Shown in pieces: positions 1 to 64,000 of a DNA stretch of 64,000 bases. The notes below the pieces were generated by a model. That model worked only from the letters and a program-made list of their open reading frames with translations. It was not told the origin of the DNA and did not search any database. This DNA is from Bdellovibrio sp. SKB1291214. Lineage in GTDB: Bacteria > Bdellovibrionota > Bdellovibrionia > Bdellovibrionales > Bdellovibrionaceae. The stretch lies in assembly GCF_002209355.2 (NCBI RefSeq), contig NZ_CP106855.1:248001-312000 (forward strand), written 5' to 3'. The translations under genes and the position numbers were made by a program. Numbering within the stretch: position 1 is the first letter of the stretch; every line of letters starts with the position of its first letter.

Positions 1-195
1 CTTGCGATTATCGATCTTTGGCAAATCTTTAGAAACAACAGCCTCTTGAGTTGTTGTTTCCGCAGGAACTGCCGCAGTTTCATTATTAGCTTCCGCAGCC
101 ACAGCTGCTGGAGCTGTGTTAGAGGTAGGGGCCTCTTTGTCTGCTGCGTGAGCAGAAACGGAAATCATAAAAAGTACCGCAAAAATCCACTTCAT
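1..195 (-). CDS. fliO: FliO-like flagellar export protein, N-terminal fragment
   Basis: The reading frame begins with ATG at 195 and runs off the left edge of the window in frame, giving 65 codons. What is visible is a hydrophobic signal-like start (MKWIFAVLFMISVSAHA) followed by an Ala/Thr/Glu-rich low-complexity stretch. FliO is a small, poorly conserved membrane protein that helps assemble FliP in the flagellar type III export gate. The assignment rests on position: it follows fliN by 10 bp in a fliL-fliM-fliN operon, where fliO is usual. The sequence itself has no diagnostic motif in the part seen, so another secreted protein is possible. Confidence 0.5.
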   Translation of the reverse strand, partial: MKWIFAVLFMISVSAHAADKEAPTSNTAPAAVAAEANNETAAVPAETTTQEAVVSKDLPKIDNRK

Positions 196-205
196 AACAA
201 ACCTC

Positions 206-583
206 TTACTTAAGCTGCTCTACGCGCTCAGCTGGAGAAATGATATCTGTCAAACGTACACCGAATTTCTCATTCACTACCACGGCCTCACCGCGAGCAA
301 TCAACTTGTCATTCACATATACTTCCATTGGCTCACCAGCCAATTTATTCAATTCAATAACGCTACCTTGAGTCAGATTCAAAAGCTCACTCACTGGCAT
401 TTTCGTACGACCCAATTCCACTGTAACTTTCAATGGAATGTCTAAAATCAGATTCAAATTTCTGTCCTTAGCACCTGATAAGCCGTTCGTTTCTTTTTTC
501 GGAGCTGCGCTGCCTTCAGCGGCCATTCCCGAAGCTTCTGCCATTAACTGATCTGCCAAGTCGTCCAATTTATCGTCTGTCAT
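206..583 (-). CDS. fliN: Flagellar motor switch protein FliN
   Basis: FliN forms most of the cytoplasmic C-ring of the flagellar motor together with FliM and FliG, and it also docks export cargo. The 125-residue protein has an acidic, variable N-terminus (about residues 1-40) followed by a SpoA/FliN domain (about 45-122) with the typical pattern of an L-D-I-P-L-K-V-T-V-E-L-G-R strand, then LLNLTQGSVIELN, then EPMEVYVNDKLIARGEAVVVNEKFGVRL. Length is normal for FliN. It lies 8 bp after fliM and 10 bp before the fliO-like frame, so it is co-transcribed with them. Confidence 0.95.
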   Translation of the reverse strand: MTDDKLDDLADQLMAEASGMAAEGSAAPKKETNGLSGAKDRNLNLILDIPLKVTVELGRTKMPVSELLNLTQGSVIELNKLAGEPMEVYVNDKLIARGEAVVVNEKFGVRLTDIISPAERVEQLK

Positions 584-591
584 TTATCCCC

Positions 592-1623
592 CTACTTGAT
601 TACCGGACGAGTCACTTGGACAGCCACGGTTCCATGATGTATTCCGTAATAACCTAAAAACTTTTTGATACCTTCAATTTCAACTTCGAATTCGCCAGTA
701 GCGTCTTGATCCAGTGGAATAACATCGCCCACTTTCAAGCTCATCATGTCGCGAAGTTTGATCTCGGTTTCACCCAAGTTCACTTTGATTTCTAAATCTG
801 TTTCCAAAAGCTGTTCTTGGATTGTGGAGGTCCACAACTTCTTATCCGTTTGATCAGATTCAACTTGGAAACCAGTGGAAAGTTTCTGTTTAATAGGCTC
901 GATCGTTGCGTAAGGGATTACGATTGAAACCGTACCCGACGCGTTTTCAAGCTCAACGTCAAAAGTGGAAGCGATAACCACGTCGGTCGGAGGAACGATA
1001 CCTACGAACTGTGGATTGACTTCCGTACGAACAAATGAACATCCGATTTTTTCAACAGATGCCCATGCGGATTCAAGATCGTTGATTGCAAGGCCCACAA
1101 CTTTTTGCACAATCTGAAGTTCGATCGGAGTAAAATCTTTACCGTCAATTTTAGTATAAGGACGATCAGCTCCACCAAAGAAGCTGTCCACCAATGCGTA
1201 AGCCAGTTTACTTTCGATGACGAAAAGAGCTGAACCACGCAAGTTACCGAAACGCAGAACACACATGCAAGTCGGCATCGGCAAAGTGTTAATGAACTCC
1301 CCGAATTTTAAAAATTCCGTACCTGTCAAAGTGATCGAAGCGATTTTACGAAGAGCCGAAGACAAAGAAACACGAAAAGCTCGCATGAACTTTTCGTAAA
1401 TAACTTCAAGCTGTGGCAAGCGCCCACGAATGATACGGTCCTGGCTGGTTAAGTCGTAAGAAATGATTTTACGTTCTTCAACCTTGCCATGGCCGCCTCC
1501 GCTGCCACCGCCCCCACCACTGGAGGAATCATCTGACTTTGGAGCATCAGAAGAGGCAACATCTCCGTCGGAGACCGCGGCTAGTAGCGCATCAACTTCA
1601 CTTTGAGAAAGTACCTGATTCAT
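592..1623 (-). CDS. fliM: Flagellar motor switch protein FliM
   Basis: FliM is the C-ring protein that receives phosphorylated CheY and flips the direction of flagellar rotation. The N-terminal LSQSEVDALL motif (residues 5-14) is the CheY-binding helix. It is joined by a Ser/Gly-rich linker (about 31-46) to the FliM middle domain (about 50-240) and a C-terminal SpoA domain (about 255-343) that pairs with FliN. At 343 residues it has the usual length. It sits 9 bp after fliL. The long glycine linker is longer and more repetitive than in enteric FliM but does not break any known element. Confidence 0.97.
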   Translation of the reverse strand: MNQVLSQSEVDALLAAVSDGDVASSDAPKSDDSSSGGGGGSGGGHGKVEERKIISYDLTSQDRIIRGRLPQLEVIYEKFMRAFRVSLSSALRKIASITLTGTEFLKFGEFINTLPMPTCMCVLRFGNLRGSALFVIESKLAYALVDSFFGGADRPYTKIDGKDFTPIELQIVQKVVGLAINDLESAWASVEKIGCSFVRTEVNPQFVGIVPPTDVVIASTFDVELENASGTVSIVIPYATIEPIKQKLSTGFQVESDQTDKKLWTSTIQEQLLETDLEIKVNLGETEIKLRDMMSLKVGDVIPLDQDATGEFEVEIEGIKKFLGYYGIHHGTVAVQVTRPVIK

Positions 1624-1632
1624 AGCCCTGCC

Positions 1633-2163
1633 TTAGTTATAAAGGAACTCAGTAAACAGCACGTTTGCAATCTTCCCTTGCACCAGGAAGGAGTTGATCG
1701 TGTCTTTAATTTCGTTTTTCAAACTGTCCCGACCTTCACGAGTAGAAACTTCCTCGTAAGTTTTAGAAGACAGAATAATGATAATGATGTCGCGGATTTG
1801 TGCTTTACGTTTGTCGATCTCTTCAGCGGCTTTTTCGCCCTTCAGTTCAAGCTCGATATTGACCTTCGCCACACGACGACCTTTAGAACCCGCAAGATTC
1901 ACGATGAAAGTTTCCAAAGGAACCACTTTACCGACGATTTCTTTTTCTTCGGCTTCTTCCTTGTGTTGGGCTTCGGCTTCACCTTTAATGACGTTTTCGA
2001 TTTTTGGTTCTGCAGCTTCTTTTTGTTTGCCTTTGAAAAGCATAAAGCCCACGCCTGCGACGATGAGCATATTGATCACTGCTAGAGCGATAAGAAGTAT
2101 AGGCTTTTGTCCTGAACCGCCAGACGGAGCTGCTTCAGCTGCCGCCGCTTTTTCTTCTGCCAT
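1633..2163 (-). CDS. fliL: Flagellar basal body-associated protein FliL
   Basis: FliL is a single-pass inner-membrane protein that surrounds the stator units and supports torque. The 176-residue product has a short Ala/Gly-rich cytoplasmic end, one membrane helix (about residues 22-42), a charged linker and a periplasmic FliL domain containing the conserved strand VVPLETFIVNL and the segment DIIIIILSSKTYEEVSTREGRDSLKNEI. It is the first visible gene of the minus-strand fliLMN operon. No convincing promoter was found in the 279 bp between it and the divergent gene at 2443. Confidence 0.9.
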   Translation of the reverse strand: MAEEKAAAAEAAPSGGSGQKPILLIALAVINMLIVAGVGFMLFKGKQKEAAEPKIENVIKGEAEAQHKEEAEEKEIVGKVVPLETFIVNLAGSKGRRVAKVNIELELKGEKAAEEIDKRKAQIRDIIIIILSSKTYEEVSTREGRDSLKNEIKDTINSFLVQGKIANVLFTEFLYN

Positions 2164-2442
2164 TCATCCTCCATGATGAACGACCACAGATGGGAGTGGT
2201 CTCAAGGAGAACATAAGCAACAGCAATGCCAACACGTCGAAAGTCTAGGCACCTATCCTGCAGTCTAACATATTTGAGTACAGGCAATTTTTGCCTCTTC
2301 GGCAAATGTTACCCTCCAATTTTTTTATGACAGTAGTCAAAAGTTTGGCGTCAGACTATTGACCTCCGCCGCGTTTACTTAACCGCAGACAGGTTCATAA
2401 TTATGTTGAACCAAACCCCATTCATAAAGGAAGGAGATCTTT

Positions 2443-2757
2443 ATGGAAAATCCAAGCCAACAATCCGGGGAAGGGCTTCAATCAAAATTCTGGGAAATAT
2501 CCTCGGCTTTAAAAACGCAGTACGCGAACTTAAACCTATCCGAAGCTCAAATCAGAGACGCATTAAAAAGTCCCGATGATCTCATAAATATGATAAGCGA
2601 AAAAACCGGAATTTCTAAAGAAGCTGCTACCGAAAAAGTCCATTCCTTGATGGCCCAATATAATATCAGCGATGATCAGGCTAAATCATTTATGTCTCGC
2701 ATGACTGAAAAAGTTGAACACGGCATTGACACAATCAAATCAAAATTCATCCACTAA
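2443..2757 (+). CDS. Small helical protein of unknown function
   Basis: I do not recognise this 104-residue protein. It is soluble, rich in Ser, Lys and Gln, and probably all helix, with no signal peptide, cysteine pair or membrane segment. The middle part (about residues 45-90: NMISEKTGISKEAATEKV then YNISDDQAKSFM) reads like two short helix-turn units, reminiscent of small stress-type proteins. The start is firm because a strong AAGGAAGGAG ribosome site precedes ATG 2443. It stands alone with its own terminator at 2771, which suggests a separately controlled, possibly highly expressed small protein. Confidence 0.75.
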   Translation: MENPSQQSGEGLQSKFWEISSALKTQYANLNLSEAQIRDALKSPDDLINMISEKTGISKEAATEKVHSLMAQYNISDDQAKSFMSRMTEKVEHGIDTIKSKFIH

Positions 2758-2770
2758 ATAGTGGATATGC

Positions 2771-2820
2771 AATAAGAAAGTCTCCCTGTGAATCATGGAG
2801 GCTTTCTTATTGGATTTTAT
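2771..2820 (+). terminator. Intrinsic terminator of the small gene at 2443
   Basis: AATAAGAAAGTCTCC (2771-2785) pairs with GGAGGCTTTCTTATT (2797-2811) across an 11-nt loop, with one G-U pair. It begins 13 bp after the stop codon. The ATG inside this hairpin (2795) therefore should not be taken as the start of the next gene. Confidence 0.75.
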
Positions 2821-2845
2821 CATCTCTAATAGGTACGATACTTCC

Positions 2846-3940
2846 ATGACATCGTTGAAGAATCGCTTACTTGAATATTACGAAAAGAATGAAACTAAAG
2901 TTGATATCGCCTTTTTCTTAGGCGGTTTTGTTTTTGACGTTCTGACACTATCAGATGTGGACGATCCCCTGGGTATCGCACAACAGATCGTTTATCTGGG
3001 AGTCATAGGGCTCATCCTCTTTTACGATTTCTTAAGCACGCATGGACTGACGCAAATAAATCCGCGTATTTCTAAGTATTGGGAATACCGCAATTTGGCG
3101 GTTCACTTCTTATTGGGAAGTTTGCTCAGTGTTTATTCCCTCTTCTTCCTTAAGAGTGCCTCAATATTTTCATCTATCGTCTTCGTCGGACTGATGATGG
3201 GAATCATGATTGCAAATGAACTGAAAAGTGTGCAAAAAGCTGCGGTCGATTTGAAGGTGGGACTTTATGTCATCTGCTTGTTTGCATTTTTCTCAATGAC
3301 CATTCCGGTGCTGCTCGGCTTTGTAGGCGTAACGACTTTTCTGGCCTCAATCATCTTAACTGGCGTCGTCGTTTACTATGCTTATCACTTGCTGAAGAAA
3401 AAAGTGAATAATCAGAAATTACTTTTAAGAACTCTGGCTTTGCCGGGCTTTAGTGTTCTGGGTCTTTTCGTAATTTTATATTTCATTGGGTGGATACCGC
3501 CAGTACCTCTGACTGTGCAAAACATGGGCGTGTATCACAGTGTTGAAAAAATCGAAGGGAAGTATTTGCTGTCCCACGAGAATCCGTCCTGGAGATTTTG
3601 GCAGACCGGAGATCAAGATTTTATCGCCGAACCGGGTGATAAAATTTATTTCTTTGTAAAGATCTTCTCCCCTGCGCGATTTGACGATTCCGTTGTGGTT
3701 CACTGGTATTATAAAGATCCTCGCCAAGGCTGGATCAGCACCGACAAAGTTCCCATGCGTATTTCTGGCGGTCGCAAAGAGGGCTTCCGCGGTTTCGCGA
3801 TGAAGCAAAATTACACGGCTGGAGAAGGCCGTGTCAGTGTTGAAACGACAGATGGTCGAGAGATAGGGCGCATCTATTTCAACGTCACAAAAACTGAACA
3901 AGCATCCACAGATCGCAGGTTCACGATCGAGATCATGTAA
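2846..3940 (+). CDS. Multi-pass membrane protein with C-terminal DUF2914 domain
   Basis: The 364-residue product has about eight hydrophobic segments in its first 225 residues. A soluble domain of about 140 residues follows, matching DUF2914: a Val-Val-His-Trp-Tyr-Tyr-Lys stretch, then WISTDKVPMRISGGRKEGFRGF and a final beta strand. DUF2914 proteins have no established biochemical role; the domain is likely to sit outside the inner membrane. ATG 2846 was preferred over the longer ATG at 2795 because 2795 lies inside the terminator hairpin of the previous gene, although no strong ribosome site precedes 2846. It may be co-transcribed with the lipid genes that follow. Confidence 0.8.
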   Translation: MTSLKNRLLEYYEKNETKVDIAFFLGGFVFDVLTLSDVDDPLGIAQQIVYLGVIGLILFYDFLSTHGLTQINPRISKYWEYRNLAVHFLLGSLLSVYSLFFLKSASIFSSIVFVGLMMGIMIANELKSVQKAAVDLKVGLYVICLFAFFSMTIPVLLGFVGVTTFLASIILTGVVVYYAYHLLKKKVNNQKLLLRTLALPGFSVLGLFVILYFIGWIPPVPLTVQNMGVYHSVEKIEGKYLLSHENPSWRFWQTGDQDFIAEPGDKIYFFVKIFSPARFDDSVVVHWYYKDPRQGWISTDKVPMRISGGRKEGFRGFAMKQNYTAGEGRVSVETTDGREIGRIYFNVTKTEQASTDRRFTIEIM

Positions 3941-4088
3941 AAAAGACCGAGGTGGCCAAGTCATCGTCATTTCATGCCTGTCATGAAGGGCCATCTTCAT
4001 TTTTACGATGTATCTAGCTTCCACAAATAAAGGCACTGTTCTTGCTCACCTCCTCGTAACTATAATCGTGGAAGTGAAGGTTGTTCTC

Positions 4089-4730
4089 ATGGAGCAAGAA
4101 AGCAAAGCTGTTGAAAGCCGTCGTGAGCTAAAATCTCGCAATACCTCTTGGGCACAGCTTCTTGCTAAAAAGCTGGCGGGCTCTCATATTTCACCCAACC
4201 AGATTTCGGTGATGAGCGTCTTTTTCGCTGGTGTAAGCTTGGCCGCCTATTATGCCAGCGAATTCACCGACAGTCGCTGGTACTTAATCCTTGCTGCTGT
4301 GGGCATCCAAATGCGTCTTATTTGTAATCTGATGGATGGAATGGTTGCCATCGAATTTAATAAAAAATCTAAAGTCGGCGATCTTTATAACGAGATCCCC
4401 GATCGCATTGGAGATGCCTTGATTATTCTTGGCGTTGGTCTTTATTTACGAAACACAGTTTACGGATTAACTCTGGCTTGGGCGAATATCTTTATGGCCA
4501 CGCTGACAGCCTACGTGCGTGTTCTTGGTGCTTCGCTCGGGAAAGGCCATAAATTCATAGGCCCCATGGCAAAGCAGCACCGGATGTTTTTGTTAACCGT
4601 GGCCACGGTTCTTGAAACCGTGATCCCGGGATATCCCCTTTATATCGCTCTTGCCATCATGGCGATCGGATTGATTATTACGAATGCCCGCAGAATAACT
4701 GGCATCGCAAAAGCTTTGGAGGAAAAATAA
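4089..4730 (+). CDS. CDP-alcohol phosphatidyltransferase family protein with altered active-site motif
   Basis: Enzymes of this family transfer a phospho-alcohol from a CDP-linked donor to make phospholipid head groups, at the inner membrane. The 213-residue protein has five or six hydrophobic helices and the family signature starting at about residue 81: DG, two residues, A, then eight more, G, three residues, then N in place of the third Asp, and D. The usual Arg after A is Ile here. ATG 4089 follows a GAAGTGAAGG ribosome site. Its stop codon overlaps the start of the next gene (TAATG), a CdsA-like enzyme, which suggests a coupled two-step lipid pathway. The exact product is unknown. Confidence 0.8.
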   Translation: MEQESKAVESRRELKSRNTSWAQLLAKKLAGSHISPNQISVMSVFFAGVSLAAYYASEFTDSRWYLILAAVGIQMRLICNLMDGMVAIEFNKKSKVGDLYNEIPDRIGDALIILGVGLYLRNTVYGLTLAWANIFMATLTAYVRVLGASLGKGHKFIGPMAKQHRMFLLTVATVLETVIPGYPLYIALAIMAIGLIITNARRITGIAKALEEK

Positions 4731-5653
4731 TGACACCCTCGATTTCCATAGCACTCATCTCCTTGTATTCGACGTTGGCTTTGGTGACATCGGCATTTGG
4801 TTTGGTTCGCCTTATGAAAGGCCCGGGCAAGCTGATTTCCGAGTTGATCGAACGCACCCTTTCTTGGTGGGTGATTCTGACAGTGGCAACAGTGTGTTTG
4901 TTTTTAAACGATTCTATTGCGACCGTAAGTTTAATGGCACTTTCTTTTTTTGCGTTTCACGAAATCATCTCCAAGTTTGATTTACCACCCGAACACAAAC
5001 GCGTTCTTAGAATTTCGTATTGCGCGATTCCGCTGCAATATGCGTTGGCGTACTTTAATCAATTCGATTTGTTCTTAGCCTTCATTCCTGTATTTGGATT
5101 TTTCTGTTTAAGTTTGCGCAGTGTTGCCACTGGTAAGACCGAAAATATCTCGAAAGCCATGGGTGTGCTGCACTGGTCACTGATGATGACTGTTTTCACC
5201 TTCTCCCATATTGCTTTGCTCTACAAACATCCCATCAGTGGATTGCCCCTTGAAAATAGATTTTCATTAGTTCTGTTTTTGCTTGTGACGACGGAGCTTA
5301 ACGATGTCTTTCAATTTACTTGGGGAAAATTATTGGGTAAACGCAAAATCGTTCCAGAAGTTTCGCCTAAGAAAACCTTGGAAGGATTTTTAGGCGGAGT
5401 GATTTCTACGATGGTCCTTGCTTGGTCCATGTCGTCGTTTATTGGTGTGACAACGATGAATGCGTTGCTTTATGGTCTGCTGATCTCTGTAACCGGTTTT
5501 TTGGGCGACATCACCATTTCCGCCGTCAAGCGAGACTTACAAATCAAAGATCTGGGCTCATCAATTCCTGGTCACGGCGGCTTGCTAGACCGCGTGGATT
5601 CTTTGGCACTGACAGCTGTCGTCTTTTTCTACGCGCTCAAATTTTTGCAATAG
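4730..5653 (+). CDS. Phosphatidate cytidylyltransferase (CdsA family)
   Basis: CdsA-type enzymes make CDP-diacylglycerol from CTP and phosphatidate, the donor for all phospholipid head groups. The 307-residue, roughly eight-helix protein ends with the CdsA signature: SAVKRDLQIKDLG, then IPGHGGLLDRVDSL (about residues 264-293), which carries the conserved metal-binding Asp residues and the PGHGG loop. It overlaps the previous CDP-alcohol transferase gene by one base. Because this pair stands away from the usual frr-uppS-cdsA cluster it may be a second, specialised copy; whether another cdsA exists cannot be seen here. Confidence 0.88.
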   Translation: MTPSISIALISLYSTLALVTSAFGLVRLMKGPGKLISELIERTLSWWVILTVATVCLFLNDSIATVSLMALSFFAFHEIISKFDLPPEHKRVLRISYCAIPLQYALAYFNQFDLFLAFIPVFGFFCLSLRSVATGKTENISKAMGVLHWSLMMTVFTFSHIALLYKHPISGLPLENRFSLVLFLLVTTELNDVFQFTWGKLLGKRKIVPEVSPKKTLEGFLGGVISTMVLAWSMSSFIGVTTMNALLYGLLISVTGFLGDITISAVKRDLQIKDLGSSIPGHGGLLDRVDSLALTAVVFFYALKFLQ

Positions 5654-5708
5654 AAACTCACAGGCCGACCATCGCGTTGTTTGAAAAACGAACAGCCTAA
5701 TGAGTTTC
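5653..5708. terminator. Bidirectional terminator-like hairpin between convergent genes
   Basis: AGAAACTCA (5653-5661) can pair with TGAGTTTCT (5700-5708), with a second inner stem (GTTGTTT with AAACGAAC). It spans both stop codons of the convergent genes. There is no long T-run on either side, so its strength is uncertain. Confidence 0.35.
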
Positions 5709-6548
5709 TTTGCTGATATGTGGAGCAAGTGCTGACTGCAGTTGTTTCACGATTGCCGGATTTCCAGCAATGATTGAATTTTTGTAGGGATTGTATTTAT
5801 CACCCCGATATGTGGTTACAATTCCGCCCGCTTCTTCAACTAATAATATTCCAGCTGCCGCGTCCCAAGGCTGAATGTTGCGCTCCCAGAATCCATCGAA
5901 TACTCCGCGAGCCACTTGCGCCAAATCATAAGCCGCAGCACCAGGACGACGAACTCCACGCACATTACGAACCAAATCGGTGAAAATTTTTAACTGTTCT
6001 GAAATCACATGTTCGTGCTCTGCCACAAAGCCTGTTGCCAGCAAGGCATCTTGCAGCTTTTCATTTTTCGCACAATGAATTCTGCGACCGTTTACAAACG
6101 CACCCTCGCCACGAATCGCCGTATAGGTTTCGTTCAACATGGGCACATCGATGACGGCAAGTTGAATTTGTCCGTTAATTTCTAATCCCAAGCTGATGCA
6201 AAAAATTGGAAAACGATGAATGTAATTCGTAGTGCCATCTAAGGGATCCAAAATCCAGCGACCCTTTTCCCCTGCAGTTTCCCACTGGACTTTCGCCCCA
6301 GCGGCATAAGATTCCTCTCCAAGAAACTCTATGTCGGGAAAATTTTTCTTAAGGTAGTCAGAGATGACTCGTTCTGATTCCTTATCCGCCTCAGACACAA
6401 GTCCAGCCTGGAATTTATGTTCGATGTGCTCTAAGTTACCGAAATAATTGAGAAGGACTTCTCTGCCAAGACTCACAGCCTTGATGGCCGTACCTAAGAC
6501 CTGCTTCCAATCCCTTGATTTTACGCTGCTTTCCACGATGTACCTCAC
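5697..6548 (-). CDS. suhB: Inositol monophosphatase family protein (SuhB-like)
   Basis: Members of this family hydrolyse inositol-1-phosphate or related sugar phosphates with two or three Mg ions; SuhB also binds RNA polymerase in enteric bacteria. The 283-residue product has the expected metal-site motifs: GEES (residues 77-80), WILDPLDGTTNYIHRFP (about 98-114) and WDAAAGILLVEEAGG (about 223-237). Length is close to SuhB (about 267) with a slightly longer N-terminus. It is a single-gene unit that converges on the CdsA-like gene. Histidinol-phosphatase or CysQ-like activity is an alternative within the family. Confidence 0.88.
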   Translation of the reverse strand: MRYIVESSVKSRDWKQVLGTAIKAVSLGREVLLNYFGNLEHIEHKFQAGLVSEADKESERVISDYLKKNFPDIEFLGEESYAAGAKVQWETAGEKGRWILDPLDGTTNYIHRFPIFCISLGLEINGQIQLAVIDVPMLNETYTAIRGEGAFVNGRRIHCAKNEKLQDALLATGFVAEHEHVISEQLKIFTDLVRNVRGVRRPGAAAYDLAQVARGVFDGFWERNIQPWDAAAGILLVEEAGGIVTTYRGDKYNPYKNSIIAGNPAIVKQLQSALAPHISKETH

Positions 6549-6670
6549 AAGTCAGGACCGTCAGGTTATTGACCGGTTCCAGGACTTAAAGCTACCATGG
6601 ATATAAGGCCAAAGGAAGGGCCCTAAACTTAAGCATTTACGCGGGTTTTAACACGATGAGGATTCAAAAA

Positions 6671-7474
6671 ATGGCAGCGAAATCAGATACGGTTGTAAAA
6701 CTAGTGATAGTTTTGTTCATCTCTCTTCTTTCTTTCTCGGTGGGATTGTTCGCCGGTAAGAACTTTAGTGACAACCAACATACGATTTCACAACTTGAGC
6801 CATCTAAAACAGCGACTCGTGAAGTGGCTTCTGAACATGGTGCTCCTGCTGCAACTGGTGAAGCTAAATCTGGTGCAATGACTGACGAAGAAATCGCAAA
6901 GCTTGCTGAAGAGTTCGTCGCTGATGAAAAACCAGTAGCTGCGGGTCACGGTGAAGCTGCCGGTCACGGCGAAGCAAAAGCAGATGCTCATGGTGCGCCA
7001 GCTAAAGCTGAAGGCCACGGTGCGCCAGCAGTGGCCGCCCACGGCGCAGCAACAGCAGGTCACGGTGAGGCAGCTCCTGCCCATGGTGCTCCGGCTGCTG
7101 AACCTTCTTCTGTAGCTAAAGAGTTAGCAGCTGGTAAAGCTCCCCAGGCTAAAACGACAACAACGACTAAAACAACAACGACGGAAACACGCGTTCCTTC
7201 GTCATTGCCAGCAAACGTTGCTCAATACACGGTTGGCAAATTCACAGTGCAAGTGGCTTCTTACGGTGATGAAGCTGAGGCTCAAAAGTTTGCATCTGAT
7301 TTGAAAGGCAAAGGTTACAGCGCTTTCTATGTTCCAGCGAACATCAAAGGTAAAACATGGTACCGCGTCAGTGTCGGCCAGTTCGCGACTTCGAAAGAAG
7401 CGGCTTCTTACAGAACTGAACTTATCAGCAAAGCAAAAGTGTCCTCTGCAATCGTTCAAAAAATCACTGAGTAA
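6671..7474 (+). CDS. Inner-membrane SPOR-domain protein with His-rich periplasmic repeat
   Basis: SPOR domains bind denuded peptidoglycan glycans, usually at division sites. The 267-residue protein has a short cytoplasmic end, one membrane helix (about residues 10-30), a long Ala/Gly/His/Pro-rich linker (about 70-145) made of repeating GHGEA and AHGAPA units with well over ten histidines, a Thr-rich tract, and a C-terminal SPOR domain (about 190-265). ATG 6671 is preferred over 6656 because GAGG (6658-6661) lies at normal spacing from it. The His repeat is not a usual SPOR-protein feature and may bind metal or simply be a flexible spacer. Confidence 0.85.
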   Translation: MAAKSDTVVKLVIVLFISLLSFSVGLFAGKNFSDNQHTISQLEPSKTATREVASEHGAPAATGEAKSGAMTDEEIAKLAEEFVADEKPVAAGHGEAAGHGEAKADAHGAPAKAEGHGAPAVAAHGAATAGHGEAAPAHGAPAAEPSSVAKELAAGKAPQAKTTTTTKTTTTETRVPSSLPANVAQYTVGKFTVQVASYGDEAEAQKFASDLKGKGYSAFYVPANIKGKTWYRVSVGQFATSKEAASYRTELISKAKVSSAIVQKITE

Positions 7475-7531
7475 TCTTCCTTCCTCAGCTTTCCCAACCG
7501 ACTTGGTGTGAAAGAAAATTGAAAATCCGCA

Positions 7532-7562
7532 AAGCCTGCGCTTCCACGCAGGCTTTTTTTAT
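7532..7562 (+). terminator. Intrinsic terminator of the SPOR gene
   Basis: AAGCCTGCG (7532-7540), a six-base loop, CGCAGGCTT (7547-7555) and a run of seven T residues form a textbook intrinsic terminator 57 bp after the stop codon. Confidence 0.92.
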
Positions 7563-7595
7563 TCTCTTTTTCCTGAGGCTCAGTGACAATGAACC

Positions 7596-7973
7596 ATGCC
7601 AATTAATAATAAACCGTTAGTCGCAGTCATTATCGCTTTTGATCTTATTTTCATTTCTATCGGTTTATTTCTGTGGCTCTGTTGGACGGCTGCAGCCAGT
7701 GAACAAGGTGCCATTGCTTTGGTGTTTTATGCTCCAGTGCTATTTGCTCTGACGGCGACAGCTTTCTTTTTAGGAAGATACTCGGTTAAATCTACGTCAC
7801 TTGGAAAAATTCCCAAGATGACTGCAAGTATTCTGGTACTGTTCTATTTAACGTTTTATGTATCGCCATTTATTGGGCTCGGAACATTCCCAAACAGCAT
7901 TATCAACGGTGTTGCCAGTTCCTTTAAATTCCTTACTGGGAAAAGTCCGATGGAGTGGAGCAAGCCCCCCTAG
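7596..7973 (+). CDS. Small membrane protein of unknown function
   Basis: No family recognised. The 125-residue product has three clear hydrophobic helices (about residues 8-30, 38-62 and 72-100) and a short polar C-terminus (KSPMEWSKPP). There are no conserved charged residues within the helices that suggest a channel or enzyme. No strong ribosome site is seen before ATG 7596. It stands between the terminator at 7532 and the HdeD-like gene, about 113 bp away. Confidence 0.6.
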   Translation: MPINNKPLVAVIIAFDLIFISIGLFLWLCWTAAASEQGAIALVFYAPVLFALTATAFFLGRYSVKSTSLGKIPKMTASILVLFYLTFYVSPFIGLGTFPNSIINGVASSFKFLTGKSPMEWSKPP

Positions 7974-8086
7974 TCCGACTTGGGTCGCGCTGCTCTCCTG
8001 TTGCTTATCAAAGCGTCCATTTCATTCTTGGTGTTTGTCTTAAGCAAGCACATGCTTAAACCAACACTGTGATGGAGGTTTTTCCT

Positions 8087-8761
8087 ATGGGCAAATCCAG
8101 TCGTTTGATTCTAACTGGAACCATCTATTCTGTTCTGGGGCTTATCGCCCTTAGTTTTGCAGGCGTTACAACTCTGGCCGCAGTTCTAACTTTAGCTGCC
8201 GTGCTGGTGGTGGCAGGAATTGCACAAGTCGCTTACGGCATCCAAGGCGTTAGGACCGGACAGCTGTGGCCCCACGCAATCCTGGGGTGTCTTGCTATCG
8301 TGGCTGGGATCATCATTGCCAGAGATCCTTACGTGAACACGATGCTGTTCACCGCAATCATCGGCTTCATGCTGTTGGTGGGAGGCCTCGCTAAAGTCAT
8401 CGGTGCTGCTGTTGAACGGAGCACAGGCTGGGGGTACTATTTTTTAAACGGTGTCGTTTCAATGATTCTGGCGGCGGTCATCTTTAACAGCTATCCGTAT
8501 TCAGCCTATTGGGCGATCGGAACCTTCGTCGGTGTGGATTTATTAGTAGGAGGTTTGAGTTTAGTTGGGTTGGGATACACCCTTCGTCAGACAAGACAAG
8601 AAGCCGTGCAAAATATGAACTCTATGCTGCCCGAAACATATGACGAAATTGAGTACGAATACTTTCACAAACAAAATGCGCAACGAGATGACGACCGCAG
8701 CGGTGGTGGAAAAGAAAAAAAACGAGACAAAGACCCCGACGAGTCACCAACGATTCATTAG
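8087..8761 (+). CDS. HdeD/DUF308-type membrane protein
   Basis: HdeD-family proteins are small six-helix inner-membrane proteins; in enteric bacteria HdeD is linked to acid resistance at high cell density. This 224-residue product has six hydrophobic helices in the first 180 residues, with the repeated pattern of small-residue-rich helices (AAVLTLAAVLVVAGIAQVAYG) typical of DUF308, and a long charged cytoplasmic tail with Asp/Lys-rich end. ATG 8087 was chosen over 8069 because GGAGG (8074-8078) is correctly spaced for it. The gene ends one base before the convergent gene at 8762, so the two share a terminator-free junction. Confidence 0.8.
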   Translation: MGKSSRLILTGTIYSVLGLIALSFAGVTTLAAVLTLAAVLVVAGIAQVAYGIQGVRTGQLWPHAILGCLAIVAGIIIARDPYVNTMLFTAIIGFMLLVGGLAKVIGAAVERSTGWGYYFLNGVVSMILAAVIFNSYPYSAYWAIGTFVGVDLLVGGLSLVGLGYTLRQTRQEAVQNMNSMLPETYDEIEYEYFHKQNAQRDDDRSGGGKEKKRDKDPDESPTIH

Positions 8762-9388
8762 TTACCAGGCAAAATAAATTCCGGTGCGAATCAGAACACC
8801 GAACGTGGGATTAGGATCAAATTCCTGTCCCACCAAACCGCGGCCCTCTGCAGCCGCAATCACGCCAAGACTCTCGCTAAAGCCATAGGAAATATCTGAA
8901 CCTGCAGCTAATCCGCCCATGTATTTAGAACCCGTGGATTCAGTCACGCTGGAGCCCGAAAGAGTTGTTGTGACATCTTCTTTATAGGTTCCAAGACCAC
9001 CACCACCATAAACAGTGACTTGCATCGCTTTTTTACGCAGACGCCATAAATGCCAACGTCCCCAAAGCAATGTTTCTTGATGATCACGAGTGATCTTAAG
9101 AGTTGGATTCCCGCTATCTTGAGAGAACTTGGAATATTCAAATAACAAAGACCAGGAAGCTTTACGGTAGGCGACGCTAAAATTCATCGGTGTTTGCTCG
9201 ACGTAATTTTCAGAAGCATCTTTCTCGTATCGAACTTCATAAGCCAGGGGGTATATTTGAAAGTGATTAAGGGGCAAAACGCGAACATTTGCAGGTTTAG
9301 CTGATTTTTTAGAATTGTCTACAGAAGCTTCCTGCGCCGAAGCTGCTGCCGTCATCAGAACTGCAAATACAACAACGATAAATCTCAT
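8762..9388 (-). CDS. Secreted beta-barrel-like outer-membrane protein
   Basis: A 208-residue protein with a clear signal peptide (MRFIVVVFAVLMTAAASAQ) followed by alternating aromatic and polar strands and a C-terminal aromatic residue (FAW), as in small outer-membrane barrels. The strands YEVRYEKDASENYVEQ and LFEYSKFSQD and the glycine-rich GGGGLGTYKEDVTT are consistent with an eight-stranded barrel. Its ATG overlaps the stop of the upstream protease gene (ATGA at 9385-9388), so the two are translationally coupled. Function unknown. Confidence 0.7.
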   Translation of the reverse strand: MRFIVVVFAVLMTAAASAQEASVDNSKKSAKPANVRVLPLNHFQIYPLAYEVRYEKDASENYVEQTPMNFSVAYRKASWSLLFEYSKFSQDSGNPTLKITRDHQETLLWGRWHLWRLRKKAMQVTVYGGGGLGTYKEDVTTTLSGSSVTESTGSKYMGGLAAGSDISYGFSESLGVIAAAEGRGLVGQEFDPNPTFGVLIRTGIYFAW

Positions 9389-10761
9389 TTTTTTGCCGCC
9401 GTCGTATCCGTAATTTGATAACGTTTTGCTGCTGCTACGCAGATTTTATTCGTGTTCTCTTCTGTCGAATTAATAACCTCAACCAAGAATTCACATTCTT
9501 TTTGGCTCATGTCTGAAATCACGCTTGAAAGTATGCTTAAAAAGCGAGTCGGCGGATAGTACTGAGTTGAATCATAGGCTAAGAAGTCTTGGCGCAAAAC
9601 CGGAAGTGCCGCCACTAACCAAGTCGCCATTTTCTTACGCATTTCGATAGAATCAACTCCACGTGTTTCCGCAGCCGTATCAGTGAATAGCTTCAACAAA
9701 CGGGAATACTTTGTTCCCAATGCATAAGAAATATCACGCATGTATTCTTCATAAGATTCACGATTATTGAAGTTCGTGTATGTCGCTGCGAAATCGCGCA
9801 ATCTATCCGCCTTTACTAAGCTGACAACTTCATACTGTGCAATATTCAAAGAACGTTGACGTTTATAAGCCGGCAAAGAGGGAGAAATGAAATCAGGATC
9901 ACCTGTATACACCCAGCCCCAGAAGTCTGCCAGACCTTCATTCAAGCCACGGTGATAATAGCGATTGTAGTAACGCTTTACCAGTTTCTCAGAAGCAGGG
10001 CTAACCATACGACCCGATCCTAATTTTGGATTGGAATCTGTTTCCACACGTGGATTAGGTTTGGCACTTAATACATCACCTTTACCTGTTTCAACTCCTG
10101 CAGCTTGCAGGAATTGCCGACGATCATGAATAGAGCCTGTGTCGATTTGGCCGTCGGTAGCAGAAGAGTCCTCAAAACCCTTCATCACCAATTTAAAATA
10201 CAAGGAATGGAAATGTTCATGAGCTAAAATTCCACCATTCACAGCAATCGGTAGGTCTTTGTTCGTGTAAGGTACGATCAAAATAGAATCCGTCGTTCCA
10301 TCGTACAAAGCATTGTTTATTAAACCACTTGATTCACGAACCGAAACGCCGATATCGCGCGGCCAATGGTTCACTCCACCGGCGCCGACTTCCTCATCCA
10401 ATTTGGCAAGACTTTGCATGTGAGCATAGATAGCCACTAACTGCTGGCTTTGCTCGTTGGCTGGAATGTATTTACCGTCGGTATTTTTAATAAAACGACC
10501 CTGCGGCGCAGGACCATTCAAACGGTTATCAAGAATGCGCGGACTGATGAAAAAACGAACGAAGCGTCCGGAAACCTCACGCAAATTATCTAAACCTGAA
10601 AGTTCGATGAATTTAAGGGAGTACCCGTTTTTGCTGTCATTGATGGGAGATAGAACCTCAACGGAGCCAGAAACTTCGGACGTGTTGTCCTGACCAGAGC
10701 AAGCTGTGACAGCCATGGCCAACAAAACAACTGCTGTGATTTTAGGAAGAACACGCTTCAC
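9385..10761 (-). CDS. Lipoprotein with HExxH zinc-metalloprotease motif
   Basis: The product starts with a lipoprotein signal (VKRVLPKITAVVLLAMAVTAC) whose cysteine follows a V-T-A lipobox. The rest is a globular domain of about 440 residues with HEHFH (about residues 180-184 from the GTG start), the HExxH zinc ligand pair, and a downstream NEGLADFWG segment (about 273) of the kind that supplies the third zinc ligand in gluzincins. I therefore read it as a surface or periplasmic zinc protease, although its family is not one I can name. GTG 10761 fits the signal peptide and follows GGAAGGGA; a further GTG at 10779 is also possible. It is coupled to the barrel gene downstream. Confidence 0.75.
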   Translation of the reverse strand: MKRVLPKITAVVLLAMAVTACSGQDNTSEVSGSVEVLSPINDSKNGYSLKFIELSGLDNLREVSGRFVRFFISPRILDNRLNGPAPQGRFIKNTDGKYIPANEQSQQLVAIYAHMQSLAKLDEEVGAGGVNHWPRDIGVSVRESSGLINNALYDGTTDSILIVPYTNKDLPIAVNGGILAHEHFHSLYFKLVMKGFEDSSATDGQIDTGSIHDRRQFLQAAGVETGKGDVLSAKPNPRVETDSNPKLGSGRMVSPASEKLVKRYYNRYYHRGLNEGLADFWGWVYTGDPDFISPSLPAYKRQRSLNIAQYEVVSLVKADRLRDFAATYTNFNNRESYEEYMRDISYALGTKYSRLLKLFTDTAAETRGVDSIEMRKKMATWLVAALPVLRQDFLAYDSTQYYPPTRFLSILSSVISDMSQKECEFLVEVINSTEENTNKICVAAAKRYQITDTTAAKK

Positions 10762-10958
10762 AAAGTCCCTTCCAGGCACTATAAAAACTGGTGCCTCGTT
10801 CGGTCTTCGACCAAATGCGTTATAGTTTTAGCGGAAGTTCACAAAAAACTCAATGATAACTTAGGGATAGACAAACTTTGTCAGTCCCTCTAAAACTTCG
10901 ACAGTCGCCCTTAATAAGGCTTCGGCGCCCCAGGCCCGCTCGATTTAGGAGAGCTCTC

Positions 10959-13253
10959 ATGGATGTATTGGAATTTGTTACGAAAAATTTGAATCCAGCA
11001 CAAAAGGACGCCGTCGAAACCTTGCAAGGCCCGGTTTTGATTTTGGCCGGTGCGGGTTCGGGGAAGACCCGCGTACTTACTCACCGTATGGCAAATATGA
11101 TTGGTAACGGAGCTGCCAGCCCCGATGAAATCTTAATGGTGACCTTTACCAATAAGGCTGCCAAGGAAATGGAACATCGTATTTACAAGCTTTTGACGGA
11201 CCTTCAAGTGCCGGTTCATAGCCAGCTTTGGATTTCAACGTTTCATAGCTTCTGCGTACGCATCCTTCGCAATCACATCACTCTTTTGGATTATAAGCCG
11301 TTCTTTGGGATCTATGATTCTTCGGACACTCTTTCACAAATTAAGAAGGTCATGACGGCGTTGAATATCAACGACAAGATTTATCCGGCCAAGAATTTCC
11401 AAAGCCGTATTAGCAGCGCTAAAATGATGGGACTGAATCCCGAACAATTTGAAAAGGGCAACAAGCGTTTGATGGATCAAAAAACCGTCGACGTCTACAA
11501 AGCCTATGAAGCGGAAATGAAGAAAGCAAATAGCTTAGACTTCGACGATCTTTTGATGAAGACGTACGAACTTTTCCGTATGTATCCAGACATCCTCGCC
11601 ATGTACCAACAAAAATTCCGCTTTATCATGGTGGATGAGTACCAAGATACGAATCACATTCAGTACCTGTTAGTGCAAATGCTGGCGAAAGCCCATCGCA
11701 ACTTGTGTGTGGTCGGTGACGAAGATCAATCCATCTATTCTTGGCGTGGAGCTGATATCAGCAACATCTTGGATTTCGAAAAAGACTTTCCGGAAGCCAA
11801 AGTGGTAAAGCTTGAAGAAAACTATCGTTCTTCAGCAAATATTGTTAACGCCGCAACGGCGGTTATTAAAAACAATACTCAGCGCAAAGACAAAACTCTG
11901 TTCACTTCGAATCAAGAAGGCGATCTGATCAACGTACGCGAAGAGCGTAATGAATACGACGAAGCTAAATTTGCGGCTAAGACAATTCAAACAATGATCA
12001 ATGATGGCGAAGGGTCTTATAACGACTATGCGATTTTCTATCGCACGAATGCTCAATCCCGTGTCCTGGAAGAGCAGCTTCGCACCCTGGGCATTCCTTA
12101 TCGCTTGGTCGGCGGCGTGCGCTTCTATGAGCGCATGGAGATCAAAGACATCTTAAGCTATCTGAAACTGTCTGTGAACCCTGCGGATGATATCGCATTC
12201 AAACGTGTGATCAATGTTCCCGCTCGCGGCATCGGTAAAACCACTGTCGAAAAAATGGAAGAACTGGCTCATCAAAAAAATCTTACCTTGATGGAAGCCG
12301 CAGAAAAAGCTGTGAACGAGCGCCTGTTCAATGCTGGAACTTCTGGAAAAATTCGCAGATTCCTGGATTTAATGAAAGACCTTCAAAGCAATGCGACCGA
12401 ATTCAAATTGACTGATTTCTATCACATCGTTCTGGATCGCACTGAATACTTGATGGCTTTAAAAAAGGACGAGTCCGAAGAAGCCAAAGCGCGTATCGAA
12501 AACTTAGAAGAGTTGGACAATGCTATTGCTCAGTTCTCCAAAGAGCGTGGGGAAGAATCCACTTTGACAAGTTTCCTTGAAGAGATGGCTTTGGTGAACG
12601 ACGTCGACTCTTTGGATCAAAATCAAAATTCGGTGACGATGATGACTTTGCATATCTCCAAGGGTTTGGAATTCCCTTATGTCTTCGTGGTGGGTCTAGA
12701 AGAAAACCTTTTCCCAAGTTCTCGCAGTGCCGAATCTGAATCAGATGACGACATCCAAGAAGAACGTCGTTTGGCTTACGTAGGCATGACTCGCGCACGC
12801 CAAAAGTTATGGTTAACATATGCGAAGGTGCGCCGAGTATGGGGTCAGGAACAATTCAATCCACCGTCTCGCTTTATCAAAGAAATTCCGACTCAATTTG
12901 TAAATTTCAAATCGGCAGCTGCGGAAGCTCCCCGTTTTGTATCGCGATACGGTGCTAATAGCGGTAATGATGAGTACTTCCCAAGCGCTTGGTCTTCGTC
13001 AGGCAGCAGCGATCGCAATAAGCCACGCGGCGGCGATGATTTCGATACTCAAGACTTCCCGGATTATGATGACGAAGGCTCCTCTAACAAGAGTTCTTAC
13101 TCTAAGGGAATGCGCGTTCGCCATCCGACATTTGGCGTCGGCACAGTGTATTCAACCGAAGGTGCTGGAGATAATTTGAAAGTCAGCGTTATGTTCACAG
13201 ACAATACCGTTAAAAAGTTTGTCGTGAAGTACGCCCGCCTTGAGAGAGTTTAA
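10959..13253 (+). CDS. pcrA: ATP-dependent DNA helicase PcrA/UvrD
   Basis: A 3'-5' superfamily 1A helicase acting in nucleotide excision repair, mismatch repair and clearing of RecA or stalled RNA polymerase. The 764-residue protein has the full motif set: Q motif LNPAQKDAV, Walker A GAGSGKT (31-37), motif II VDEYQDTN (about 224), VVGDEDQSIYSWRGA, LEENYRSS, LHISKGLEFPYVFVVG and AYVGMTRARQKL. It ends with a Tudor-like module (GMRVRHPTFGVGTV to the end), the RNA polymerase contact of PcrA/UvrD. ATG 10959 follows AGGAGAGC; a longer in-frame extension to 10878 lacks a ribosome site and is basic and low complexity. Confidence 0.95.
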   Translation: MDVLEFVTKNLNPAQKDAVETLQGPVLILAGAGSGKTRVLTHRMANMIGNGAASPDEILMVTFTNKAAKEMEHRIYKLLTDLQVPVHSQLWISTFHSFCVRILRNHITLLDYKPFFGIYDSSDTLSQIKKVMTALNINDKIYPAKNFQSRISSAKMMGLNPEQFEKGNKRLMDQKTVDVYKAYEAEMKKANSLDFDDLLMKTYELFRMYPDILAMYQQKFRFIMVDEYQDTNHIQYLLVQMLAKAHRNLCVVGDEDQSIYSWRGADISNILDFEKDFPEAKVVKLEENYRSSANIVNAATAVIKNNTQRKDKTLFTSNQEGDLINVREERNEYDEAKFAAKTIQTMINDGEGSYNDYAIFYRTNAQSRVLEEQLRTLGIPYRLVGGVRFYERMEIKDILSYLKLSVNPADDIAFKRVINVPARGIGKTTVEKMEELAHQKNLTLMEAAEKAVNERLFNAGTSGKIRRFLDLMKDLQSNATEFKLTDFYHIVLDRTEYLMALKKDESEEAKARIENLEELDNAIAQFSKERGEESTLTSFLEEMALVNDVDSLDQNQNSVTMMTLHISKGLEFPYVFVVGLEENLFPSSRSAESESDDDIQEERRLAYVGMTRARQKLWLTYAKVRRVWGQEQFNPPSRFIKEIPTQFVNFKSAAAEAPRFVSRYGANSGNDEYFPSAWSSSGSSDRNKPRGGDDFDTQDFPDYDDEGSSNKSSYSKGMRVRHPTFGVGTVYSTEGAGDNLKVSVMFTDNTVKKFVVKYARLERV

Positions 13254-13321
13254 TACAATTGAGGTTGACTCCTTTTTGATAAACAACAATCATTTTTGTT
13301 GGACACATAAAGGAGTCATCA

Positions 13322-13891
13322 ATGAACAAACTTATCGTAGCAGCAGCAGTCATCGCTTCAGCATTGTGCTCAGTAGCATCTGCAAAAGATTATTCTTCAA
13401 CTTCATTCACTTCATACAGCTCTCAGCCGTTGAACGAAGTAACTACTAACCTTACTCAAGGTTACTTTTACTCTGGCAACCGTTACAAAGATGGTGACAG
13501 CGGTTCAGCAATCGTTGCAAGCGCTTCTTACCTTCGTTATTTGAAAGACGGATGGCAAGTTGGTGGTGAAGGTGGTCTTCAAATCCTTTCTGAAGAATGG
13601 TCTGGAACTCGTGACAGCGAAACTTTGTTAACTGTTGTTGGTATCGGTGCCTACAATTTCGAATCAGACATCAAAACATCTTTGTATGCTAAAGCTGGTG
13701 TAGGTCTATATCCAGTTCTAGACAACATGGGTGAGTACAAGTCTCAACTTGGTTTCTTCATCGGTGGTGGTAAACGCTTCCAAATCTTTAACTCTATCAC
13801 TTACACTCCAGAGCTTCGCCTTGAGAAAAAAGGTGACTTGGATTTGGGTGTAAACATCGCTTTCCTAAACTTTTCTCTTTTCTGGAACTAA
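13322..13891 (+). CDS. Secreted beta-barrel-like protein
   Basis: The 189-residue product has a signal peptide ending SVASA and then a run of amphipathic strands with many Tyr, Ser and Gly residues, ending in FSLFWN, typical of small outer-membrane beta-barrels (OmpX/OmpW size class). An AAAGGAG ribosome site and a strong terminator just after the gene, together with the use of favoured codons, suggest good expression. No specific family recognised. Confidence 0.7.
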   Translation: MNKLIVAAAVIASALCSVASAKDYSSTSFTSYSSQPLNEVTTNLTQGYFYSGNRYKDGDSGSAIVASASYLRYLKDGWQVGGEGGLQILSEEWSGTRDSETLLTVVGIGAYNFESDIKTSLYAKAGVGLYPVLDNMGEYKSQLGFFIGGGKRFQIFNSITYTPELRLEKKGDLDLGVNIAFLNFSLFWN

Positions 13892-13914
13892 TTGTTTCTG
13901 AAAGTTTGAATTTG

Positions 13915-13946
13915 AAAAGGCTCTGGGTGACCAGGGCCTTTTTTAT
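13915..13946 (+). terminator. Intrinsic terminator
   Basis: AAGGCTCTGG (13917-13926), loop GTGA, CCAGGGCCTT (13931-13940) and following T-run; one G-U pair. It lies 25 bp after the stop codon of the barrel gene. Confidence 0.9.
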
Positions 13947-14029
13947 TATCTTAGTCCTGTTTTTTCCGAAGTATTTTCCTGAAGTCAGATAGCTTTTGAA
14001 CTTCGGTTTTAAGTTGTTACGCTTAATGT

Positions 14030-14494
14030 ATGACAACAACATTCAAATATTTGTTCGTGGTTCTTAGCCTCATCTTATCATCCGTCAGTTTTGCAGCTCC
14101 CCGTCCCGGCTTTAAACTTGTCGGCCCTAAAGCAGTCACTGAAGACAACGTGAAATTCCGTTGGATGAGCAACGATGGTGAGATCATCTTAAATTGCTCT
14201 CATGTTTACGACAGACCTGATGCATGGGACTGGGATGTATGGTGTGGCAAGGGCACAAAGATGTTGCGCGAATTTCGCGTGCACTTTTTAGTTCAAGAAT
14301 ACAATCATCCCAGCAAAGATAAAAAAGCATTCCAAGTCTTGTACTGGGTGATAGACAGAAATTCTGAACCCCGAAAGTTCGATTCAATGTCACAGTGGCT
14401 GTCATTCAATGGCAAACCCAATGTGGAATTCTTTAATTTTTCAGTGGGTGTAGAAAATGACTACGGCATCCTAGAACTCGAATACCGCCCCTAG
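14030..14494 (+). CDS. Secreted protein of unknown function
   Basis: The 154-residue product has a signal peptide cleaved near SVSFA-APRPG, then a compact beta-rich domain with two cysteines (in ILNCSHV and DVWCGKG) that could form a disulphide, and many Trp/Tyr residues. No family recognised. It ends by overlapping the convergent aminomutase gene by four bases (14491-14494). The region just upstream lacks a strong ribosome site. Confidence 0.65.
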   Translation: MTTTFKYLFVVLSLILSSVSFAAPRPGFKLVGPKAVTEDNVKFRWMSNDGEIILNCSHVYDRPDAWDWDVWCGKGTKMLREFRVHFLVQEYNHPSKDKKAFQVLYWVIDRNSEPRKFDSMSQWLSFNGKPNVEFFNFSVGVENDYGILELEYRP

Positions 14495-15681
14495 GTAACA
14501 GGATTTTTCGCAGCCTTTAGCTGATTCCACTCTTCCAGATAATGATGCAGTTCGGGCTTTTTGATTTTCTCTGGTGCCGGGCTGACATACTTCGCATCCA
14601 CACCATCCCAACCTTTATAGTAGCGGGTATTGCCATCACGAGCTGTTTCGTAATTGGGAACAAGATAAGTTTTGCCACCGCCATCTGGGATATCCACAGA
14701 CAGATTCGGCATCGCAAGACCTGACAGATGCCCCCACAATTCACGTTGAATCTCCATCGAGTCTTCAATCGAAGTACGCAAGTGATCCGTGCCTTGCGAA
14801 GGATCGCATTGGAACATGTAATAGGGTTTCACACGCAAGAAAAGCAAACGACGGTTCAGTGCCTGCACCAAAGCTGGATGATTGTTCACGCCATTTAACA
14901 AAACCATTTGGTTCATCACTGGAACGCCGTTATCCACAAGCTTTTCAAGACCGGCAGCGGCCTCTGCAGTGACTTCGTTAGGATGATTAAAGTGCGACAT
15001 CAAAAATACGGGTTTGTGTTTTTTTAAAATTTTCACTAGGTCATCAGTGATACGCATTGGACATACCACGGGCATGCGCGAACCGATGCGAATTATTTCC
15101 ACGTGCTCGATCGCTCGTAAATCACCCAAGACTCGATCCAGCTGTGCATCACCGACTGTTAATGGATCACCACCCGATAAAATAACTTCGCGGATTCCAG
15201 GATGAGATTTGATATAGGCGATCGCCTTTTCATATTCATCGTTGCGAATGAATGCTTGCTCTTGACCCGTAAAATGTTTGCGAGTGCAAAAGCGGCAATA
15301 AACGCTGCAAATATCGGTGATCAAAAATAAAACGCGATCGGAATAGCGATGAATCACACGAGGTGCTGGATTGTTTTTTCTCTCGCCCAAAGGATCGAGC
15401 ATCTGCTGCAAACCCTCTTCGATTTCAAACTTTTGTGGCATCAGGATTTGACGAATAGAATCGCCTTCACCACCTGCTAAGCTTGCATAATACGGAGTTG
15501 TGCGAATATTAAATAACTCCGCGCCTTCACTGAAAGCAGCTCGCTCAATTTCGCTCAGTTCAAAATGTTTTTCGAAGTCAGTTTTAGATTTCAACGAATG
15601 ACGAAGCTGCCAGGTCCAATTGTTCCAATCGGATTCAGCGATATGTTCAGGCTTAGGGGCAGAGGGAAAATGCAGCTTCAT
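14491..15681 (-). CDS. kamA: Lysine 2,3-aminomutase family radical SAM enzyme
   Basis: KamA uses S-adenosylmethionine, a 4Fe-4S cluster and PLP to move the amino group of lysine from C2 to C3, for beta-lysine synthesis or lysine breakdown. The 396-residue protein carries the radical SAM motif CSVYCRFC (C125, C129, C132), the glycine-rich SAM-binding segment REVILSGGDPLT, and the PLP-lysine motif IPDGGGKTYLVP near residue 345. Length and the N-terminal W-N-N-W-T-W-Q motif fit KamA rather than the shorter EpmB. Glutamate 2,3-aminomutase cannot be excluded. No AGGAGG-like site precedes the ATG; a structured leader lies upstream. Confidence 0.85.
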   Translation of the reverse strand: MKLHFPSAPKPEHIAESDWNNWTWQLRHSLKSKTDFEKHFELSEIERAAFSEGAELFNIRTTPYYASLAGGEGDSIRQILMPQKFEIEEGLQQMLDPLGERKNNPAPRVIHRYSDRVLFLITDICSVYCRFCTRKHFTGQEQAFIRNDEYEKAIAYIKSHPGIREVILSGGDPLTVGDAQLDRVLGDLRAIEHVEIIRIGSRMPVVCPMRITDDLVKILKKHKPVFLMSHFNHPNEVTAEAAAGLEKLVDNGVPVMNQMVLLNGVNNHPALVQALNRRLLFLRVKPYYMFQCDPSQGTDHLRTSIEDSMEIQRELWGHLSGLAMPNLSVDIPDGGGKTYLVPNYETARDGNTRYYKGWDGVDAKYVSPAPEKIKKPELHHYLEEWNQLKAAKNPVT

Positions 15682-15698
15682 TGGAGGCTGTTATCGAT

Positions 15699-15755
15699 GA
15701 AAAATCCCACTTTCGCAAGGGGAAGCGCCATAAAGTGGCATTTTCTGAGGGATTT
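15699..15755 (-). promoter_or_regulatory. Structured leader hairpin upstream of the aminomutase gene
   Basis: Read on the minus strand, AAATC/GATTT forms an outer stem and CCACTTT (15738-15732) pairs with AAAGTGG (15713-15707), with a further GCG/CGC inner pairing. The hairpin is followed by GATTTTT, ending 18 bp before the start codon. This resembles an attenuator or a translation-blocking leader. No known riboswitch consensus was recognised. Confidence 0.4.
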
Positions 15756-15993
15756 AAGAAGACATCCCCCCACCTCTATAAACTACTGTTTTCGTTGATA
15801 TATTTCAAAATCTCACATTGAAACTCCAGAAGTTCGACATGTGAGTTTTTCTAGAACACCTCTCTCATAATGAGAATGGCCAACATTTTCGCACGCTTAC
15901 ACGCGCCAGACTCTCACTCCCAAGTTGGCTCGGCCTTGGCTTTACAACTAAGTAGGAAAGAGGGTCTGGAAGACCTATTAACCAGGAGGCTTT
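15756..15993. other. Intergenic region with a hairpin and a palindromic operator-like site
   Basis: Together with the leader at 15699 this makes 312 bp without a gene. CTCACAT (15812-15818) pairs with ATGTGAG (15839-15845), with an inner AACT/AGTT stem and TTTTT after it on the plus strand. TCTCAT-A-ATGAGA (15863-15875) is a perfect 6+1+6 palindrome of operator type in the likely promoter region of the plus-strand gene at 15994, which has a good AGGAGG site. No protein frame is convincing. Confidence 0.4.
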
Positions 15994-17469
15994 ATGAACT
16001 TTAACGATAACAAAAAAAAATGGGCCCTGACAGGTGTCTTACTTGCTGTACTCGGCTTCAATATCTCACCGCCTAAATCTATGAAGAGTTTTACTCTGAC
16101 TGATATGGCATCATCTGCGGAAGCAACATCGACTCGCTTCTCTAATGATGGCAGCGAATATCTAGCTGATATCAGACAAAGCGGTGACGATCTTATCGTT
16201 AATGTTGGTAAACTCCAAAAAACTGAAAGCGGCGCGATGGTCTTGTGCACTAAAGACTGCGGTAGAACTTTGTTATTACCGAACGCTGTCGGAACAAAAA
16301 CTGAAGACATCAAATTACTTCTACAAAAAGCTATGAGCGAGTCTCAAGAAATCGAAGTTGCGAAATCCGATCGTGGTTCTGAGCGCGTAAAAGCAGTTCG
16401 CGAAGAGAAGTCAGATAAAAAATCTGCTAAAGCTGATAAATCTGACAAAGCAAAATCCGATAAAGCTGATGCAACTGCAAAGCTTATGGCAGCCGTTGAA
16501 ACTTGTAAGGACGAAAACGAAGCAACAGCTGAAATCACTCAGTGTATTTCTGACGAAACCATCTCTATCTTTGAGGACACCGATCGCAAACAAATCGATT
16601 CTGCAAAATTCACTTCGATCTTAACGAAAGAAATGATTCTTCCATTGGGTGAAGAGCTTTCTAACATTCGCGATAACGAACAGTATTCATACGCGAACAG
16701 AAATATGATGATGGCTAAAATGAAACAAATTCTGACGCCACTATCATCTTTGATAAACAACGCTTCGGTATCAAAAACGCAAACTGCGAAAGACATCCAA
16801 GAAAGATACAACTTGTTGGTTAAAGCGACCCTTCAAGATGCCAAAGCTGCTTGGGATAGTAAGGACCTATCATCTTTCCAATACCGCTCTGACGACTTGA
16901 AGATGTGGTCTTCTTACATGGCTGGTTCAAATATCTATAATAAAGGTATGAACGAGGCGAGTCAGATGTCAGTGAATCTACAGAACCAAATCGCGACGTC
17001 CCTTTGTGCAATGACGAATCCAGCAGGTAGCTGTGGTGCTACGACGGGTAACGACCAAGTGATCCAAGTAAATGGTCAAGTTTACACTCGTGTAGACGTG
17101 GCATCAAACAGAGGCGGCGCGACTGGCCAAATGAATACAGGCAATGTAAGCGCGGTTCCTCAAGTGATTCTGCAACAGCCAGCTCAAAACGGCTCGGCGA
17201 TTGTAGTACCTACGGTTCAAGGCAATCAGTACAACTCGCTTCAACCAATGAGCGCGACGACTGTGAACGGAGTTCCGATGCAAGTGATGCAACAACAAGT
17301 TGTGCCTTCAACATCAGCTTACTACCAACAACCCCAGCAAATGTACTCGCAACCGATGTCTCAATACTCGGTTCCGCAAACGAGTGGTGGAGTTGTGAAC
17401 ATGGGTGGTCTTAGAACTGGTGGCACAACAACAGGTGGCGTTGTGAATATGGGCGGGACTCGTTACTAA
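15994..17469 (+). CDS. Secreted or membrane-anchored Q/N-rich protein of unknown function
   Basis: I recognise no family in this 491-residue protein. It starts with a basic stretch and one hydrophobic helix (about residues 9-23), followed by a mixed domain, a Lys/Asp/Ser low-complexity segment (about 120-155), a helical middle part with three or four cysteines, and a C-terminal third (about 360-491) rich in Gln, Asn, Gly, Thr and Val. The last 30 residues contain the unit GGVVNMGG twice. The composition suggests a periplasmic or surface filament or matrix protein. An AGGAGG site fixes the start. A hairpin at 17489 may end the transcript. Confidence 0.7.
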   Translation: MNFNDNKKKWALTGVLLAVLGFNISPPKSMKSFTLTDMASSAEATSTRFSNDGSEYLADIRQSGDDLIVNVGKLQKTESGAMVLCTKDCGRTLLLPNAVGTKTEDIKLLLQKAMSESQEIEVAKSDRGSERVKAVREEKSDKKSAKADKSDKAKSDKADATAKLMAAVETCKDENEATAEITQCISDETISIFEDTDRKQIDSAKFTSILTKEMILPLGEELSNIRDNEQYSYANRNMMMAKMKQILTPLSSLINNASVSKTQTAKDIQERYNLLVKATLQDAKAAWDSKDLSSFQYRSDDLKMWSSYMAGSNIYNKGMNEASQMSVNLQNQIATSLCAMTNPAGSCGATTGNDQVIQVNGQVYTRVDVASNRGGATGQMNTGNVSAVPQVILQQPAQNGSAIVVPTVQGNQYNSLQPMSATTVNGVPMQVMQQQVVPSTSAYYQQPQQMYSQPMSQYSVPQTSGGVVNMGGLRTGGTTTGGVVNMGGTRY

Positions 17470-17488
17470 AAATAATAAGTCACAATAA

Positions 17489-17532
17489 GCAAATCCTCCA
17501 ACGGGCTCATGAAGGGCCCGCTTCCTATTTGC
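17489..17532. terminator. Terminator-like hairpin between convergent genes
   Basis: GCAAAT (17489-17494) pairs with ATTTGC (17527-17532), and CGGGCT (17502-17507) with AGGGCCCG (17513-17520, one bulge). It lies between two convergent genes but has no clean T-run. Confidence 0.4.
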
Positions 17533-17547
17533 CTGTCAGAAAAAATA

Positions 17548-17916
17548 CTAGCGAAGATAAATTTGAACTTGGGCTGGCATATTGCGATCCAAATTCAAAA
17601 TATTCATGCGAATATCACGAACTTGATCTGCCAAGAAATTCCCAGAGGCATCGCGCGGTCCGCGGTAATCACCTTGAACTTGGAAAACGCCCATTTGGCC
17701 TTTGTTTTTCAGCCATACCATCGGATTATTAATACGAACCGTTCCGCGCGAAACTCGAACTAAAATTTCGGAATATGTTTCCTTGGAGTTGACCGGATAG
17801 ATTTTCATCGGCGGAGAATTGGGAAAGATATTGTCGTTAGCTACCAATTTCCAGTTCCCTGCAAAAGCAGAAGCGGAAATTATCATTGTCACAAACATCG
17901 CGAAGAACTTTTTCAT
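17548..17916 (-). CDS. Small secreted protein of unknown function
   Basis: The 122-residue product has a signal peptide (MKKFFAMFVTMIISASAFA) and a beta-rich mature part of about 100 residues (KIYPVNSKETYSEILVRVS, GVFQVQGDYRGPRDASG, ending QVQIYLR). No cysteines or family motif. AGGGA precedes the ATG. It lies 9 bp downstream of the lipoprotein gene at 17926 and is likely in one operon with it. Confidence 0.65.
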   Translation of the reverse strand: MKKFFAMFVTMIISASAFAGNWKLVANDNIFPNSPPMKIYPVNSKETYSEILVRVSRGTVRINNPMVWLKNKGQMGVFQVQGDYRGPRDASGNFLADQVRDIRMNILNLDRNMPAQVQIYLR

Positions 17917-17925
17917 ACAAACTCC

Positions 17926-18618
17926 CTACAATACTTGAAATGCGAACGAATGAACGCGAACTTCGGCGTCTTCAGAATAAAGTCCCAAAGCCCCTGCCTG
18001 GTCATACAAAGCTTCAGGCATCTTGGTACCGAGATAGTCCATGATCTGAACTCCGTCACGAAAAACTCGGAAGCGCTGACCCTGCTTGGCAAAATAATAC
18101 GTCGAACGTAATCCAACAGCCTTGGTGGATTGCTCCGATGTCATTAAGAACTTCTGCCCTGTTTCTTCAAAAAATCTGCCCAGCTCGATTCCTGAATTGG
18201 GTTTCTGGATAAAATAATTCGCGGTTTTAATCAGCTGTGGATCTTTGCGATAGTTTGAAACAAACCAAAAAACTTCCCAATCATTAGGTGTCGAGGAACG
18301 TAGCTGACGAACTGTCGTCACTTCCATTTTCACGACATAGTTATTCACCGGGGCCGTGACCGTGTTTTTCAACAAAAGCAGACTTGAAAAAGTCTGCAGT
18401 GAGGTCTTTGCAACTTGTGGATGAAATACCAAATCACCACTGCCATCGACGTTGAATTTGACTTCACCACCGCCATCGAATGCGACAGTCCAATATTTTG
18501 ACGTCAGTGGAACATTAATGAGTCGATCGTATTTCGGAAGATCCATAGGCGCCGGAGCCTTCTGCGCGCATGCATTTAGGAACAACAGCAAAGACAGACT
18601 TAAAAGGGCGTTCATCAT
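17926..18618 (-). CDS. Lipoprotein with jelly-roll (DUF1080/LamG-like) fold
   Basis: The 230-residue product has a lipoprotein signal with a FLNAC lipobox (Cys16). The mature part is a beta-sandwich-like domain: WTVAFDGGGEVKFNVDGSGDL, VVKMEVTTVRQL, WEVFWFVSNYR, FRVFRDGVQIMDYLG, and a final GLYSEDAEVRVHSFAFQ strand. This order matches the concanavalin-like 3-keto-disaccharide hydrolase (DUF1080) family, often carbohydrate binding; the catalytic role is unproven. ATG is doubled (18618 and 18615) and the only Shine-Dalgarno-like bases (GGGGA) lie within a hairpin immediately upstream. Confidence 0.7.
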   Translation of the reverse strand: MMNALLSLSLLLFLNACAQKAPAPMDLPKYDRLINVPLTSKYWTVAFDGGGEVKFNVDGSGDLVFHPQVAKTSLQTFSSLLLLKNTVTAPVNNYVVKMEVTTVRQLRSSTPNDWEVFWFVSNYRKDPQLIKTANYFIQKPNSGIELGRFFEETGQKFLMTSEQSTKAVGLRSTYYFAKQGQRFRVFRDGVQIMDYLGTKMPEALYDQAGALGLYSEDAEVRVHSFAFQVL

Positions 18619-18648
18619 AAAAAAATCCCCGGGGGTTTCCCCCCGGGG
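18619..18648 (-). terminator. GC-only hairpin with T-run abutting a start codon
   Basis: On the minus strand CCCCGGGGG, loop GAAA, CCCCCGGGG is followed by A and seven T residues and then directly by ATG 18618. By shape this is a perfect terminator for the porin fragment upstream, but it also places the only ribosome-site-like bases of the next gene inside the stem. Both a terminator and an expression-limiting leader are possible. Confidence 0.8.
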
Positions 18649-18719
18649 CCCTGCTCACCACCAAACAAGATGTAAAATTATGTCATCAAGCTGTCGTACA
18701 AGTTGCTTTCAAGTTGTTA

Positions 18720-19565
18720 TCAAAAGCTGATGGCGGCTTTAGTCGTAAATCCAAAAGTAAAATCGTTACCCAAATTAGCAGTCCCGTTTTTCCAAGCTTC
18801 ACCCGGGAAAAGAAGACCGAGCTGATTCACCCATTGAACGCGTTCAACTGGTTTGTAAACTAGCTCTATATCCCATTCTAGGCCCAAATCTTTTTTTGCA
18901 TCAACAGAATTTTGAAGCGTATTCATTAATTGTGCATACACCACTGTATTGCGAAGATTGAAACGTTCGTTGATTGTGTAATTCACTGACGGCGCCACAT
19001 AGAAAGCATTGCCAACGCTTTCGTCATCCGCAGAGTTACCAACATTCAACGTTGAACCATTTTGCGCTGAGGGTTTAACTGCATTCGTGTTAAAGAAATC
19101 TGCACCACCCAAACGGTGATTGAAGATCAACATGCCGACGTCATAGTTTTTGTTAAATGCAAATCCACTAAAATTATTTGCATCCGTATCACCCGTCGCC
19201 ATACCAACTTTACCCGACCATTCCCATTTTGATTCTTTGGCCGGGAAGTAGACTTCAGCAGCAATACCGAATCCATCAAGGTTTACGTCATCGCTGCCCT
19301 TTTTGATACCTGTTTGACCAGATTGGAATGCACCTTCAAGTTTGTAACCAAAAGAATCCCAACCACGACCTAAAACGAAGCTTGTTGTGTTAACGCTCAA
19401 CTCGGAAGCAACCGTTCCGCCTGCGCCACCTGTGTAAGCGTTGATTTGATCTGCCGAATAATTCAGGCTCGATGCAGAACCTTTTCTTTGTTCAACGTAA
19501 ACACCGATTGTTGATTTCGCTTCAACGTTTTCATATTGAAGTTGAGCACCCTCAGAAATCAGAAA
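18720..19565 (-). pseudogene. C-terminal part of an outer-membrane porin-like gene, 5' end lost in repeats
   Basis: The open frame runs for 281 codons and ends in the Phe (AAISF) typical of outer-membrane barrels. It shows barrel strands such as KLEGAFQSGQTG, WEWSGKVGMATG and WDIELVYKPVERVQWVNQLG, like alginate-export-type porins of about 430 residues. There is no signal peptide and no ATG. The first internal start is a TTG at 19400 with no ribosome site, and the frame is closed at 19566-19568 by TGA inside a heptanucleotide repeat. The 5' half has been replaced or shifted out of frame by the repeat tract. A contingency-locus reading is discussed in the findings. Confidence 0.7.
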
Positions 19566-19658
19566 TCAGAAATCAGAAATCAGAAATCAGAAATTAGAAA
19601 TCAGAAATTAGAAATTAGAAATTAGAAATTAGAGATCAAAGATCAAAGATCAAAGATA
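19554..19658. repeat. Heptanucleotide tandem repeat, about 15 units
   Basis: Fifteen consecutive 7-bp units: five AGAAATC, then mixed AGAAATT/AGAAATC, then AGAGATC and AAAGATC variants. Identity decays from the porin-proximal end outward. Because 7 is not a multiple of 3, each unit gained or lost shifts the reading frame. Confidence 0.97.
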
Positions 19659-19671
19659 ACTTTGAATGAAG

Positions 19672-19751
19672 GAGTGAGTGAGTGAGTGAGAGAGTGAGTG
19701 AGTGAGTGAGTGAATGAGTGAGTGAATGAGTGAGTGAGTGAATGAGTGAGT
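19672..19751. repeat. Tetranucleotide tandem repeat, 20 units
   Basis: Twenty units of GAGT with four variants (one GAGA, three GAAT). It begins 13 bp after the heptanucleotide tract. Tetranucleotide tracts of this size are typical of slipped-strand contingency loci, but here no gene start is visible on its far side. Confidence 0.97.
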
Positions 19752-19759
19752 AAGCAAGA

Positions 19760-19946
19760 ACGCGCCAGCAAAAAAGGCGAGCCCGCCAAAGGCGGAAGCC
19801 AGAAAAAACCGCGGAACAAGGGCCGTTCAAAAATGGCTGAATGCAAGGCGGAGGGGGCGAACCGCAGCGCAGGCGTGCCCCAGGCACGTCGGAGCGAGGA
19901 CCGCACCCGACAACGCAGCAGGCAGCCGTTTTTCAACGGCCCGCCT
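19760..19946. repeat. GC-rich structured intergenic element with 20-bp imperfect inverted repeat
   Basis: GGGCCGTTCAAAAATGGCTG (19820-19839) is repeated inverted at 19923-19942 with 18 of 20 matches. The bases between include CAGGCGTGCCCCAGGCACGTCGG with its own GTGCC/GGCAC stem. A short CCCGCC-AAA-GGCGG hairpin lies to the left (about 19783-19797). Base composition is far richer in G+C than the neighbours. Frames across it encode only low-complexity Ser/Leu/Arg peptides. Confidence 0.75.
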
Positions 19947-20630
19947 TTAAACCCAGAGGCCGTCTTTCATTCTGTACACCTTTGGGAATCTCGTAGCAAA
20001 AGTTAAGTCATGCGTGACAATAACCAACGCCAACTTCATTTCCTCCTTCAAACGGAAGAACAACTCTTGAATTTTCGCACTGGTATTTGAATCCAAATTC
20101 CCCGTAGGCTCATCAGCAAACAGGATTTTTGGATGGCGAACCAAGGCACGGGCGATGGCGACACGTTGCAACTCCCCGCCGGATAATTGACTTGGATAGT
20201 GATCGGCACGATCGGCAAGGCCCATGAACTCTAACAAGTGCAGAGCTTTTTCTTTCGCGAGCCTTGGGGACTCCCCGGCCACACGGCAAGGAATCATTAC
20301 GTTTTCAACAGCGTTGAATTCACTCAACAAATGATGGAACTGAAAAACGAAACCCATTTCCGCATTTCGGAATTTGGAAAGTTCTTCGTCATTCAAAGCC
20401 AACAAATCACGGCCTTCAAAAAAGACTTCGCCTTGAGTCGGACGATCCAAAGTTCCCATGATTTGTAAAAGCGTACTTTTACCAGCGCCCGATGATCCCA
20501 AAATCGCAAGGGCTTCCCCACCATTAATATCCATGTTAACGCCACGAAGAATCTCAAGCTCTCCGTTACCACTTGGATAAGACTTGTGGATATTTCTGAC
20601 CGAAAGAAAATGACTTGGAGGATTATTCAT
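19947..20630 (-). CDS. lolD: Lipoprotein-releasing system ATP-binding protein LolD
   Basis: LolD is the ATPase of the LolCDE transporter that extracts lipoproteins from the inner membrane for transfer to LolA. The 227-residue product has Walker A GSSGAGKST, the Q loop (FVFQFHHLL), ABC signature LSGGELQRVAIARAL, Walker B KILFADEPTGNLD and the switch His (IVTHD), all typical of the MacB/LolD subgroup. ATG 20630 was chosen because the longer frame to 20666 lies within lolC; the 8-bp overlap with the lolC stop indicates coupling. Confidence 0.93.
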   Translation of the reverse strand: MNNPPSHFLSVRNIHKSYPSGNGELEILRGVNMDINGGEALAILGSSGAGKSTLLQIMGTLDRPTQGEVFFEGRDLLALNDEELSKFRNAEMGFVFQFHHLLSEFNAVENVMIPCRVAGESPRLAKEKALHLLEFMGLADRADHYPSQLSGGELQRVAIARALVRHPKILFADEPTGNLDSNTSAKIQELFFRLKEEMKLALVIVTHDLTFATRFPKVYRMKDGLWV

Positions 20631-21855
20631 TGCGCAGACCTTCCATCGGATTAAGATTTGCTCCACGACGAGCGGGAGCTAGTGTCGCCAGGAAACAGAT
20701 CAACATAGTTGCGATACAAATAGCGATTGTATCCATAAAGCGAATGCTTACTTGGATTGAATCAACACGATACACCGCGCCCGAGATCAATCCCAAGCGG
20801 CCCTGGGCCCAATTAAAGAGCACACATAAAATCAAACCTAAAATAAATCCGCCTGCAAGTCCCACTCCCCCTAGGATCAAACCTTGGATAGTGAAGATTT
20901 TGATAACGTCTTTACGACTTAAGCCCACAGTTTTTAGAATAGCGATGTCTTTAAATCGTTGAACCACGTTTACAAACAAAGTGGAGGAAATGTTAAATGC
21001 AGCAACGAAAATAATTATGGAAACGACAAAGAAAATAACCGGGCGCTCGACAGCGACAGCATCAAATAGATTTTCGTTCGAATCACGCCAGTCACGCACC
21101 CAATAAGGCGCCCCTAATACATTGCTTAAATTATAACCTGCTTTACGAGCATAGGCTGCATCATCGAATTTTAACATCAGACCTGTGTAGCGATCCCCGA
21201 TGGCTGCGACGTCTTGTGCAGTTTTTAAATCGATCATGATAAAGCGCTCGTTCCATTCAAACTTACCTAGCTCAACCACGCCTTGAAGTTTGAAAGTGCC
21301 TACTTTTCGTTTGAAACTAGATGGGTCCGAGGAATCTGCGATTGGTAAAACCACGCGGAACTCGTCGCCGATTTTTAGATTCATTTTTTTTGCTAAGCCA
21401 GAACCAATCAACGCCAAAGGGACATCAGAAGGTTCGGCCAAATTGGCAGAGCCCTCTTTCACACGGCTGTTTAAATTCAAAGTCTGATTAACTCGGTCTT
21501 TGTCGATACCCTCTAACAGGACACCAGCAATTTGACCGTTATGAGCCATGATACCCTCAACGAAAACAAAGCGTGCAGCACTAACTAAAGACGGTTCTGC
21601 TTTACGAATTTTTTCTTCTAGTTCGCGCCAATCATCAGGGAAGCGCGAACGTTTCACGACTTGCACATACCCTGACACGTCCGTCATGGCTTTTTGCAAG
21701 GTGGATTCAAAACCACTCATCACCGCCATGGAAACAACCAAGGAAGCGACTCCTAAAACCAAACCAAACAATGCCAATGGAGCCGAGCCCCCAAACATTG
21801 TTTTCTTTGAATTTAAAAGTTTCCAAGAGATCCACGCGAGTGCTTGTCTGTTCAT
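20623..21855 (-). CDS. lolC: Lipoprotein-releasing system permease LolC/LolE
   Basis: The 410-residue protein has the MacB/FtsX layout: an N-terminal membrane helix (about 24-46), a large periplasmic domain (about 50-265), and three C-terminal membrane helices with the cytoplasmic coupling motif IAILKTVGLSRKDVIKIF (about 308-325). This is the permease half that holds the lipoprotein substrate. With a single permease and lolD in the window it may act as a LolCE-type (LolF) homodimer; a second permease elsewhere cannot be excluded. Its ATG overlaps the prfB stop (ATGA at 21852-21855). Confidence 0.9.
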   Translation of the reverse strand: MNRQALAWISWKLLNSKKTMFGGSAPLALFGLVLGVASLVVSMAVMSGFESTLQKAMTDVSGYVQVVKRSRFPDDWRELEEKIRKAEPSLVSAARFVFVEGIMAHNGQIAGVLLEGIDKDRVNQTLNLNSRVKEGSANLAEPSDVPLALIGSGLAKKMNLKIGDEFRVVLPIADSSDPSSFKRKVGTFKLQGVVELGKFEWNERFIMIDLKTAQDVAAIGDRYTGLMLKFDDAAYARKAGYNLSNVLGAPYWVRDWRDSNENLFDAVAVERPVIFFVVSIIIFVAAFNISSTLFVNVVQRFKDIAILKTVGLSRKDVIKIFTIQGLILGGVGLAGGFILGLILCVLFNWAQGRLGLISGAVYRVDSIQVSIRFMDTIAICIATMLICFLATLAPARRGANLNPMEGLRNE

Positions 21856-22986
21856 GATGGCTTCGCCGCTTCTTGGTTCACCTGTTCTTTCAGGTAAGCC
21901 ATGATAAAGCCGTCTAAATCACCATCCATCACATCATCGACCTGATTGGTTTCAAAGTCCGTGCGGTGATCTTTGACCATTTGATAGGGATGCATAACGT
22001 AAGAACGAATTTGCGATCCCCACTCGTTGGCCTTCTTAGACGAATTCATCGCATCTTTTTCAGCATTGCGTTTTTCAAGTTCAATTTCGTAAAGTTTCGC
22101 TTTCAACATCTTCAAAGCCTTCTCACGATTTTGAACTTGGGAACGTTCAATTTGGCAAGACACGATGACACCGGTTGGGATATGAGTCATACGAACTGCC
22201 GAGTCGGTTTTATTGACGTGCTGACCACCGGCACCGCTCGAGCGGTAGGTATCGACTTTCAAATCTTCCGGGCGAATTTCGATATTAATGTCGTCGTCCA
22301 CCTCGGCCCACGCGAATACCGACGAAAACGAGGTATGGCGACGAGCATTGGAGTCAAACGGAGAAATACGCACCAAGCGATGAACACCTGATTCCGCTTT
22401 CAAATATCCGTAGGCATAAGGGCCTTCGATCAAAAGCGTGCAGGATTTAATCCCAGCACCCTCGCCCTCCGTCATCTCAACAACTTGAACCTTGTATCCA
22501 TGTTTATCAGCGTAGCGCGTGTACATGCGTAAAAGCATTTCCGCCCAATCGCAGGATTCAGTACCGCCAGCGCCCGAGTTGATTGACAAATAAGTACTAT
22601 TGCCATCAAGTTCGCCGTTCAAGACTCGTTTCAATTCCAAATCTTGGGCTAATTTTTCCAGAGAAGTCACTTCGGTTTTAACTTCCGTAAAGCTTCCTTC
22701 ATCAGTAGCTTCAGCAGCCATTTCCAGTAGGACTGAGGCATCACTCAAACGACTCGTAAAAGAATCAAACTCGCCCACTGCTTTTTCAAGCAGGCTTTTT
22801 TCCTTGTTGAGTTTTTGCATTTCCTCGGGCTTACCCCACAAAGCAGGGTTTTCCGCTTGAATCGCCAACTCATCCAGGCGTTTTTTCTTTTTATCTAGGT
22901 CAAAGATACCCCCGAAGCTCCTTGGCGAAGCTTTCGAGCTCGTTGATACGTTTTTTAACGTCTGAGGATTCAGTAATAATAGACAT
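21852..22986 (-). CDS. prfB: Peptide chain release factor 2 with programmed +1 frameshift
   Basis: RF2 recognises UGA and UAA stop codons and triggers peptide release. Zero-frame translation starts at ATG 22986 (MSIITESSDVKKRINELE) and meets TGA at 22902-22900 after 28 codons; shifting +1 at CTT-TGA continues as DLDKKKKRLDELA and into the long frame ending at 21852. The main part has the GGQ loop (SSGAGGQHVNKTDSAVR) and the RF2 decoding domain with the SPF tripeptide (RISPFDSN). Total length is about 377 residues. It is followed, with overlap, by lolC and lolD. Confidence 0.95.
22895..22915 (-). promoter_or_regulatory. prfB +1 frameshift site
   Basis: Minus-strand CGGGGGTATCTTTGACCT contains the internal Shine-Dalgarno-like GGGGG, the slippery CTT codon and the in-frame TGA followed by C, almost identical to the classic autoregulatory RF2 site. 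Low RF2 favours the shift and so raises RF2 synthesis. Confidence 0.95.
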
Positions 22987-23055
22987 TTAAATTCCTACTT
23001 AAACTACTTCGGCAACGCCGAAGTGTATACGGCTCGTGGAAATGCCACGAACCCG

Positions 23056-23087
23056 ATTATAGTTATTTCTAAATGTCAGAGTGTCAA
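23056..23087 (-). promoter_or_regulatory. Probable promoter of prfB-lolC-lolD
   Basis: Minus strand TTGACA (23087-23082) and a perfect TATAAT (23061-23056), separated by 20 bp, which is longer than ideal. The -35 overlaps the ybeY stop codon. Downstream the untranslated leader holds two small hairpins (CGTGG/CCACG and CTTCGGC/GCCGAAG) before the prfB ATG. Confidence 0.45.
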
Positions 23088-23530
23088 GTGGGGCTACGCA
23101 GCAAACGCTCAAAGATCGCGTCTTGGAGATCAAACATCTCTTTAGCGTCTTTTTCATTCGTCTCATGATCATAACCCAACAGATGCAGCGTCCCGTGAAG
23201 CAACATATAGCCGAGTTCTTTTTGGAAAGTCAGTTTGTGTTCCTTCGCTTGTTTTTTCAGCACCTCGGGGCACATCACAAGTTCACCGAAACTGGAAGGA
23301 TCCATCGAGTCAAATGACAAAACATCCGTTGCATAGTCTCTGCCACGGAATTCATTATTGATCTTTTGCGCGGGCTTTTTATCAAGGAATACCAACGTCA
23401 ACTCACGACGGGCTTTATCAGCGGTAATGACCTTACGCTTTCTAAGTTCGGCAATCACGGAATCCATCCACTCTTGAATGAACTTCCGTGGGATCGAGTG
23501 TTTCGATTCGTTGATGATCAGAACCTGCAT
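23084..23530 (-). CDS. ybeY: Endoribonuclease YbeY
   Basis: YbeY is a single-strand endoribonuclease involved in 16S rRNA 3' maturation and ribosome quality control. The 148-residue protein has the UPF0054 metal motif HGTLHLLGYDHE with His112, His116 and His122, and the preceding TDVLSFD segment. It starts 3 bp after the PgpH-type gene, an order (phoH-pgpH-ybeY) common in bacteria although no phoH is seen here. Confidence 0.95.
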   Translation of the reverse strand: MQVLIINESKHSIPRKFIQEWMDSVIAELRKRKVITADKARRELTLVFLDKKPAQKINNEFRGRDYATDVLSFDSMDPSSFGELVMCPEVLKKQAKEHKLTFQKELGYMLLHGTLHLLGYDHETNEKDAKEMFDLQDAIFERLLRSPT

Positions 23531-23532
23531 TA

Positions 23533-25947
23533 TTATCCTTGTTTGGTCGTAGGAATCGATTCACCCAGCTGACCGCCGGCAGAACGTGGGTAATCAATAC
23601 GCTGATGGTATATACCCAAAAGAATGCGAATGAAAGCAGCTTCGACTTTCGAAATATCTTTCAGGGTCAAATTACACTCGTCCAACTGCCCGTCAGAAAA
23701 CTTTCTTTGAACGATATTACGAACGATATTTTGCAAACGTGCCGGAGTCGGCTCATCTAAAGATCTTGCCGCCGCTTCGATAGAGTCGGCTAACATACAC
23801 AAGGCTGCCTCACGAAATTGAGGTTTAGGGCCTGGATAACGGAAATCTTGATCACTGATTTCTGGGTCTTCCTCTTTCTTTAGATCCAATGCTTTATTAT
23901 AGAAGTAAGAAATCAACGTCGTCCCGTGATGCTGTATAATACCATCAATGATCGGTTTACCCAGTTTGAATGCCACACCCATCTCAACGCCGTCCTTAAC
24001 GTGAGCGATCAACAGGGTTTTACTCATGAATGGAGAGATATGGTCATGGGGATTATTCCCTGGTTTTTGATTCTCGATAAAGTAATTCGCATGCTCCATC
24101 TTACCAATATCGTGGTAATAGCACATGACTTTACCTAAAAGGGAATTGGCACCGATTTCTTCTGCCGCAGCTTCCACCATCGATCCCACCATCATTGAGT
24201 GATGATAAGTCCCCGGAGCCTTAACAATCATGTCTTTCAAAAGCGGATGATTTAGATTGGAAAGCTCTAAAAGTTTAACGTCGGTTGTATAGTTAAAGAC
24301 TGATTCTAAAAGCGGAATGAACATCATCGCACACAAAGAACTTAGGATACCACCCATAAAGGCCGCTGGAATCGCAAACAGAATTTCACGCCCTGCCCCT
24401 TCTTGATCAAAGCGAGTCATCGTCAATACGAAGGCCACAATCAACGCATTCACGACACCCGTTCGGATACCGGCAAAGTAAATGTCGTTTCTTGTTTTAC
24501 AGTTAAAGACACCGCGGGCTGCAGCGATACCGCCGATCATACTTACGATCATCAGGGCATAATTGTAATCAACCATGATTCCCAAGCATAAAGAAATGAA
24601 TGCGGTAAAGAGCCAAACGATCTCACCTGAAGTGATTAGTAATCCCACAAGCATGGGACCTGTTGCAATCGGAGCTGCATACAAAAAGAACGTGGCTGGT
24701 AACAAGTGTCCCAGTTTTGAAACAAAGGCAGCATCGATCACGAACAAATAAATTTTCGTAAACAGTATTGTGCCAAAGGCGATTAACATCATGACCATCA
24801 AGTCTTTGAAATCAACTTTCACGCGATTTTGTGAAAAACGTTTCAAATAAGAGAAGAACACAATGATCGCCATGGATAGCATCAGAGACATCGCAAGAGC
24901 CGTCAGGTCCTTGCGTTTGTCCGAGCGGATTGTTTCAATCTGTTTAACGACAGCCATATGAAATGGCTGAATCACAGAACCTTGGGCCACAATCACTTGG
25001 TTCTTTTTGATCGTGATATTAACGGGAATGACAGCTTCGCGCGCTGCTTGTTTGCGGCTGGCAGTTTCCTGCTTGTTCAAGGTGAGGTTTGGAACTAACA
25101 AAGATCTTCCAAAATAAAGAATATTAGTACGGTCACCTTCAGCGAAACGGTCTAGCTCCTTGCGGTCATCCAACGTGAAGTGATCGGGGTCTTGAATATC
25201 CATCACTTCAGTGCGGGGAATGCTAAACTCCCGTCCCAGATTGTTTCTGTGAACCACTCGCGCCACGACTGTGGTTTGTCCCGCCGGGATAAATCGATCA
25301 GGAGCTTCGGCAATTTTTTGTTCGTACCAGTTTTCAAGATTGCGGATCAGAATCGCTTCAATGCGAGCACTGAATTTATTATCCACTAACCATTCATACA
25401 TGAAATCAGAAACGCCCACTCCCAGCTCGGTTTCGAATTCCTTCTTATGTTGAAAGAATTCCTTCACCTTGGCGCGATACGCTGAAGGCTGCTTGGGCCA
25501 AGTGATCTCACGGTGATAGTTACGCATGGTCCGGAAAGAATGAATCAAACCCAACGACACACGTTCAAAAACGCTGGTATCAAAGTCGTAAACGACAGCC
25601 ACGGCGTACTCAGCTTTCATACGCTTTTCTTCGGTGGTCACCTCGTCCGTCATTTCAAAACCGATAGGCGAAGTCACATCGTATTTCGCGATGTCGCCCA
25701 CCGTGAAATTATAAGGGACATCGAACTGATAGAAGATGGTGTAAGACAAAAGAACGCAGTACAGGAAAATAAAGGCAGCACGACGAACGAAAAGCTTCTC
25801 TTCGAGCATATGCAATGCGCGACCGAAGAAGGTCTTCTCCAGACCAATCGAATCCACCCAGTCCAAAAATTTTAGACTGTGATCTTCGTAATTTACGCGA
25901 GTCGCAGGACTCTCGTTTTTCTTAGAACCTTTTCCACGTTGTGGCAT
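23533..25947 (-). CDS. pgpH: 7TM-HD phosphohydrolase of the PgpH family
   Basis: PgpH-type proteins hydrolyse cyclic di-AMP in several bacteria, but in groups without c-di-AMP their substrate is open. The 804-residue protein has an N-terminal membrane helix (about 57-77), a large outside domain (7TMR-HDED, about 80-345), seven membrane helices (about 350-560) and a cytoplasmic HD domain with HHSMMVG (about 586), CYYHDIGK (about 611) and the distal H-H pair in IIQHHGTTL. It is directly upstream of ybeY, as in many genomes. Whether c-di-AMP cyclase exists here is not visible. Confidence 0.88.
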   Translation of the reverse strand: MPQRGKGSKKNESPATRVNYEDHSLKFLDWVDSIGLEKTFFGRALHMLEEKLFVRRAAFIFLYCVLLSYTIFYQFDVPYNFTVGDIAKYDVTSPIGFEMTDEVTTEEKRMKAEYAVAVVYDFDTSVFERVSLGLIHSFRTMRNYHREITWPKQPSAYRAKVKEFFQHKKEFETELGVGVSDFMYEWLVDNKFSARIEAILIRNLENWYEQKIAEAPDRFIPAGQTTVVARVVHRNNLGREFSIPRTEVMDIQDPDHFTLDDRKELDRFAEGDRTNILYFGRSLLVPNLTLNKQETASRKQAAREAVIPVNITIKKNQVIVAQGSVIQPFHMAVVKQIETIRSDKRKDLTALAMSLMLSMAIIVFFSYLKRFSQNRVKVDFKDLMVMMLIAFGTILFTKIYLFVIDAAFVSKLGHLLPATFFLYAAPIATGPMLVGLLITSGEIVWLFTAFISLCLGIMVDYNYALMIVSMIGGIAAARGVFNCKTRNDIYFAGIRTGVVNALIVAFVLTMTRFDQEGAGREILFAIPAAFMGGILSSLCAMMFIPLLESVFNYTTDVKLLELSNLNHPLLKDMIVKAPGTYHHSMMVGSMVEAAAEEIGANSLLGKVMCYYHDIGKMEHANYFIENQKPGNNPHDHISPFMSKTLLIAHVKDGVEMGVAFKLGKPIIDGIIQHHGTTLISYFYNKALDLKKEEDPEISDQDFRYPGPKPQFREAALCMLADSIEAAARSLDEPTPARLQNIVRNIVQRKFSDGQLDECNLTLKDISKVEAAFIRILLGIYHQRIDYPRSAGGQLGESIPTTKQG

Positions 25948-26080
25948 ATTAAGACTCTCGTCCCTACTTTCCAGAATGTGCTAGTGCTCGTCCAGCGTAT
26001 CGCTAATTAACTTAATTGTCGAAATCACTCTGTGTTTGCGCTAAGATAGAGCCGATTCCATCAAAAAGTCGAGGCGCTGT

Positions 26081-26890
26081 ATGGCAAAAACTCCTAGTGA
26101 ATTAAATAATATTGAGTCCTTGGTCGAGATCGTAGCTAGTTTGCGCGGCCCCGACGGTTGCCCTTGGGATAAGGAGCAGACTCACGAATCACTTACACAA
26201 TACGCCGTCGAGGAGACATTTGAGCTGGTGGAAGCCATTGAATCCCCTTCTCAGGATCGCGACAATAAAATCAAAGAAGAACTTGGTGACGTGTTGTTTC
26301 AAGTGGTCCTTCATTCTCAACTCGCCTCCGAACGTGGAGCATTTACTCTTGAAGATGTGATTAAAACAGTGGCAGAAAAACTAGTACGACGTCACCCTCA
26401 CGTATTTGGAGATGTGAAGGTCGCAAACTCTGCCGAGGTCGTTAAGAATTGGGAAGAGATCAAAAAGAAAGAAGCTGGCGCAAAACCTGACTATGCTTTA
26501 AAAGTACCGCCCCTTCCGGCCTTACAACGCGCTTACAAGATAGGCAAACGTACTGAAAAGTATAAATTCGACTGGGAGAATGTTGAAGGCGTCATGATCA
26601 AAGTCGAAGAAGAATTCGATGAACTGCGTGAAGCCTTAGATAATGACGTCGAGTCTGAGATCGAGCATGAGCTGGGCGATGTTTTATTCTCGCTGGCTCA
26701 GCTGGGACGTCATTTAAAAATGGAACCGGAACAAGTTCTTCGCAAAGGGAATTCCCGTTTTGAAGAACGCTTTAACAAAATGGTAGAGTTCGCTTCACTT
26801 GAAGGTAAAGACTGGGGCAAACTTTCCGTCGAGGAGAAAGAGCAGTATTGGTTAAAAGCCAAAGCAGCCCTCAAGAGTGCGCCTAAGTAA
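26081..26890 (+). CDS. mazG: Nucleoside triphosphate pyrophosphohydrolase MazG
   Basis: MazG hydrolyses non-canonical NTPs to NMP and pyrophosphate. The 269-residue product has the two-domain form: an N-terminal MazG domain with LRGPDGCPWDKEQTHESL and the metal motif EExxE...ELGDVLFQV (about residues 46-80), and a second domain with EEFDELREAL...EHELGDVLFSLAQLGRH (about 175-210). Length matches E. coli MazG (263). It is a single-gene unit. Confidence 0.95.
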   Translation: MAKTPSELNNIESLVEIVASLRGPDGCPWDKEQTHESLTQYAVEETFELVEAIESPSQDRDNKIKEELGDVLFQVVLHSQLASERGAFTLEDVIKTVAEKLVRRHPHVFGDVKVANSAEVVKNWEEIKKKEAGAKPDYALKVPPLPALQRAYKIGKRTEKYKFDWENVEGVMIKVEEEFDELREALDNDVESEIEHELGDVLFSLAQLGRHLKMEPEQVLRKGNSRFEERFNKMVEFASLEGKDWGKLSVEEKEQYWLKAKAALKSAPK

Positions 26891-26950
26891 GCACTGTCTT
26901 CCATAACTTTTCAAAAAATAAAACCCGTGCAATAAAAATTAATGATCCGT

Positions 26951-26996
26951 TTCGACAATAAATTTGAAATAAAATTTTTGTCGAACTCTTTTTCTT
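26951..26996 (+). terminator. AT-rich terminator after mazG
   Basis: TTCGACAATAAATTT (26951-26965) pairs with AAATTTTTGTCGAA (26971-26984), with one bulge, followed by CTCTTTTTCTTCT. The stem is AT-rich but long; it is 60 bp after the mazG stop. Confidence 0.55.
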
Positions 26997-27453
26997 CTGC
27001 AAATTTTTACTCCAGATCTATTTGCTGAACACTTGCTGTGATCGTTTTCACTTCCACGAAAATTCCCATTCACTCTTTGTACGAGTGACAACAAAGTCGA
27101 CCTTTTGCCAGGATTCCTAGGTGGAAGATTCTCAAAATCGCTCCGCAACTTGTTTGATGAAATCGTCAAAAAGTTCTTCAAATTCGAGGAACTTCCTAAA
27201 AAAACACAGACTTATCCCTAGTTCTCAAGAAATATTTCCCTCAAAACGTCCAAAATGTTGACGACTGAAAATTATTTTTTCTCTGTAGTTCAACATCACA
27301 GTCTATGATTTCAATACTTTACCGCGCCTCAGAATGAAACCGTTTTTAGATAGAAAAACAAATTCACTAGGTTGCGGGTTATTTCAGTTTTGTCACTAAT
27401 TGAACGAAACTGATTCCATCACGAACATGGTGGGGCTCAGGAGGGCAAACCGT
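26997..27453. other. Long AT-rich leader region before the envelope-machine operon
   Basis: About 450 bp without a convincing gene; an 80-residue minus-strand frame lacks coding character. A small TCACTC/GAGTGA stem lies at about 27069-27088. Close to the operon, TTGCGG (27372-27377) with CACTAA (27395-27399 area) could be a weak promoter, and CAGGAGGG (27438-27446) is a strong ribosome site for ATG 27454. The length suggests regulatory input but no site was recognised. Confidence 0.4.
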
Positions 27454-28506
27454 ATGATCAATCAAATCGCTCGCAAATCAGTAGTAGTTGCTTCAGCAAT
27501 CTCAATGCTAGCTGGTTGCGGAAAAAGCGGAGGAACTTACTCGATCCTCGCTGATTCAGATTCTTACAAGCAGGAAGCTGTCTACGTTCCTAAGAAAATC
27601 GATATCCTTTGGGTGATCGACAACTCAGGTTCCATGAAAACATCTCAAGACAACTTGGCTGCGAACTTCCAGTCCTTCATCGCTCGCTTTAATCAAAACA
27701 ACAGTGACTTCCACATGGCTGTGGGTACAACTGATGCTTGGGAAAAACAATTCAACTCGTCTTCTGAAAAAGCAAGATTGAGAGACGGTACTGGCGCAGT
27801 TGGTTCTTCAACTCGTTCTGGTGTTTACGTCATGGATAAAAACACTCCGAACCTAAGCCAAGTTTTCGTGACTAACGTTAAGCAAGGCATTAACGGTAAC
27901 GGTGACGAACGCGCTTTTGAAAGTATCAAACAGATTCTTCAAGATCCGTTCAATGCAGGCTTCCGTCGTCCAGACGCAACACTTGCAATCATCATCGTAT
28001 CTGACGAAGAGGACTTCTCTCAGTCAGTAAGCACTTTCAGCGAAAGCTATACGAATAACAAATTGTATCCCGTGCAAAACTATATCGACTTCTTGGACAC
28101 TTACACGGGCGGTACGGCTAACGGCAGAAACTACTCTGTTTCCAACATCGCGATCCAAGACACTGCTTGCCGCGATCAATTGAAAACTGATAAGTTCCCG
28201 ACTCGCTACCATGACATCACTAATAAAACTGGTGGTATCAACGGTTCATTGTGCTCCAACTTCGGCGCAACTTTGGAATTGATCTCTGATTCAATCATTC
28301 AGTTGTCGAGCTCTTTCAAACTTAGTCGCGAACCGGTTCCAGAATCGATCGTAGTAACTGTTGATGGAGTGACTGTTGCTCAAGATGCAACAAACGGCTG
28401 GACTTATGACGCTGCAACTTTGACGATCACTTTCCATGGCAGCTCAGTACCGAACGCGAACTCTAATGTGAAAATCAACTTCGATCCGAAATCGATCATT
28501 ATCTAA
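27454..28506 (+). CDS. vWA-domain lipoprotein heading the Glt-like operon
   Basis: The 350-residue product has a lipoprotein signal with an SMLAGC lipobox, then a von Willebrand factor A domain (about residues 50-260) whose metal-binding MIDAS motif DNSGSM is intact (strand IDILWVIDNSGSM) and whose strand DATLAIIIVSDEEDFS supplies a later MIDAS Asp. A C-terminal beta domain follows (about 275-350). vWA domains bind protein partners through a metal ion. ATG 27454 fits the signal and follows AGGAGGG. It lies 15 bp before the GYF-PilZ gene and is probably the first gene of the operon running to 39973. It could act as an outer-membrane or surface adhesin part of the machine. Confidence 0.8.
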   Translation: MINQIARKSVVVASAISMLAGCGKSGGTYSILADSDSYKQEAVYVPKKIDILWVIDNSGSMKTSQDNLAANFQSFIARFNQNNSDFHMAVGTTDAWEKQFNSSSEKARLRDGTGAVGSSTRSGVYVMDKNTPNLSQVFVTNVKQGINGNGDERAFESIKQILQDPFNAGFRRPDATLAIIIVSDEEDFSQSVSTFSESYTNNKLYPVQNYIDFLDTYTGGTANGRNYSVSNIAIQDTACRDQLKTDKFPTRYHDITNKTGGINGSLCSNFGATLELISDSIIQLSSSFKLSREPVPESIVVTVDGVTVAQDATNGWTYDAATLTITFHGSSVPNANSNVKINFDPKSIII

Positions 28507-28520
28507 AAGAGGATTGTGTA

Positions 28521-29141
28521 ATGGGTGGGGAACAATCTGCAGCACAAAATCTTGAGCAATGGTACATCCTACGTGGGGACATGAAATATGGTCCCTACGA
28601 GTACAGATCCATGATCTCAATGATTCAAAATAGCGAGCTTCAAGACTACAACTATGTCTGGGCTCCGCATCTAGAAAACTGGACTCTGGTGGGAGAGCTT
28701 CAGGAATTCTCTAAAGACCGCTTGGCTCGTCTGATCCAAACTAAGGATCACTTGTCTGGCGCCTTTATCGAGAGAAAATACCCACGTAAAGATTTGCAAA
28801 CTGGGATTTATGCTCACAATGATCAGTCATTTTTTGACGGCCATACTTTGAGCGTGAGTGAGAATGGGGCTTTGGTTCTGTTGAACGATCCTCTACTCTA
28901 CCTAGGTCAAAAGATTATGATTCATTTCAGAAAATCTGAAGTAAATCCTGTAGAATTTAATGTTCTATGTGAAATTGTCCGAAAGAATTATTCGAAACAA
29001 AGATTAAACGTGAAATCCGGTCTGCACTACGCTGTTCGTTTCCTCCAAGTGCCTGAGATTGGTTCGACTCAATTAACTAAATGGTCTCGCGGTGGCGGTT
29101 CCAAGGAGGAAACAAATGGCATTCTTAAAGTTCATGAATGA
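28521..29141 (+). CDS. GYF-domain plus PilZ-domain cytoplasmic protein
   Basis: The 206-residue protein is a two-domain fusion. Residues about 10-60 (WYILRGDMKYGPYEYRSM ... WAPHLENWTLVGEL) match the bacterial GYF_2 fold, which binds proline-rich peptides. Residues about 85-195 match PilZ, a c-di-GMP receptor, with RKYPR (the RxxxR motif) and SVSENG in place of the usual D/N-x-S-x-x-G. No signal peptide or membrane helix, so it acts in the cytoplasm. It overlaps the TolQ-like gene by 26 bp, which implies coupling. In Myxococcus the GYF domain sits inside GltJ, so this looks like a rewired regulatory input. Confidence 0.82.
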   Translation: MGGEQSAAQNLEQWYILRGDMKYGPYEYRSMISMIQNSELQDYNYVWAPHLENWTLVGELQEFSKDRLARLIQTKDHLSGAFIERKYPRKDLQTGIYAHNDQSFFDGHTLSVSENGALVLLNDPLLYLGQKIMIHFRKSEVNPVEFNVLCEIVRKNYSKQRLNVKSGLHYAVRFLQVPEIGSTQLTKWSRGGGSKEETNGILKVHE

Positions 29142-29823
29142 ATCTGGCGTCGTTGGCTGGTTGATTCTACTAACAGGCATCGGTTCATTGGTACTAGTAG
29201 CAGAGCGTGCGAAAATGCTCTACAAAGAGTACGGTATGAATGTCGATGAGTTCATGGGTAAAATCCAAAATCTTATCTTGGCAAAGAAACACGATGAAGC
29301 TTTGCTTCTTTGTGCACAACTTGAGAAAAAGCCACTTGCTGCAGCCTTCAAAACGATCCTTGAAAAAGCTGATCGTGATGATGACACAATTTTCCAAGCA
29401 CACGATATCGCAATGGCGGAAAACGTTCCATTGTACACTAAACGCCTACACTATCTTTCAATGCTAGCCAACGTTGCTACGTTGATGGGTCTTTTGGGTA
29501 CTATCCATGGTCTTATCCTTTCGTTCCAAGCCGTTGCTTCTGCAGACCCTGCAATGAAACAACAATTGTTGGCGCAAGGTATCTCCGTTTCCATGTATAC
29601 AACAGCGTTGGGTCTTGCGGTTGCGATCCCTGCGATGGTGTTCTTCTCTATTCTGACTTCTCGTCAAAATGAGTTGATGGAAGAAATGATGGAAAAATGC
29701 GGTAAATTGGCAGAGTTGCTAACTAGCGCACACGTTCCAAACCTTTCTCGCCAAAACGTATTCCCAGACCATGTTGCTGCACCAGCGGTAACTCCTCCAT
29801 CAGCTCCAGGTAAGGCTTCTTAA
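29116..29823 (+). CDS. TolQ/ExbB/MotA-family proton channel subunit (AglR-like)
   Basis: This family forms the pentameric channel around TolR/ExbD dimers that converts the proton gradient into work. The 235-residue protein has three membrane helices (about 10-30, 115-140 and 155-180) with the typical ANVATLMGLLGTIHGLI and GISVSMYTTALGLAVAIPAM motifs. ATG 29116 follows AAGGAGG; the longer frame from 29092 overlaps the previous gene more deeply and lacks such a site. Two TolR-like genes follow, the same order as AglR-AglQ-AglS of the Myxococcus gliding motor. Confidence 0.9.
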   Translation: MAFLKFMNESGVVGWLILLTGIGSLVLVAERAKMLYKEYGMNVDEFMGKIQNLILAKKHDEALLLCAQLEKKPLAAAFKTILEKADRDDDTIFQAHDIAMAENVPLYTKRLHYLSMLANVATLMGLLGTIHGLILSFQAVASADPAMKQQLLAQGISVSMYTTALGLAVAIPAMVFFSILTSRQNELMEEMMEKCGKLAELLTSAHVPNLSRQNVFPDHVAAPAVTPPSAPGKAS

Positions 29824-29880
29824 TTGAAGCCTTCCGGGCAATCCATGGTGGGATCGATAATTACATAACTGGGTGGGTAT

Positions 29881-30426
29881 ATGAGACGCGGAAAAAAGAT
29901 TAAAATTAATCATAACAGTGAGTTCGAGTTAGACTTAGCTCCTCTACTTGCCGTAATGGTAAAACTAGTACCTGTTCTGTTACTATCATCAGCATTCGTG
30001 CAAATGATGGTGATCGAAACTGAGCTTCCCCAAGTTGTTGCTGAAGCAATTCAACGAAATGACCAAGAAAAAACTCCAACTCTAGTCGCTATCGAAGTTG
30101 ACCCTAAAGAAGGTTACACAATCGTGGTGACTAAAGCTGGCAAAGAAAACACAGAATCAGTTCCTCTAAAAAACGGAACATATGATTTGCCTTCTCTTCA
30201 CCAAAAATTGGTTGAAGTAAAAAAAGCCAATCCTGAAGTTTTCAAAATTGAATTAAATCCTGAAGCAAAAGTTCCATACAACGACATCGTCAAAGTTATG
30301 GATGAAGCTCGTCAGGCGCACGATAAGACAGTGACTTTCCCTGTTTTCGATCCAAAACAAGGTAAGAATGTCGAAACTAAGTATATGTTTCCAGAAGTTG
30401 TCTTCTCGAACATGATGGAGGGCTAA
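29881..30426 (+). CDS. TolR/ExbD-family protein lacking the channel aspartate (AglQ-like)
   Basis: The 181-residue product has one membrane helix (about residues 20-43) and a periplasmic ExbD domain with YDLPSLHQKLVEVKKANPEVFKIELNPEAKVPYNDIVKVMDEAR, typical of TolR. In the helix, LDLAPLLAVMVKLVPVLLL aligns with the ExbD pattern NVTPFIDVMLVLLIIF so that Ala24 stands where the proton-carrying Asp should be; a Lys (28) follows four residues later. It probably pairs with the next protein, which keeps the Asp. It is 57 bp after the TolQ-like gene and 1 bp before its partner. Confidence 0.85.
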   Translation: MRRGKKIKINHNSEFELDLAPLLAVMVKLVPVLLLSSAFVQMMVIETELPQVVAEAIQRNDQEKTPTLVAIEVDPKEGYTIVVTKAGKENTESVPLKNGTYDLPSLHQKLVEVKKANPEVFKIELNPEAKVPYNDIVKVMDEARQAHDKTVTFPVFDPKQGKNVETKYMFPEVVFSNMMEG

Positions 30427-30427
30427 C

Positions 30428-30925
30428 ATGGCACGCCGCCGCCCGTACGAATTACCAAAACAAAAATCAACTTTCGGTCTGAATATCACGTCGATGACCG
30501 ATATGTTTACGATTCTTCTGGTGTTCCTACTTCAGAGCTATTCAACTTCTCAAGTTGAAATAACTCCGGAGAACAATTTGCGTTTGCCGACTTCGGCTAC
30601 AACTGCAAATCCCGTGGAAGCCGTTAAGATTTCTTTATCGAAAGATGCTTTGAAAATCGATAAGGATAAAATCGCAGACGTTAAGGATTCAGAATTCTTA
30701 GCGCAGGACCTTGAGTCCACAGACGCGAACTTTATTAAACCTTTATTCGAAAAACTGGACCACATGGCCAAAAATTCAACCGAAAAGGAAAAGTGGGTAA
30801 AAGAAGGAAAAATTCTTTTGCAGGCTGATAAAGACCTCCCTTACGCGACTCTTCGCAAAGTGATGTATACAGCATCAATGGCAGGCTTTCCTCAGTTGAA
30901 ATTGGTGACAATGGTCGGAGAATAA
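30428..30925 (+). CDS. TolR/ExbD-family protein with conserved channel aspartate (AglS-like)
   Basis: The 165-residue product has a basic N-terminus, a membrane helix (about 20-40) starting NITSMTDMFTILLVF in which Asp25 occupies the ExbD/TolR proton-binding position, and a periplasmic domain of about 110 residues ending in a PYATLRKVMYTASMAGFPQLKLVTM motif typical of ExbD. It is separated from the previous TolR-like gene by one base and from the TPR gene by four. Together with the two genes upstream it makes one energised motor. Confidence 0.9.
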   Translation: MARRRPYELPKQKSTFGLNITSMTDMFTILLVFLLQSYSTSQVEITPENNLRLPTSATTANPVEAVKISLSKDALKIDKDKIADVKDSEFLAQDLESTDANFIKPLFEKLDHMAKNSTEKEKWVKEGKILLQADKDLPYATLRKVMYTASMAGFPQLKLVTMVGE

Positions 30926-30929
30926 CATT

Positions 30930-33900
30930 ATGAAGCTGCACACACTTACGATCATTCTGGCTATTCATTTATTCTCGTTGTTGTGCTTTGCAGAAAAGAA
31001 TGAAAAAGGACTTATCCCAGAAGTCCGTATGTCTAACGACGAAGGCGAAAACGAAAAGAAAGCTCTGCGTTCTGAGTTGATGATAACTCGCTCAGAAAAC
31101 AAAGCGATCGAATCCCTTCAGTCAGTCATCAAAAAAAGCAAAGGCTCAACGAATGAGGCGGACCTATGGTATCGCTTGGCTGAGCTTTACATGCGCCGTT
31201 CTAAGTCCGGTCGTTTCTTTGACTTGAACCGTGACAACCCGATGATGAAACTTTCTCCATTCCCTATTCCGAATGAGAAGGGTTCTGAATCCGTTAAGCG
31301 CGCGATGAAAATCTATTCAAAAATTGAATCAGATTTCCCAAAATTCCGTTACATGGACGAGGTTTTGTTCAATAACGCCTTCGCTCACCAACAAGTGGGT
31401 CAAATGAAGGGTTCTCATGAACTTTACCAACGTCTTTTGACTCAATTCCCAAAATCACCACTTGTACCAGACGGTACATTGGCTTTGGGTGAATTGCTTT
31501 ACGAGCAAGGTAAATTTGCCGCGGCTCTAGAGCAATTCGAGCGCCTTGAAAAATTCCCGAACAGCCGTGTTTATTCATACGGTATGTACAAAGCTGCATG
31601 GGCTTGCTACAACATGCGTGACAGCGAATGCGGCATCAGAAAACTTGTCCAGGTTGTAAAAAACAATCCTGCACTTCAAGACGGTGAAGTGCCTACAAAC
31701 CGCCACAATCTTCGTAAAGAAGCTTTGCGCGATTTGACAATCTTTATTGGCGACTCCTACCCTGCAAGCAAACTTTATTCATTCTTTGAGGACATCACTT
31801 CTGGTGAAGAACTTGGTGAAGCGATGATGAACCTTGCGAAACTTTATGATTCGCACAGTCGTCAAAAAGAAATGAATATCTTTCTTGAAGAATACATCGA
31901 GAAACAACCATCTGGTCCAAATGTGGTTAAATCCCATTTGCTATTAGTTGAGGCCAACGAAACGCTTAAAAAACGTGACTTAGTATTAAAACATTTAACT
32001 TTCGCGTCTGACCTTTGCCGCTCTGATTCCTCTTGGAAAAAGGACCAAAAGAAAGACGACATCACGACTTCATGTGAGGAAGGTTTCCGTCGCACAAGCC
32101 TTGATATGGCTAAAAAATGGTGGGAAATCTGGTTGAAGAACAAACAAAATACTGAGTTCTCGAACCTAACTCAACAGTTGTTCAAATTGATGCTTGATAA
32201 CGAAGATCCTAAGAAACCGGATTTGAAAACTCGTTTTGCCTATGCAGAGCTTTTATTCCAACTAGGTAAATTCGACGAGGCATCTGCTCAATATAAAATT
32301 GTCGGCGATAAAACGACTGACGATATTATGAAGCACGATGCAAATTACGCTGCCCTATTCTCTAAAGAGAAATCTATCGAGAAAAAGTCTGAGCCTTTGA
32401 AAGAAGCTGAGCGTAAAGAACTGGCTGCAAACTATTTGGCGAAACATCCAAACGGCAAATATGCAACAGCAGTCAAATTCAAGATCGGTCACATTGCGTA
32501 TGAAGAAAATAATTATCCAGAAGCTGAAAAATGGTTGAAACCTTTGACGACGATCAAAGGTAACGACGAGATCCGCAGAAAATCTGAAGACTTGGTGTTG
32601 GATATGCTTAACATCAAGAAAGATTATGTGGGTATTAAAGAGTTTTCGAAACAGATCGCAAGCTCTACAGCGGATGCTTCACGTAAAAATAGCATGAACA
32701 AGATCCAGGAAGAGGCGCACTTCACTGAAATTCAGGAATTCGCTAAAACTGGTGACAAAGATCAAGCTGCACAAAAACTGATCGCTTATGCAAAAGAGCA
32801 TGGCAATTCGAAACTATCTCAAGATGCTTTGTGGCAAGCTATCGGTATTCTTTATACTGAAGGCAAAGTATACGATGCAGCTGAAATGTCTTTGAAATAC
32901 GTGCAAAAATACCCAGAAGACAAAAAGAATCTGGATGCATTGAAAGACGCTGCAAAAGCTTATGCAGACATTGGTCAAACTGCGAAAGCAGCGGACACCT
33001 TGGCTAAAATTGCTGAACTGGATAAAAAAGGCCGTAACCAATACTTGGAAGCTGCTGCTGATATCTATGTGATGGAAAAACGTGTGAAAGATGCTCGCGC
33101 TTCTTACATGGGCATTTTGTCTTCCGCTGACAGCAAAACAACAGAGCGCATTTACGGTAAACTTCTTGATTCCTACAAGAACGAAAAGAAATCGCCTGAA
33201 TACGAAAAGCTGCTGAACCAAATCTCTGCTAAAGGTATCGAACCTTATACCACAGAGGCCATGATTGAGCGTGCTCAAAGCTTGTTGGATGCTGGTAAAA
33301 TGACAGCAGCATTCGATCTTTCCATGAAAGCGAATGGTCGTTCGGTTCCTGCTGAAACTCGTGCCGCTGCCCGCTTGATCCAAGCATCAGTCCTGGAAAA
33401 AGAATTTATTTCTCAAAGCGTGAAAGCACGTGAAGAAAAATTCGCAACGGTTCTTGCGATCAAAACTGAAAAGCTTGATAAAGCGCAAACAGCATTCGTA
33501 ACAGCTTTAAAGATGTCTAAAGATCCATATCAACAGTTGGAAGCTTTACGTGGTATTGACCGCGTGTATGGCAACTACATTGATTCTTTGACATCAATGC
33601 CACTTCCGGCTTCTTTAAGCCCCGACGAGCAGAAACAATTGCGCGGCGAGCTTGCGAAATTGACCGACCCTATTGCTGATAAGAAAAAAGACAACGATGC
33701 GAAGTTGAAAGCCTTGGCGGCAACTGTCGGCCAATCGGCGACGACGACTCGTGCTTATTCAAGTATCAGCGTAGATAAAACGATCACGCCCATCGCACAA
33801 TTCCCTACTCCGGATAAATTGGGTGTGTTCCTTCCAGCATCGTCAGATATGACGATTGGTAAGGTGTCTCGTTATGAGATTCGTCCAAATAAGACATGCA

Positions 33901-34640
33901 ACAAAACTGCTGTAATGACTGGTGATATCGCAAAAGTAAACACTTTCGAAGTTGCTGGAAATTGTTATGGTTCTAGACAGTTCGACATCGTTGAAAAACT
34001 GGGTCTAGAGCTCGCTAAAGCGAAAGAAACCAGAGCCCTTGGTTTGTTCTATGCAAGCGTAGGTGCTGAAGGTAAAGGTTATAACGACAAAGCGATGTGG
34101 TTAATTGATGCTGCATTGAAGGCTCAACCTGAAGCGTCTCCTTATGTTTATCAAAAGGCTCGTTTGACATATAAAGAAGATGGCATCAAATCCGCGATGC
34201 AATATTTCGAGAAGGTTTTGGACATGCAAATGCCTTCGACAGAAATGGAAACTTTCGCTGGTGTGAAGGCTTTCTCAGAGGGAGATTTCTCTCGAGCTGT
34301 CGAAAAATTTTCTACACTCCAAAAAGATCAGTTGTATACTTTAAATGTGGGAACGCTTTTGAGTGAATCATATGCTCAAAAGGGTCAGGTCGATAAAGCT
34401 CTGGCAATGGTCAAAGATTTGATCGCTGCTAACAAGAAAGACAATGTCGACTACCTTCTGGAACAAGCTCATATCCTTGAGACTTTCAAAGGAAGCCCCA
34501 CGCTAGCGTTGGATTCCTATGAAAAGGCATTCAAAGCCAGCAGCGCGCAAGCAGATTTGCGTGAATGGTTAAGCAAGAAAATTCAATTTATCAAAAATCA
34601 AAACAAAGTCGGTCAGCACGTAATCTCGGGAGACTTGTAG
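30930..34640 (+). CDS. Large periplasmic TPR protein of the Glt-like machine
   Basis: The 1236-residue protein has a signal peptide (cleavage near LLCFAEK) and is otherwise mostly tetratricopeptide-type helix pairs, for example FNNAFAHQQVGQMKGSHELYQRLL, GELLYEQGKFAAALEQFERL, IGILYTEGKVYDAAEMSLKYVQKYP and AEKWLKPLTTI, spread from about 60 to 1230, with a short non-TPR beta part near 950-1010 that carries two cysteines (KTCNKTAVM and VAGNCYGSRQF). In the Glt system such proteins (GltD/GltE/GltI) span the periplasm and link inner and outer membrane parts. It follows the TolR-like gene by 4 bp. Confidence 0.85.
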   Translation: MKLHTLTIILAIHLFSLLCFAEKNEKGLIPEVRMSNDEGENEKKALRSELMITRSENKAIESLQSVIKKSKGSTNEADLWYRLAELYMRRSKSGRFFDLNRDNPMMKLSPFPIPNEKGSESVKRAMKIYSKIESDFPKFRYMDEVLFNNAFAHQQVGQMKGSHELYQRLLTQFPKSPLVPDGTLALGELLYEQGKFAAALEQFERLEKFPNSRVYSYGMYKAAWACYNMRDSECGIRKLVQVVKNNPALQDGEVPTNRHNLRKEALRDLTIFIGDSYPASKLYSFFEDITSGEELGEAMMNLAKLYDSHSRQKEMNIFLEEYIEKQPSGPNVVKSHLLLVEANETLKKRDLVLKHLTFASDLCRSDSSWKKDQKKDDITTSCEEGFRRTSLDMAKKWWEIWLKNKQNTEFSNLTQQLFKLMLDNEDPKKPDLKTRFAYAELLFQLGKFDEASAQYKIVGDKTTDDIMKHDANYAALFSKEKSIEKKSEPLKEAERKELAANYLAKHPNGKYATAVKFKIGHIAYEENNYPEAEKWLKPLTTIKGNDEIRRKSEDLVLDMLNIKKDYVGIKEFSKQIASSTADASRKNSMNKIQEEAHFTEIQEFAKTGDKDQAAQKLIAYAKEHGNSKLSQDALWQAIGILYTEGKVYDAAEMSLKYVQKYPEDKKNLDALKDAAKAYADIGQTAKAADTLAKIAELDKKGRNQYLEAAADIYVMEKRVKDARASYMGILSSADSKTTERIYGKLLDSYKNEKKSPEYEKLLNQISAKGIEPYTTEAMIERAQSLLDAGKMTAAFDLSMKANGRSVPAETRAAARLIQASVLEKEFISQSVKAREEKFATVLAIKTEKLDKAQTAFVTALKMSKDPYQQLEALRGIDRVYGNYIDSLTSMPLPASLSPDEQKQLRGELAKLTDPIADKKKDNDAKLKALAATVGQSATTTRAYSSISVDKTITPIAQFPTPDKLGVFLPASSDMTIGKVSRYEIRPNKTCNKTAVMTGDIAKVNTFEVAGNCYGSRQFDIVEKLGLELAKAKETRALGLFYASVGAEGKGYNDKAMWLIDAALKAQPEASPYVYQKARLTYKEDGIKSAMQYFEKVLDMQMPSTEMETFAGVKAFSEGDFSRAVEKFSTLQKDQLYTLNVGTLLSESYAQKGQVDKALAMVKDLIAANKKDNVDYLLEQAHILETFKGSPTLALDSYEKAFKASSAQADLREWLSKKIQFIKNQNKVGQHVISGDL

Positions 34641-34654
34641 TATGGAGGGTACAA

Positions 34655-34903
34655 GTGAAAGCTTTCATCCAATTGATGACAGTTTTTCTTCTTCTGGGGT
34701 CGACGACTGCACTTGCTAAAACAAGAACAGTCCGTAAAGTCCAAGAAGTCAATTTTGGTGACATGAACCTCAAGGGTACAGTTCGAAACCCTGATGGCGC
34801 ATATCTAGTACAAAAACGCGGTATCAAATTTATGCCGTTGTATGACGTACAAAAAGATATGGACGGCCGTATCAGGGAATCAGCTCTGTACTTGAATAAC
34901 TAA
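34655..34903 (+). CDS. Small secreted protein of the Glt-like operon
   Basis: An 82-residue protein started by GTG 34655, with GGAGGG (34644-34649) six bases upstream; a longer frame from 34565 would begin inside the TPR gene. It has a signal peptide (VKAFIQLMTVFLLLGSTTALA) and a 60-residue mature part with VNFGDMNLKGTVRNPDGAYLVQKRGIKF. The VNFGDxxLKGxxxxPxxxxLxxR pattern recurs in small proteins next to AgmX-tail proteins in Myxococcota-type clusters, where the equivalent (GltF-like) is periplasmic. The role is unknown. Confidence 0.78.
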   Translation: MKAFIQLMTVFLLLGSTTALAKTRTVRKVQEVNFGDMNLKGTVRNPDGAYLVQKRGIKFMPLYDVQKDMDGRIRESALYLNN

Positions 34904-34925
34904 GATTTATTACTAGAGGTATATA

Positions 34926-36386
34926 ATGATCACGTTGATTGTACGTCAGTCCTTAAAGAACGGGACTGCAAAAACTTGGAAATTAAGACCAGCAAATACA
35001 ACACAAACATTCGGCTCTTCTCGTCTTGCTGACGTGATCTCTATCGCCCCAGCGACGAAAGGAATTCAAGGCGTTTTTGAATTCCGCGATGGTCAATGGT
35101 TCTATGTCGATATGGATATGGCAACATCTAGTGGATTGAAAAAATCCCCTGCTATTGCATTGAATAAAGATACGACTGTGACATTGGAAGATTGCACTTT
35201 GCAGTTCGATCCGATCAAAAAGGATGCAGACCTCTATGTTCGTCTGGAAAACGCCGGTCGTGACGAGTCTGTTGGTGGCAAGAAATTTCAACTTTATTTA
35301 GTAAAACAAAACGGCAGAGTCTTACAGACTAAGATGTTGCCGATGAACAAAACGTTCAGACCGGATTTCTCAAACCAAGAAGTGACATGCGTTCCTTCAA
35401 CGGAATGGCACCGTCAAACAGTTGGTGACGTTGAGATCTCTCAAAAAACGCTTTCTATGGAAGATGCGGCCGCTATGGGACGTTTTAATACGTCGTCTAT
35501 GGTGGACGAAGACTCTAAAAAGGGCGTCTTTTTAGTATTGGGTGCTGCTGCACTTTTCATCACTGCAGCTTTGTTCGGACCTAAGTCTGACATTCACTCC
35601 GTAGCAGCTGTGGAACCGCCGAAGGTCGCGCAAAAAATCATCGTGAAAACGGAGATTAAACCTAAGCGTAAAAAATCCGAAACGCCTAAACAGCAAGTGG
35701 TTCAACAAGCTGCTCCAGCCGCAGGTCCAAAAGCAGAAATGCCGACTGGTGGTGGTGGCGGTAAATTGGCTAACATGATGAAGTCGATCTCTGACGGTCG
35801 TATTTCTAAATTGATTGGCAAAGTTTCCGCGCAAGGCGCTAAAAGCGCCAACGTGATGTTCGCTCAAGGTGTTAAAGCTGGTTCCGGTCCTTCCGGTCGT
35901 GGCTTAGCAGCCGTTGGCAACATCGAGCGTTCTGGTCGTGACTGGGGTGCTGCGGGTAATGGCAGTGGTGTGCTTATTTCTACGAATGGTAAAGGTGGCG
36001 GTAAAAACGCTTCCGGCATGGGTGGAATGGCCGCTGGTGGAACTGGTAATGCCGGTGTTGGTTTGATCGAAGAAGAATCTGAAATTACTGGGGGCTTAGA
36101 CCGTGAGGTTATCGCTCAGTATATCAAATCTAAATTGGGTCAAATTCTTTACTGCTATGAAAGACAATTGAGTGCGAATCCAGATTTGTTCGGTAAGGTC
36201 GCTGTTAAATTTACGATCGGTGGTACTGGTCAAGTTGAACAACAGATCATTGGCGATACAACTTTGAAAAACTCAACTGTTGAAGGCTGTATTTTGAATC
36301 GCGTAGCCGCATGGAAGTTCCCTGCCCCACAAGGCGGAACACGCGTGCTCGTAACATATCCATTTTTGTTTAAAAGTACCAACTAG
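34926..36386 (+). CDS. FHA-like transmembrane protein with AgmX/PglI (TonB-like) tail
   Basis: The 486-residue protein has an N-terminal cytoplasmic domain (about 1-120) with the strand order of an FHA domain but without its SxxH phosphopeptide signature, one membrane helix (about 200-217), a Lys/Pro-rich and Gly-rich periplasmic stretch (about 225-385), and a C-terminal domain (about 392-486) with QYIKSKLGQILYCYERQL and two cysteines, matching the AgmX/PglI tail found in GltG and GltJ. Such tails reach outer-membrane partners like TonB. It is thus the likely energy transducer of the motor encoded just upstream. Confidence 0.85.
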   Translation: MITLIVRQSLKNGTAKTWKLRPANTTQTFGSSRLADVISIAPATKGIQGVFEFRDGQWFYVDMDMATSSGLKKSPAIALNKDTTVTLEDCTLQFDPIKKDADLYVRLENAGRDESVGGKKFQLYLVKQNGRVLQTKMLPMNKTFRPDFSNQEVTCVPSTEWHRQTVGDVEISQKTLSMEDAAAMGRFNTSSMVDEDSKKGVFLVLGAAALFITAALFGPKSDIHSVAAVEPPKVAQKIIVKTEIKPKRKKSETPKQQVVQQAAPAAGPKAEMPTGGGGGKLANMMKSISDGRISKLIGKVSAQGAKSANVMFAQGVKAGSGPSGRGLAAVGNIERSGRDWGAAGNGSGVLISTNGKGGGKNASGMGGMAAGGTGNAGVGLIEEESEITGGLDREVIAQYIKSKLGQILYCYERQLSANPDLFGKVAVKFTIGGTGQVEQQIIGDTTLKNSTVEGCILNRVAAWKFPAPQGGTRVLVTYPFLFKSTN

Positions 36387-36400
36387 GACGGGAGATCGAC

Positions 36401-37144
36401 ATGTTTAAGAAATCACTACTAATCTTCATCTTGATGACAGCTCAAGCTTTTGCACAAACAGCAAAACAGCCAGCGCCTGCACCAACAGAGCAACGTGGCA
36501 GCGATAAGCTAGACATCAAAAAACTAGAGAACAAGTACTGGGCAGCTAAAGACGAAGACTTTGGCGTAGTACAAAATCGTCGCTACGTAAAAGCGGAACG
36601 TTTTTACTTAACAGCGCGCGCTGGTATTCCAGTGAATGACTCATTCAGTGAAGGTAACGTTATGGGTGCAGACCTTGGTTACTTCTTCAACGAGCGTTGG
36701 GGCGTTGAGCTTTCATACAACAATGCTGATTTGAAAGACAATGACAATACTAAGCAGTTCTATACTCAAAATGGTGTTATGCCAGACCATAACATTTTGA
36801 AATCATCCTACTTTGTATCCGGAATTTGGGTTCCGTTCTATGCAAAAATGTCGGCTTTGGATAAAGCAATCATCTATTTCGACATGGGTGTTTCTGTGGG
36901 TCTTGGAAACGTGAGCTACGAGATCGCAAGATCCACGGGCAACGAATCAAACACAGCAATGGGTTACAGACTTGGCGTATTCCAGCAGATTTTCTTCTCT
37001 GAACACTTTGCATTGCGCGCTGATTTGATCAACACATGGGCCAATGAATCGCAAAAGCCTTACTCAGCAAACAGTGCCCGCGTGTTGGGTGATAAAATGG
37101 TGAACGACACATCTTTGATGTTCGGCATCACTTACTGGCACTAA
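36401..37144 (+). CDS. Outer-membrane beta-barrel protein of the Glt-like machine
   Basis: The 247-residue product has a signal peptide ending AFAQ, a short charged segment, and then about 190 residues of amphipathic strands typical of the myxobacterial outer-membrane barrel family: FYLTARAGIPVNDSFSEGN, YFFNERWGVELSYNNAD, IYFDMGVSVGLGN, FSEHFALRADLINTW, ending SLMFGITYWH. In Glt clusters GltH or GltA/GltB fill this place. It lies 15 bp after the TonB-tail gene. Confidence 0.82.
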   Translation: MFKKSLLIFILMTAQAFAQTAKQPAPAPTEQRGSDKLDIKKLENKYWAAKDEDFGVVQNRRYVKAERFYLTARAGIPVNDSFSEGNVMGADLGYFFNERWGVELSYNNADLKDNDNTKQFYTQNGVMPDHNILKSSYFVSGIWVPFYAKMSALDKAIIYFDMGVSVGLGNVSYEIARSTGNESNTAMGYRLGVFQQIFFSEHFALRADLINTWANESQKPYSANSARVLGDKMVNDTSLMFGITYWH

Positions 37145-37187
37145 TTTAGTTTAAGTTTTTATCGTCTTCCAAGGCCGGGGGGTCTTT

Positions 37188-39311
37188 ATGAAAAAGCCAA
37201 TGAAAGCAATGATCGTGCTGCCACTTTTGTGCAGCACTGCTTTGGCGCAAGAAGTTCAGCATAAAGCGCTGAATGTAAAAAATCAGGGTTCACCCGCAGA
37301 AGCAAGTCTGCGTGTGAAATCCAGCCTCGTTCCTACTTTCGAAGTTTACCAAAAGAAAGTAGTTAAAGGTAAAACTGAAGTCTTTAAAGTGAAAGCGATT
37401 CCAGAGCTGAACATTGGTTCTGAGCGCCAAGTGGAAGCCATTCCATTAAGCCCGCTTCGCCTACCCGCTTCCCGCGAAGTGGCTGTGAAGGAAATCAAAA
37501 AAGCACCTTCTATCAACCCTATGATGGAAAAAATTCCTCCGTACACGGCGGTTGTAAATCCTGCGAAAGTTTTAACGACACCGGAAGCTTTCAATAAGAT
37601 TCCAGATGTGAAAATGCTTTCTCCATTGAAAGATCCATCCACAACGCAGCCACAAGTGACGTTGCAAAAAATGGATGAGATGGGTCCGAACGATTATAAA
37701 TTGCTTCAGGCTTTGATCTTTTTGGAGATCCAAAAGAACTATGAATTGGCCATGGGCCTTTTCGCTGAGTTGATGGAAGATCCAGAGCACCGTTTGGAAG
37801 CTTTGTATAACTACGCTCAAACAGCAAAAGGCATGGGTCTGAATACTGAATTCAGAACATACATGATCAAAGTTTCTCAAGAAACTAAAAACAAAGACTG
37901 GCAAGAAAGAGCAACCAAAGCACTTGTAGACGGCATCAAAGTTCTTGAGCTGTCAGACATTGCTTTGATCGATCCTCTTGTCGCTAAATACGAACTGGAT
38001 GTGACTAAGAACGATGATTACCAAATCACTCGGGCCAAGTACTACTCTTCAGTTGGTAACTTGGGCTTGATGGAAGATGCTTTGATGTATATCGAAGAAA
38101 AATCTCCAAAATACCCAGAGGCTTTGCTTCTTTCAGGTTTGTTTAACTATCGTCAAAACAAAGTTGACGACGCCGTTATTAATCTTGAGAAGCTTTTGAA
38201 AGCAACTGAAGGCGATAAAAAATCTCAAATCAGAAACGTGGGTGCGATCACTATGGCTCGTATCCAGTTCCAAAAAAGCATGTACAAAGAAGCTTTCCAG
38301 TCTTACCTAAAAGTAGACCGTTCAAGCCCTCTTTGGTTGCAAGCTATGACTGAAAGCGCTTGGACTCAGATCTTATCCGAAGACTATGAGGGTGCTGCTG
38401 GGAACATGTTCTCTCTTCACACGGACTTCTTTAAAAACGCTTTCAACCCTGAATCATTCGTGGTTCGTACAGTGGGTTACTTGAATCTTTGTCAATATGG
38501 TGACGGTGTTCAAGTCCTTGAGGAAATGCGCCAAAAATACGGTCCTTGGAAAAAGAAACTGGAAGAATTTAAAACATCCCATAAGAAATCTTCGGATTAC
38601 TATGATGCCGTTAAGACATGGGCTAAAAACTCAGATCTTAAAGAGATCGACGGTTTGCCACGTGCCTTCCTTGTCGAGTTGGCTCGTCATCCAGGTTTCA
38701 TGAGCATACAAAAACAAATCAATAACTATGAAGACGAAATCACTCGCTTCAACAAAATCTCTTTCACATTGATCACAATGGAAAAAGACTTTTTGGCTAA
38801 GAAAAACGAGGCAGGCAAAGCGTTGGCTTCAGCGAAATCTAAAATGAAGCCGGGCGCAGAGAAATCGTCTGCGGTTGTTGATGCTGAGAAAAGACTTTTA
38901 AGCTATCAAATTCAGTATCACATCGCTAACAAAGCCCGCACTTCGATCAAAAACTTGCGCACTCAAGGTGTTGCTCGTATCGAGAAAGAAAAAGACGGAC
39001 TTCGTAGCGAAGCTGGCAAGGCCCTTCAAGACAACTATAAAAACATGGTTGCGAACTTGAACCGTGTCTTAGACCAAAATGACGTGCTTCAGTACGAATT
39101 GTATTCCGGCGCCGGCGAACACATCCGTTACCAAATGGCTGGTGGCGAAGTGAACGATAAAGAGCGTCCAGAATTGAAAGTTGCAAAAGAAAAGAGCCTC
39201 AACTGGAAATTTAAAGGTGAGATCTGGGAAGACGAAGTTGGTCACTACCGTTCATCTTTGAAAAACGTATGCCCGCAAGATAATAACGTCGCTGGCATGA
39301 ATGAGCACTAA
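37188..39311 (+). CDS. Second periplasmic TPR protein of the Glt-like machine
   Basis: The 707-residue protein has a signal peptide (cleavage after STALAQ), a Pro/Val-rich extended segment (about 30-155), TPR-like helix pairs (about 165-440, for example FLEIQKNYELAMGLFAELM and FQKSMYKEAFQSYLKV), and a long charged coiled-coil (about 500-660). The combination suggests a periplasmic scaffold. It sits between the barrel and the coiled-coil genes with 43 and 8-14 bp spacing, so it belongs to the same operon. Confidence 0.82.
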   Translation: MKKPMKAMIVLPLLCSTALAQEVQHKALNVKNQGSPAEASLRVKSSLVPTFEVYQKKVVKGKTEVFKVKAIPELNIGSERQVEAIPLSPLRLPASREVAVKEIKKAPSINPMMEKIPPYTAVVNPAKVLTTPEAFNKIPDVKMLSPLKDPSTTQPQVTLQKMDEMGPNDYKLLQALIFLEIQKNYELAMGLFAELMEDPEHRLEALYNYAQTAKGMGLNTEFRTYMIKVSQETKNKDWQERATKALVDGIKVLELSDIALIDPLVAKYELDVTKNDDYQITRAKYYSSVGNLGLMEDALMYIEEKSPKYPEALLLSGLFNYRQNKVDDAVINLEKLLKATEGDKKSQIRNVGAITMARIQFQKSMYKEAFQSYLKVDRSSPLWLQAMTESAWTQILSEDYEGAAGNMFSLHTDFFKNAFNPESFVVRTVGYLNLCQYGDGVQVLEEMRQKYGPWKKKLEEFKTSHKKSSDYYDAVKTWAKNSDLKEIDGLPRAFLVELARHPGFMSIQKQINNYEDEITRFNKISFTLITMEKDFLAKKNEAGKALASAKSKMKPGAEKSSAVVDAEKRLLSYQIQYHIANKARTSIKNLRTQGVARIEKEKDGLRSEAGKALQDNYKNMVANLNRVLDQNDVLQYELYSGAGEHIRYQMAGGEVNDKERPELKVAKEKSLNWKFKGEIWEDEVGHYRSSLKNVCPQDNNVAGMNEH

Positions 39312-39325
39312 GGAAGGAAATGTTT

Positions 39326-39973
39326 ATGAAAACATCTATTAAACTAACAACACTGACAGTACTTTTGAGCTTCTCCACTGCTGCATTCGCACAAAATACA
39401 GCAAAAGAAGGTTTAGAACGTATCAAGTCTAACTTGAACAATTCTAAAACCAACTTGTCTGAATACGAAAAGAACCTGAAAACTGTTGAAGGCAACTTGT
39501 CTGAAGTAGCAAAAGCGAAATCAGCTGTCGAAGCGCAACAGAAAGACGTTGCAGCGCAAGCAGAAGAAAACACACGATCTATGCAAAAGCTTGGTAAACA
39601 AGAAGCTGAATTGCAAGGTTTGATCAAAGAAGAGCAATCTAAAACAGCGGCTGAAAACCAAAAAATCGCTGAGTTGGAAGCTATGATCGCGAAGATCAAA
39701 GAAAACCAAAAGAAACGTGAAAACAACGTTCAGGACTATCAAAATCAAATGTCCCAATTGGGAGAAGAAAAGAAAATTTGGCAGTCTCGTCGCGACACTC
39801 TGAAAGAGCAATACGACGGCGTTAACAAAAAAATCCGTGAGCTAGCTTCCGAAGAAAAAGAATGGAAAGGCAAGCAACAAGGATATAAAGGCGAAGTAAA
39901 TCGCTGGCAGAAAGAAGTGGAGCGCCAACAAAAAATCAACGACTCTTACAACTCTCTGGCTGAAGTTAAATAA
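39326..39973 (+). CDS. Periplasmic coiled-coil protein, last gene of the Glt-like operon
   Basis: The 215-residue product has a signal peptide (cleavage near AAFAQNT) and is otherwise a continuous charged coiled-coil (about 25-205) with heptad pattern (LNNSKTNLSEYEKNLKTVEG, IAELEAMIAKIKENQKK). ATG 39326 has AGGAAGG at proper distance, whereas ATG 39320 touches the ribosome site. A terminator follows at 40045, marking the operon end. It could act as a rod or clamp in the periplasm. Confidence 0.8.
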   Translation: MKTSIKLTTLTVLLSFSTAAFAQNTAKEGLERIKSNLNNSKTNLSEYEKNLKTVEGNLSEVAKAKSAVEAQQKDVAAQAEENTRSMQKLGKQEAELQGLIKEEQSKTAAENQKIAELEAMIAKIKENQKKRENNVQDYQNQMSQLGEEKKIWQSRRDTLKEQYDGVNKKIRELASEEKEWKGKQQGYKGEVNRWQKEVERQQKINDSYNSLAEVK

Positions 39974-40044
39974 TGACCTTCAGGAACTCTCCGCAAAGGG
40001 TTCCTAATAAACTCAGATTTAAATCAGTTTTGAAATAATTTATA

Positions 40045-40080
40045 GAGATCAAGTCCCCCGGCTTGATCTCTTTTCTTTTA
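40045..40080 (+). terminator. Terminator of the Glt-like operon
   Basis: GAGATCAAG (40045-40053), eight-base loop, CTTGATCTC (40062-40070), then TTTTCTTTTATTT. It lies 72 bp after the last stop codon of the operon. Confidence 0.9.
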
Positions 40081-40227
40081 TTTCCCCAGTTATGGTGGAA
40101 CCTGTTTACGTCCAGATTCATTGAATTCCCTTACATTGCATTTAGCCCCCTTAACCGCCTCACAGAACCTTCCGAAACGTTTCAGTAAGATTATTTTTGC
40201 ACGTATGGCACAAGAGGGAACAATCAC

Positions 40228-41904
40228 ATGGACAACAATTCTTTAAAATCTTGGTTCCGCGGTATAAAAGGCAAACTGCTTTTCGCAGCTATCCTTCCTA
40301 TAGCGGGTTTTGCAGTTATTTTTGGGTTAGCTTATGCTGGCCTAGGTAAGCTCGATGCAATGCTCACAACAGCTAATACAATTACGACCCCGAATCTGAT
40401 AGCCGTCGGCGAACTGCGCCAATCGCGCAACAAGTTCAACTATTTCATTCTTGCCTCTTTGCGTGAGTCGACAGCTGAAAAGCGTAATGCCCACATTAAG
40501 ATTGCTCGTGAAGCCCTGGACGAATACTTCACGGCATATAAAGAGTATTCTGCCCTTCCTAGTCCCGCTGAAATCGCGGATACTGACGATGCCGGTGACA
40601 AAGTCGTGGGCGAGTTCGTACAGACGATGAAAGACATCACGGACCTTGTGGAAAAAAACACACCGGAAACGGATGCCAAAGTTCTTGCTTTGATGGATGG
40701 AAAAATCGCTACATTGACAAAAACAATGAGTGCGATGACGGATGCTTCTATCAAATATTTCGAGCAGTCATCTATCGCAAACACCGGGATTGCAAAAGAA
40801 GCAATGCGCAAAACGATGACAATCATGACAGCGACGACGGTTGCGACTTGTCTTGCTGTGTTTGCATTGCTGATGTTTATTGCTGTTAGTCTTTCAAAAA
40901 CTGTCGGCAACGTTGCTAGCCGCTTAACTGATTCAAGCCATCAGGTGTCAGCCGCGGTAGTCCAATTAAACAGTGCCGGCAACACTCTTTCTCAATCTTC
41001 AACTGAAGCAGCTGCCTCCTTAGAGGAAACCGTTGCTGCGCTAGAGGAATTGACTTCCATGGTACAGATGAATTCTGACAACGCTAAACAAGCTGCTGCG
41101 TTGTCCGCTTCGTCTCGTGAAGCTGCTGAATCAGGTGAAAACGATATCAAGAACCTGATCTCAGCAATGACAGAAATCTCGCATTCATCTAAGAAAATTG
41201 AGGAAATTATTTCGGTCATCGATGATATTGCATTCCAAACAAACCTGTTGGCATTAAATGCCGCGGTTGAAGCTGCACGTGCCGGTGAACAAGGTAAAGG
41301 TTTTGCTGTCGTGGCAGATGCCGTCCGCACTCTTGCCCAAAGAAGTGCTACTTCCGCAAAAGATATCTCGTCATTGATCAAGGATTCAGTTGCGCAAATC
41401 GATAGCGGTAGCAAGATCGCTGATCAAAGCGGAACGGTTTTAGCGAACATCGTTAACTCGATCAAAAAAGTATCTGATCTTAACAACGAAATTGCAGCTG
41501 CAAGCTCTGAACAAACAACGGGTATCCAACAAATCAGTAAGGCCATGAACCAATTAGACCAATCCTCTCAATCTAATGCGGCTTCTGCTGAGGAAATTGC
41601 TGCAACAAGCGGAGAGATTGGCAACCTTGCACACGTTACAGATACTCTGACTGCAGAGCTGACGGAAGTTGTTATCGGTAAAGGTGCCGTTCCGACAGAA
41701 ACTGAATCTGTAAAACATGAAAAACCGAAGACTTCAAAAAAGGTTTCTCAGCAGAAATCTGCGAAGGTCATCGAAATGAAAAAGCCCGCGGCGGCTAAGT
41801 CCCCTGCTCCTTCAAAAACGATGAAGTCCGCACCGTCATCCTCTGCTGAGTTGATTCCATTTGATGAAGACGACCGTAAAATCGGAACGACTGATGGATT
41901 TTAA
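40228..41904 (+). CDS. Methyl-accepting chemotaxis protein
   Basis: A chemoreceptor that controls CheA and thus flagellar or gliding reversals. The 558-residue protein has two membrane helices (about 16-37 and 195-217), a helical periplasmic sensor of the four-helix type between them, and a long cytoplasmic signalling domain with the conserved tip [32 protein letters not shown] (given in pieces, about 332-365). A Lys/Pro/Ala-rich tail (about 490-558) without the CheR pentapeptide ends the protein. No clear HAMP domain separates TM2 from the signalling helices. A decayed relative follows directly. Confidence 0.95.
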
Positions 41905-41931
41905 GAATAAATCTGAATAGATTCATAATCA

Positions 41932-41966
41932 AAAGGACTGAGCCCACAACTCAGTCCTTTTTTTTA
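41932..41966 (+). terminator. Intrinsic terminator of the chemoreceptor gene
   Basis: AAAGGACTGAG (41932-41942), seven-base loop, CTCAGTCCTTT (41950-41960) and a run of eight T residues. Confidence 0.95.
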
Positions 41967-41989
41967 TATCCTACCCATTACAATTCAAC

Positions 41990-42908
41990 ATTCGTTGAGA
42001 TCTGGACTTCAAGTTTGGCTATCAAGTCTTTGCGGCAATGATGATGGATACCCCCGAGAAACGTCATGAGAAAATCAAGCTGGCTCAAGACGGCATCAAA
42101 GAATTCAGAGAGAATTTTGAAATTTACAGAAATGCACCCGCAGCTCCGGAACTGGCAGAAACAGATAAAGCCGCTTATGCTGCCCATGACGAATATATGA
42201 AACTATTAGAGAAAGTTGCAGATTTGGCTGACCAAGGCACCCCGGAAGCCAACAAACAGGTTCATGAATTAATGGATGGCCGCCTGTGGGAATTGGGGCA
42301 AGTCATGCAAAAAATGACCGGCGCCTGCCGAGGAAGGAGAAAATGATATTAAGAATCTCATTGCAGCAATGAATGAAACATCCAGCTCTTCCAAAAAAAT
42401 TGAAGAGATCATTTCTGTGATCGATGACATTGCCTTCCAAACAAATTTATTGGCACTCAACGCAGCCGTTGAAGCCGCCCGTGCGGGAGAACAAGGTAAG
42501 GGTTTTGCTGTGGTTGCAGAAGCCGTTCGTGCTTTAGCACAGCGAAGTGCTTCGTCAGCAAAAGATATTTCGTCGCTGATCAAAGAATCAGTATCGCAAA
42601 TCGAACGTGGCAGCGTCATCGCAGACCAAAGCGGCACTGTCCTTTCGAATATCGTGAGTTCCATTAAAAAGGTTTCGGATTTAAATAATGAAATTGCAGC
42701 CGCAAGTTCGGAACAGACAACAGGCATTCAACAAATCAGTAAAGCAATGAATCAATTGGACCAGGCCTCGCAATCAAATGCAGCGTCCTCTGAAGAAATT
42801 GCGGCAACCGGTGGCGAGATCAATAACCTTGCCACAACAGCGCAGGGTTTAACAGTTGAACTGAATAGACTCGTGCTGGGAGTTGATAGCAGCAGCCCGG
42901 CTGTTTAA
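41990..42908 (+). pseudogene. Decayed tandem chemoreceptor gene
   Basis: Two adjacent frames each resemble the chemoreceptor just upstream. Up to about 42317 the first frame matches its sensor domain (AAxxMDTPEKRHEKIKLAQDGIKEF). From about 42321 a different frame matches the signalling domain ([33 protein letters not shown] and onward). The start, the first membrane helix, the second membrane helix and about 120 residues between the two parts are missing, and the frames differ by a shift at the deletion junction. The signalling half is strongly similar to its neighbour, so the duplication was probably fairly recent. Its last bases overlap the murJ stop. Confidence 0.85.
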
Positions 42909-44491
42909 GACTTGTTTTTACGCTTAAATTGATCGAGCAGGAAACTCCCCTGCTCGATTTTTAATTTTAGGGATGATATTCCGTAAACCAACGCACACAA
43001 ACCCATCACCAAGGTTAACAACAATGTTTTGATAAGACTTGATGAAGCGTACGTGATCCATCCGGCAAGGCCCCAGGCGACGACAGCCATCAACGCACCA
43101 GCGATGAGGATTTTAAACAGCTCCTTGCCCACCGCCATCCATCGCATCTGGACTGCAAATCGACCCATCAAAGCGACTACTAAAACAAATTGCACCGCTG
43201 CTGCAACCAAGCTTGAAATCACCAGGCCCTGAAGACCTAAAGAGCGAATCCAAAAAGGTGCTATTCCAATGTGCAAAGCCAACCCTATGAGCGAAGTCAC
43301 GGCAGGCACCCACGTATTTTTCACAGCGTAAAAAGACGGAATCAGCACGCGCACCGAAGACACAAACAATAGGCTAACCGCGTAGACCTGCAAAACCATA
43401 GAGGTCGCCGCAACATCGCTTACTGCAAAATGACCGCGATAAAATAACACTTCAACAATCGGTCGAGCCAGAAAGTACAAACCAATTGCCGCGGGCACCG
43501 CTAAAAAAAGGTTCATCAGAAAATGCTCTTGCATCACCTTTTGAAATTGCTCGCGCTCTTTGCGTTGAGCCAAATCACTGAGTGTCGGTAATAGCGCGGC
43601 CCCGATGCTGACAGCAACTAACGACAGTGGAAGCTCCAGCAGGCGATCCGCCCAATAAATATAGGATAAAGCTCCCTCTCCCAGACCACTTGCAAAATGC
43701 AAATTCACCAACGTTGCAAGCTGCAACAACCCCATACCCAGCAACCCTGGCAGCATGTTTTTTAAAACCAAGCGCACATCAGGATTCCAAAGATGCCGAG
43801 TTATTCGAGGCAGATAATTTCTGTGGCGCAAAGCCCACCATAAAAGGACCGCCTGAAGCAATCCGCCAACGAAAACGCCCCACGCAAGTCCATCTCCCAT
43901 CTGAGGAAACCACTGAGGAGGCATAAAGGTGAAAATCAGCATCGAAATATTCAAAAGCGCGGGAGCCAGGGCCGGCAGCGCAAAACTCCCTAAGGCATTG
44001 AGGATGCCCATGAAATAGGCGTAAGAGCACACAAAGAAAACGAACCCAAACATAATGCGCGCCATGCGAACCGTAAGATTCCACTTTTCCACGTCCAACA
44101 GATAATTGTCCGCCAACAGCAGCCTAAGCAGCGATTCCATGCTGCCAATCCCCCACAGAGTCACTACTCCCAGAACAATCAAAAGCAGTGTGTAGATGGC
44201 ATTTATAAGGTTGCGAGCCCTGACCCCGGAGGTGTCTTCGGCCTGAGATTCAATAAAAACGGGAATAAAGCTCACAGACAGCGAGCCTTCGCCAAAAAGT
44301 CGACGGAACAAATTAGGGAGTCGGAATGCCGCAGTCCAAGCATCTGTGACTGTACGATCAAAGAGAGCTGCCAGGGCCATATCACGGAATAAGCCCAAAA
44401 CGCGGCTAGTTAGGGTCCCACCGGCCATAAAAAAGGCTTTTTTGAAGACCTTTTTGCGATCTTCTTTTAATCCGCTTGCCTCCACAGACAC
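42905..44491 (-). CDS. murJ: Lipid II flippase MurJ
   Basis: MurJ flips lipid II across the inner membrane for peptidoglycan synthesis. The 528-residue protein has 14 hydrophobic helices and the family motifs [15 protein letters not shown] near the N-terminus, [15 protein letters not shown] and LPTLSDLA. Start choice is uncertain: the frame opens with GTG 44491 (or GTG 44485) and the conserved region begins about residue 25. The divergent rpsT gene starts 51 bp away, so the two promoters must overlap. Confidence 0.93.
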
Positions 44492-44542
44492 CGTATGTTA
44501 ATCCCTTTGGTTCGTTTATAAAGATTAAGTGGAGGCTATACC

Positions 44543-44803
44543 TTGGCAAATCATAAGTCAGCAGCAAAAAGAGCTCGTCAATCTATCCGTAAAACAGCAG
44601 TAAACAATGCTCGTAAAAGCACTGTAAAAACAGCTGAAAAAAAACTTGTTAAAGCTATTGAAGCTAAAGACGTTAAAGCTCTTCCTGAGTTGTTGAAAAA
44701 CTTCACTGCTCAAGTAATGAAAGCAGCTAAAACTGGCGTTATCAAAAAAGAAACTGCTTCTCGCAAAATCAGCCGTCTTTCAGTACGCGCTTCTGCAAAG
44801 TAA
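44543..44803 (+). CDS. rpsT: 30S ribosomal protein S20
   Basis: S20 binds 16S rRNA early in 30S assembly. The 86-residue, Lys/Ala-rich helical protein begins (M)ANHKSAAKRARQSIRKTAVNNARKS, the S20 hallmark. The start codon is TTG (44543) with GGAGG 8 bases upstream; E. coli rpsT also starts with UUG, linked to translational self-control. Followed by a terminator at 44831. Confidence 0.97.
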   Translation: MANHKSAAKRARQSIRKTAVNNARKSTVKTAEKKLVKAIEAKDVKALPELLKNFTAQVMKAAKTGVIKKETASRKISRLSVRASAK

Positions 44804-44830
44804 TTTCGACTGATAATTTGAATTAGAATT

Positions 44831-44860
44831 GGGTGACCATTGAGTCGCCCTTTTCTATTT
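44831..44860 (+). terminator. Intrinsic terminator of rpsT
   Basis: GGGTGAC (44831-44837), loop, GTCGCCC (44844-44850) with one G-U pair, then TTTTCTATTT. It is 27 bp after the rpsT stop and reaches the stop codon of the convergent PilZ gene. Confidence 0.8.
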
Positions 44861-45260
44861 ATGCAGCTTGCGATGAGGAGTGAGTGCGTGCTGATACAAA
44901 AGCACGGATTTGTCTTTTGGTAGCAAAGTTAACATTGCTGAAGCTGAGACCATGGGTGACTGTCGAGTCACCCTGTTTTTTTTGTGTGGAGCGAACCACT
45001 CCGCGTAGGAATACGAAATCCCCTGCCGGGATTTGAAAGCTGACGACGACTTCGTCACCTTCGTTAAGCAGGTATTCCGAAATAATCGACATACCACCTT
45101 CACCGATTTCCCCTGAATCAACGATAAAATAAGAACCGTCACAAAGGACCCCTACTTTACGTTTCATCGTACGACGTGGATACTGGCGACGGAACCCGCC
45201 TGGTTTATCCTCGATCGTTGGAATGTTTATCTTTTGAAAGTCGCCTGCCATGGAATACAT
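44859..45260 (-). CDS. PilZ-domain protein
   Basis: The 133-residue product is a single PilZ domain, a c-di-GMP-binding effector fold. It has RQYPR (RxxxR) near residue 29, EIGEGGMSI as a variant of the D/N-x-S-x-x-G motif, and beta strands VVVSFQIPAGDFVFLRGVV and THGLSFSNVNF. I start it at ATG 45260 (or ATG 45251). The same frame stays open upstream to 45575, but that part is the translation of a tandem repeat (SRQPK units) and a GC-rich palindrome and does not look like protein. No good ribosome site remains, so its expression is in doubt. Confidence 0.75.
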   Translation of the reverse strand: MYSMAGDFQKINIPTIEDKPGGFRRQYPRRTMKRKVGVLCDGSYFIVDSGEIGEGGMSIISEYLLNEGDEVVVSFQIPAGDFVFLRGVVRSTQKKQGDSTVTHGLSFSNVNFATKRQIRAFVSARTHSSSQAA

Positions 45261-45310
45261 ATCGGAATTTTGACTGTACCTGTGCAGTCTTGTTTTCTCT
45301 GTCTCACTTT

Positions 45311-45379
45311 GAGACTTGGGCTGCCGGGACTTGGGCTGCCGGGACTTGGGCTGCCGGGACTTGGGCTGCCGGGACTTGG
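45311..45379. repeat. 15-bp tandem repeat, 4.6 units
   Basis: Units of GGGACTTGGGCTGCC, the first with two differences (GAGACTTGGGCTGCC), the rest identical, ending in a partial unit. It directly adjoins an 18-bp perfect inverted repeat. Confidence 0.97.
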
Positions 45380-45381
45380 CC

Positions 45382-45506
45382 TTGGCTATGGAGTGGAGTA
45401 CGTGCTCCGCGACACGCCATCCAGGCTCACCGTCGCCCGCCTTTGGCGGGTTCGCGCATCGTGCGCCGACGGAGGTCGCTGCGCACGCACTCCACTCCAT
45501 AGCCAA
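45382..45506. repeat. GC-rich hairpin element with 18-bp perfect inverted repeat
   Basis: TTGGCTATGGAGTGGAGT (45382-45399) is perfectly inverted at 45489-45506 (ACTCCACTCCATAGCCAA). The stem continues inward with CGTGC/GCACG and GCGAC/GTCGC pairs, and the middle holds CCCGCC-TTT-GGCGGG (about 45438-45452). The fold would be a long, branched hairpin of 125 nt. The short hairpin core is also found, in the other orientation, in the element at 19760. Confidence 0.9.
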
Positions 45507-45577
45507 TGCCAAGCACGACGTTTTTGTTTCAAAGTGGAAGAGATCACGAGCCTTTGGGTTTGCGAAATTACTCATGA

Positions 45578-45697
45578 GGAGATTGGTGGATCAGTCGTCG
45601 TTCTTATGATGCTTTAAATCACGCGGAGAAAAAGTCTGTTGAAGAGGAAACTGCTAAGATTCGGTGGGATTTGATTTGTCAGAAGCTTCAAAACTAG
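45578..45697 (+). pseudogene. Orphan C-terminal coding fragment
   Basis: A 39-codon frame without start codon after TGA 45575-45577: GDWWISRRSYDALNHAEKK then SVEEETAKIRWDLICQKLQN and TAG. The amphipathic K/E helix and two Trp look protein-like. It could be the 3' end of a gene cut by the inverted-repeat element next to it, or chance. No family recognised. Confidence 0.3.
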
Positions 45698-45705
45698 TTC
45701 CCTAG

Positions 45706-46557
45706 CTATTTTTTTGTAGCTCTTTTGATGGCTGAGTACTTTCCCTCATTGGGTGATAGCAGCCAACTGTATTGTTGAATGTAGTCGATACCCAGGATGA
45801 TATCGATGCCTTCTTGAGGTGGAATCACCATGAACGACCACAGGTTTTTTGCGCATTGGCCTTGGATGCAGATTTCTTGTGCGGGCTCGGCCATCATGTA
45901 GGATTTTGTGAAACCCGCAATATCTGTTTTCGGCTGACGACCTATGAGCTTGAAAAATTCTGGGTTGTTTTTTACGAACGCGCCTGTGACTGCACTTGAA
46001 GCGTGAGTATCAAATAATGCTCTGACGGTTTTGCTGCCCATTTTCATTTCGATCACTGGACGCTGACCCGGGATCATTCTGCTTTTTGTTTTAAATGCTT
46101 TTGCCTGCGCCGACGTCGGCTCGATATAAATCGCGGCCATCGATGATACGATTTTTGCGTTATCCAAAAGAATTGTCTTATTTCTGAAAGTGTCGGCACC
46201 GATAGTTCCGACGAGCTCTTGTCCTGAGGTTGTCGGAATTTCTGCTTGCACCAATGTTTTGATATTCGCAGCTAACAATTCCCCGCCCACCTTGAGGCTT
46301 TTCACTTCAACAACAGGATATGTTTGCACTCCACCCAATGTTTGCATCGATTGCTCGCCCGTGACTTTCAAACCCTTCGCCGCTTTGCCAGAAATAAAAG
46401 TCGAATCCGCCCCTAAGTCCAAAGCGCAAAGCCCCCTCATGCCTTGAATTTCGCACTCGATTTGCGGGAACAACCCTGAAGTATCCAACGCAATGCCTGC
46501 GGCTTGTGTGTCCGTGTTTGCGATTAAAATAAGTGCCATTAGAATGAGGCTTTTCAT
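45706..46557 (-). CDS. Secreted retropepsin-like aspartic protease with two active-site motifs
   Basis: The 283-residue protein has a signal peptide (cleavage near TQAAG) and two half-domains, each with an aspartic-protease-like motif: LDLGADSTF (about residues 46-54) and FDTHASSAV (about 186-194), instead of the usual DTGAS. The second differs by His for Gly. Bacterial clan AA proteases normally dimerise through single motifs or combine two as in pepsin. Activity is uncertain because both motifs deviate. It is a single-gene unit. Confidence 0.75.
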   Translation of the reverse strand: MKSLILMALILIANTDTQAAGIALDTSGLFPQIECEIQGMRGLCALDLGADSTFISGKAAKGLKVTGEQSMQTLGGVQTYPVVEVKSLKVGGELLAANIKTLVQAEIPTTSGQELVGTIGADTFRNKTILLDNAKIVSSMAAIYIEPTSAQAKAFKTKSRMIPGQRPVIEMKMGSKTVRALFDTHASSAVTGAFVKNNPEFFKLIGRQPKTDIAGFTKSYMMAEPAQEICIQGQCAKNLWSFMVIPPQEGIDIILGIDYIQQYSWLLSPNEGKYSAIKRATKK

Positions 46558-46710
46558 ATACCCTTTGTCGAATTCTCAGACATCCGTGAAACAATACCAA
46601 AAAACCTCTGCCAAAACCGCGACAGCAGGTCTTATGCGGAAACTGATTCTAATGGGGCATTAAGCGAGTTTCGTGCCGTCCAACTCGGCAGTCGGACTTT
46701 TTCATTGAAA

Positions 46711-47712
46711 TTAAGCGGTACAGGTTTTTAGAACCATATTTTCAAGCCAGATGTGGCTGGAAAGTGGGGATGATTTCAAGGCTTTGTCAGTTTCAGACAA
46801 AACAACCATCGTTTGCTCGAGCTTTTTGGCCGTCCACAGGCGTGATTGTTCGGCGTAGTTTTCTAAGAAGTAGGGAGGCACTTGTGCATAGTGCGCAAGT
46901 TTTGCTCCGTGCAAGCCTTCGTCCATGCCTTTTTTTACTGCTAGCAAAATACGAATATGGCGAGCCACCAAGGATATAATTCCGATTTCGTTTTGGCCCT
47001 GATCCAATAAGTGAACCAAGTATTCCAACGCCTTCACACGATCGTTCATGCCAACAGCTTTGGTGAAATCAAATACACTTTCTTCTTTGGAACGAGAGAC
47101 GACTTGAGCCACGTCAGAGACTTCGATACGACGAGCGCCCTCGACGAACTCTCCTAGCTTTTTAAGCTCAGCTTCAATTTCCGTTAAATGATGACCAACA
47201 AGCTTATGAAGCAAGTGAATCGCATCGTTGGAAATTTTCAATCCCAAAGTTTCAGCGATATAATTGATCCACGATGGAACTTGATTTTCGTAAGGCTTTT
47301 TGAACTCGACACAATCGGCTTTGTCCAACAACTGACGGATTTGTTTTTTTCGTTTATCCACACGTGAAGCAAGGATCACAAAGCATGTGCTATCAACGGG
47401 TTCCTCAATCAAGGGTTCCAACTGCGCCCATTCTTTATCCGTGAGTTCTTGAGCTTCCTTCAAAATAACCAAGCGACGTGGAGCCATCATCGGCAATGTT
47501 TCAACAGCGTCGCGAACCTGAACAATGTCAGCGTCGCTAGCGTAAAACAGACTGTAGTTGAAATCGATCGCGCCTTCAGTCAGAACGGCATACTTGAAGC
47601 GATCCACACTTTGATTCAACAAATAAGGTTCTTCCCCGAAAAGGAAGTACATTGGCGCAAGGTTGCCCTTTTCCAAGTCCTTATAAAATTTTTGTGAATC
47701 AATTAATGCCAT
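46711..47712 (-). CDS. holA: DNA polymerase III subunit delta
   Basis: HolA is the clamp-loader subunit that opens the sliding clamp. The 333-residue product has the family's N-terminal part with MYFLFGEEPYLLNQSVDRFK, then a Rossmann-like region RRLVILKEAQEL, LIEEPVDSTCFVILASRVDKRKKQIRQLL, and the C-terminal helical collar with IGIISLVARHIRILLAVKKG and SSHIWLENMVL. Length matches E. coli (343). It starts 3 bp after lptE, the same order (lptE-holA) as in many proteobacteria. Confidence 0.93.
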   Translation of the reverse strand: MALIDSQKFYKDLEKGNLAPMYFLFGEEPYLLNQSVDRFKYAVLTEGAIDFNYSLFYASDADIVQVRDAVETLPMMAPRRLVILKEAQELTDKEWAQLEPLIEEPVDSTCFVILASRVDKRKKQIRQLLDKADCVEFKKPYENQVPSWINYIAETLGLKISNDAIHLLHKLVGHHLTEIEAELKKLGEFVEGARRIEVSDVAQVVSRSKEESVFDFTKAVGMNDRVKALEYLVHLLDQGQNEIGIISLVARHIRILLAVKKGMDEGLHGAKLAHYAQVPPYFLENYAEQSRLWTAKKLEQTMVVLSETDKALKSSPLSSHIWLENMVLKTCTA

Positions 47713-47715
47713 CTA

Positions 47716-48306
47716 CTAAAAATTTTCCGTAATACGATCGTGAGCTTCAAGCATCAGATCATTTGCCATAAGGTCAATGTTTTGCCTGCGGGCTGAGAGA
47801 TTGTAAAGCGGATCAACAGAGTTTACGCCAGCAAGCGTTACCTGAGGTGCCGCATAAGTACGCTCTCCCGTAAAGCTTCCCTTCCACAACTCCGTACCAT
47901 CAGCTTGTCTGACGACTTTGACAGTTACTGTCAGAAGGATACGATACTCTGACGCGATAACTGTTCCCGAAGGCAAATAAGTGGAAGCATCTCCGGAAAT
48001 ACGTTTTGCACCTGGCAAATATTGAACGTTGTCGATCTGACCAATTACAGCCACTTCAGACAACGAGTTGTCCACGACGCGCGCAACTCGAGAACGTTGA
48101 AATTCGTGAATCAAACCGTTGGTAAACGCAACTTCGATACCTGTTTCTTGAGTTTTATTTTTAAAAACTGGAACAGAGATCTGCTTATAGCCGCCAGGAA
48201 TCGTACGGCTGGCAACACCCAGATGATAAGCACAACCAGACAGAAGCTGTAAGCCAAGTACAGAGAGAATCAGAATGCTGCGAGAGCCTTTAAATATTGC
48301 GTCCAC
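47716..48306 (-). CDS. lptE: LPS-assembly lipoprotein LptE
   Basis: LptE plugs the LptD barrel and helps insert LPS in the outer membrane. The product has a lipoprotein signal with LLSGCAYHLG and the LptE/RlpB pattern IPGGYKQISVPVFKNKTQETGIEVAFTNGLIHEFQRSRVARVVDNS. I place the start at GTG 48306; the longest frame begins at 48360, which would overlap the start of the divergent gene and give an over-long, doubled hydrophobic leader. The gene is directly followed by holA. Confidence 0.85.
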   Translation of the reverse strand: MDAIFKGSRSILILSVLGLQLLSGCAYHLGVASRTIPGGYKQISVPVFKNKTQETGIEVAFTNGLIHEFQRSRVARVVDNSLSEVAVIGQIDNVQYLPGAKRISGDASTYLPSGTVIASEYRILLTVTVKVVRQADGTELWKGSFTGERTYAAPQVTLAGVNSVDPLYNLSARRQNIDLMANDLMLEAHDRITENF

Positions 48307-48350
48307 CGACCCAGTTGAGTATAAATTGAAGAAGAGATCAAGGAAGAAAA

Positions 48351-49517
48351 ATGACATCATTCAATGACGAATACAGCCTGCTTGCTCCCGGTCCCGTAAA
48401 CCTCCATCCTGAGGTGCGTAAAGCTTTAGCATTACCGATGATTCATCACCGCACTCCAGAATTTGACGTTATTTTAAAACGTGTTTTATCGGGCATTCGA
48501 ACTGTCTTTCAAACTCAAGAAGATGTTTATCTTTTAAGCTGCACTGGCTCTGGAGGAATGGAAGCCCTGTTGGTGAATACCTTGTCTCCGGGTGATAAAG
48601 TTTTAGCCATCGTTTCGGGAAAATTCGGAGAGCGCTGGGCCGAGATGGCAAAAACTTTTGGCGCTGAAGTGTCCATCATCAACGTCCCCTGGGGAGAGGC
48701 TGCCAAGCCTGAATCTGTCGAAGATCATTTAAAACGTTTCCCCGAAACTCGCGCCGTTTTGTGCCAAGCTTGCGAAACAAGCACGGCAGTTGCTCATCCC
48801 ATCAAAGAAATCGCAGAGGTGGTTGCCAAATATTCTGAAACTCTTTTCTTGGTCGATGCGATCACGGCTCTGGGAGCTTACCCCCTGCCGATGGATGAAT
48901 GGAAAATTGACGGTCTGGTCGCGGGATCACAAAAAGCCTTTATGTTACCAACCGGCATGGCCTTTATTGCATTTTCAAAAAAAGCCCAACGCTATTTTGA
49001 CTCTGCGAAATGCCCTCGCTTTTATTTTGACGTTCGCAAAGAAAAAAAGGCCAACGCTGCAGGCGAAACATTCTTTTCTTCGAATGTTTCTATCATTCGC
49101 GCCCTTGATGTCGTTCTAAATTTAATCAACAAAGACGGCCTGGACAAACTTTTCCACTCCATCCACCGTCGTGCAGAATTCACTCGTCAATTTGCTAGAG
49201 GATTGGGTTTTACGTTATATGCAAAATCTCCGAGTGACTCTGTAACAGCCTTGGTTGTACCTCCAACAATGGACGGCCAAAAAATCCGCCTCGAGCTTGA
49301 GCAATCTCACAACATCACAATCATGGGTGGCCAAGATCAGGCGAAAGGTAAAATCATTCGCATCGGTCACATGGGGTATGTGCAAGATAAAGAGATGTTA
49401 AAATTGATCGACAACTTGGGCCAAGTTTTGCGCAAATTCGATCCTGGTTCTTTAACCTTGGAACAAATTTCGATGGTTGTTGAGGAAGGCCGTCAGTGGC
49501 TGGAGCAAAACCCATGA
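48351..49517 (+). CDS. Class V aminotransferase (serine-pyruvate/phosphoserine type)
   Basis: A PLP enzyme of the SerC/AGAT-like class V family. The 388-residue product has the N-terminal LLAPGPVNLHPEVRKAL and HHRTPEF motifs, the glycine-rich phosphate loop CTGSGGMEALL, the PLP Asp in LVDAITALGAYPL and the PLP-binding Lys in GSQKAFMLPTG (about residue 195). It is coupled by a 4-bp overlap to a SerA-like dehydrogenase, which suggests that it serves as the phosphoserine or serine-glyoxylate aminotransferase of serine synthesis. The exact donor cannot be told from sequence. Confidence 0.88.
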   Translation: MTSFNDEYSLLAPGPVNLHPEVRKALALPMIHHRTPEFDVILKRVLSGIRTVFQTQEDVYLLSCTGSGGMEALLVNTLSPGDKVLAIVSGKFGERWAEMAKTFGAEVSIINVPWGEAAKPESVEDHLKRFPETRAVLCQACETSTAVAHPIKEIAEVVAKYSETLFLVDAITALGAYPLPMDEWKIDGLVAGSQKAFMLPTGMAFIAFSKKAQRYFDSAKCPRFYFDVRKEKKANAAGETFFSSNVSIIRALDVVLNLINKDGLDKLFHSIHRRAEFTRQFARGLGFTLYAKSPSDSVTALVVPPTMDGQKIRLELEQSHNITIMGGQDQAKGKIIRIGHMGYVQDKEMLKLIDNLGQVLRKFDPGSLTLEQISMVVEEGRQWLEQNP

Positions 49518-50497
49518 AGAAAAAAATCTTAATCACAGATCGCTTTGCCCAAGATAGCTTTTTGTATTTACAGCAAAATGAAAATTTCGAAGTCGTTCGC
49601 AGTGACAGCCACATTCACCTGCCGCTGGAACACTTGGTAACGGCTCACGCCCTTATCATTCGCAGCCGCACCGTGATTAACGAAGAACTTCTGGCCAAGG
49701 CCCGTCAGTTACAGTTGATCATAACTTGCACCAGCGGCTTTGATCACATTGATCTTGCAGCGACGGAAAAATGGGGCATCACTGTGATGCACACTCCAAC
49801 TGCCAACGTTCAATCGGCGGCGCAGTTGACGTGGGGTTTAGTACTGGCTTGCGTGAACAATCTTATGCCTGCTCATAAAATGGTCAAAGCTGGAGAATGG
49901 AAACGCGACGCCATCACAGGTATTGAACTTTCCGGGCGTACCTACGGCATCATTGGCTTGGGTCGCATTGGCTCCCGCGTTGCGGAATTTGCACAAACTT
50001 TCGGCATGAACGTCGTCGCTTTCGATCCTTACGCCGAAGATGAAACTTTTGAACGTTTGAATATTCCACGATTGAGCTATGAAGAGGTTTTGAAGTCAGC
50101 GGATGTTATAAGTTTTCACGTTCCAAAAACTTTGGAAACGGAGCACATGCTGGACCGCTCGCACTTTGAATACATTCACCGCGGCATAGTTTTGATCAAC
50201 ACGTCTCGGGGCTCAGTTATTAATGAAAATGACCTCTGTGAAGCACTTGATAAAGGTTGGTTACGCTCTGTGGGGCTGGATGTTTTTGAAAAGGAACCCC
50301 TGCCACGCACCTCAAATCTACTACAATACCAGAACGTCATCCTGACTCCGCATATTGGAGCAAATACGGAAGACGCGTTCTTCAAAGCGAGTCAGGTTGC
50401 GGCAAACAAGCTGATGGCCTTTTTCATAGATGGCAGCACCTCTGACACACTCCCACCAAGAGCGCCATGGTACGGAGCTACACCTTTTGACAAATAA
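49514..50497 (+). CDS. serA: D-2-hydroxyacid dehydrogenase (SerA-like)
   Basis: The 327-residue protein is a D-isomer-specific 2-hydroxyacid dehydrogenase: NAD-binding GIIGLGRIGSRVAEFA (about 145-160), INTSRGSVINENDL with the catalytic Arg-type segment, the Glu in GLDVFEKEPLP and the catalytic His in LTPHIGANT (about residue 283). No ACT or regulatory domain, so it is the short SerA form, which oxidises 3-phosphoglycerate to 3-phosphohydroxypyruvate. ATG 49514 overlaps the previous stop codon (ATGA). A glyoxylate or hydroxypyruvate reductase role is possible. Confidence 0.85.
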   Translation: MKKKILITDRFAQDSFLYLQQNENFEVVRSDSHIHLPLEHLVTAHALIIRSRTVINEELLAKARQLQLIITCTSGFDHIDLAATEKWGITVMHTPTANVQSAAQLTWGLVLACVNNLMPAHKMVKAGEWKRDAITGIELSGRTYGIIGLGRIGSRVAEFAQTFGMNVVAFDPYAEDETFERLNIPRLSYEEVLKSADVISFHVPKTLETEHMLDRSHFEYIHRGIVLINTSRGSVINENDLCEALDKGWLRSVGLDVFEKEPLPRTSNLLQYQNVILTPHIGANTEDAFFKASQVAANKLMAFFIDGSTSDTLPPRAPWYGATPFDK

Positions 50498-50573
50498 CCG
50501 ATTTGACATTTAATGCCCCACTTCCTATCGTCTTGTCCCGGGCGCCGAGCTTGGCGCCTTTGAAGGGATCTAG

Positions 50574-51875
<1,302 letters not shown>

Positions 51876-51886
51876 TTTCGTATTTT

Positions 51887-51920
51887 AAAAAGCCCGTTTT
51901 TTGAAAGCGGGCTTTTTTTT
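51887..51920 (+). terminator. Intrinsic terminator of purA
   Basis: AAAAAGCCCG (51887-51896), 11-base loop, CGGGCTTTTT (51908-51917) continuing as a T-run. It overlaps the putative upstream start (TTG 51901) of the next gene, which was therefore not used. Confidence 0.93.
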
Positions 51921-51936
51921 GGTTCTAGGACGTTTG

Positions 51937-52542
51937 ATGAAAAAATCGGCAGAGAAAAGTTATCACCATGGCTCTTTAAAAGAAGCGGCCATCCATGAAG
52001 TTTTGGAATTCGTTGTTCGCGCAGGACATTTGGATTTCAGCCTTCGTGAAATCGCGAAAGCTTGCGGCGTCTCCGCCCCCGCCTTTTATCGTCACTTTGA
52101 ATCGAAAGAAGTTTTACTGATCGAAGTGGCAAAACGTGGCTATGAATTGTTTCACCAAAAACTGCAATACGCCGCCGAACTTCACTCGAAGCTCCCTTCA
52201 ACAGAACGCATTCAGCAACTGGGGATGGCTTATCTCGATTTCGCGATTAAATATGAAGGCCACTACCGTGTTATGTTCAACCGCGAGCTTCACGTATTGC
52301 CAAGCTACCCTTCTATCAAACCCTTGGCGGATCAGTCCTTCCGCTTGTTAAGAACGACGATCAGCGAGGCATTTAAGAGCTCAGGGATGGATATTGATGA
52401 CAAAGAGGCCGAGCTTGCCACCCTGCAAGCGTGGTCCATGGTCCATGGGCTGTCGCACCTGTGGCTAAGCCGCATCTTGGGATACACTGAGAATCAGTTC
52501 CTAAAAATGAGCCGCGAAATCGTTAAAGCTAAAATTATTTAA
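51937..52542 (+). CDS. TetR family transcriptional regulator
   Basis: The 201-residue protein has an N-terminal TetR helix-turn-helix: LREIAKACGVSAPAFYRHFESKEVLLIEV (about residues 36-64), a textbook TetR pattern, followed by an all-helix ligand domain. It begins KKSAEKSYHHGSLKEAAIHE, a start typical of the TetR subset with a C-terminal WHG-type ligand domain, consistent with WSMVHGLSHLWLS near residue 165. ATG 51937 was chosen because 51901 lies in the purA terminator. No target operator could be assigned. Confidence 0.93.
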   Translation: MKKSAEKSYHHGSLKEAAIHEVLEFVVRAGHLDFSLREIAKACGVSAPAFYRHFESKEVLLIEVAKRGYELFHQKLQYAAELHSKLPSTERIQQLGMAYLDFAIKYEGHYRVMFNRELHVLPSYPSIKPLADQSFRLLRTTISEAFKSSGMDIDDKEAELATLQAWSMVHGLSHLWLSRILGYTENQFLKMSREIVKAKII

Positions 52543-53002
52543 ATTTCTCTTTAAAGAAACTGGAGACGGTTTCCGCTGTTGTCAGGTTTTCTGTGGATTC
52601 CACTTTCAACTGATCGACTTTTATTACAAGGATCGTGCCTTCTTGACGAGGCCATGCTTTCGTGACGTCCCCTTCTTTATCTAGTGCCAGCTTGAAATTA
52701 TATTTCTTCATTTTTGGGATCGCGAACATCTTTGATACCAAGGCCGGCATCTTTGAAATGTCGGAGATTATCAAAGTCTTTGAGAGATCGAAATTCTTGG
52801 CGTTTTCGTTCAGGTACTCTGTCAAAATCTTTGCAGCCTTCATATCACTCGAAAAAATAATCCATTTTGTCTCTGCGTTTAGTTCAGCGGGTTCTTCGAA
52901 TTGATTTTGGATTTTGAAGGAAGGAAGTATGTCACCAGATTGTACTGCGAAAGCCGGAATCCCTGCCAAAATAAAAAATATCAGATGAATTGCCATTTTC
53001 AT
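52535..53002 (-). CDS. Secreted thioredoxin-like (YtfJ-type) protein
   Basis: The 155-residue product has a signal peptide (cleavage near IPAFA-VQSG) and a mature part that begins GDILPSFKIQNQFEEPAEL and contains KWIIFSSDMKAAKILTEYL and a C-terminal WPRQEGTILVIKVDQ, the pattern of the YtfJ/thioredoxin-fold family without a CxxC. Without the cysteine pair it should not be a redox protein. Convergent with the TetR gene, sharing eight bases. AGGGG precedes the ATG. Confidence 0.7.
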   Translation of the reverse strand: MKMAIHLIFFILAGIPAFAVQSGDILPSFKIQNQFEEPAELNAETKWIIFSSDMKAAKILTEYLNENAKNFDLSKTLIISDISKMPALVSKMFAIPKMKKYNFKLALDKEGDVTKAWPRQEGTILVIKVDQLKVESTENLTTAETVSSFFKEKFK

Positions 53003-53034
53003 ATCGAACCCCTATCAAATATCTAATCGCTCAA

Positions 53035-53805
53035 CTAAAACAAAATCCCTAACTGAAATTTAATAGCTGCAAAGCGAGGGAAATGAGAAATAATATCGAT
53101 CCCCTTTTGCACATTATCAATATCTTGCTGGTTAGTTGCGTGATTTAAATACTCCGCACTTACGTGTGTTACATGCAACGGCTGAGACCAAGAAAACCAA
53201 TCAACTCCTAGGGTGATGTTTTTGCGGAAGATCCATCTATTACCGAGCGCCACATTAAGACCCAAGGCTTCAATTTGGATCATACCCATGTTGGGATAAT
53301 ATCCGCTCGTAACACGACTTAGGATATCGTCTCCCAAATGAAGGGTAAAATTATAATAACTTAGACCATAACTAAGATTAAAACTGTTTCCGCCAAAATA
53401 GGATCGACGTATTAAAGAAATCCGCTCATCTCTCATACTTCCAAGATCCGCAACAACAACGGGAACAGCGACACTGCCTCTGAGATACTCGATCTCCCAA
53501 GTATTATCGGCACTTTGAATCGCCCCCACAGTTGCTCCATACTTGCCTGGAATCAACAAGTCCACGCCGGAGTAACTTCCCAATACAAAGTAGCTCTCTG
53601 CCTCTCTGCGAACTCGAGTTTCATTAAAAGTCTTAACGACAGTATCTGTCGCCTGTTTCGCGATGACGGTGGCTTTATTAAAAACCTCTTTAGCTTTTTC
53701 CGATGTGCTTTGTTCTTTTTCTGGAGCTGCTTGCTTTACCTCTTCCGCTTTAGAATGAAGTGTAACGGAAACGATTAAGAGGGCGAGTATTGTCTTGAAA
53801 TGCAT
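53035..53805 (-). CDS. Secreted, probably outer-membrane protein of unknown function
   Basis: The 256-residue product has a signal peptide (MHFKTILALLIVSVTLHSKA), a Lys/Glu-rich helical segment (about 20-65) and a mature C-terminal part of about 190 residues that looks like barrel strands (RREAESYFVLGSYSG, YGATVGAIQSADNTWEIEYLRG, FNLSYGLSYYNFTLHLGD) ending FQLGILF. No family recognised. It is 32 bp upstream of the thioredoxin-like gene and may be in the same operon. Confidence 0.65.
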   Translation of the reverse strand: MHFKTILALLIVSVTLHSKAEEVKQAAPEKEQSTSEKAKEVFNKATVIAKQATDTVVKTFNETRVRREAESYFVLGSYSGVDLLIPGKYGATVGAIQSADNTWEIEYLRGSVAVPVVVADLGSMRDERISLIRRSYFGGNSFNLSYGLSYYNFTLHLGDDILSRVTSGYYPNMGMIQIEALGLNVALGNRWIFRKNITLGVDWFSWSQPLHVTHVSAEYLNHATNQQDIDNVQKGIDIISHFPRFAAIKFQLGILF

Positions 53806-54140
53806 GCAAATCCCGTTTTTTGTTTATGCGAGTTTTTCACAATGGGATTTACCTCACAATACATTTTGTAATTTAGTGCTCCTTGTTCTGTTGGTGATGT
53901 CGGAGAAGAAGAAATTGTAAGATTTTTTTTAGCTCTGTGTTTCGCGACGTTCACGACCCAAGGGTGGCTGCGCGCATCCTGCACTTGTCCCTGCGGGACT
54001 CTGCTTCGCCTCGCGCTAAATGGCCGTCATGGCCATTTTGCTGAACCACGTGTCGGAGCTCATTATTTTTCGGAGCGCTTTGATCGGAGTTGTGTGCCGA
54101 CCTTTTGAGTTGAAACCTTTTAGAAACTTCAGATGGTGAA
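53806..54140. other. Intergenic region holding a third GC-rich hairpin element
   Basis: Nothing gene-like was seen in 335 bp. The right part (about 53945-54110) is rich in G+C and carries an 8-bp palindromic hairpin AAATGGCC-GTCAT-GGCCATTT (54018-54038) and GTCCC-TGC-GGGAC (53987-53999). It shares short words such as CGCGCATC with the 45382 element and CACGT/TCGGAGC with the 19760 element. The left part is AT-rich. Confidence 0.55.
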
Positions 54141-54175
54141 AATAAAAAACCCATATCTTTCGATATGGGTTTTGT
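54141..54175 (-). terminator. Terminator of the tRNA-Lys/tRNA-Glu transcript
   Basis: AAAACCCATATC (54146-54157) pairs perfectly with GATATGGGTTTT (54162-54173), with a four-base loop; the minus strand continues as a T-run. It begins about 15 bp after the tRNA-Glu CCA end. Confidence 0.9.
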
Positions 54176-54187
54176 ATTTTCAAAATT

Positions 54188-54263
54188 TGGCGTTCCCAAG
54201 GGGATTTGAACCCCTGTATCCTCCGTGAAAGGGAGGTGTCCTAGGCCCCTAGACGATGGGAAC
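54188..54263 (-). tRNA. tRNA-Glu (anticodon UUC)
   Basis: The minus strand folds as a cloverleaf: acceptor GTTCCCA/TGGGAAC, discriminator G, encoded CCA end, anticodon arm CCTCC-CTTTCAC-GGAGG with anticodon TTC, and T arm with GTTCAAATC. Length 76. Confidence 0.97.
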
Positions 54264-54292
54264 GTACTAGGAAAAATCAAAAGAACAAAAAA

Positions 54293-54368
54293 TGGTGGCT
54301 CGCGATGGATTCGAACCATCGACCCTTTCATTAAAAGTGAAATGCTCTACCAGCTGAGCTAGCGAACC
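54293..54368 (-). tRNA. tRNA-Lys (anticodon UUU)
   Basis: The minus strand folds as a cloverleaf: acceptor GGTTCGC/GCGAGCC, discriminator A, encoded CCA end, D arm TAGCTCAGCTGGTAGAGCA, anticodon loop CTTTTAA with anticodon TTT, and T arm GTTCGAATCC. Length 76. The first base pairs of the acceptor include one non-Watson-Crick pair (T-G). It lies 29 bp upstream of tRNA-Glu, in one transcript. Confidence 0.97.
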
Positions 54369-54389
54369 ACTTTGTCCGTTTGAGGAAGT

Positions 54390-54421
54390 GCTAATTTGTT
54401 CTAAGAGGGGGTTAAAGTCAA
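54390..54421 (-). promoter_or_regulatory. Possible promoter of the tRNA pair
   Basis: Minus strand TTGACT (54421-54416) is a good -35. A -10 at 17-18 bp (CAAATT/AAATTA) is weak. Position, about 25-50 bp upstream of the tRNA-Lys 5' end, fits. Confidence 0.35.
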
Positions 54422-54592
54422 TACGAAATCTTGCAGTATTTTAAAAATTTTTATTACTTTTTTGGGGTGCGGCGAGACTTTGCACAAGATGTCAGCAAAC
54501 CCGCACGGAATATAGCTAAGCTCGCAATATAACTCTCAAAAAAGATGAAATTTTAGGCAAACTTTTCAGGGCGCTCTTAAAATTATCTAAAA

Positions 54593-55270
54593 TTATTTTC
54601 CAATCGTACCGGGTACGCCGGTGAACAAAATTCCGATCGTCAAATAGCCACCGGAAAGATCGATCTGATTGATATTGCTGCTGACAGAGCCGGAGCGATC
54701 GAAGGACTCTGGTTTATTGCTTTCGATTCCACCCTCCATGATGAAGTAAATCCATTTGTACCCGACTGCCAAAGAGGCTCCTGCGGCTGCATAGGGGGTG
54801 GCGAACCAGCCCGAGTTTGCTTTTTTGGTTAATGATCCGTCCTCTGTCGCGGATTTTATGGTGTAAGTCGTGTTACTGCCACCCGCCCCCGCAAAAGCAT
54901 CCAGGCGCAAGACATCGCTTTTATAAAATGGGACGCGAGCCAAAAACATAAATGTGTCTTGATCAATTTTCGCGGTGTAATCGGTCGCTGCGTTCGCAGG
55001 ATTTTCATCATTGTTCAAAGTTCTTTTAGCATAGCGAACTCCGACGTCTAAATATTGAAATGCGGGATAAACAATCTCCACACCGTATTGAGTGATGCTA
55101 TCCACCTTTTTCATGCTTTGTGATTCAAGGGAGGTGTTCAGCTCCGTCGGAGATACATTGGTGGACCCGATAAAGAGTCTTCCGTTAACGGGCAGCTGCT
55201 TAGGCTCCGCCAAGGATGCCATTGAAAATAAAAAGATGCCCACGACAAAGACCGACCTAATTTTTCCCAT
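54593..55270 (-). CDS. Outer-membrane beta-barrel-like protein
   Basis: The 225-residue product has a signal peptide (cleavage near MASLA-EPKQ) and a mature part of alternating strands: GVEIVYPAFQYLDVGVRYAKRTL, TFMFLARVPFYKSD, RLDAFAGAGGSNTTY, PYAAAGASLAVGYKWIYFIMEGG. The pattern fits an outer-membrane barrel of about eight or ten strands. No family recognised. No strong ribosome site before ATG 55270. Confidence 0.7.
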   Translation of the reverse strand: MGKIRSVFVVGIFLFSMASLAEPKQLPVNGRLFIGSTNVSPTELNTSLESQSMKKVDSITQYGVEIVYPAFQYLDVGVRYAKRTLNNDENPANAATDYTAKIDQDTFMFLARVPFYKSDVLRLDAFAGAGGSNTTYTIKSATEDGSLTKKANSGWFATPYAAAGASLAVGYKWIYFIMEGGIESNKPESFDRSGSVSSNINQIDLSGGYLTIGILFTGVPGTIGK

Positions 55271-55359
55271 AGAAAAATGCTATGCGGTTCGTAGCAGATA
55301 TTCAATAGCCCATAAGGACAGGGTTGCTTTCGTCCCGATTTATTGCGCCAACTAAATCT

Positions 55360-56067
55360 TTACAAGGAAACGGCTTGCTTGATGGCGTGGGCAATTTCCA
55401 GAGGCTTTTCTAACGGGATGTAATGTCCTGTTTCTTCTATGACCGTAAATTGCGACCGTTTAATTCTGTCGTGAAAGTTTTGTAGAGAAACTAAAGACAC
55501 GACTCGATCCTCCCTCCCCGCAATAATAGTAATGGGAAAGGTCAGCCCTTCCAAAGCTGCGGTTAAATCCTTACGCTGAAGGGTCGCTCGCATCTGGTTC
55601 ACATACATTTCAGAGGTATAGGCCTGACTCATCTCCTGAATGACTTTTATAACCTCCGGATTTTCACCAGAGCGAGGATGGATGAATCTCATCACCTCTT
55701 TTTCAGACATTCCCTTATATTGAACTCGCGACAACATATCTGCCATTTTAAGCCGACTGGACTGCTCAAGCTCACTTAAAGAACCCACATTGGCGGCAAT
55801 CAAGGTGAGGGTTTCAATCCGCTCAGGGTATTTTGTTGCGAAAACTTCGGCGATATAACCACCCATAGAAAATCCCACCATGTGAAAACGCGGAGCTTCG
55901 ATTATTTCAATTTGTTCCAGCATCTCTTCGAGGGTTTTGCAGAATTTAAAATCAATCAGATAGGAAGGACCTTCATACCTTAAATAGGTTTGCACAGAAG
56001 TCCATAATCTGGGATCGCACAGAAAACCATGAAGAAACACGATAGGTAAAGACTGATTTTTATTCAC
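55360..56067 (-). CDS. Alpha/beta-hydrolase
   Basis: The 235-residue protein is a typical small alpha/beta-hydrolase: VFLHGFLCDPRLW oxyanion segment (about 11-23), nucleophile elbow GFSMGG (Ser about residue 66), Asp in AGREDRVV and catalytic His in EETGHYIPLEKP. The start is GTG 56067 with GGAGG five to six bases upstream. It is a single-gene unit; the substrate cannot be deduced. Confidence 0.88.
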   Translation of the reverse strand: MNKNQSLPIVFLHGFLCDPRLWTSVQTYLRYEGPSYLIDFKFCKTLEEMLEQIEIIEAPRFHMVGFSMGGYIAEVFATKYPERIETLTLIAANVGSLSELEQSSRLKMADMLSRVQYKGMSEKEVMRFIHPRSGENPEVIKVIQEMSQAYTSEMYVNQMRATLQRKDLTAALEGLTFPITIIAGREDRVVSLVSLQNFHDRIKRSQFTVIEETGHYIPLEKPLEIAHAIKQAVSL

Positions 56068-56190
56068 AATGCCTCCGCAGCGGCAGCTCTAATAAAAATA
56101 ACAAGGCCGTGGAGCATACACAATGATACGGATCACTTTTCGAGCAGAAACATTTTGACTGCCACGACTCAAAAGAGGACAACCCTTGGC

Positions 56191-56709
56191 ATGCGTCGCT
56201 GGTTGGCTTTAGCAACTCTTACTATAAGTATTCTGATTTCTGCTCTATCGGCAGAGGCTGGAACACGCATCGCCTTTCTTGAAACATTTAATTCTCGAGG
56301 CGAGCGAGTGGAATATGAGCCCGGAGCACGCTTTTCGCACACTGCTATTCAGTTCGATGACATTGGGGAGCTGTGGCTTAATGCTTACCCTGGCGAAGGT
56401 GTCGCCATTATCACTCTCGATCAATTGAACCACCATGGTACGATAACGGAAGTTATCGAGATCGATCAGCCGGTTCAATTCCAGCAAGCAGCTCCCTATA
56501 TGGGGCTGCCATTTGATTTCTGGTATTCTTGGGATGATAAAGCGATGTACTGCTCAGAGCTTTTAGGGAAACTCTTAAACATCCCCACTCATCCCATGAC
56601 TTTTAATAAAAAAGTTTGGCCAAAGAATTACTGGGACCTTGATGGCACTCCCGGGCTTTCTCCCGACAACCTATACCGCTGGGCGGTTGAGCACCAAGTT
56701 AAGAACTAA
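56191..56709 (+). CDS. YiiX/YebB-like permuted papain-fold protein
   Basis: The mature 172-residue product has a signal peptide (cleavage near SAEA-GTR) and the order of the permuted NlpC/P60 family: a His in RFSHTAIQFDD and, later, the Cys in MYCSELLGKLL, which together with further residues form the catalytic pair of amidases. The family cleaves amides of cell-wall peptides or lipids. Starts are TTG 56155 or 56185 or ATG 56191; AGAGGA at 56173 is better spaced for TTG 56185 than for ATG 56191, so the N-terminus may be two residues longer. Confidence 0.8.
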   Translation: MRRWLALATLTISILISALSAEAGTRIAFLETFNSRGERVEYEPGARFSHTAIQFDDIGELWLNAYPGEGVAIITLDQLNHHGTITEVIEIDQPVQFQQAAPYMGLPFDFWYSWDDKAMYCSELLGKLLNIPTHPMTFNKKVWPKNYWDLDGTPGLSPDNLYRWAVEHQVKN

Positions 56710-56710
56710 A

Positions 56711-57115
56711 CTACTTCTGACGATTTTTCTTTTGAGCTTCGATCTTTTCGATCACTTCGCCCATGCGCTCATGAGTGGCACGAAAGTCTGCGTGCACTTG
56801 ATCAAGCATATCATCAGACATTTCTTCAAGATCAATCAAATCATCACGCGCGCCATTGGTGGCACGAATTAATTCATCTAACTTAAGGTGAATGGCGCGG
56901 GCATCCCTGTTTTGAGTATTTTGAATCAGGAATACCATCAGAAAAGTAATAATCGTGGTCGCCGTGTTAATCACTAATTGCCACGTATCGGAATAATCAA
57001 AAACAGGACCCAGAACTGCCCATAAGATAATGCCACCGACGGCCAAGACAAAGGCGTAAGGAGTTCCGACCCAGTGAGAAATTTGATTAGAGATTTTGCG
57101 AAATAACTCATTCAT
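56711..57115 (-). CDS. Low-affinity iron permease family protein
   Basis: The 134-residue protein has two membrane helices (about residues 18-40 and 50-73) and the family pattern WVGTPYAFVLAVGGIILWAVLGP, INTATTIITFLMVFLIQNTQNRDARAIHLKLDELI. The bacterial proteins are short relatives of the yeast Fet4 transporter and their transport activity has not been shown. ATG 57115 is used; TTG 57163 would add 16 residues. The ORF is convergent with the papain-like gene, ending one base from its stop. Confidence 0.78.
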   Translation of the reverse strand: MNELFRKISNQISHWVGTPYAFVLAVGGIILWAVLGPVFDYSDTWQLVINTATTIITFLMVFLIQNTQNRDARAIHLKLDELIRATNGARDDLIDLEEMSDDMLDQVHADFRATHERMGEVIEKIEAQKKNRQK

Positions 57116-57177
57116 GGGGACAATCTTGCCAGTGTTAAGTTCCACTGACAAGACTGATGACAAGAACTTTCCTAATT

Positions 57178-58719
57178 CTAATGAACGTGGTTAGAGGATG
57201 TTGTCTCGGTTGCCGCAGCCATTTTATTTGCAGCCTCCATTTTCAATTTTTCAAGTGTGTCTTGAGAATAGAATTTACCATCGCGAATCACGGCACTGAT
57301 TTTATGAAGATTTGCAACGCTTTGAACTGGGTTTGCATCAAGCAATACCAAGTTTGCGTCTTTACCCATTTCTACAGTTCCCATGCTGGTACGCTTTCCT
57401 AAGAATTCTGCGCTATTCAGAGTCGTCATTTGCAAAACCTTTAGTGGAGTCAAACCCGCCTTAGCCAACAGATCAAATTCTTGGTGCAATGAAACTCCTG
57501 GAACAACCCACATGCCGCCAACATCAGAACCCGTTAGCATTTTCACGCCTTGTTGATCAAAAAGCTTCACAAGTTTCATATCCATTTGCGTAAGCTGACG
57601 TAAAGTTTCGCGCGCCACGGGTTTTACAGTTTTAGTGAACTGCTGCGAAACTTCATTCCAGTATTCCCGAGTCGCGCGAGGTACATATTGCAAATTCGGC
57701 GACTTTGAAAAATCGGCCTTATCCGCCATCTGCATCGTCTGATTACGAATCAATGTTGGAACGTGCCATGTTTTAAAATTTGCAAACGTGTCGGCCACTT
57801 TTTTACATTTTGAATCGCTATAGGTATCAATGATCATGCGCGTTTTTAAAAAGGCATTTTGATTGGCCATGAGGCGAACCAACAAAGGATTAGCAATTGT
57901 CAATTTGCCGATCTCCGCACTCATGTTGACGTTGGCTTCGGAGCCAATGGCTTTACGAGCAGCCGCTTCATTGGTAGAGCAGCTGATTAAAACAGAATCA
58001 ACAGGCCCTAGGTGTTCGATGGACAACATACCCTGCTTAGAGGCCTGAACCGCATCAACCCCTGCCGGTATATGACCCGCAAAGTATTCGCCTTCCTTTT
58101 TAGCTTCTGCCAAAGCCGCAAAAAAGGCACTTGGTGAAACGTCGACCACTTTAATAAAGTCAGCACCTTCAACGCGTTGTTTTTGTACCAGCGCTGTTGC
58201 TGCTTCCGGCGTTGAAGCATTGCTTCTTACAAGGACGGGCCCAGGCATCCCTAATAACTCCGGAGAGTCCTCTGGCAATGTCAGTTTATTGTCTTTACGT
58301 TGATTTAAAAGCTCATCACTCCCTGACATCTGACGATACCCTGTGATACCGTGAGCTAACATCACTGCTGCCATTTCCTGTGATGAAGCCTCATCGAGGA
58401 TATGAGCATGCATGTCGTTATAACCTGGCACCAAGTATTTGCCTGTGGCATCGATGATTCGTTTTCCGCCCTGCTCGCCAATCATATCAGCCGGAATGAT
58501 TTTTGAAATTTTCCCCGCATCAATCATTACAGCCATATTGGACTGCAATTGACCATTTTGAGTATTTACGATTGTTACACCTTTAACGATGATACTTTCG
58601 TGGATTTTTTTTACGGGAGTATTGGATGTGGACTGAATACTGCTTCCACCAGCGCAACCAATAACTGAACTTGTTAACAACGTGCTAATTAGGATGTTTT
58701 TCGTTATTTGTTTTTTCAT
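57178..58719 (-). CDS. Lipoprotein amidohydrolase
   Basis: The 513-residue protein has a lipoprotein signal with SSVIGC and an amidohydrolase TIM-barrel: metal ligands in NDMHAHILDE (HxH, about residue 102), a Lys in FIKVVDVSP, His in GHIPAG and IEHLG, and Asp in TGSDVGG near residue 395, with the beta-sandwich domain wrapping both ends. This is the imidazolonepropionase-like/D-aminopeptidase group with a broad range of substrates. ATG 58719 was chosen for the signal peptide. Its outer-membrane anchoring is predicted from the lipobox. Confidence 0.85.
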   Translation of the reverse strand: MKKQITKNILISTLLTSSVIGCAGGSSIQSTSNTPVKKIHESIIVKGVTIVNTQNGQLQSNMAVMIDAGKISKIIPADMIGEQGGKRIIDATGKYLVPGYNDMHAHILDEASSQEMAAVMLAHGITGYRQMSGSDELLNQRKDNKLTLPEDSPELLGMPGPVLVRSNASTPEAATALVQKQRVEGADFIKVVDVSPSAFFAALAEAKKEGEYFAGHIPAGVDAVQASKQGMLSIEHLGPVDSVLISCSTNEAAARKAIGSEANVNMSAEIGKLTIANPLLVRLMANQNAFLKTRMIIDTYSDSKCKKVADTFANFKTWHVPTLIRNQTMQMADKADFSKSPNLQYVPRATREYWNEVSQQFTKTVKPVARETLRQLTQMDMKLVKLFDQQGVKMLTGSDVGGMWVVPGVSLHQEFDLLAKAGLTPLKVLQMTTLNSAEFLGKRTSMGTVEMGKDANLVLLDANPVQSVANLHKISAVIRDGKFYSQDTLEKLKMEAANKMAAATETTSSNHVH

Positions 58720-58741
58720 AACAAAAACGATAGCCCTAATT

Positions 58742-59428
58742 TCAGCCTTTGGTAAGAATTTTTGCAATTCCCAAGACGCCGTCCACCACAATTTGGATCC
58801 CTACACAAAACGTCAAAAAACCGCTCAGTTTGTTACAAACTTGCAGCGCTTGTAGATTCAGTCTGTCGAGAATTGTTGGTGTCAATGAATAGCACGCGAA
58901 TATAACGGCTGCCATCAGTAAACACGCGACTGAAGTCGCGAGCAAATTGAACATGTGAATCGCTGGATCTACGTGATAACTATTAGCACTCAGTGCCAAA
59001 AGGACGGAAATGGTGCCTCCGCCCGTCGTCGTTGGAAAAGCCAACGGATAAAACAAAAGTGACTTCAACGACTTCGATCGCGGATGATCTTCGTTATCTA
59101 CGACTTTTTCTTGATCTTCGGAAGGTTCTGTCGCTGTTAAAATGCTAAGGCCCATGCGCGCAATCAAAATGCCGCCGGCGATTTGTACCACCGGAACAGA
59201 AATCCCAAACAGCTTAAAAAAGAATCCGCCCAAAAGAGTGAAAGCGATGCAAATACTCAAACAATAAAGCGCTATGGCTGCGGCTGCCTTAATACGTCTT
59301 TGGCTGGGTTGTCCTTTTAAAAATGGACCGACGATAAAGGCACTGCCAATCGGATTTACTGGTGGAAACAACGCCACAAAGCATACGAAAACATAATGAT
59401 AGAAAGACGCAACCGAGATCGAATTCAT
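58742..59428 (-). CDS. MarC family membrane protein
   Basis: MarC proteins are six-helix inner-membrane proteins of unknown transport function, once thought to confer drug resistance. The 228-residue product has PPVNPIGSAFIVGPF near the start, and the IAGGILIARMGLSIL and LAFPTTTGGGTISVLLALS motifs characteristic of the family. It starts with ATG 59428 and lies 22 bp upstream of the amidohydrolase. Confidence 0.88.
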   Translation of the reverse strand: MNSISVASFYHYVFVCFVALFPPVNPIGSAFIVGPFLKGQPSQRRIKAAAAIALYCLSICIAFTLLGGFFFKLFGISVPVVQIAGGILIARMGLSILTATEPSEDQEKVVDNEDHPRSKSLKSLLFYPLAFPTTTGGGTISVLLALSANSYHVDPAIHMFNLLATSVACLLMAAVIFACYSLTPTILDRLNLQALQVCNKLSGFLTFCVGIQIVVDGVLGIAKILTKG

Positions 59429-59445
59429 TGTTTTTCAAACGTACC

Positions 59446-61326
59446 CTAGTTACCCAGGCGCTGCAAGTTGGGAAAAATCAAACGCACTGTCGTGCCCGAT
59501 TCTGCATGCAAAGTATGGTGAAAGGATTCCACTTCAATTTTTCCGCCAAAAATCTTCATATATTCAGAAACGAGCGAGGTGCCTATACCCGTGCCAACCT
59601 CATTACTTGCGCCACGGTGGGAAATGAGTTTCTTGGCGGCAAACACAGTCTCAATTTCCTCTGGCAGAATACCCATGCCTTGATCGGTGATTTCTAAGAC
59701 CCTGAACTCACTGTCGTCAATCAACTTCAAAGAGATGAGTTTTTTGGCTTCACTAAATTTAATACAATTCGACACAATATTTGATATCACTTGATTTGAT
59801 AACGCAGCTCGATCTGCGCGGACCATAGCCTCTTGAGGAACATTCATCTGCACACGAAGCTGTTTTTCTCGCAGTTGCCAGGCATAGTGATGAAGGACTT
59901 CTTCACAAACGGCTCTTAAGTCCACCAATTCCATTTCAGCATTTTCTTTAAACACATGAAATACCTCTTCATGACGAACCGATGCCAAAATCTGAATCAA
60001 CTGTTGAGTCGAATTATAAATTCGATCCAAATGAACTGAAGCTGCTCCCCTATCGACATGGGATCTTAACATATCAGAATGATAAAGGAGTCCTGACACC
60101 GTATTTGCCACATCGTGAGATAAGACACGAACCAAACGATGATAACGTTCTTTATCTTCAGCGGCACGTAGTGCGCGGCGCTTTTGCTCGTCCAAGACAC
60201 GGATTTTATAAGCGAGGCCTAAAGCTAGCACCAGCATCTCACCAAAATTTGCAAACAATAAGGAATACTGAGTCACCGTATTGCTAGGAATAATTCCATA
60301 AAAGGAAGCCAACCACACAAAGGTTCCACACAGAACTACAGCCCAACTGCAAAGAAAATAAGTCGCAAGTTTATGCGCATGGCGCAGTAACATATAAAAG
60401 CCGCAGAAGATAAAAAACAGGATTGCTAAAGCGATCGAGGCATCAATCCAAAATCCTAAAAAGAAAAGGTTCCGGTGAGATGGCACCCAAAAGCTACCTA
60501 TCATCGGCACCACAGCCAACACTTTAAAAACTCTGAGTCCCCAAAAACCCATTGGAAATTCTTGGGTGATATTTAAAAAACGCTCAACAAACAAGCATCC
60601 TGCAAACAAAGTAAGCGAAGAAAAAAACATCAAGTAATTGGAAAAAACCACAACTTTATTTGGGAAAATATAAGTATCCACAACTCCATGCAAAACAAGT
60701 GCAGTAGCACCAAAACTTGCTGCAAAAAATGAATAGTAAAGGTAGTCCTTTTCATTCGTAAAGATGCCCAGAAAAAAATTGTAAACAACCAGGGCAAGAA
60801 TGCCGCCCAAATAAAAATAGAAAATAGTCCGTGCATGGTTTTCTTGATGTTCAAACTCGGCCTCATCCGCCAAGAAAACTTTCGTGTTGAGAGCATGGTG
60901 CACATCGCGTTTTATATAAAACGTTCCGTTTTCTTGAGGACCTAGTTGAATATGAAACGCAGCTAAGCGTGACGAGTAAGCCCGCTCCGCTAAGGAATAA
61001 CCCGGTCCCGAATATTGAGGACGGTATTTTCCATCCTGCCACAACGTCAGTCGACCGACCTGGGGTGAATCAAAGTAAAGAATTTTCTCTAAGTGGTCAT
61101 CGCTGTTGTTGTTAATTTTAATTTGAAACCAAGGATCATTGGCTGAATAGCCCTGCCGCAAGGAGGAGTTCGATTCAGAACCAAACTCAATTTGTTTGGG
61201 ATCGCTCACACTCACCGGGCTGTAGCCTACTCGTACACTTGGAGTTAGGTCCCAAGAAGATGCCATGACCGCGCTAGTAAAAAACAAAGGTACGCACAAG
61301 ATAAGAATTCTACATAGCGAGGTCAT
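59446..61326 (-). CDS. 7TM-DISM sensor histidine kinase
   Basis: The 626-residue protein has a signal-type start, an outside 7TMR-DISMED2 sensor domain (about 20-165), seven membrane helices (about 175-365, 7TMR-DISM_7TM), and a C-terminal kinase with the dimerisation motif VRVLSHDVANTVSGLL (phospho-His about 404), N box NIVSNCIKFS, G1 DQGMGILPEEIETVF and G2 GTGIGTSLVSEYMKIFGG. The H-box D-V-A-N replaces the more common E-L-R-T-P. No regulator is encoded directly beside it, but a hybrid kinase follows upstream. 7TMR-DISM sensors bind extracellular carbohydrates or other small ligands. Confidence 0.92.
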   Translation of the reverse strand: MTSLCRILILCVPLFFTSAVMASSWDLTPSVRVGYSPVSVSDPKQIEFGSESNSSLRQGYSANDPWFQIKINNNSDDHLEKILYFDSPQVGRLTLWQDGKYRPQYSGPGYSLAERAYSSRLAAFHIQLGPQENGTFYIKRDVHHALNTKVFLADEAEFEHQENHARTIFYFYLGGILALVVYNFFLGIFTNEKDYLYYSFFAASFGATALVLHGVVDTYIFPNKVVVFSNYLMFFSSLTLFAGCLFVERFLNITQEFPMGFWGLRVFKVLAVVPMIGSFWVPSHRNLFFLGFWIDASIALAILFFIFCGFYMLLRHAHKLATYFLCSWAVVLCGTFVWLASFYGIIPSNTVTQYSLLFANFGEMLVLALGLAYKIRVLDEQKRRALRAAEDKERYHRLVRVLSHDVANTVSGLLYHSDMLRSHVDRGAASVHLDRIYNSTQQLIQILASVRHEEVFHVFKENAEMELVDLRAVCEEVLHHYAWQLREKQLRVQMNVPQEAMVRADRAALSNQVISNIVSNCIKFSEAKKLISLKLIDDSEFRVLEITDQGMGILPEEIETVFAAKKLISHRGASNEVGTGIGTSLVSEYMKIFGGKIEVESFHHTLHAESGTTVRLIFPNLQRLGN

Positions 61327-61424
61327 GATACTGGGATATCGGCTGCTCTCCTAGCGGGATGAAGCGATTCAGAAAACATAACAAGAACAAAATGAATCAG
61401 CACTTTGAACCAGCGCAAAGGTGC

Positions 61425-63461
61425 TTAATTGCTTGCGATGGAAGTCGAGGAGCCTGAAGGTGCCAGCTCTAATATTTTTTGTTTTAAGAGCGGTAAATTT
61501 AAAGGCTTGGGCATATGAGCCTGAAATCCTACGGAGAGGGCTTTATCAATATCTTCCTTTCCGACATAGGCGGTCAACGCGATAGCAGAGGTTGCAGGCC
61601 GACCCTGGGCCTCTTCCCATTGTCGAAGCTGGCTGATCAACGAATACCCATCAAGAATAGGCATACCAATATCGCAGATGATCACATCATATCCCGTGTT
61701 TTTAGCTAGATCTAAGCCTCGTTGGGGATCACTGGTGCCTTCTACCGTTGCACCTGATTTTTTTAATAAATGTTGTAGTAAATTCAGCGAGTCTTCGGAA
61801 TCATCAATCGCTAGCAAATGCATTCCCCGCAGATTTTTGTTGGGGACGGTTTGCTCCGGCTCTGGCGGTTTCTCTACGGGAGTTGCATCTACTGCGCGCA
61901 GCTGTTGTATAGGAACATGGATTGTAAATCGCGTTCCTTGATTTCTGCCGGCGCTAAATACTTCAACTGTGCCTCCATGAAGCTCTACGATATGGCGAAC
62001 AATTCCCAGCCCCAACCCTAATCCCATATGTTGTCGAGTGATTGCTGAGTCTTCCTGCCAAAACCGATTAAACACATCTTGCTGATTTTCTGCTATGATT
62101 CCTACGCCGTTGTCTTCGATGGTAAATTCGAAAAGATCATTCACTTTGTTCGCAAATATTTTTATGATTCCCTCTTGCGGGGTGAATTTCACTGCATTAG
62201 AAACCAAATTCCAAATCACCTGGCGCATGCGATCACGATCTCCCCACATACGACCCAGGTTCGGAGACACGTGCAATTCTAAATGAATTTTTTTGGCGGC
62301 CATGGCAAGACTTAAAGATTCGATACTTGAATCTATCATTTCATCTAGGGCGTAAAAGCTCAAATCAAGCTTCATTTTCCCTGTGATGATTCGCGACATG
62401 TCTAAAATCTCACCGATCAATCGAGTCTCGATCTTAAGATTTGTATCAATAATCTCCATCGCACTTTGATATTCTTCGGAGCCAGGCTGTGATTCCCGAA
62501 CGATTTCCAAATAGCCGGTTATAATATTCAATGGGGTTCTTAATTCGTGAGAAAGTGTCGCTAGAAATTCGTCTTTTTTCTGATGCGCCTGTTTTAAACT
62601 TTCAATTTTTTGTTGCAAAAGCTTTTCTAAATAAACGTGGGTCAAAACAGAGGATAAGATATTCGCAACAGCTTTTATAAATTCAATTTCGTCATACTTA
62701 AAAGTGCGATCACGGTGGTCATAGATCATCATCACCAGCGGCGGGATTTCCACATCCTTACTGACGATGACCACGTTCACACCAGAGCGAAGACCGGATC
62801 TCAACATCATTTCTTTTTCATGTTGCATCCCTAGAAACTCAAGCTCGCCAAAAAGAAATGGCACACCATCACTGGGTCTTTGCGCCAGTGCCATTTTACC
62901 CGCCTCAGGCGGCTCCGTGAAATGTACATAGTCCACAAGCAAGGAATTCATCAAAATCTGACGGCAGCGAAGTTTGACCTTTTCAGCATTCACCTCATTC
63001 AAGGCGAATTGACTTAAATCCGACAGCAACGCCGTCTGATGAAGCTGATGTTTGATTTTAATTTCAGATTCCTTGCGCTCAATCGAACTTAGAATAGTTC
63101 GCGCCATCAGCTCGGATGATAAATGTGCTTTATTTAAGAAATCAGAGGCTCCGTCCTGAGCCGCTTTGATAGTACTTCCTCGGTCATCAAGCGCCGACAA
63201 AACAATGATCGGTGCCTCACCTGCAACCCTGGCGACGCGAGGCAGAGTTTCCATAAAATTGCTATCCGGAAGATGCAAGTCCAACAGAACAGCATCAAAT
63301 TTCTTTTCTGTGAGACGCTGGACGCCCTTCGCAAGATAGAATTCTCGCGTGACAGTGATCGCCATCGAGTCAACACGACGCAAATGTCGAGAGATAATCT
63401 CGGCATGCTCGTCGTTATCTTCGATTAGCAAAATGTCTAACTTCTTAGGGTCGACTTTCAC
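61425..63461 (-). CDS. Hybrid signalling protein: REC-GAF-histidine kinase-REC
   Basis: The 678-residue protein starts with a receiver domain (about 10-130: LLIEDNDEHAEI, DAVLLDLHLPD with the phospho-Asp about 60), a GAF-like domain (about 150-290), a HisKA motif LATLSHELRTPLNII (phospho-His about 306), the catalytic ATPase domain (about 415-525, NLVSNAVKFT, DNGVGI, GLGLGLGIVRHIVELHGG) and a C-terminal receiver (about 560-670: DDSEDSLNLLQ, VIICDIGMPILDG). It starts at GTG 63461 with GGGAG upstream and overlaps the response regulator gene by 17 bp, so the two are translated together as a phosphorelay. Confidence 0.93.
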   Translation of the reverse strand: MKVDPKKLDILLIEDNDEHAEIISRHLRRVDSMAITVTREFYLAKGVQRLTEKKFDAVLLDLHLPDSNFMETLPRVARVAGEAPIIVLSALDDRGSTIKAAQDGASDFLNKAHLSSELMARTILSSIERKESEIKIKHQLHQTALLSDLSQFALNEVNAEKVKLRCRQILMNSLLVDYVHFTEPPEAGKMALAQRPSDGVPFLFGELEFLGMQHEKEMMLRSGLRSGVNVVIVSKDVEIPPLVMMIYDHRDRTFKYDEIEFIKAVANILSSVLTHVYLEKLLQQKIESLKQAHQKKDEFLATLSHELRTPLNIITGYLEIVRESQPGSEEYQSAMEIIDTNLKIETRLIGEILDMSRIITGKMKLDLSFYALDEMIDSSIESLSLAMAAKKIHLELHVSPNLGRMWGDRDRMRQVIWNLVSNAVKFTPQEGIIKIFANKVNDLFEFTIEDNGVGIIAENQQDVFNRFWQEDSAITRQHMGLGLGLGIVRHIVELHGGTVEVFSAGRNQGTRFTIHVPIQQLRAVDATPVEKPPEPEQTVPNKNLRGMHLLAIDDSEDSLNLLQHLLKKSGATVEGTSDPQRGLDLAKNTGYDVIICDIGMPILDGYSLISQLRQWEEAQGRPATSAIALTAYVGKEDIDKALSVGFQAHMPKPLNLPLLKQKILELAPSGSSTSIASN

Positions 63462-63966
63462 TCACACTCCCATTGGGCTTGGCACCATTGATACCATTGC
63501 TTCCGTTTTGTTTTTTTTCTGCAGCTGGAATATTCCAAATTCCCCAATAGCGAACAATCTCGTCGGTCAAATCTTTAAAGCTTCCCAACTCAAGCGGTTT
63601 AACTAAGTAACTATTTGCATAGAGCTCATACGCTCTGGTGCGATCCGATTCAGCGTCTGAAGTTGACAGAATCACTACGGGGATTGAATGCAAAATGGGG
63701 TCTTCTTTAATGTACTGAAGAACCTCGTGACCGTCCTTCTTGGGCAGTTTTAAGTCCAAAAGAATAAGATCCGGCAGTTTGCGCTTTTCTTCTTGTTTCT
63801 TTTGTTCCAAATATTCAATAGCCTCGACACCATCTTTCGATCGCTCCACACTGCTACTGGATGCCGCACGCGCAAGCAGGCGAACCACGATCCCTGCGTG
63901 ATCATCATCGTCTTCAATCAAGTGAATCGCTAACGATCTTGGTTCTGGACGTTCAGTGGATTCCAT
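63445..63966 (-). CDS. Stand-alone response regulator (Rcp1-like)
   Basis: The 173-residue protein is a single receiver domain (about 12-150): acidic pair in IHLIEDDDDHAG, phospho-Asp71 in LILLDLKLPKKDG, Thr/Ser in VVILSTSDAESD and Lys in SYLVKPLELGSF. The C-terminus is a short Asn/Gly-rich tail. This is the Rcp1 type that works with phytochrome-like or hybrid kinases. ATG 63966 follows AAGGAGA. It is the first visible gene of a pair with the hybrid kinase. No output domain is present, so it signals through protein contacts or the phosphorelay. Confidence 0.93.
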   Translation of the reverse strand: MESTERPEPRSLAIHLIEDDDDHAGIVVRLLARAASSSSVERSKDGVEAIEYLEQKKQEEKRKLPDLILLDLKLPKKDGHEVLQYIKEDPILHSIPVVILSTSDAESDRTRAYELYANSYLVKPLELGSFKDLTDEIVRYWGIWNIPAAEKKQNGSNGINGAKPNGSVSESRP

Positions 63967-64000
63967 CGCGATTCTCCTTGAACTGTGGCTGTTTGGGAAA

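Follow-up and report, generated by a model that had tools for sequence, protein, structure and literature searches.

A GYF domain and a PilZ domain are fused in one 206-aa protein whose gene adjoins aglR in an Agl/Glt-type motor operon of Bdellovibrio, and the protein appears to be a constant member of that operon across the family. The gene was found in the window, the whole stretch of 64,000 nucleotides analysed here from Bdellovibrio sp. SKB1291214, whose genome is a single contig of 3.68 Mb. We judge the chances about even that the product is a soluble cyclic-dinucleotide adaptor, in which PilZ would bind the nucleotide, GYF would grip the tail of AglR, and the nucleotide would switch or engage the motor. 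The features of the locus are given below.

27400..28506, + strand: VWA/MIDAS adhesin-like (CglD-like) lipoprotein gene, just before GYF-PilZ in most family loci
28521..29141, + strand: gene of the putative GYF-PilZ adaptor, 206 aa, counterpart of HD100 Bd1482 (ORF list, Pfam, relatives, synteny)
28560..28709, + strand: GYF_2 domain, residues 14-63; W14, GP24-25, Q36, W47 and W54 kept in nearly all relatives
28773..29078, + strand: PilZ domain, residues 85-186; R85xxxR89 and G116 kept in all relatives, S113 in nearly all, S111 in place of D/N
29103..29109, + strand: AAGGAGG ribosome-binding site of aglR, within the GYF-PilZ gene
29116..29141, + strand: overlap of GYF-PilZ and aglR, 26 bp
29116..29823, + strand: AglR-type TolQ/MotA/ExbB proton-channel subunit, 235 aa
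29728..29820, + strand: AglR cytoplasmic C-tail, residues 205-235, ending VTPPSAPGKAS, the proposed GYF ligand; PP at 29794-29799
29881..30426, + strand: AglQ-type ExbD/TolR (Pfam)
30428..30925, + strand: AglS-type ExbD/TolR (Pfam)
30930..34640, + strand: large Glt-type TPR protein with an apparent signal peptide (profiles, synteny)
34565..34903, + strand: CglF/GltF-like small protein; longest ORF, the true start probably lying further in (synteny)
34926..36386, + strand: GltG-like protein with an AgmX-type C-terminal domain; Pro/Lys segment past the membrane span (profiles)

Both domains scored above their Pfam cut-offs in the 206-aa protein, GYF_2 (PF14237) with 35.1 bits against 25.8 (E 1.1e-8) and PilZ (PF07238) with 40.5 bits against 22.5 (E 3.6e-10). 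The fusion at 28521-29141 that a preliminary description had read from the sequence is thus borne out. The translation likewise agreed with its account of the motifs, namely an intact RKYPR (R85-x-x-x-R89) followed by SVSENG as motif 2 (S111-V-S113-E-N-G116). The ATG of aglR is at 29116, preceded by AAGGAGG at 29103-29109, which gives the 26-bp overlap (29116-29141) with the TolQ-like, AglR-type gene that had also been described. The Agl/Glt-type order of AglR, two ExbD-type genes and then a GltG-type gene is present at the locus. At 20.4 bits the CglF/GltF-like assignment is under the model cut-off of 90 and is backed by synteny.

Conservation of the gene and of its neighbours was followed in the family and in the class. 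The GYF-PilZ protein was significantly matched in 66 of 66 genomes of the family (paralogues counted). The order VWA - GYF-PilZ - AglR - AglQ - AglS - TPR - GltF - GltG was seen in nearly all family loci examined, and persists even in those at which the GYF-PilZ protein is as little as 26-31% identical. Most genomes examined from other families of the class have a longer 2xGYF-PilZ protein in the equivalent operon, its gene either preceding aglR or standing between those of AglS and the TPR protein. In a handful of genomes (L158, L159, L168, L125) it lies apart from the three motor genes. The suggested tie to the motor genes therefore holds family-wide, and in the other families in the 2xGYF form. 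The matches in every family genome, the recurring operon order and two confident AlphaFold domains argue that the fusion is not a chance one. Given its family- and class-wide presence in the operon, GYF-PilZ seems to have long belonged to the Agl/Glt-type motor module.

In Bdellovibrio itself, 2xGYF-PilZ is a separate gene. The paralogue is solitary in the genome of the window (L091:7929-8765, + strand) and stands beside another VWA gene in HD100 (L061:4922-5749, - strand). In the complete genome G043, which has no A-type AglR, an orphan GYF-PilZ with intact motifs adjoins mazG (L049:9897-10454, - strand). This orphan, and the Bdellovibrio paralogue away from the motor in L061 and L091, would fit a plain c-di-GMP receptor that happens to lie in the operon and controls gene expression or some different process; the class-wide linkage to the motor and the GltJ-type GYF domain described below count against such a receptor, and we consider it very improbable.

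Further relatives were noted in the course of the survey. A second, diverged GYF-PilZ (L090:13565-14254, - strand; G000:C1, about 2.807 Mb) is encoded upstream of a different AglRQS-type operon, separated from it by an M14-peptidase-like gene, and the AglR of that locus has no PP tail. A small protein encoded at L095:7579-8025 (+ strand) has two GYF-like domains without PilZ. The contig L122, from a MAG named 'Streptomyces griseus', holds a Bdellovibrio-type VWA - GYF-PilZ - AglRQS operon and is probably a mislabelled bin.

The AlphaFold model of GYF-PilZ (31 sequences) had a mean pLDDT of 80.5, with both domains confident and values below 50 at the ends and in one loop only. When the PilZ part was compared with PDB folds, MotI/DgrA (5vx6) was the top match (Foldseek E 6.6e-6; VIA Z 14.4, rmsd 3.9, 107 residues), and c-di-GMP-bound PilZ domains came next. 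Within the PilZ part the RKNYSKQRLNVKSG stretch (residues 153-167; window 28977-29021, + strand) is strongly conserved and basic, and with low model confidence at 160-164 it is a possible interaction loop. For the GYF part, 7z3c, the GYF domain of Myxococcus GltJ, was the sole significant PDB sequence match (E 7.4e-7 with the family profile), and the parallel with GltJ that had been drawn earlier is upheld as its best match. Fold comparison also gave, at middling scores, the GYF-peptide complexes of GIGYF and Smy2.

Two domains of the related proteins were looked for and are absent. There is no PilZN-like domain ahead of PilZ as in YcgR/MotI, the N-terminal half being filled by GYF_2, and no AgmX-type C-terminal domain as in GltJ, the protein ending after PilZ (no NCBIfam match). 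GltJ (AgmX) thus has the same GYF type and belongs to the same kind of machinery, whereas the Bdellovibrio GYF is carried on a soluble PilZ protein in place of one with an AgmX-type C-terminal domain. MotI/DgrA and YcgR, the flagellar clutch and brake, are PilZ proteins that act on a MotA-family ring. GYF-PilZ differs from them in having GYF instead of PilZN, an altered motif 2 and a gliding-type AglRQS motor, and what links it to the ring is the genetic linkage and the AglR tail.

At the nucleotide site of PilZ, R85 and R89 of RxxxR and G116 are invariant in 112 of 112 relatives, and S113 is present in 105. SVSENG departs from the canonical [D/N]xSxxG at its first position, as do most relatives, of which 51 have S there, 46 E, 6 N, 4 Q and 3 D. 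A serine at this place is shared by two further PilZ proteins encoded in the window's genome. The motif-2 serine as a peculiarity of this gene was accordingly ruled out. Another PilZ protein in the window, at about 44895-45191 (- strand) in a 243-aa frame, has the altered motif 2 GEIGEGG. According to a review, D, S and G of [D/N]xSxxG touch the base and the pentose of the ligand (PMC7288161). With the core residues kept and D/N swapped, the PilZ half would be expected to bind its ligand with one base contact changed. Replacement of D/N in 103 of the 112 relatives could also mean that the PilZ half no longer binds nucleotide and that GYF-PilZ is purely a scaffold of the motor. However, a scaffold would have no need to keep R85, R89 and G116 unchanged, and S113 almost unchanged, across class-level divergence, and we hold this to be unlikely.

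Gliding of HD100 requires cGAMP made by Bd0367, an enzyme with S214 in place of the usual aspartate (PMC9140294). The genome of the window encodes a GGDEF protein with the same Ser at the Hypr specificity position (L323, G000:C1:1327926-1328399, - strand, ...NDGHDHLFGSYVL...). Because motif 2 is altered and HD100 gliding depends on the cGAMP of Bd0367, cGAMP is a real alternative to c-di-GMP, and the ligand of the PilZ half may be cGAMP instead. The fuller version of this idea, that GYF-PilZ is a receptor of 3',3'-cGAMP in which the swap of D/N to S/E lets the Bd0367 messenger switch the AglR ring through the GYF-tail contact, seems to us quite unlikely. No cGAMP-binding PilZ protein was found in the literature searched.

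As the target of the GYF domain, the preliminary description had suggested a Pro/Lys-rich segment of the FHA-AgmX protein, with the proviso that this segment is on the periplasmic side of the helix. The proviso was correct, and it told against the suggestion. The sole clear membrane span of the FHA-AgmX protein is at about 198-221, and the Pro/Lys segment is C-terminal to it and hence should be outside the cytoplasm; it was dropped as the most likely target. The cytoplasmic C-tail of AglR (...TPPSAPGKAS) is a better candidate. In the window AglR ends ...VFPDHVAAPAVTPPSAPGKAS, downstream of three predicted membrane regions. Proteins of the MotA/TolQ family have their C-tail in the cytoplasm, and given this topology the AglR tail is placed there.

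A PP within the last 20 residues was present in 67 of 71 GYF-PilZ-linked AglRs and in none of 40 other MotA/ExbB proteins, taken from six genomes of the same set and including two other motor operons. In the linked AglRs, PP commonly stands 7-9 residues before the end, with K-x-S after it. A larger set of 116 genomes that have an A-type AglR gave PP in 89, compared to 2.7 expected in shuffles, in almost every case 5-10 residues before the C-terminus.

The PP tail and GYF-PilZ also varied together. Of 109 genomes with GYF-PilZ, 88 had an AglR with PP and 21 an AglR without; where GYF-PilZ was absent, degenerate or not found, one AglR had PP and six did not (Fisher p 0.0006, relatedness ignored). 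The clearest case is G038, where the AglR directly after VWA has ...KLTELLTSHH as its end and both the tail and GYF-PilZ are missing; in G042 GYF-PilZ is deleted and AglR has the same tail-less end. PP is gone in four f9 genomes with GYF-PilZ degenerate or not found. In G221 and G251 GYF-PilZ is degenerate, R having replaced W47, and AglR has a short PP-less tail; this substitution was not relied on as proof of groove loss. In G247, PP is present and GYF-PilZ was not detected in a fragmented assembly, and the sister species have one. On the AglR-core tree, with about nine PP changes overall, the six PP-less genomes with absent, degenerate or undetected GYF-PilZ form two clades and thus represent just two independent losses of GYF. 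The 21 exceptions are mainly in family f7, with the 2xGYF form and basic, proline-poor tails, and include the single-GYF G029. PP is therefore not needed everywhere, and a strict requirement of the PP tail for GYF-PilZ is ruled out. In view of these exceptions and of the two loss events, the link between GYF-PilZ and the PP tail is suggestive, short of proof.

The retention of GYF-PilZ without a PP tail in these 21 of 109 genomes favours a motor adaptor whose GYF domain has some other target, the PP tail having a different role. Such a target might be a polarity protein, a further Glt protein or, in 2xGYF proteins, the protein's own proline-rich linker. The 2xGYF proteins do have a KPxxPP-like linker after GYF1. 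The GYF of Myxococcus GltJ is reportedly linked to the proline-rich tail of a polarity protein, which points the same way. On the other hand, the association of tail and GYF and their co-loss count against another target. AlphaFold shows the 2xGYF linker as unstructured and of low confidence, which leaves its intramolecular docking unsupported, and single-GYF proteins have no such linker. Taken together, another GYF target is possible but doubtful.

An orthologue with 78-79% identity is found, in the same order VWA - GYF-PilZ - AglR - AglQ, in a genome of the same genus (G003) that we take to be B. bacteriovorus HD100. The operon of both shares AglR/Q/S-type, CglF/GltF-like, GltG-like and TPR genes with the Agl/Glt gliding machinery and differs from it in being headed by the VWA adhesin and GYF-PilZ, with a separate gltJ reported missing. 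In the passage found, Hobley et al. 2012 place Bd1482, a PilZ gene, at the 5′ end of a gliding operon and regard it as a candidate receiver of DgcA signals (PMC3271064). As bd1480 carries the name aglQ (PMC9140294), the gene numbering fits the operon order, and the window gene is the counterpart of Bd1482. The link between PilZ and gliding is thus not new, this orthologue in the same operon and order having already been proposed in that passage as a receiver of the gliding signal. The passage presents Bd1482 as a PilZ protein only, and the GYF half is added here.

The literature searched held no relevant paper on GYF combined with PilZ, GltJ or gliding motility, and nothing on the GYF half, the AglR tail or the motif change of Bd1482. 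As far as that literature shows, the combination of GYF-PilZ with the AglR tail is new and its parts are known. Also apparently new, from comparison of the genomes, is the constancy of GYF-PilZ in one Agl/Glt motor operon family-wide, and of 2xGYF-PilZ likewise in other families. GltJ was reported absent from Bdellovibrio by Luciano et al. 2011 (PMC3169522), and GYF-PilZ may show where the GYF module of that 'missing' protein has ended up.

In the adaptor model, Bdellovibrionia would have GYF-PilZ as a standing, soluble, cytoplasmic part of one of their envelope motors, of Agl/Glt type. The nucleotide bound by its PilZ half would be c-di-GMP or 3',3'-cGAMP. The GYF half, of GltJ type, would hold the proline-rich C-tail of AglR, the MotA/TolQ-like subunit of the stator ring. 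Nucleotide binding would then alter the seat of the adaptor on the AglR ring, and the motor would be switched or engaged during gliding and prey exit, as MotI and YcgR do on MotA. Here we infer the binding of tail and nucleotide as well as the sign and size of the effect. The orphan GYF-PilZ of G043 without an A-type AglR, the lack of D/N in motif 2 and the placement of the motor genes elsewhere in a few genomes are points against the model. A cyclic dinucleotide is required for Bdellovibrio to glide out of its prey (PMC9140294), and no protein carrying this signal to the gliding motor has been shown in the literature searched. GYF-PilZ and the proline tail of AglR would together provide a direct route from signal to motor, and would extend the principle of the flagellar clutch to gliding motors.
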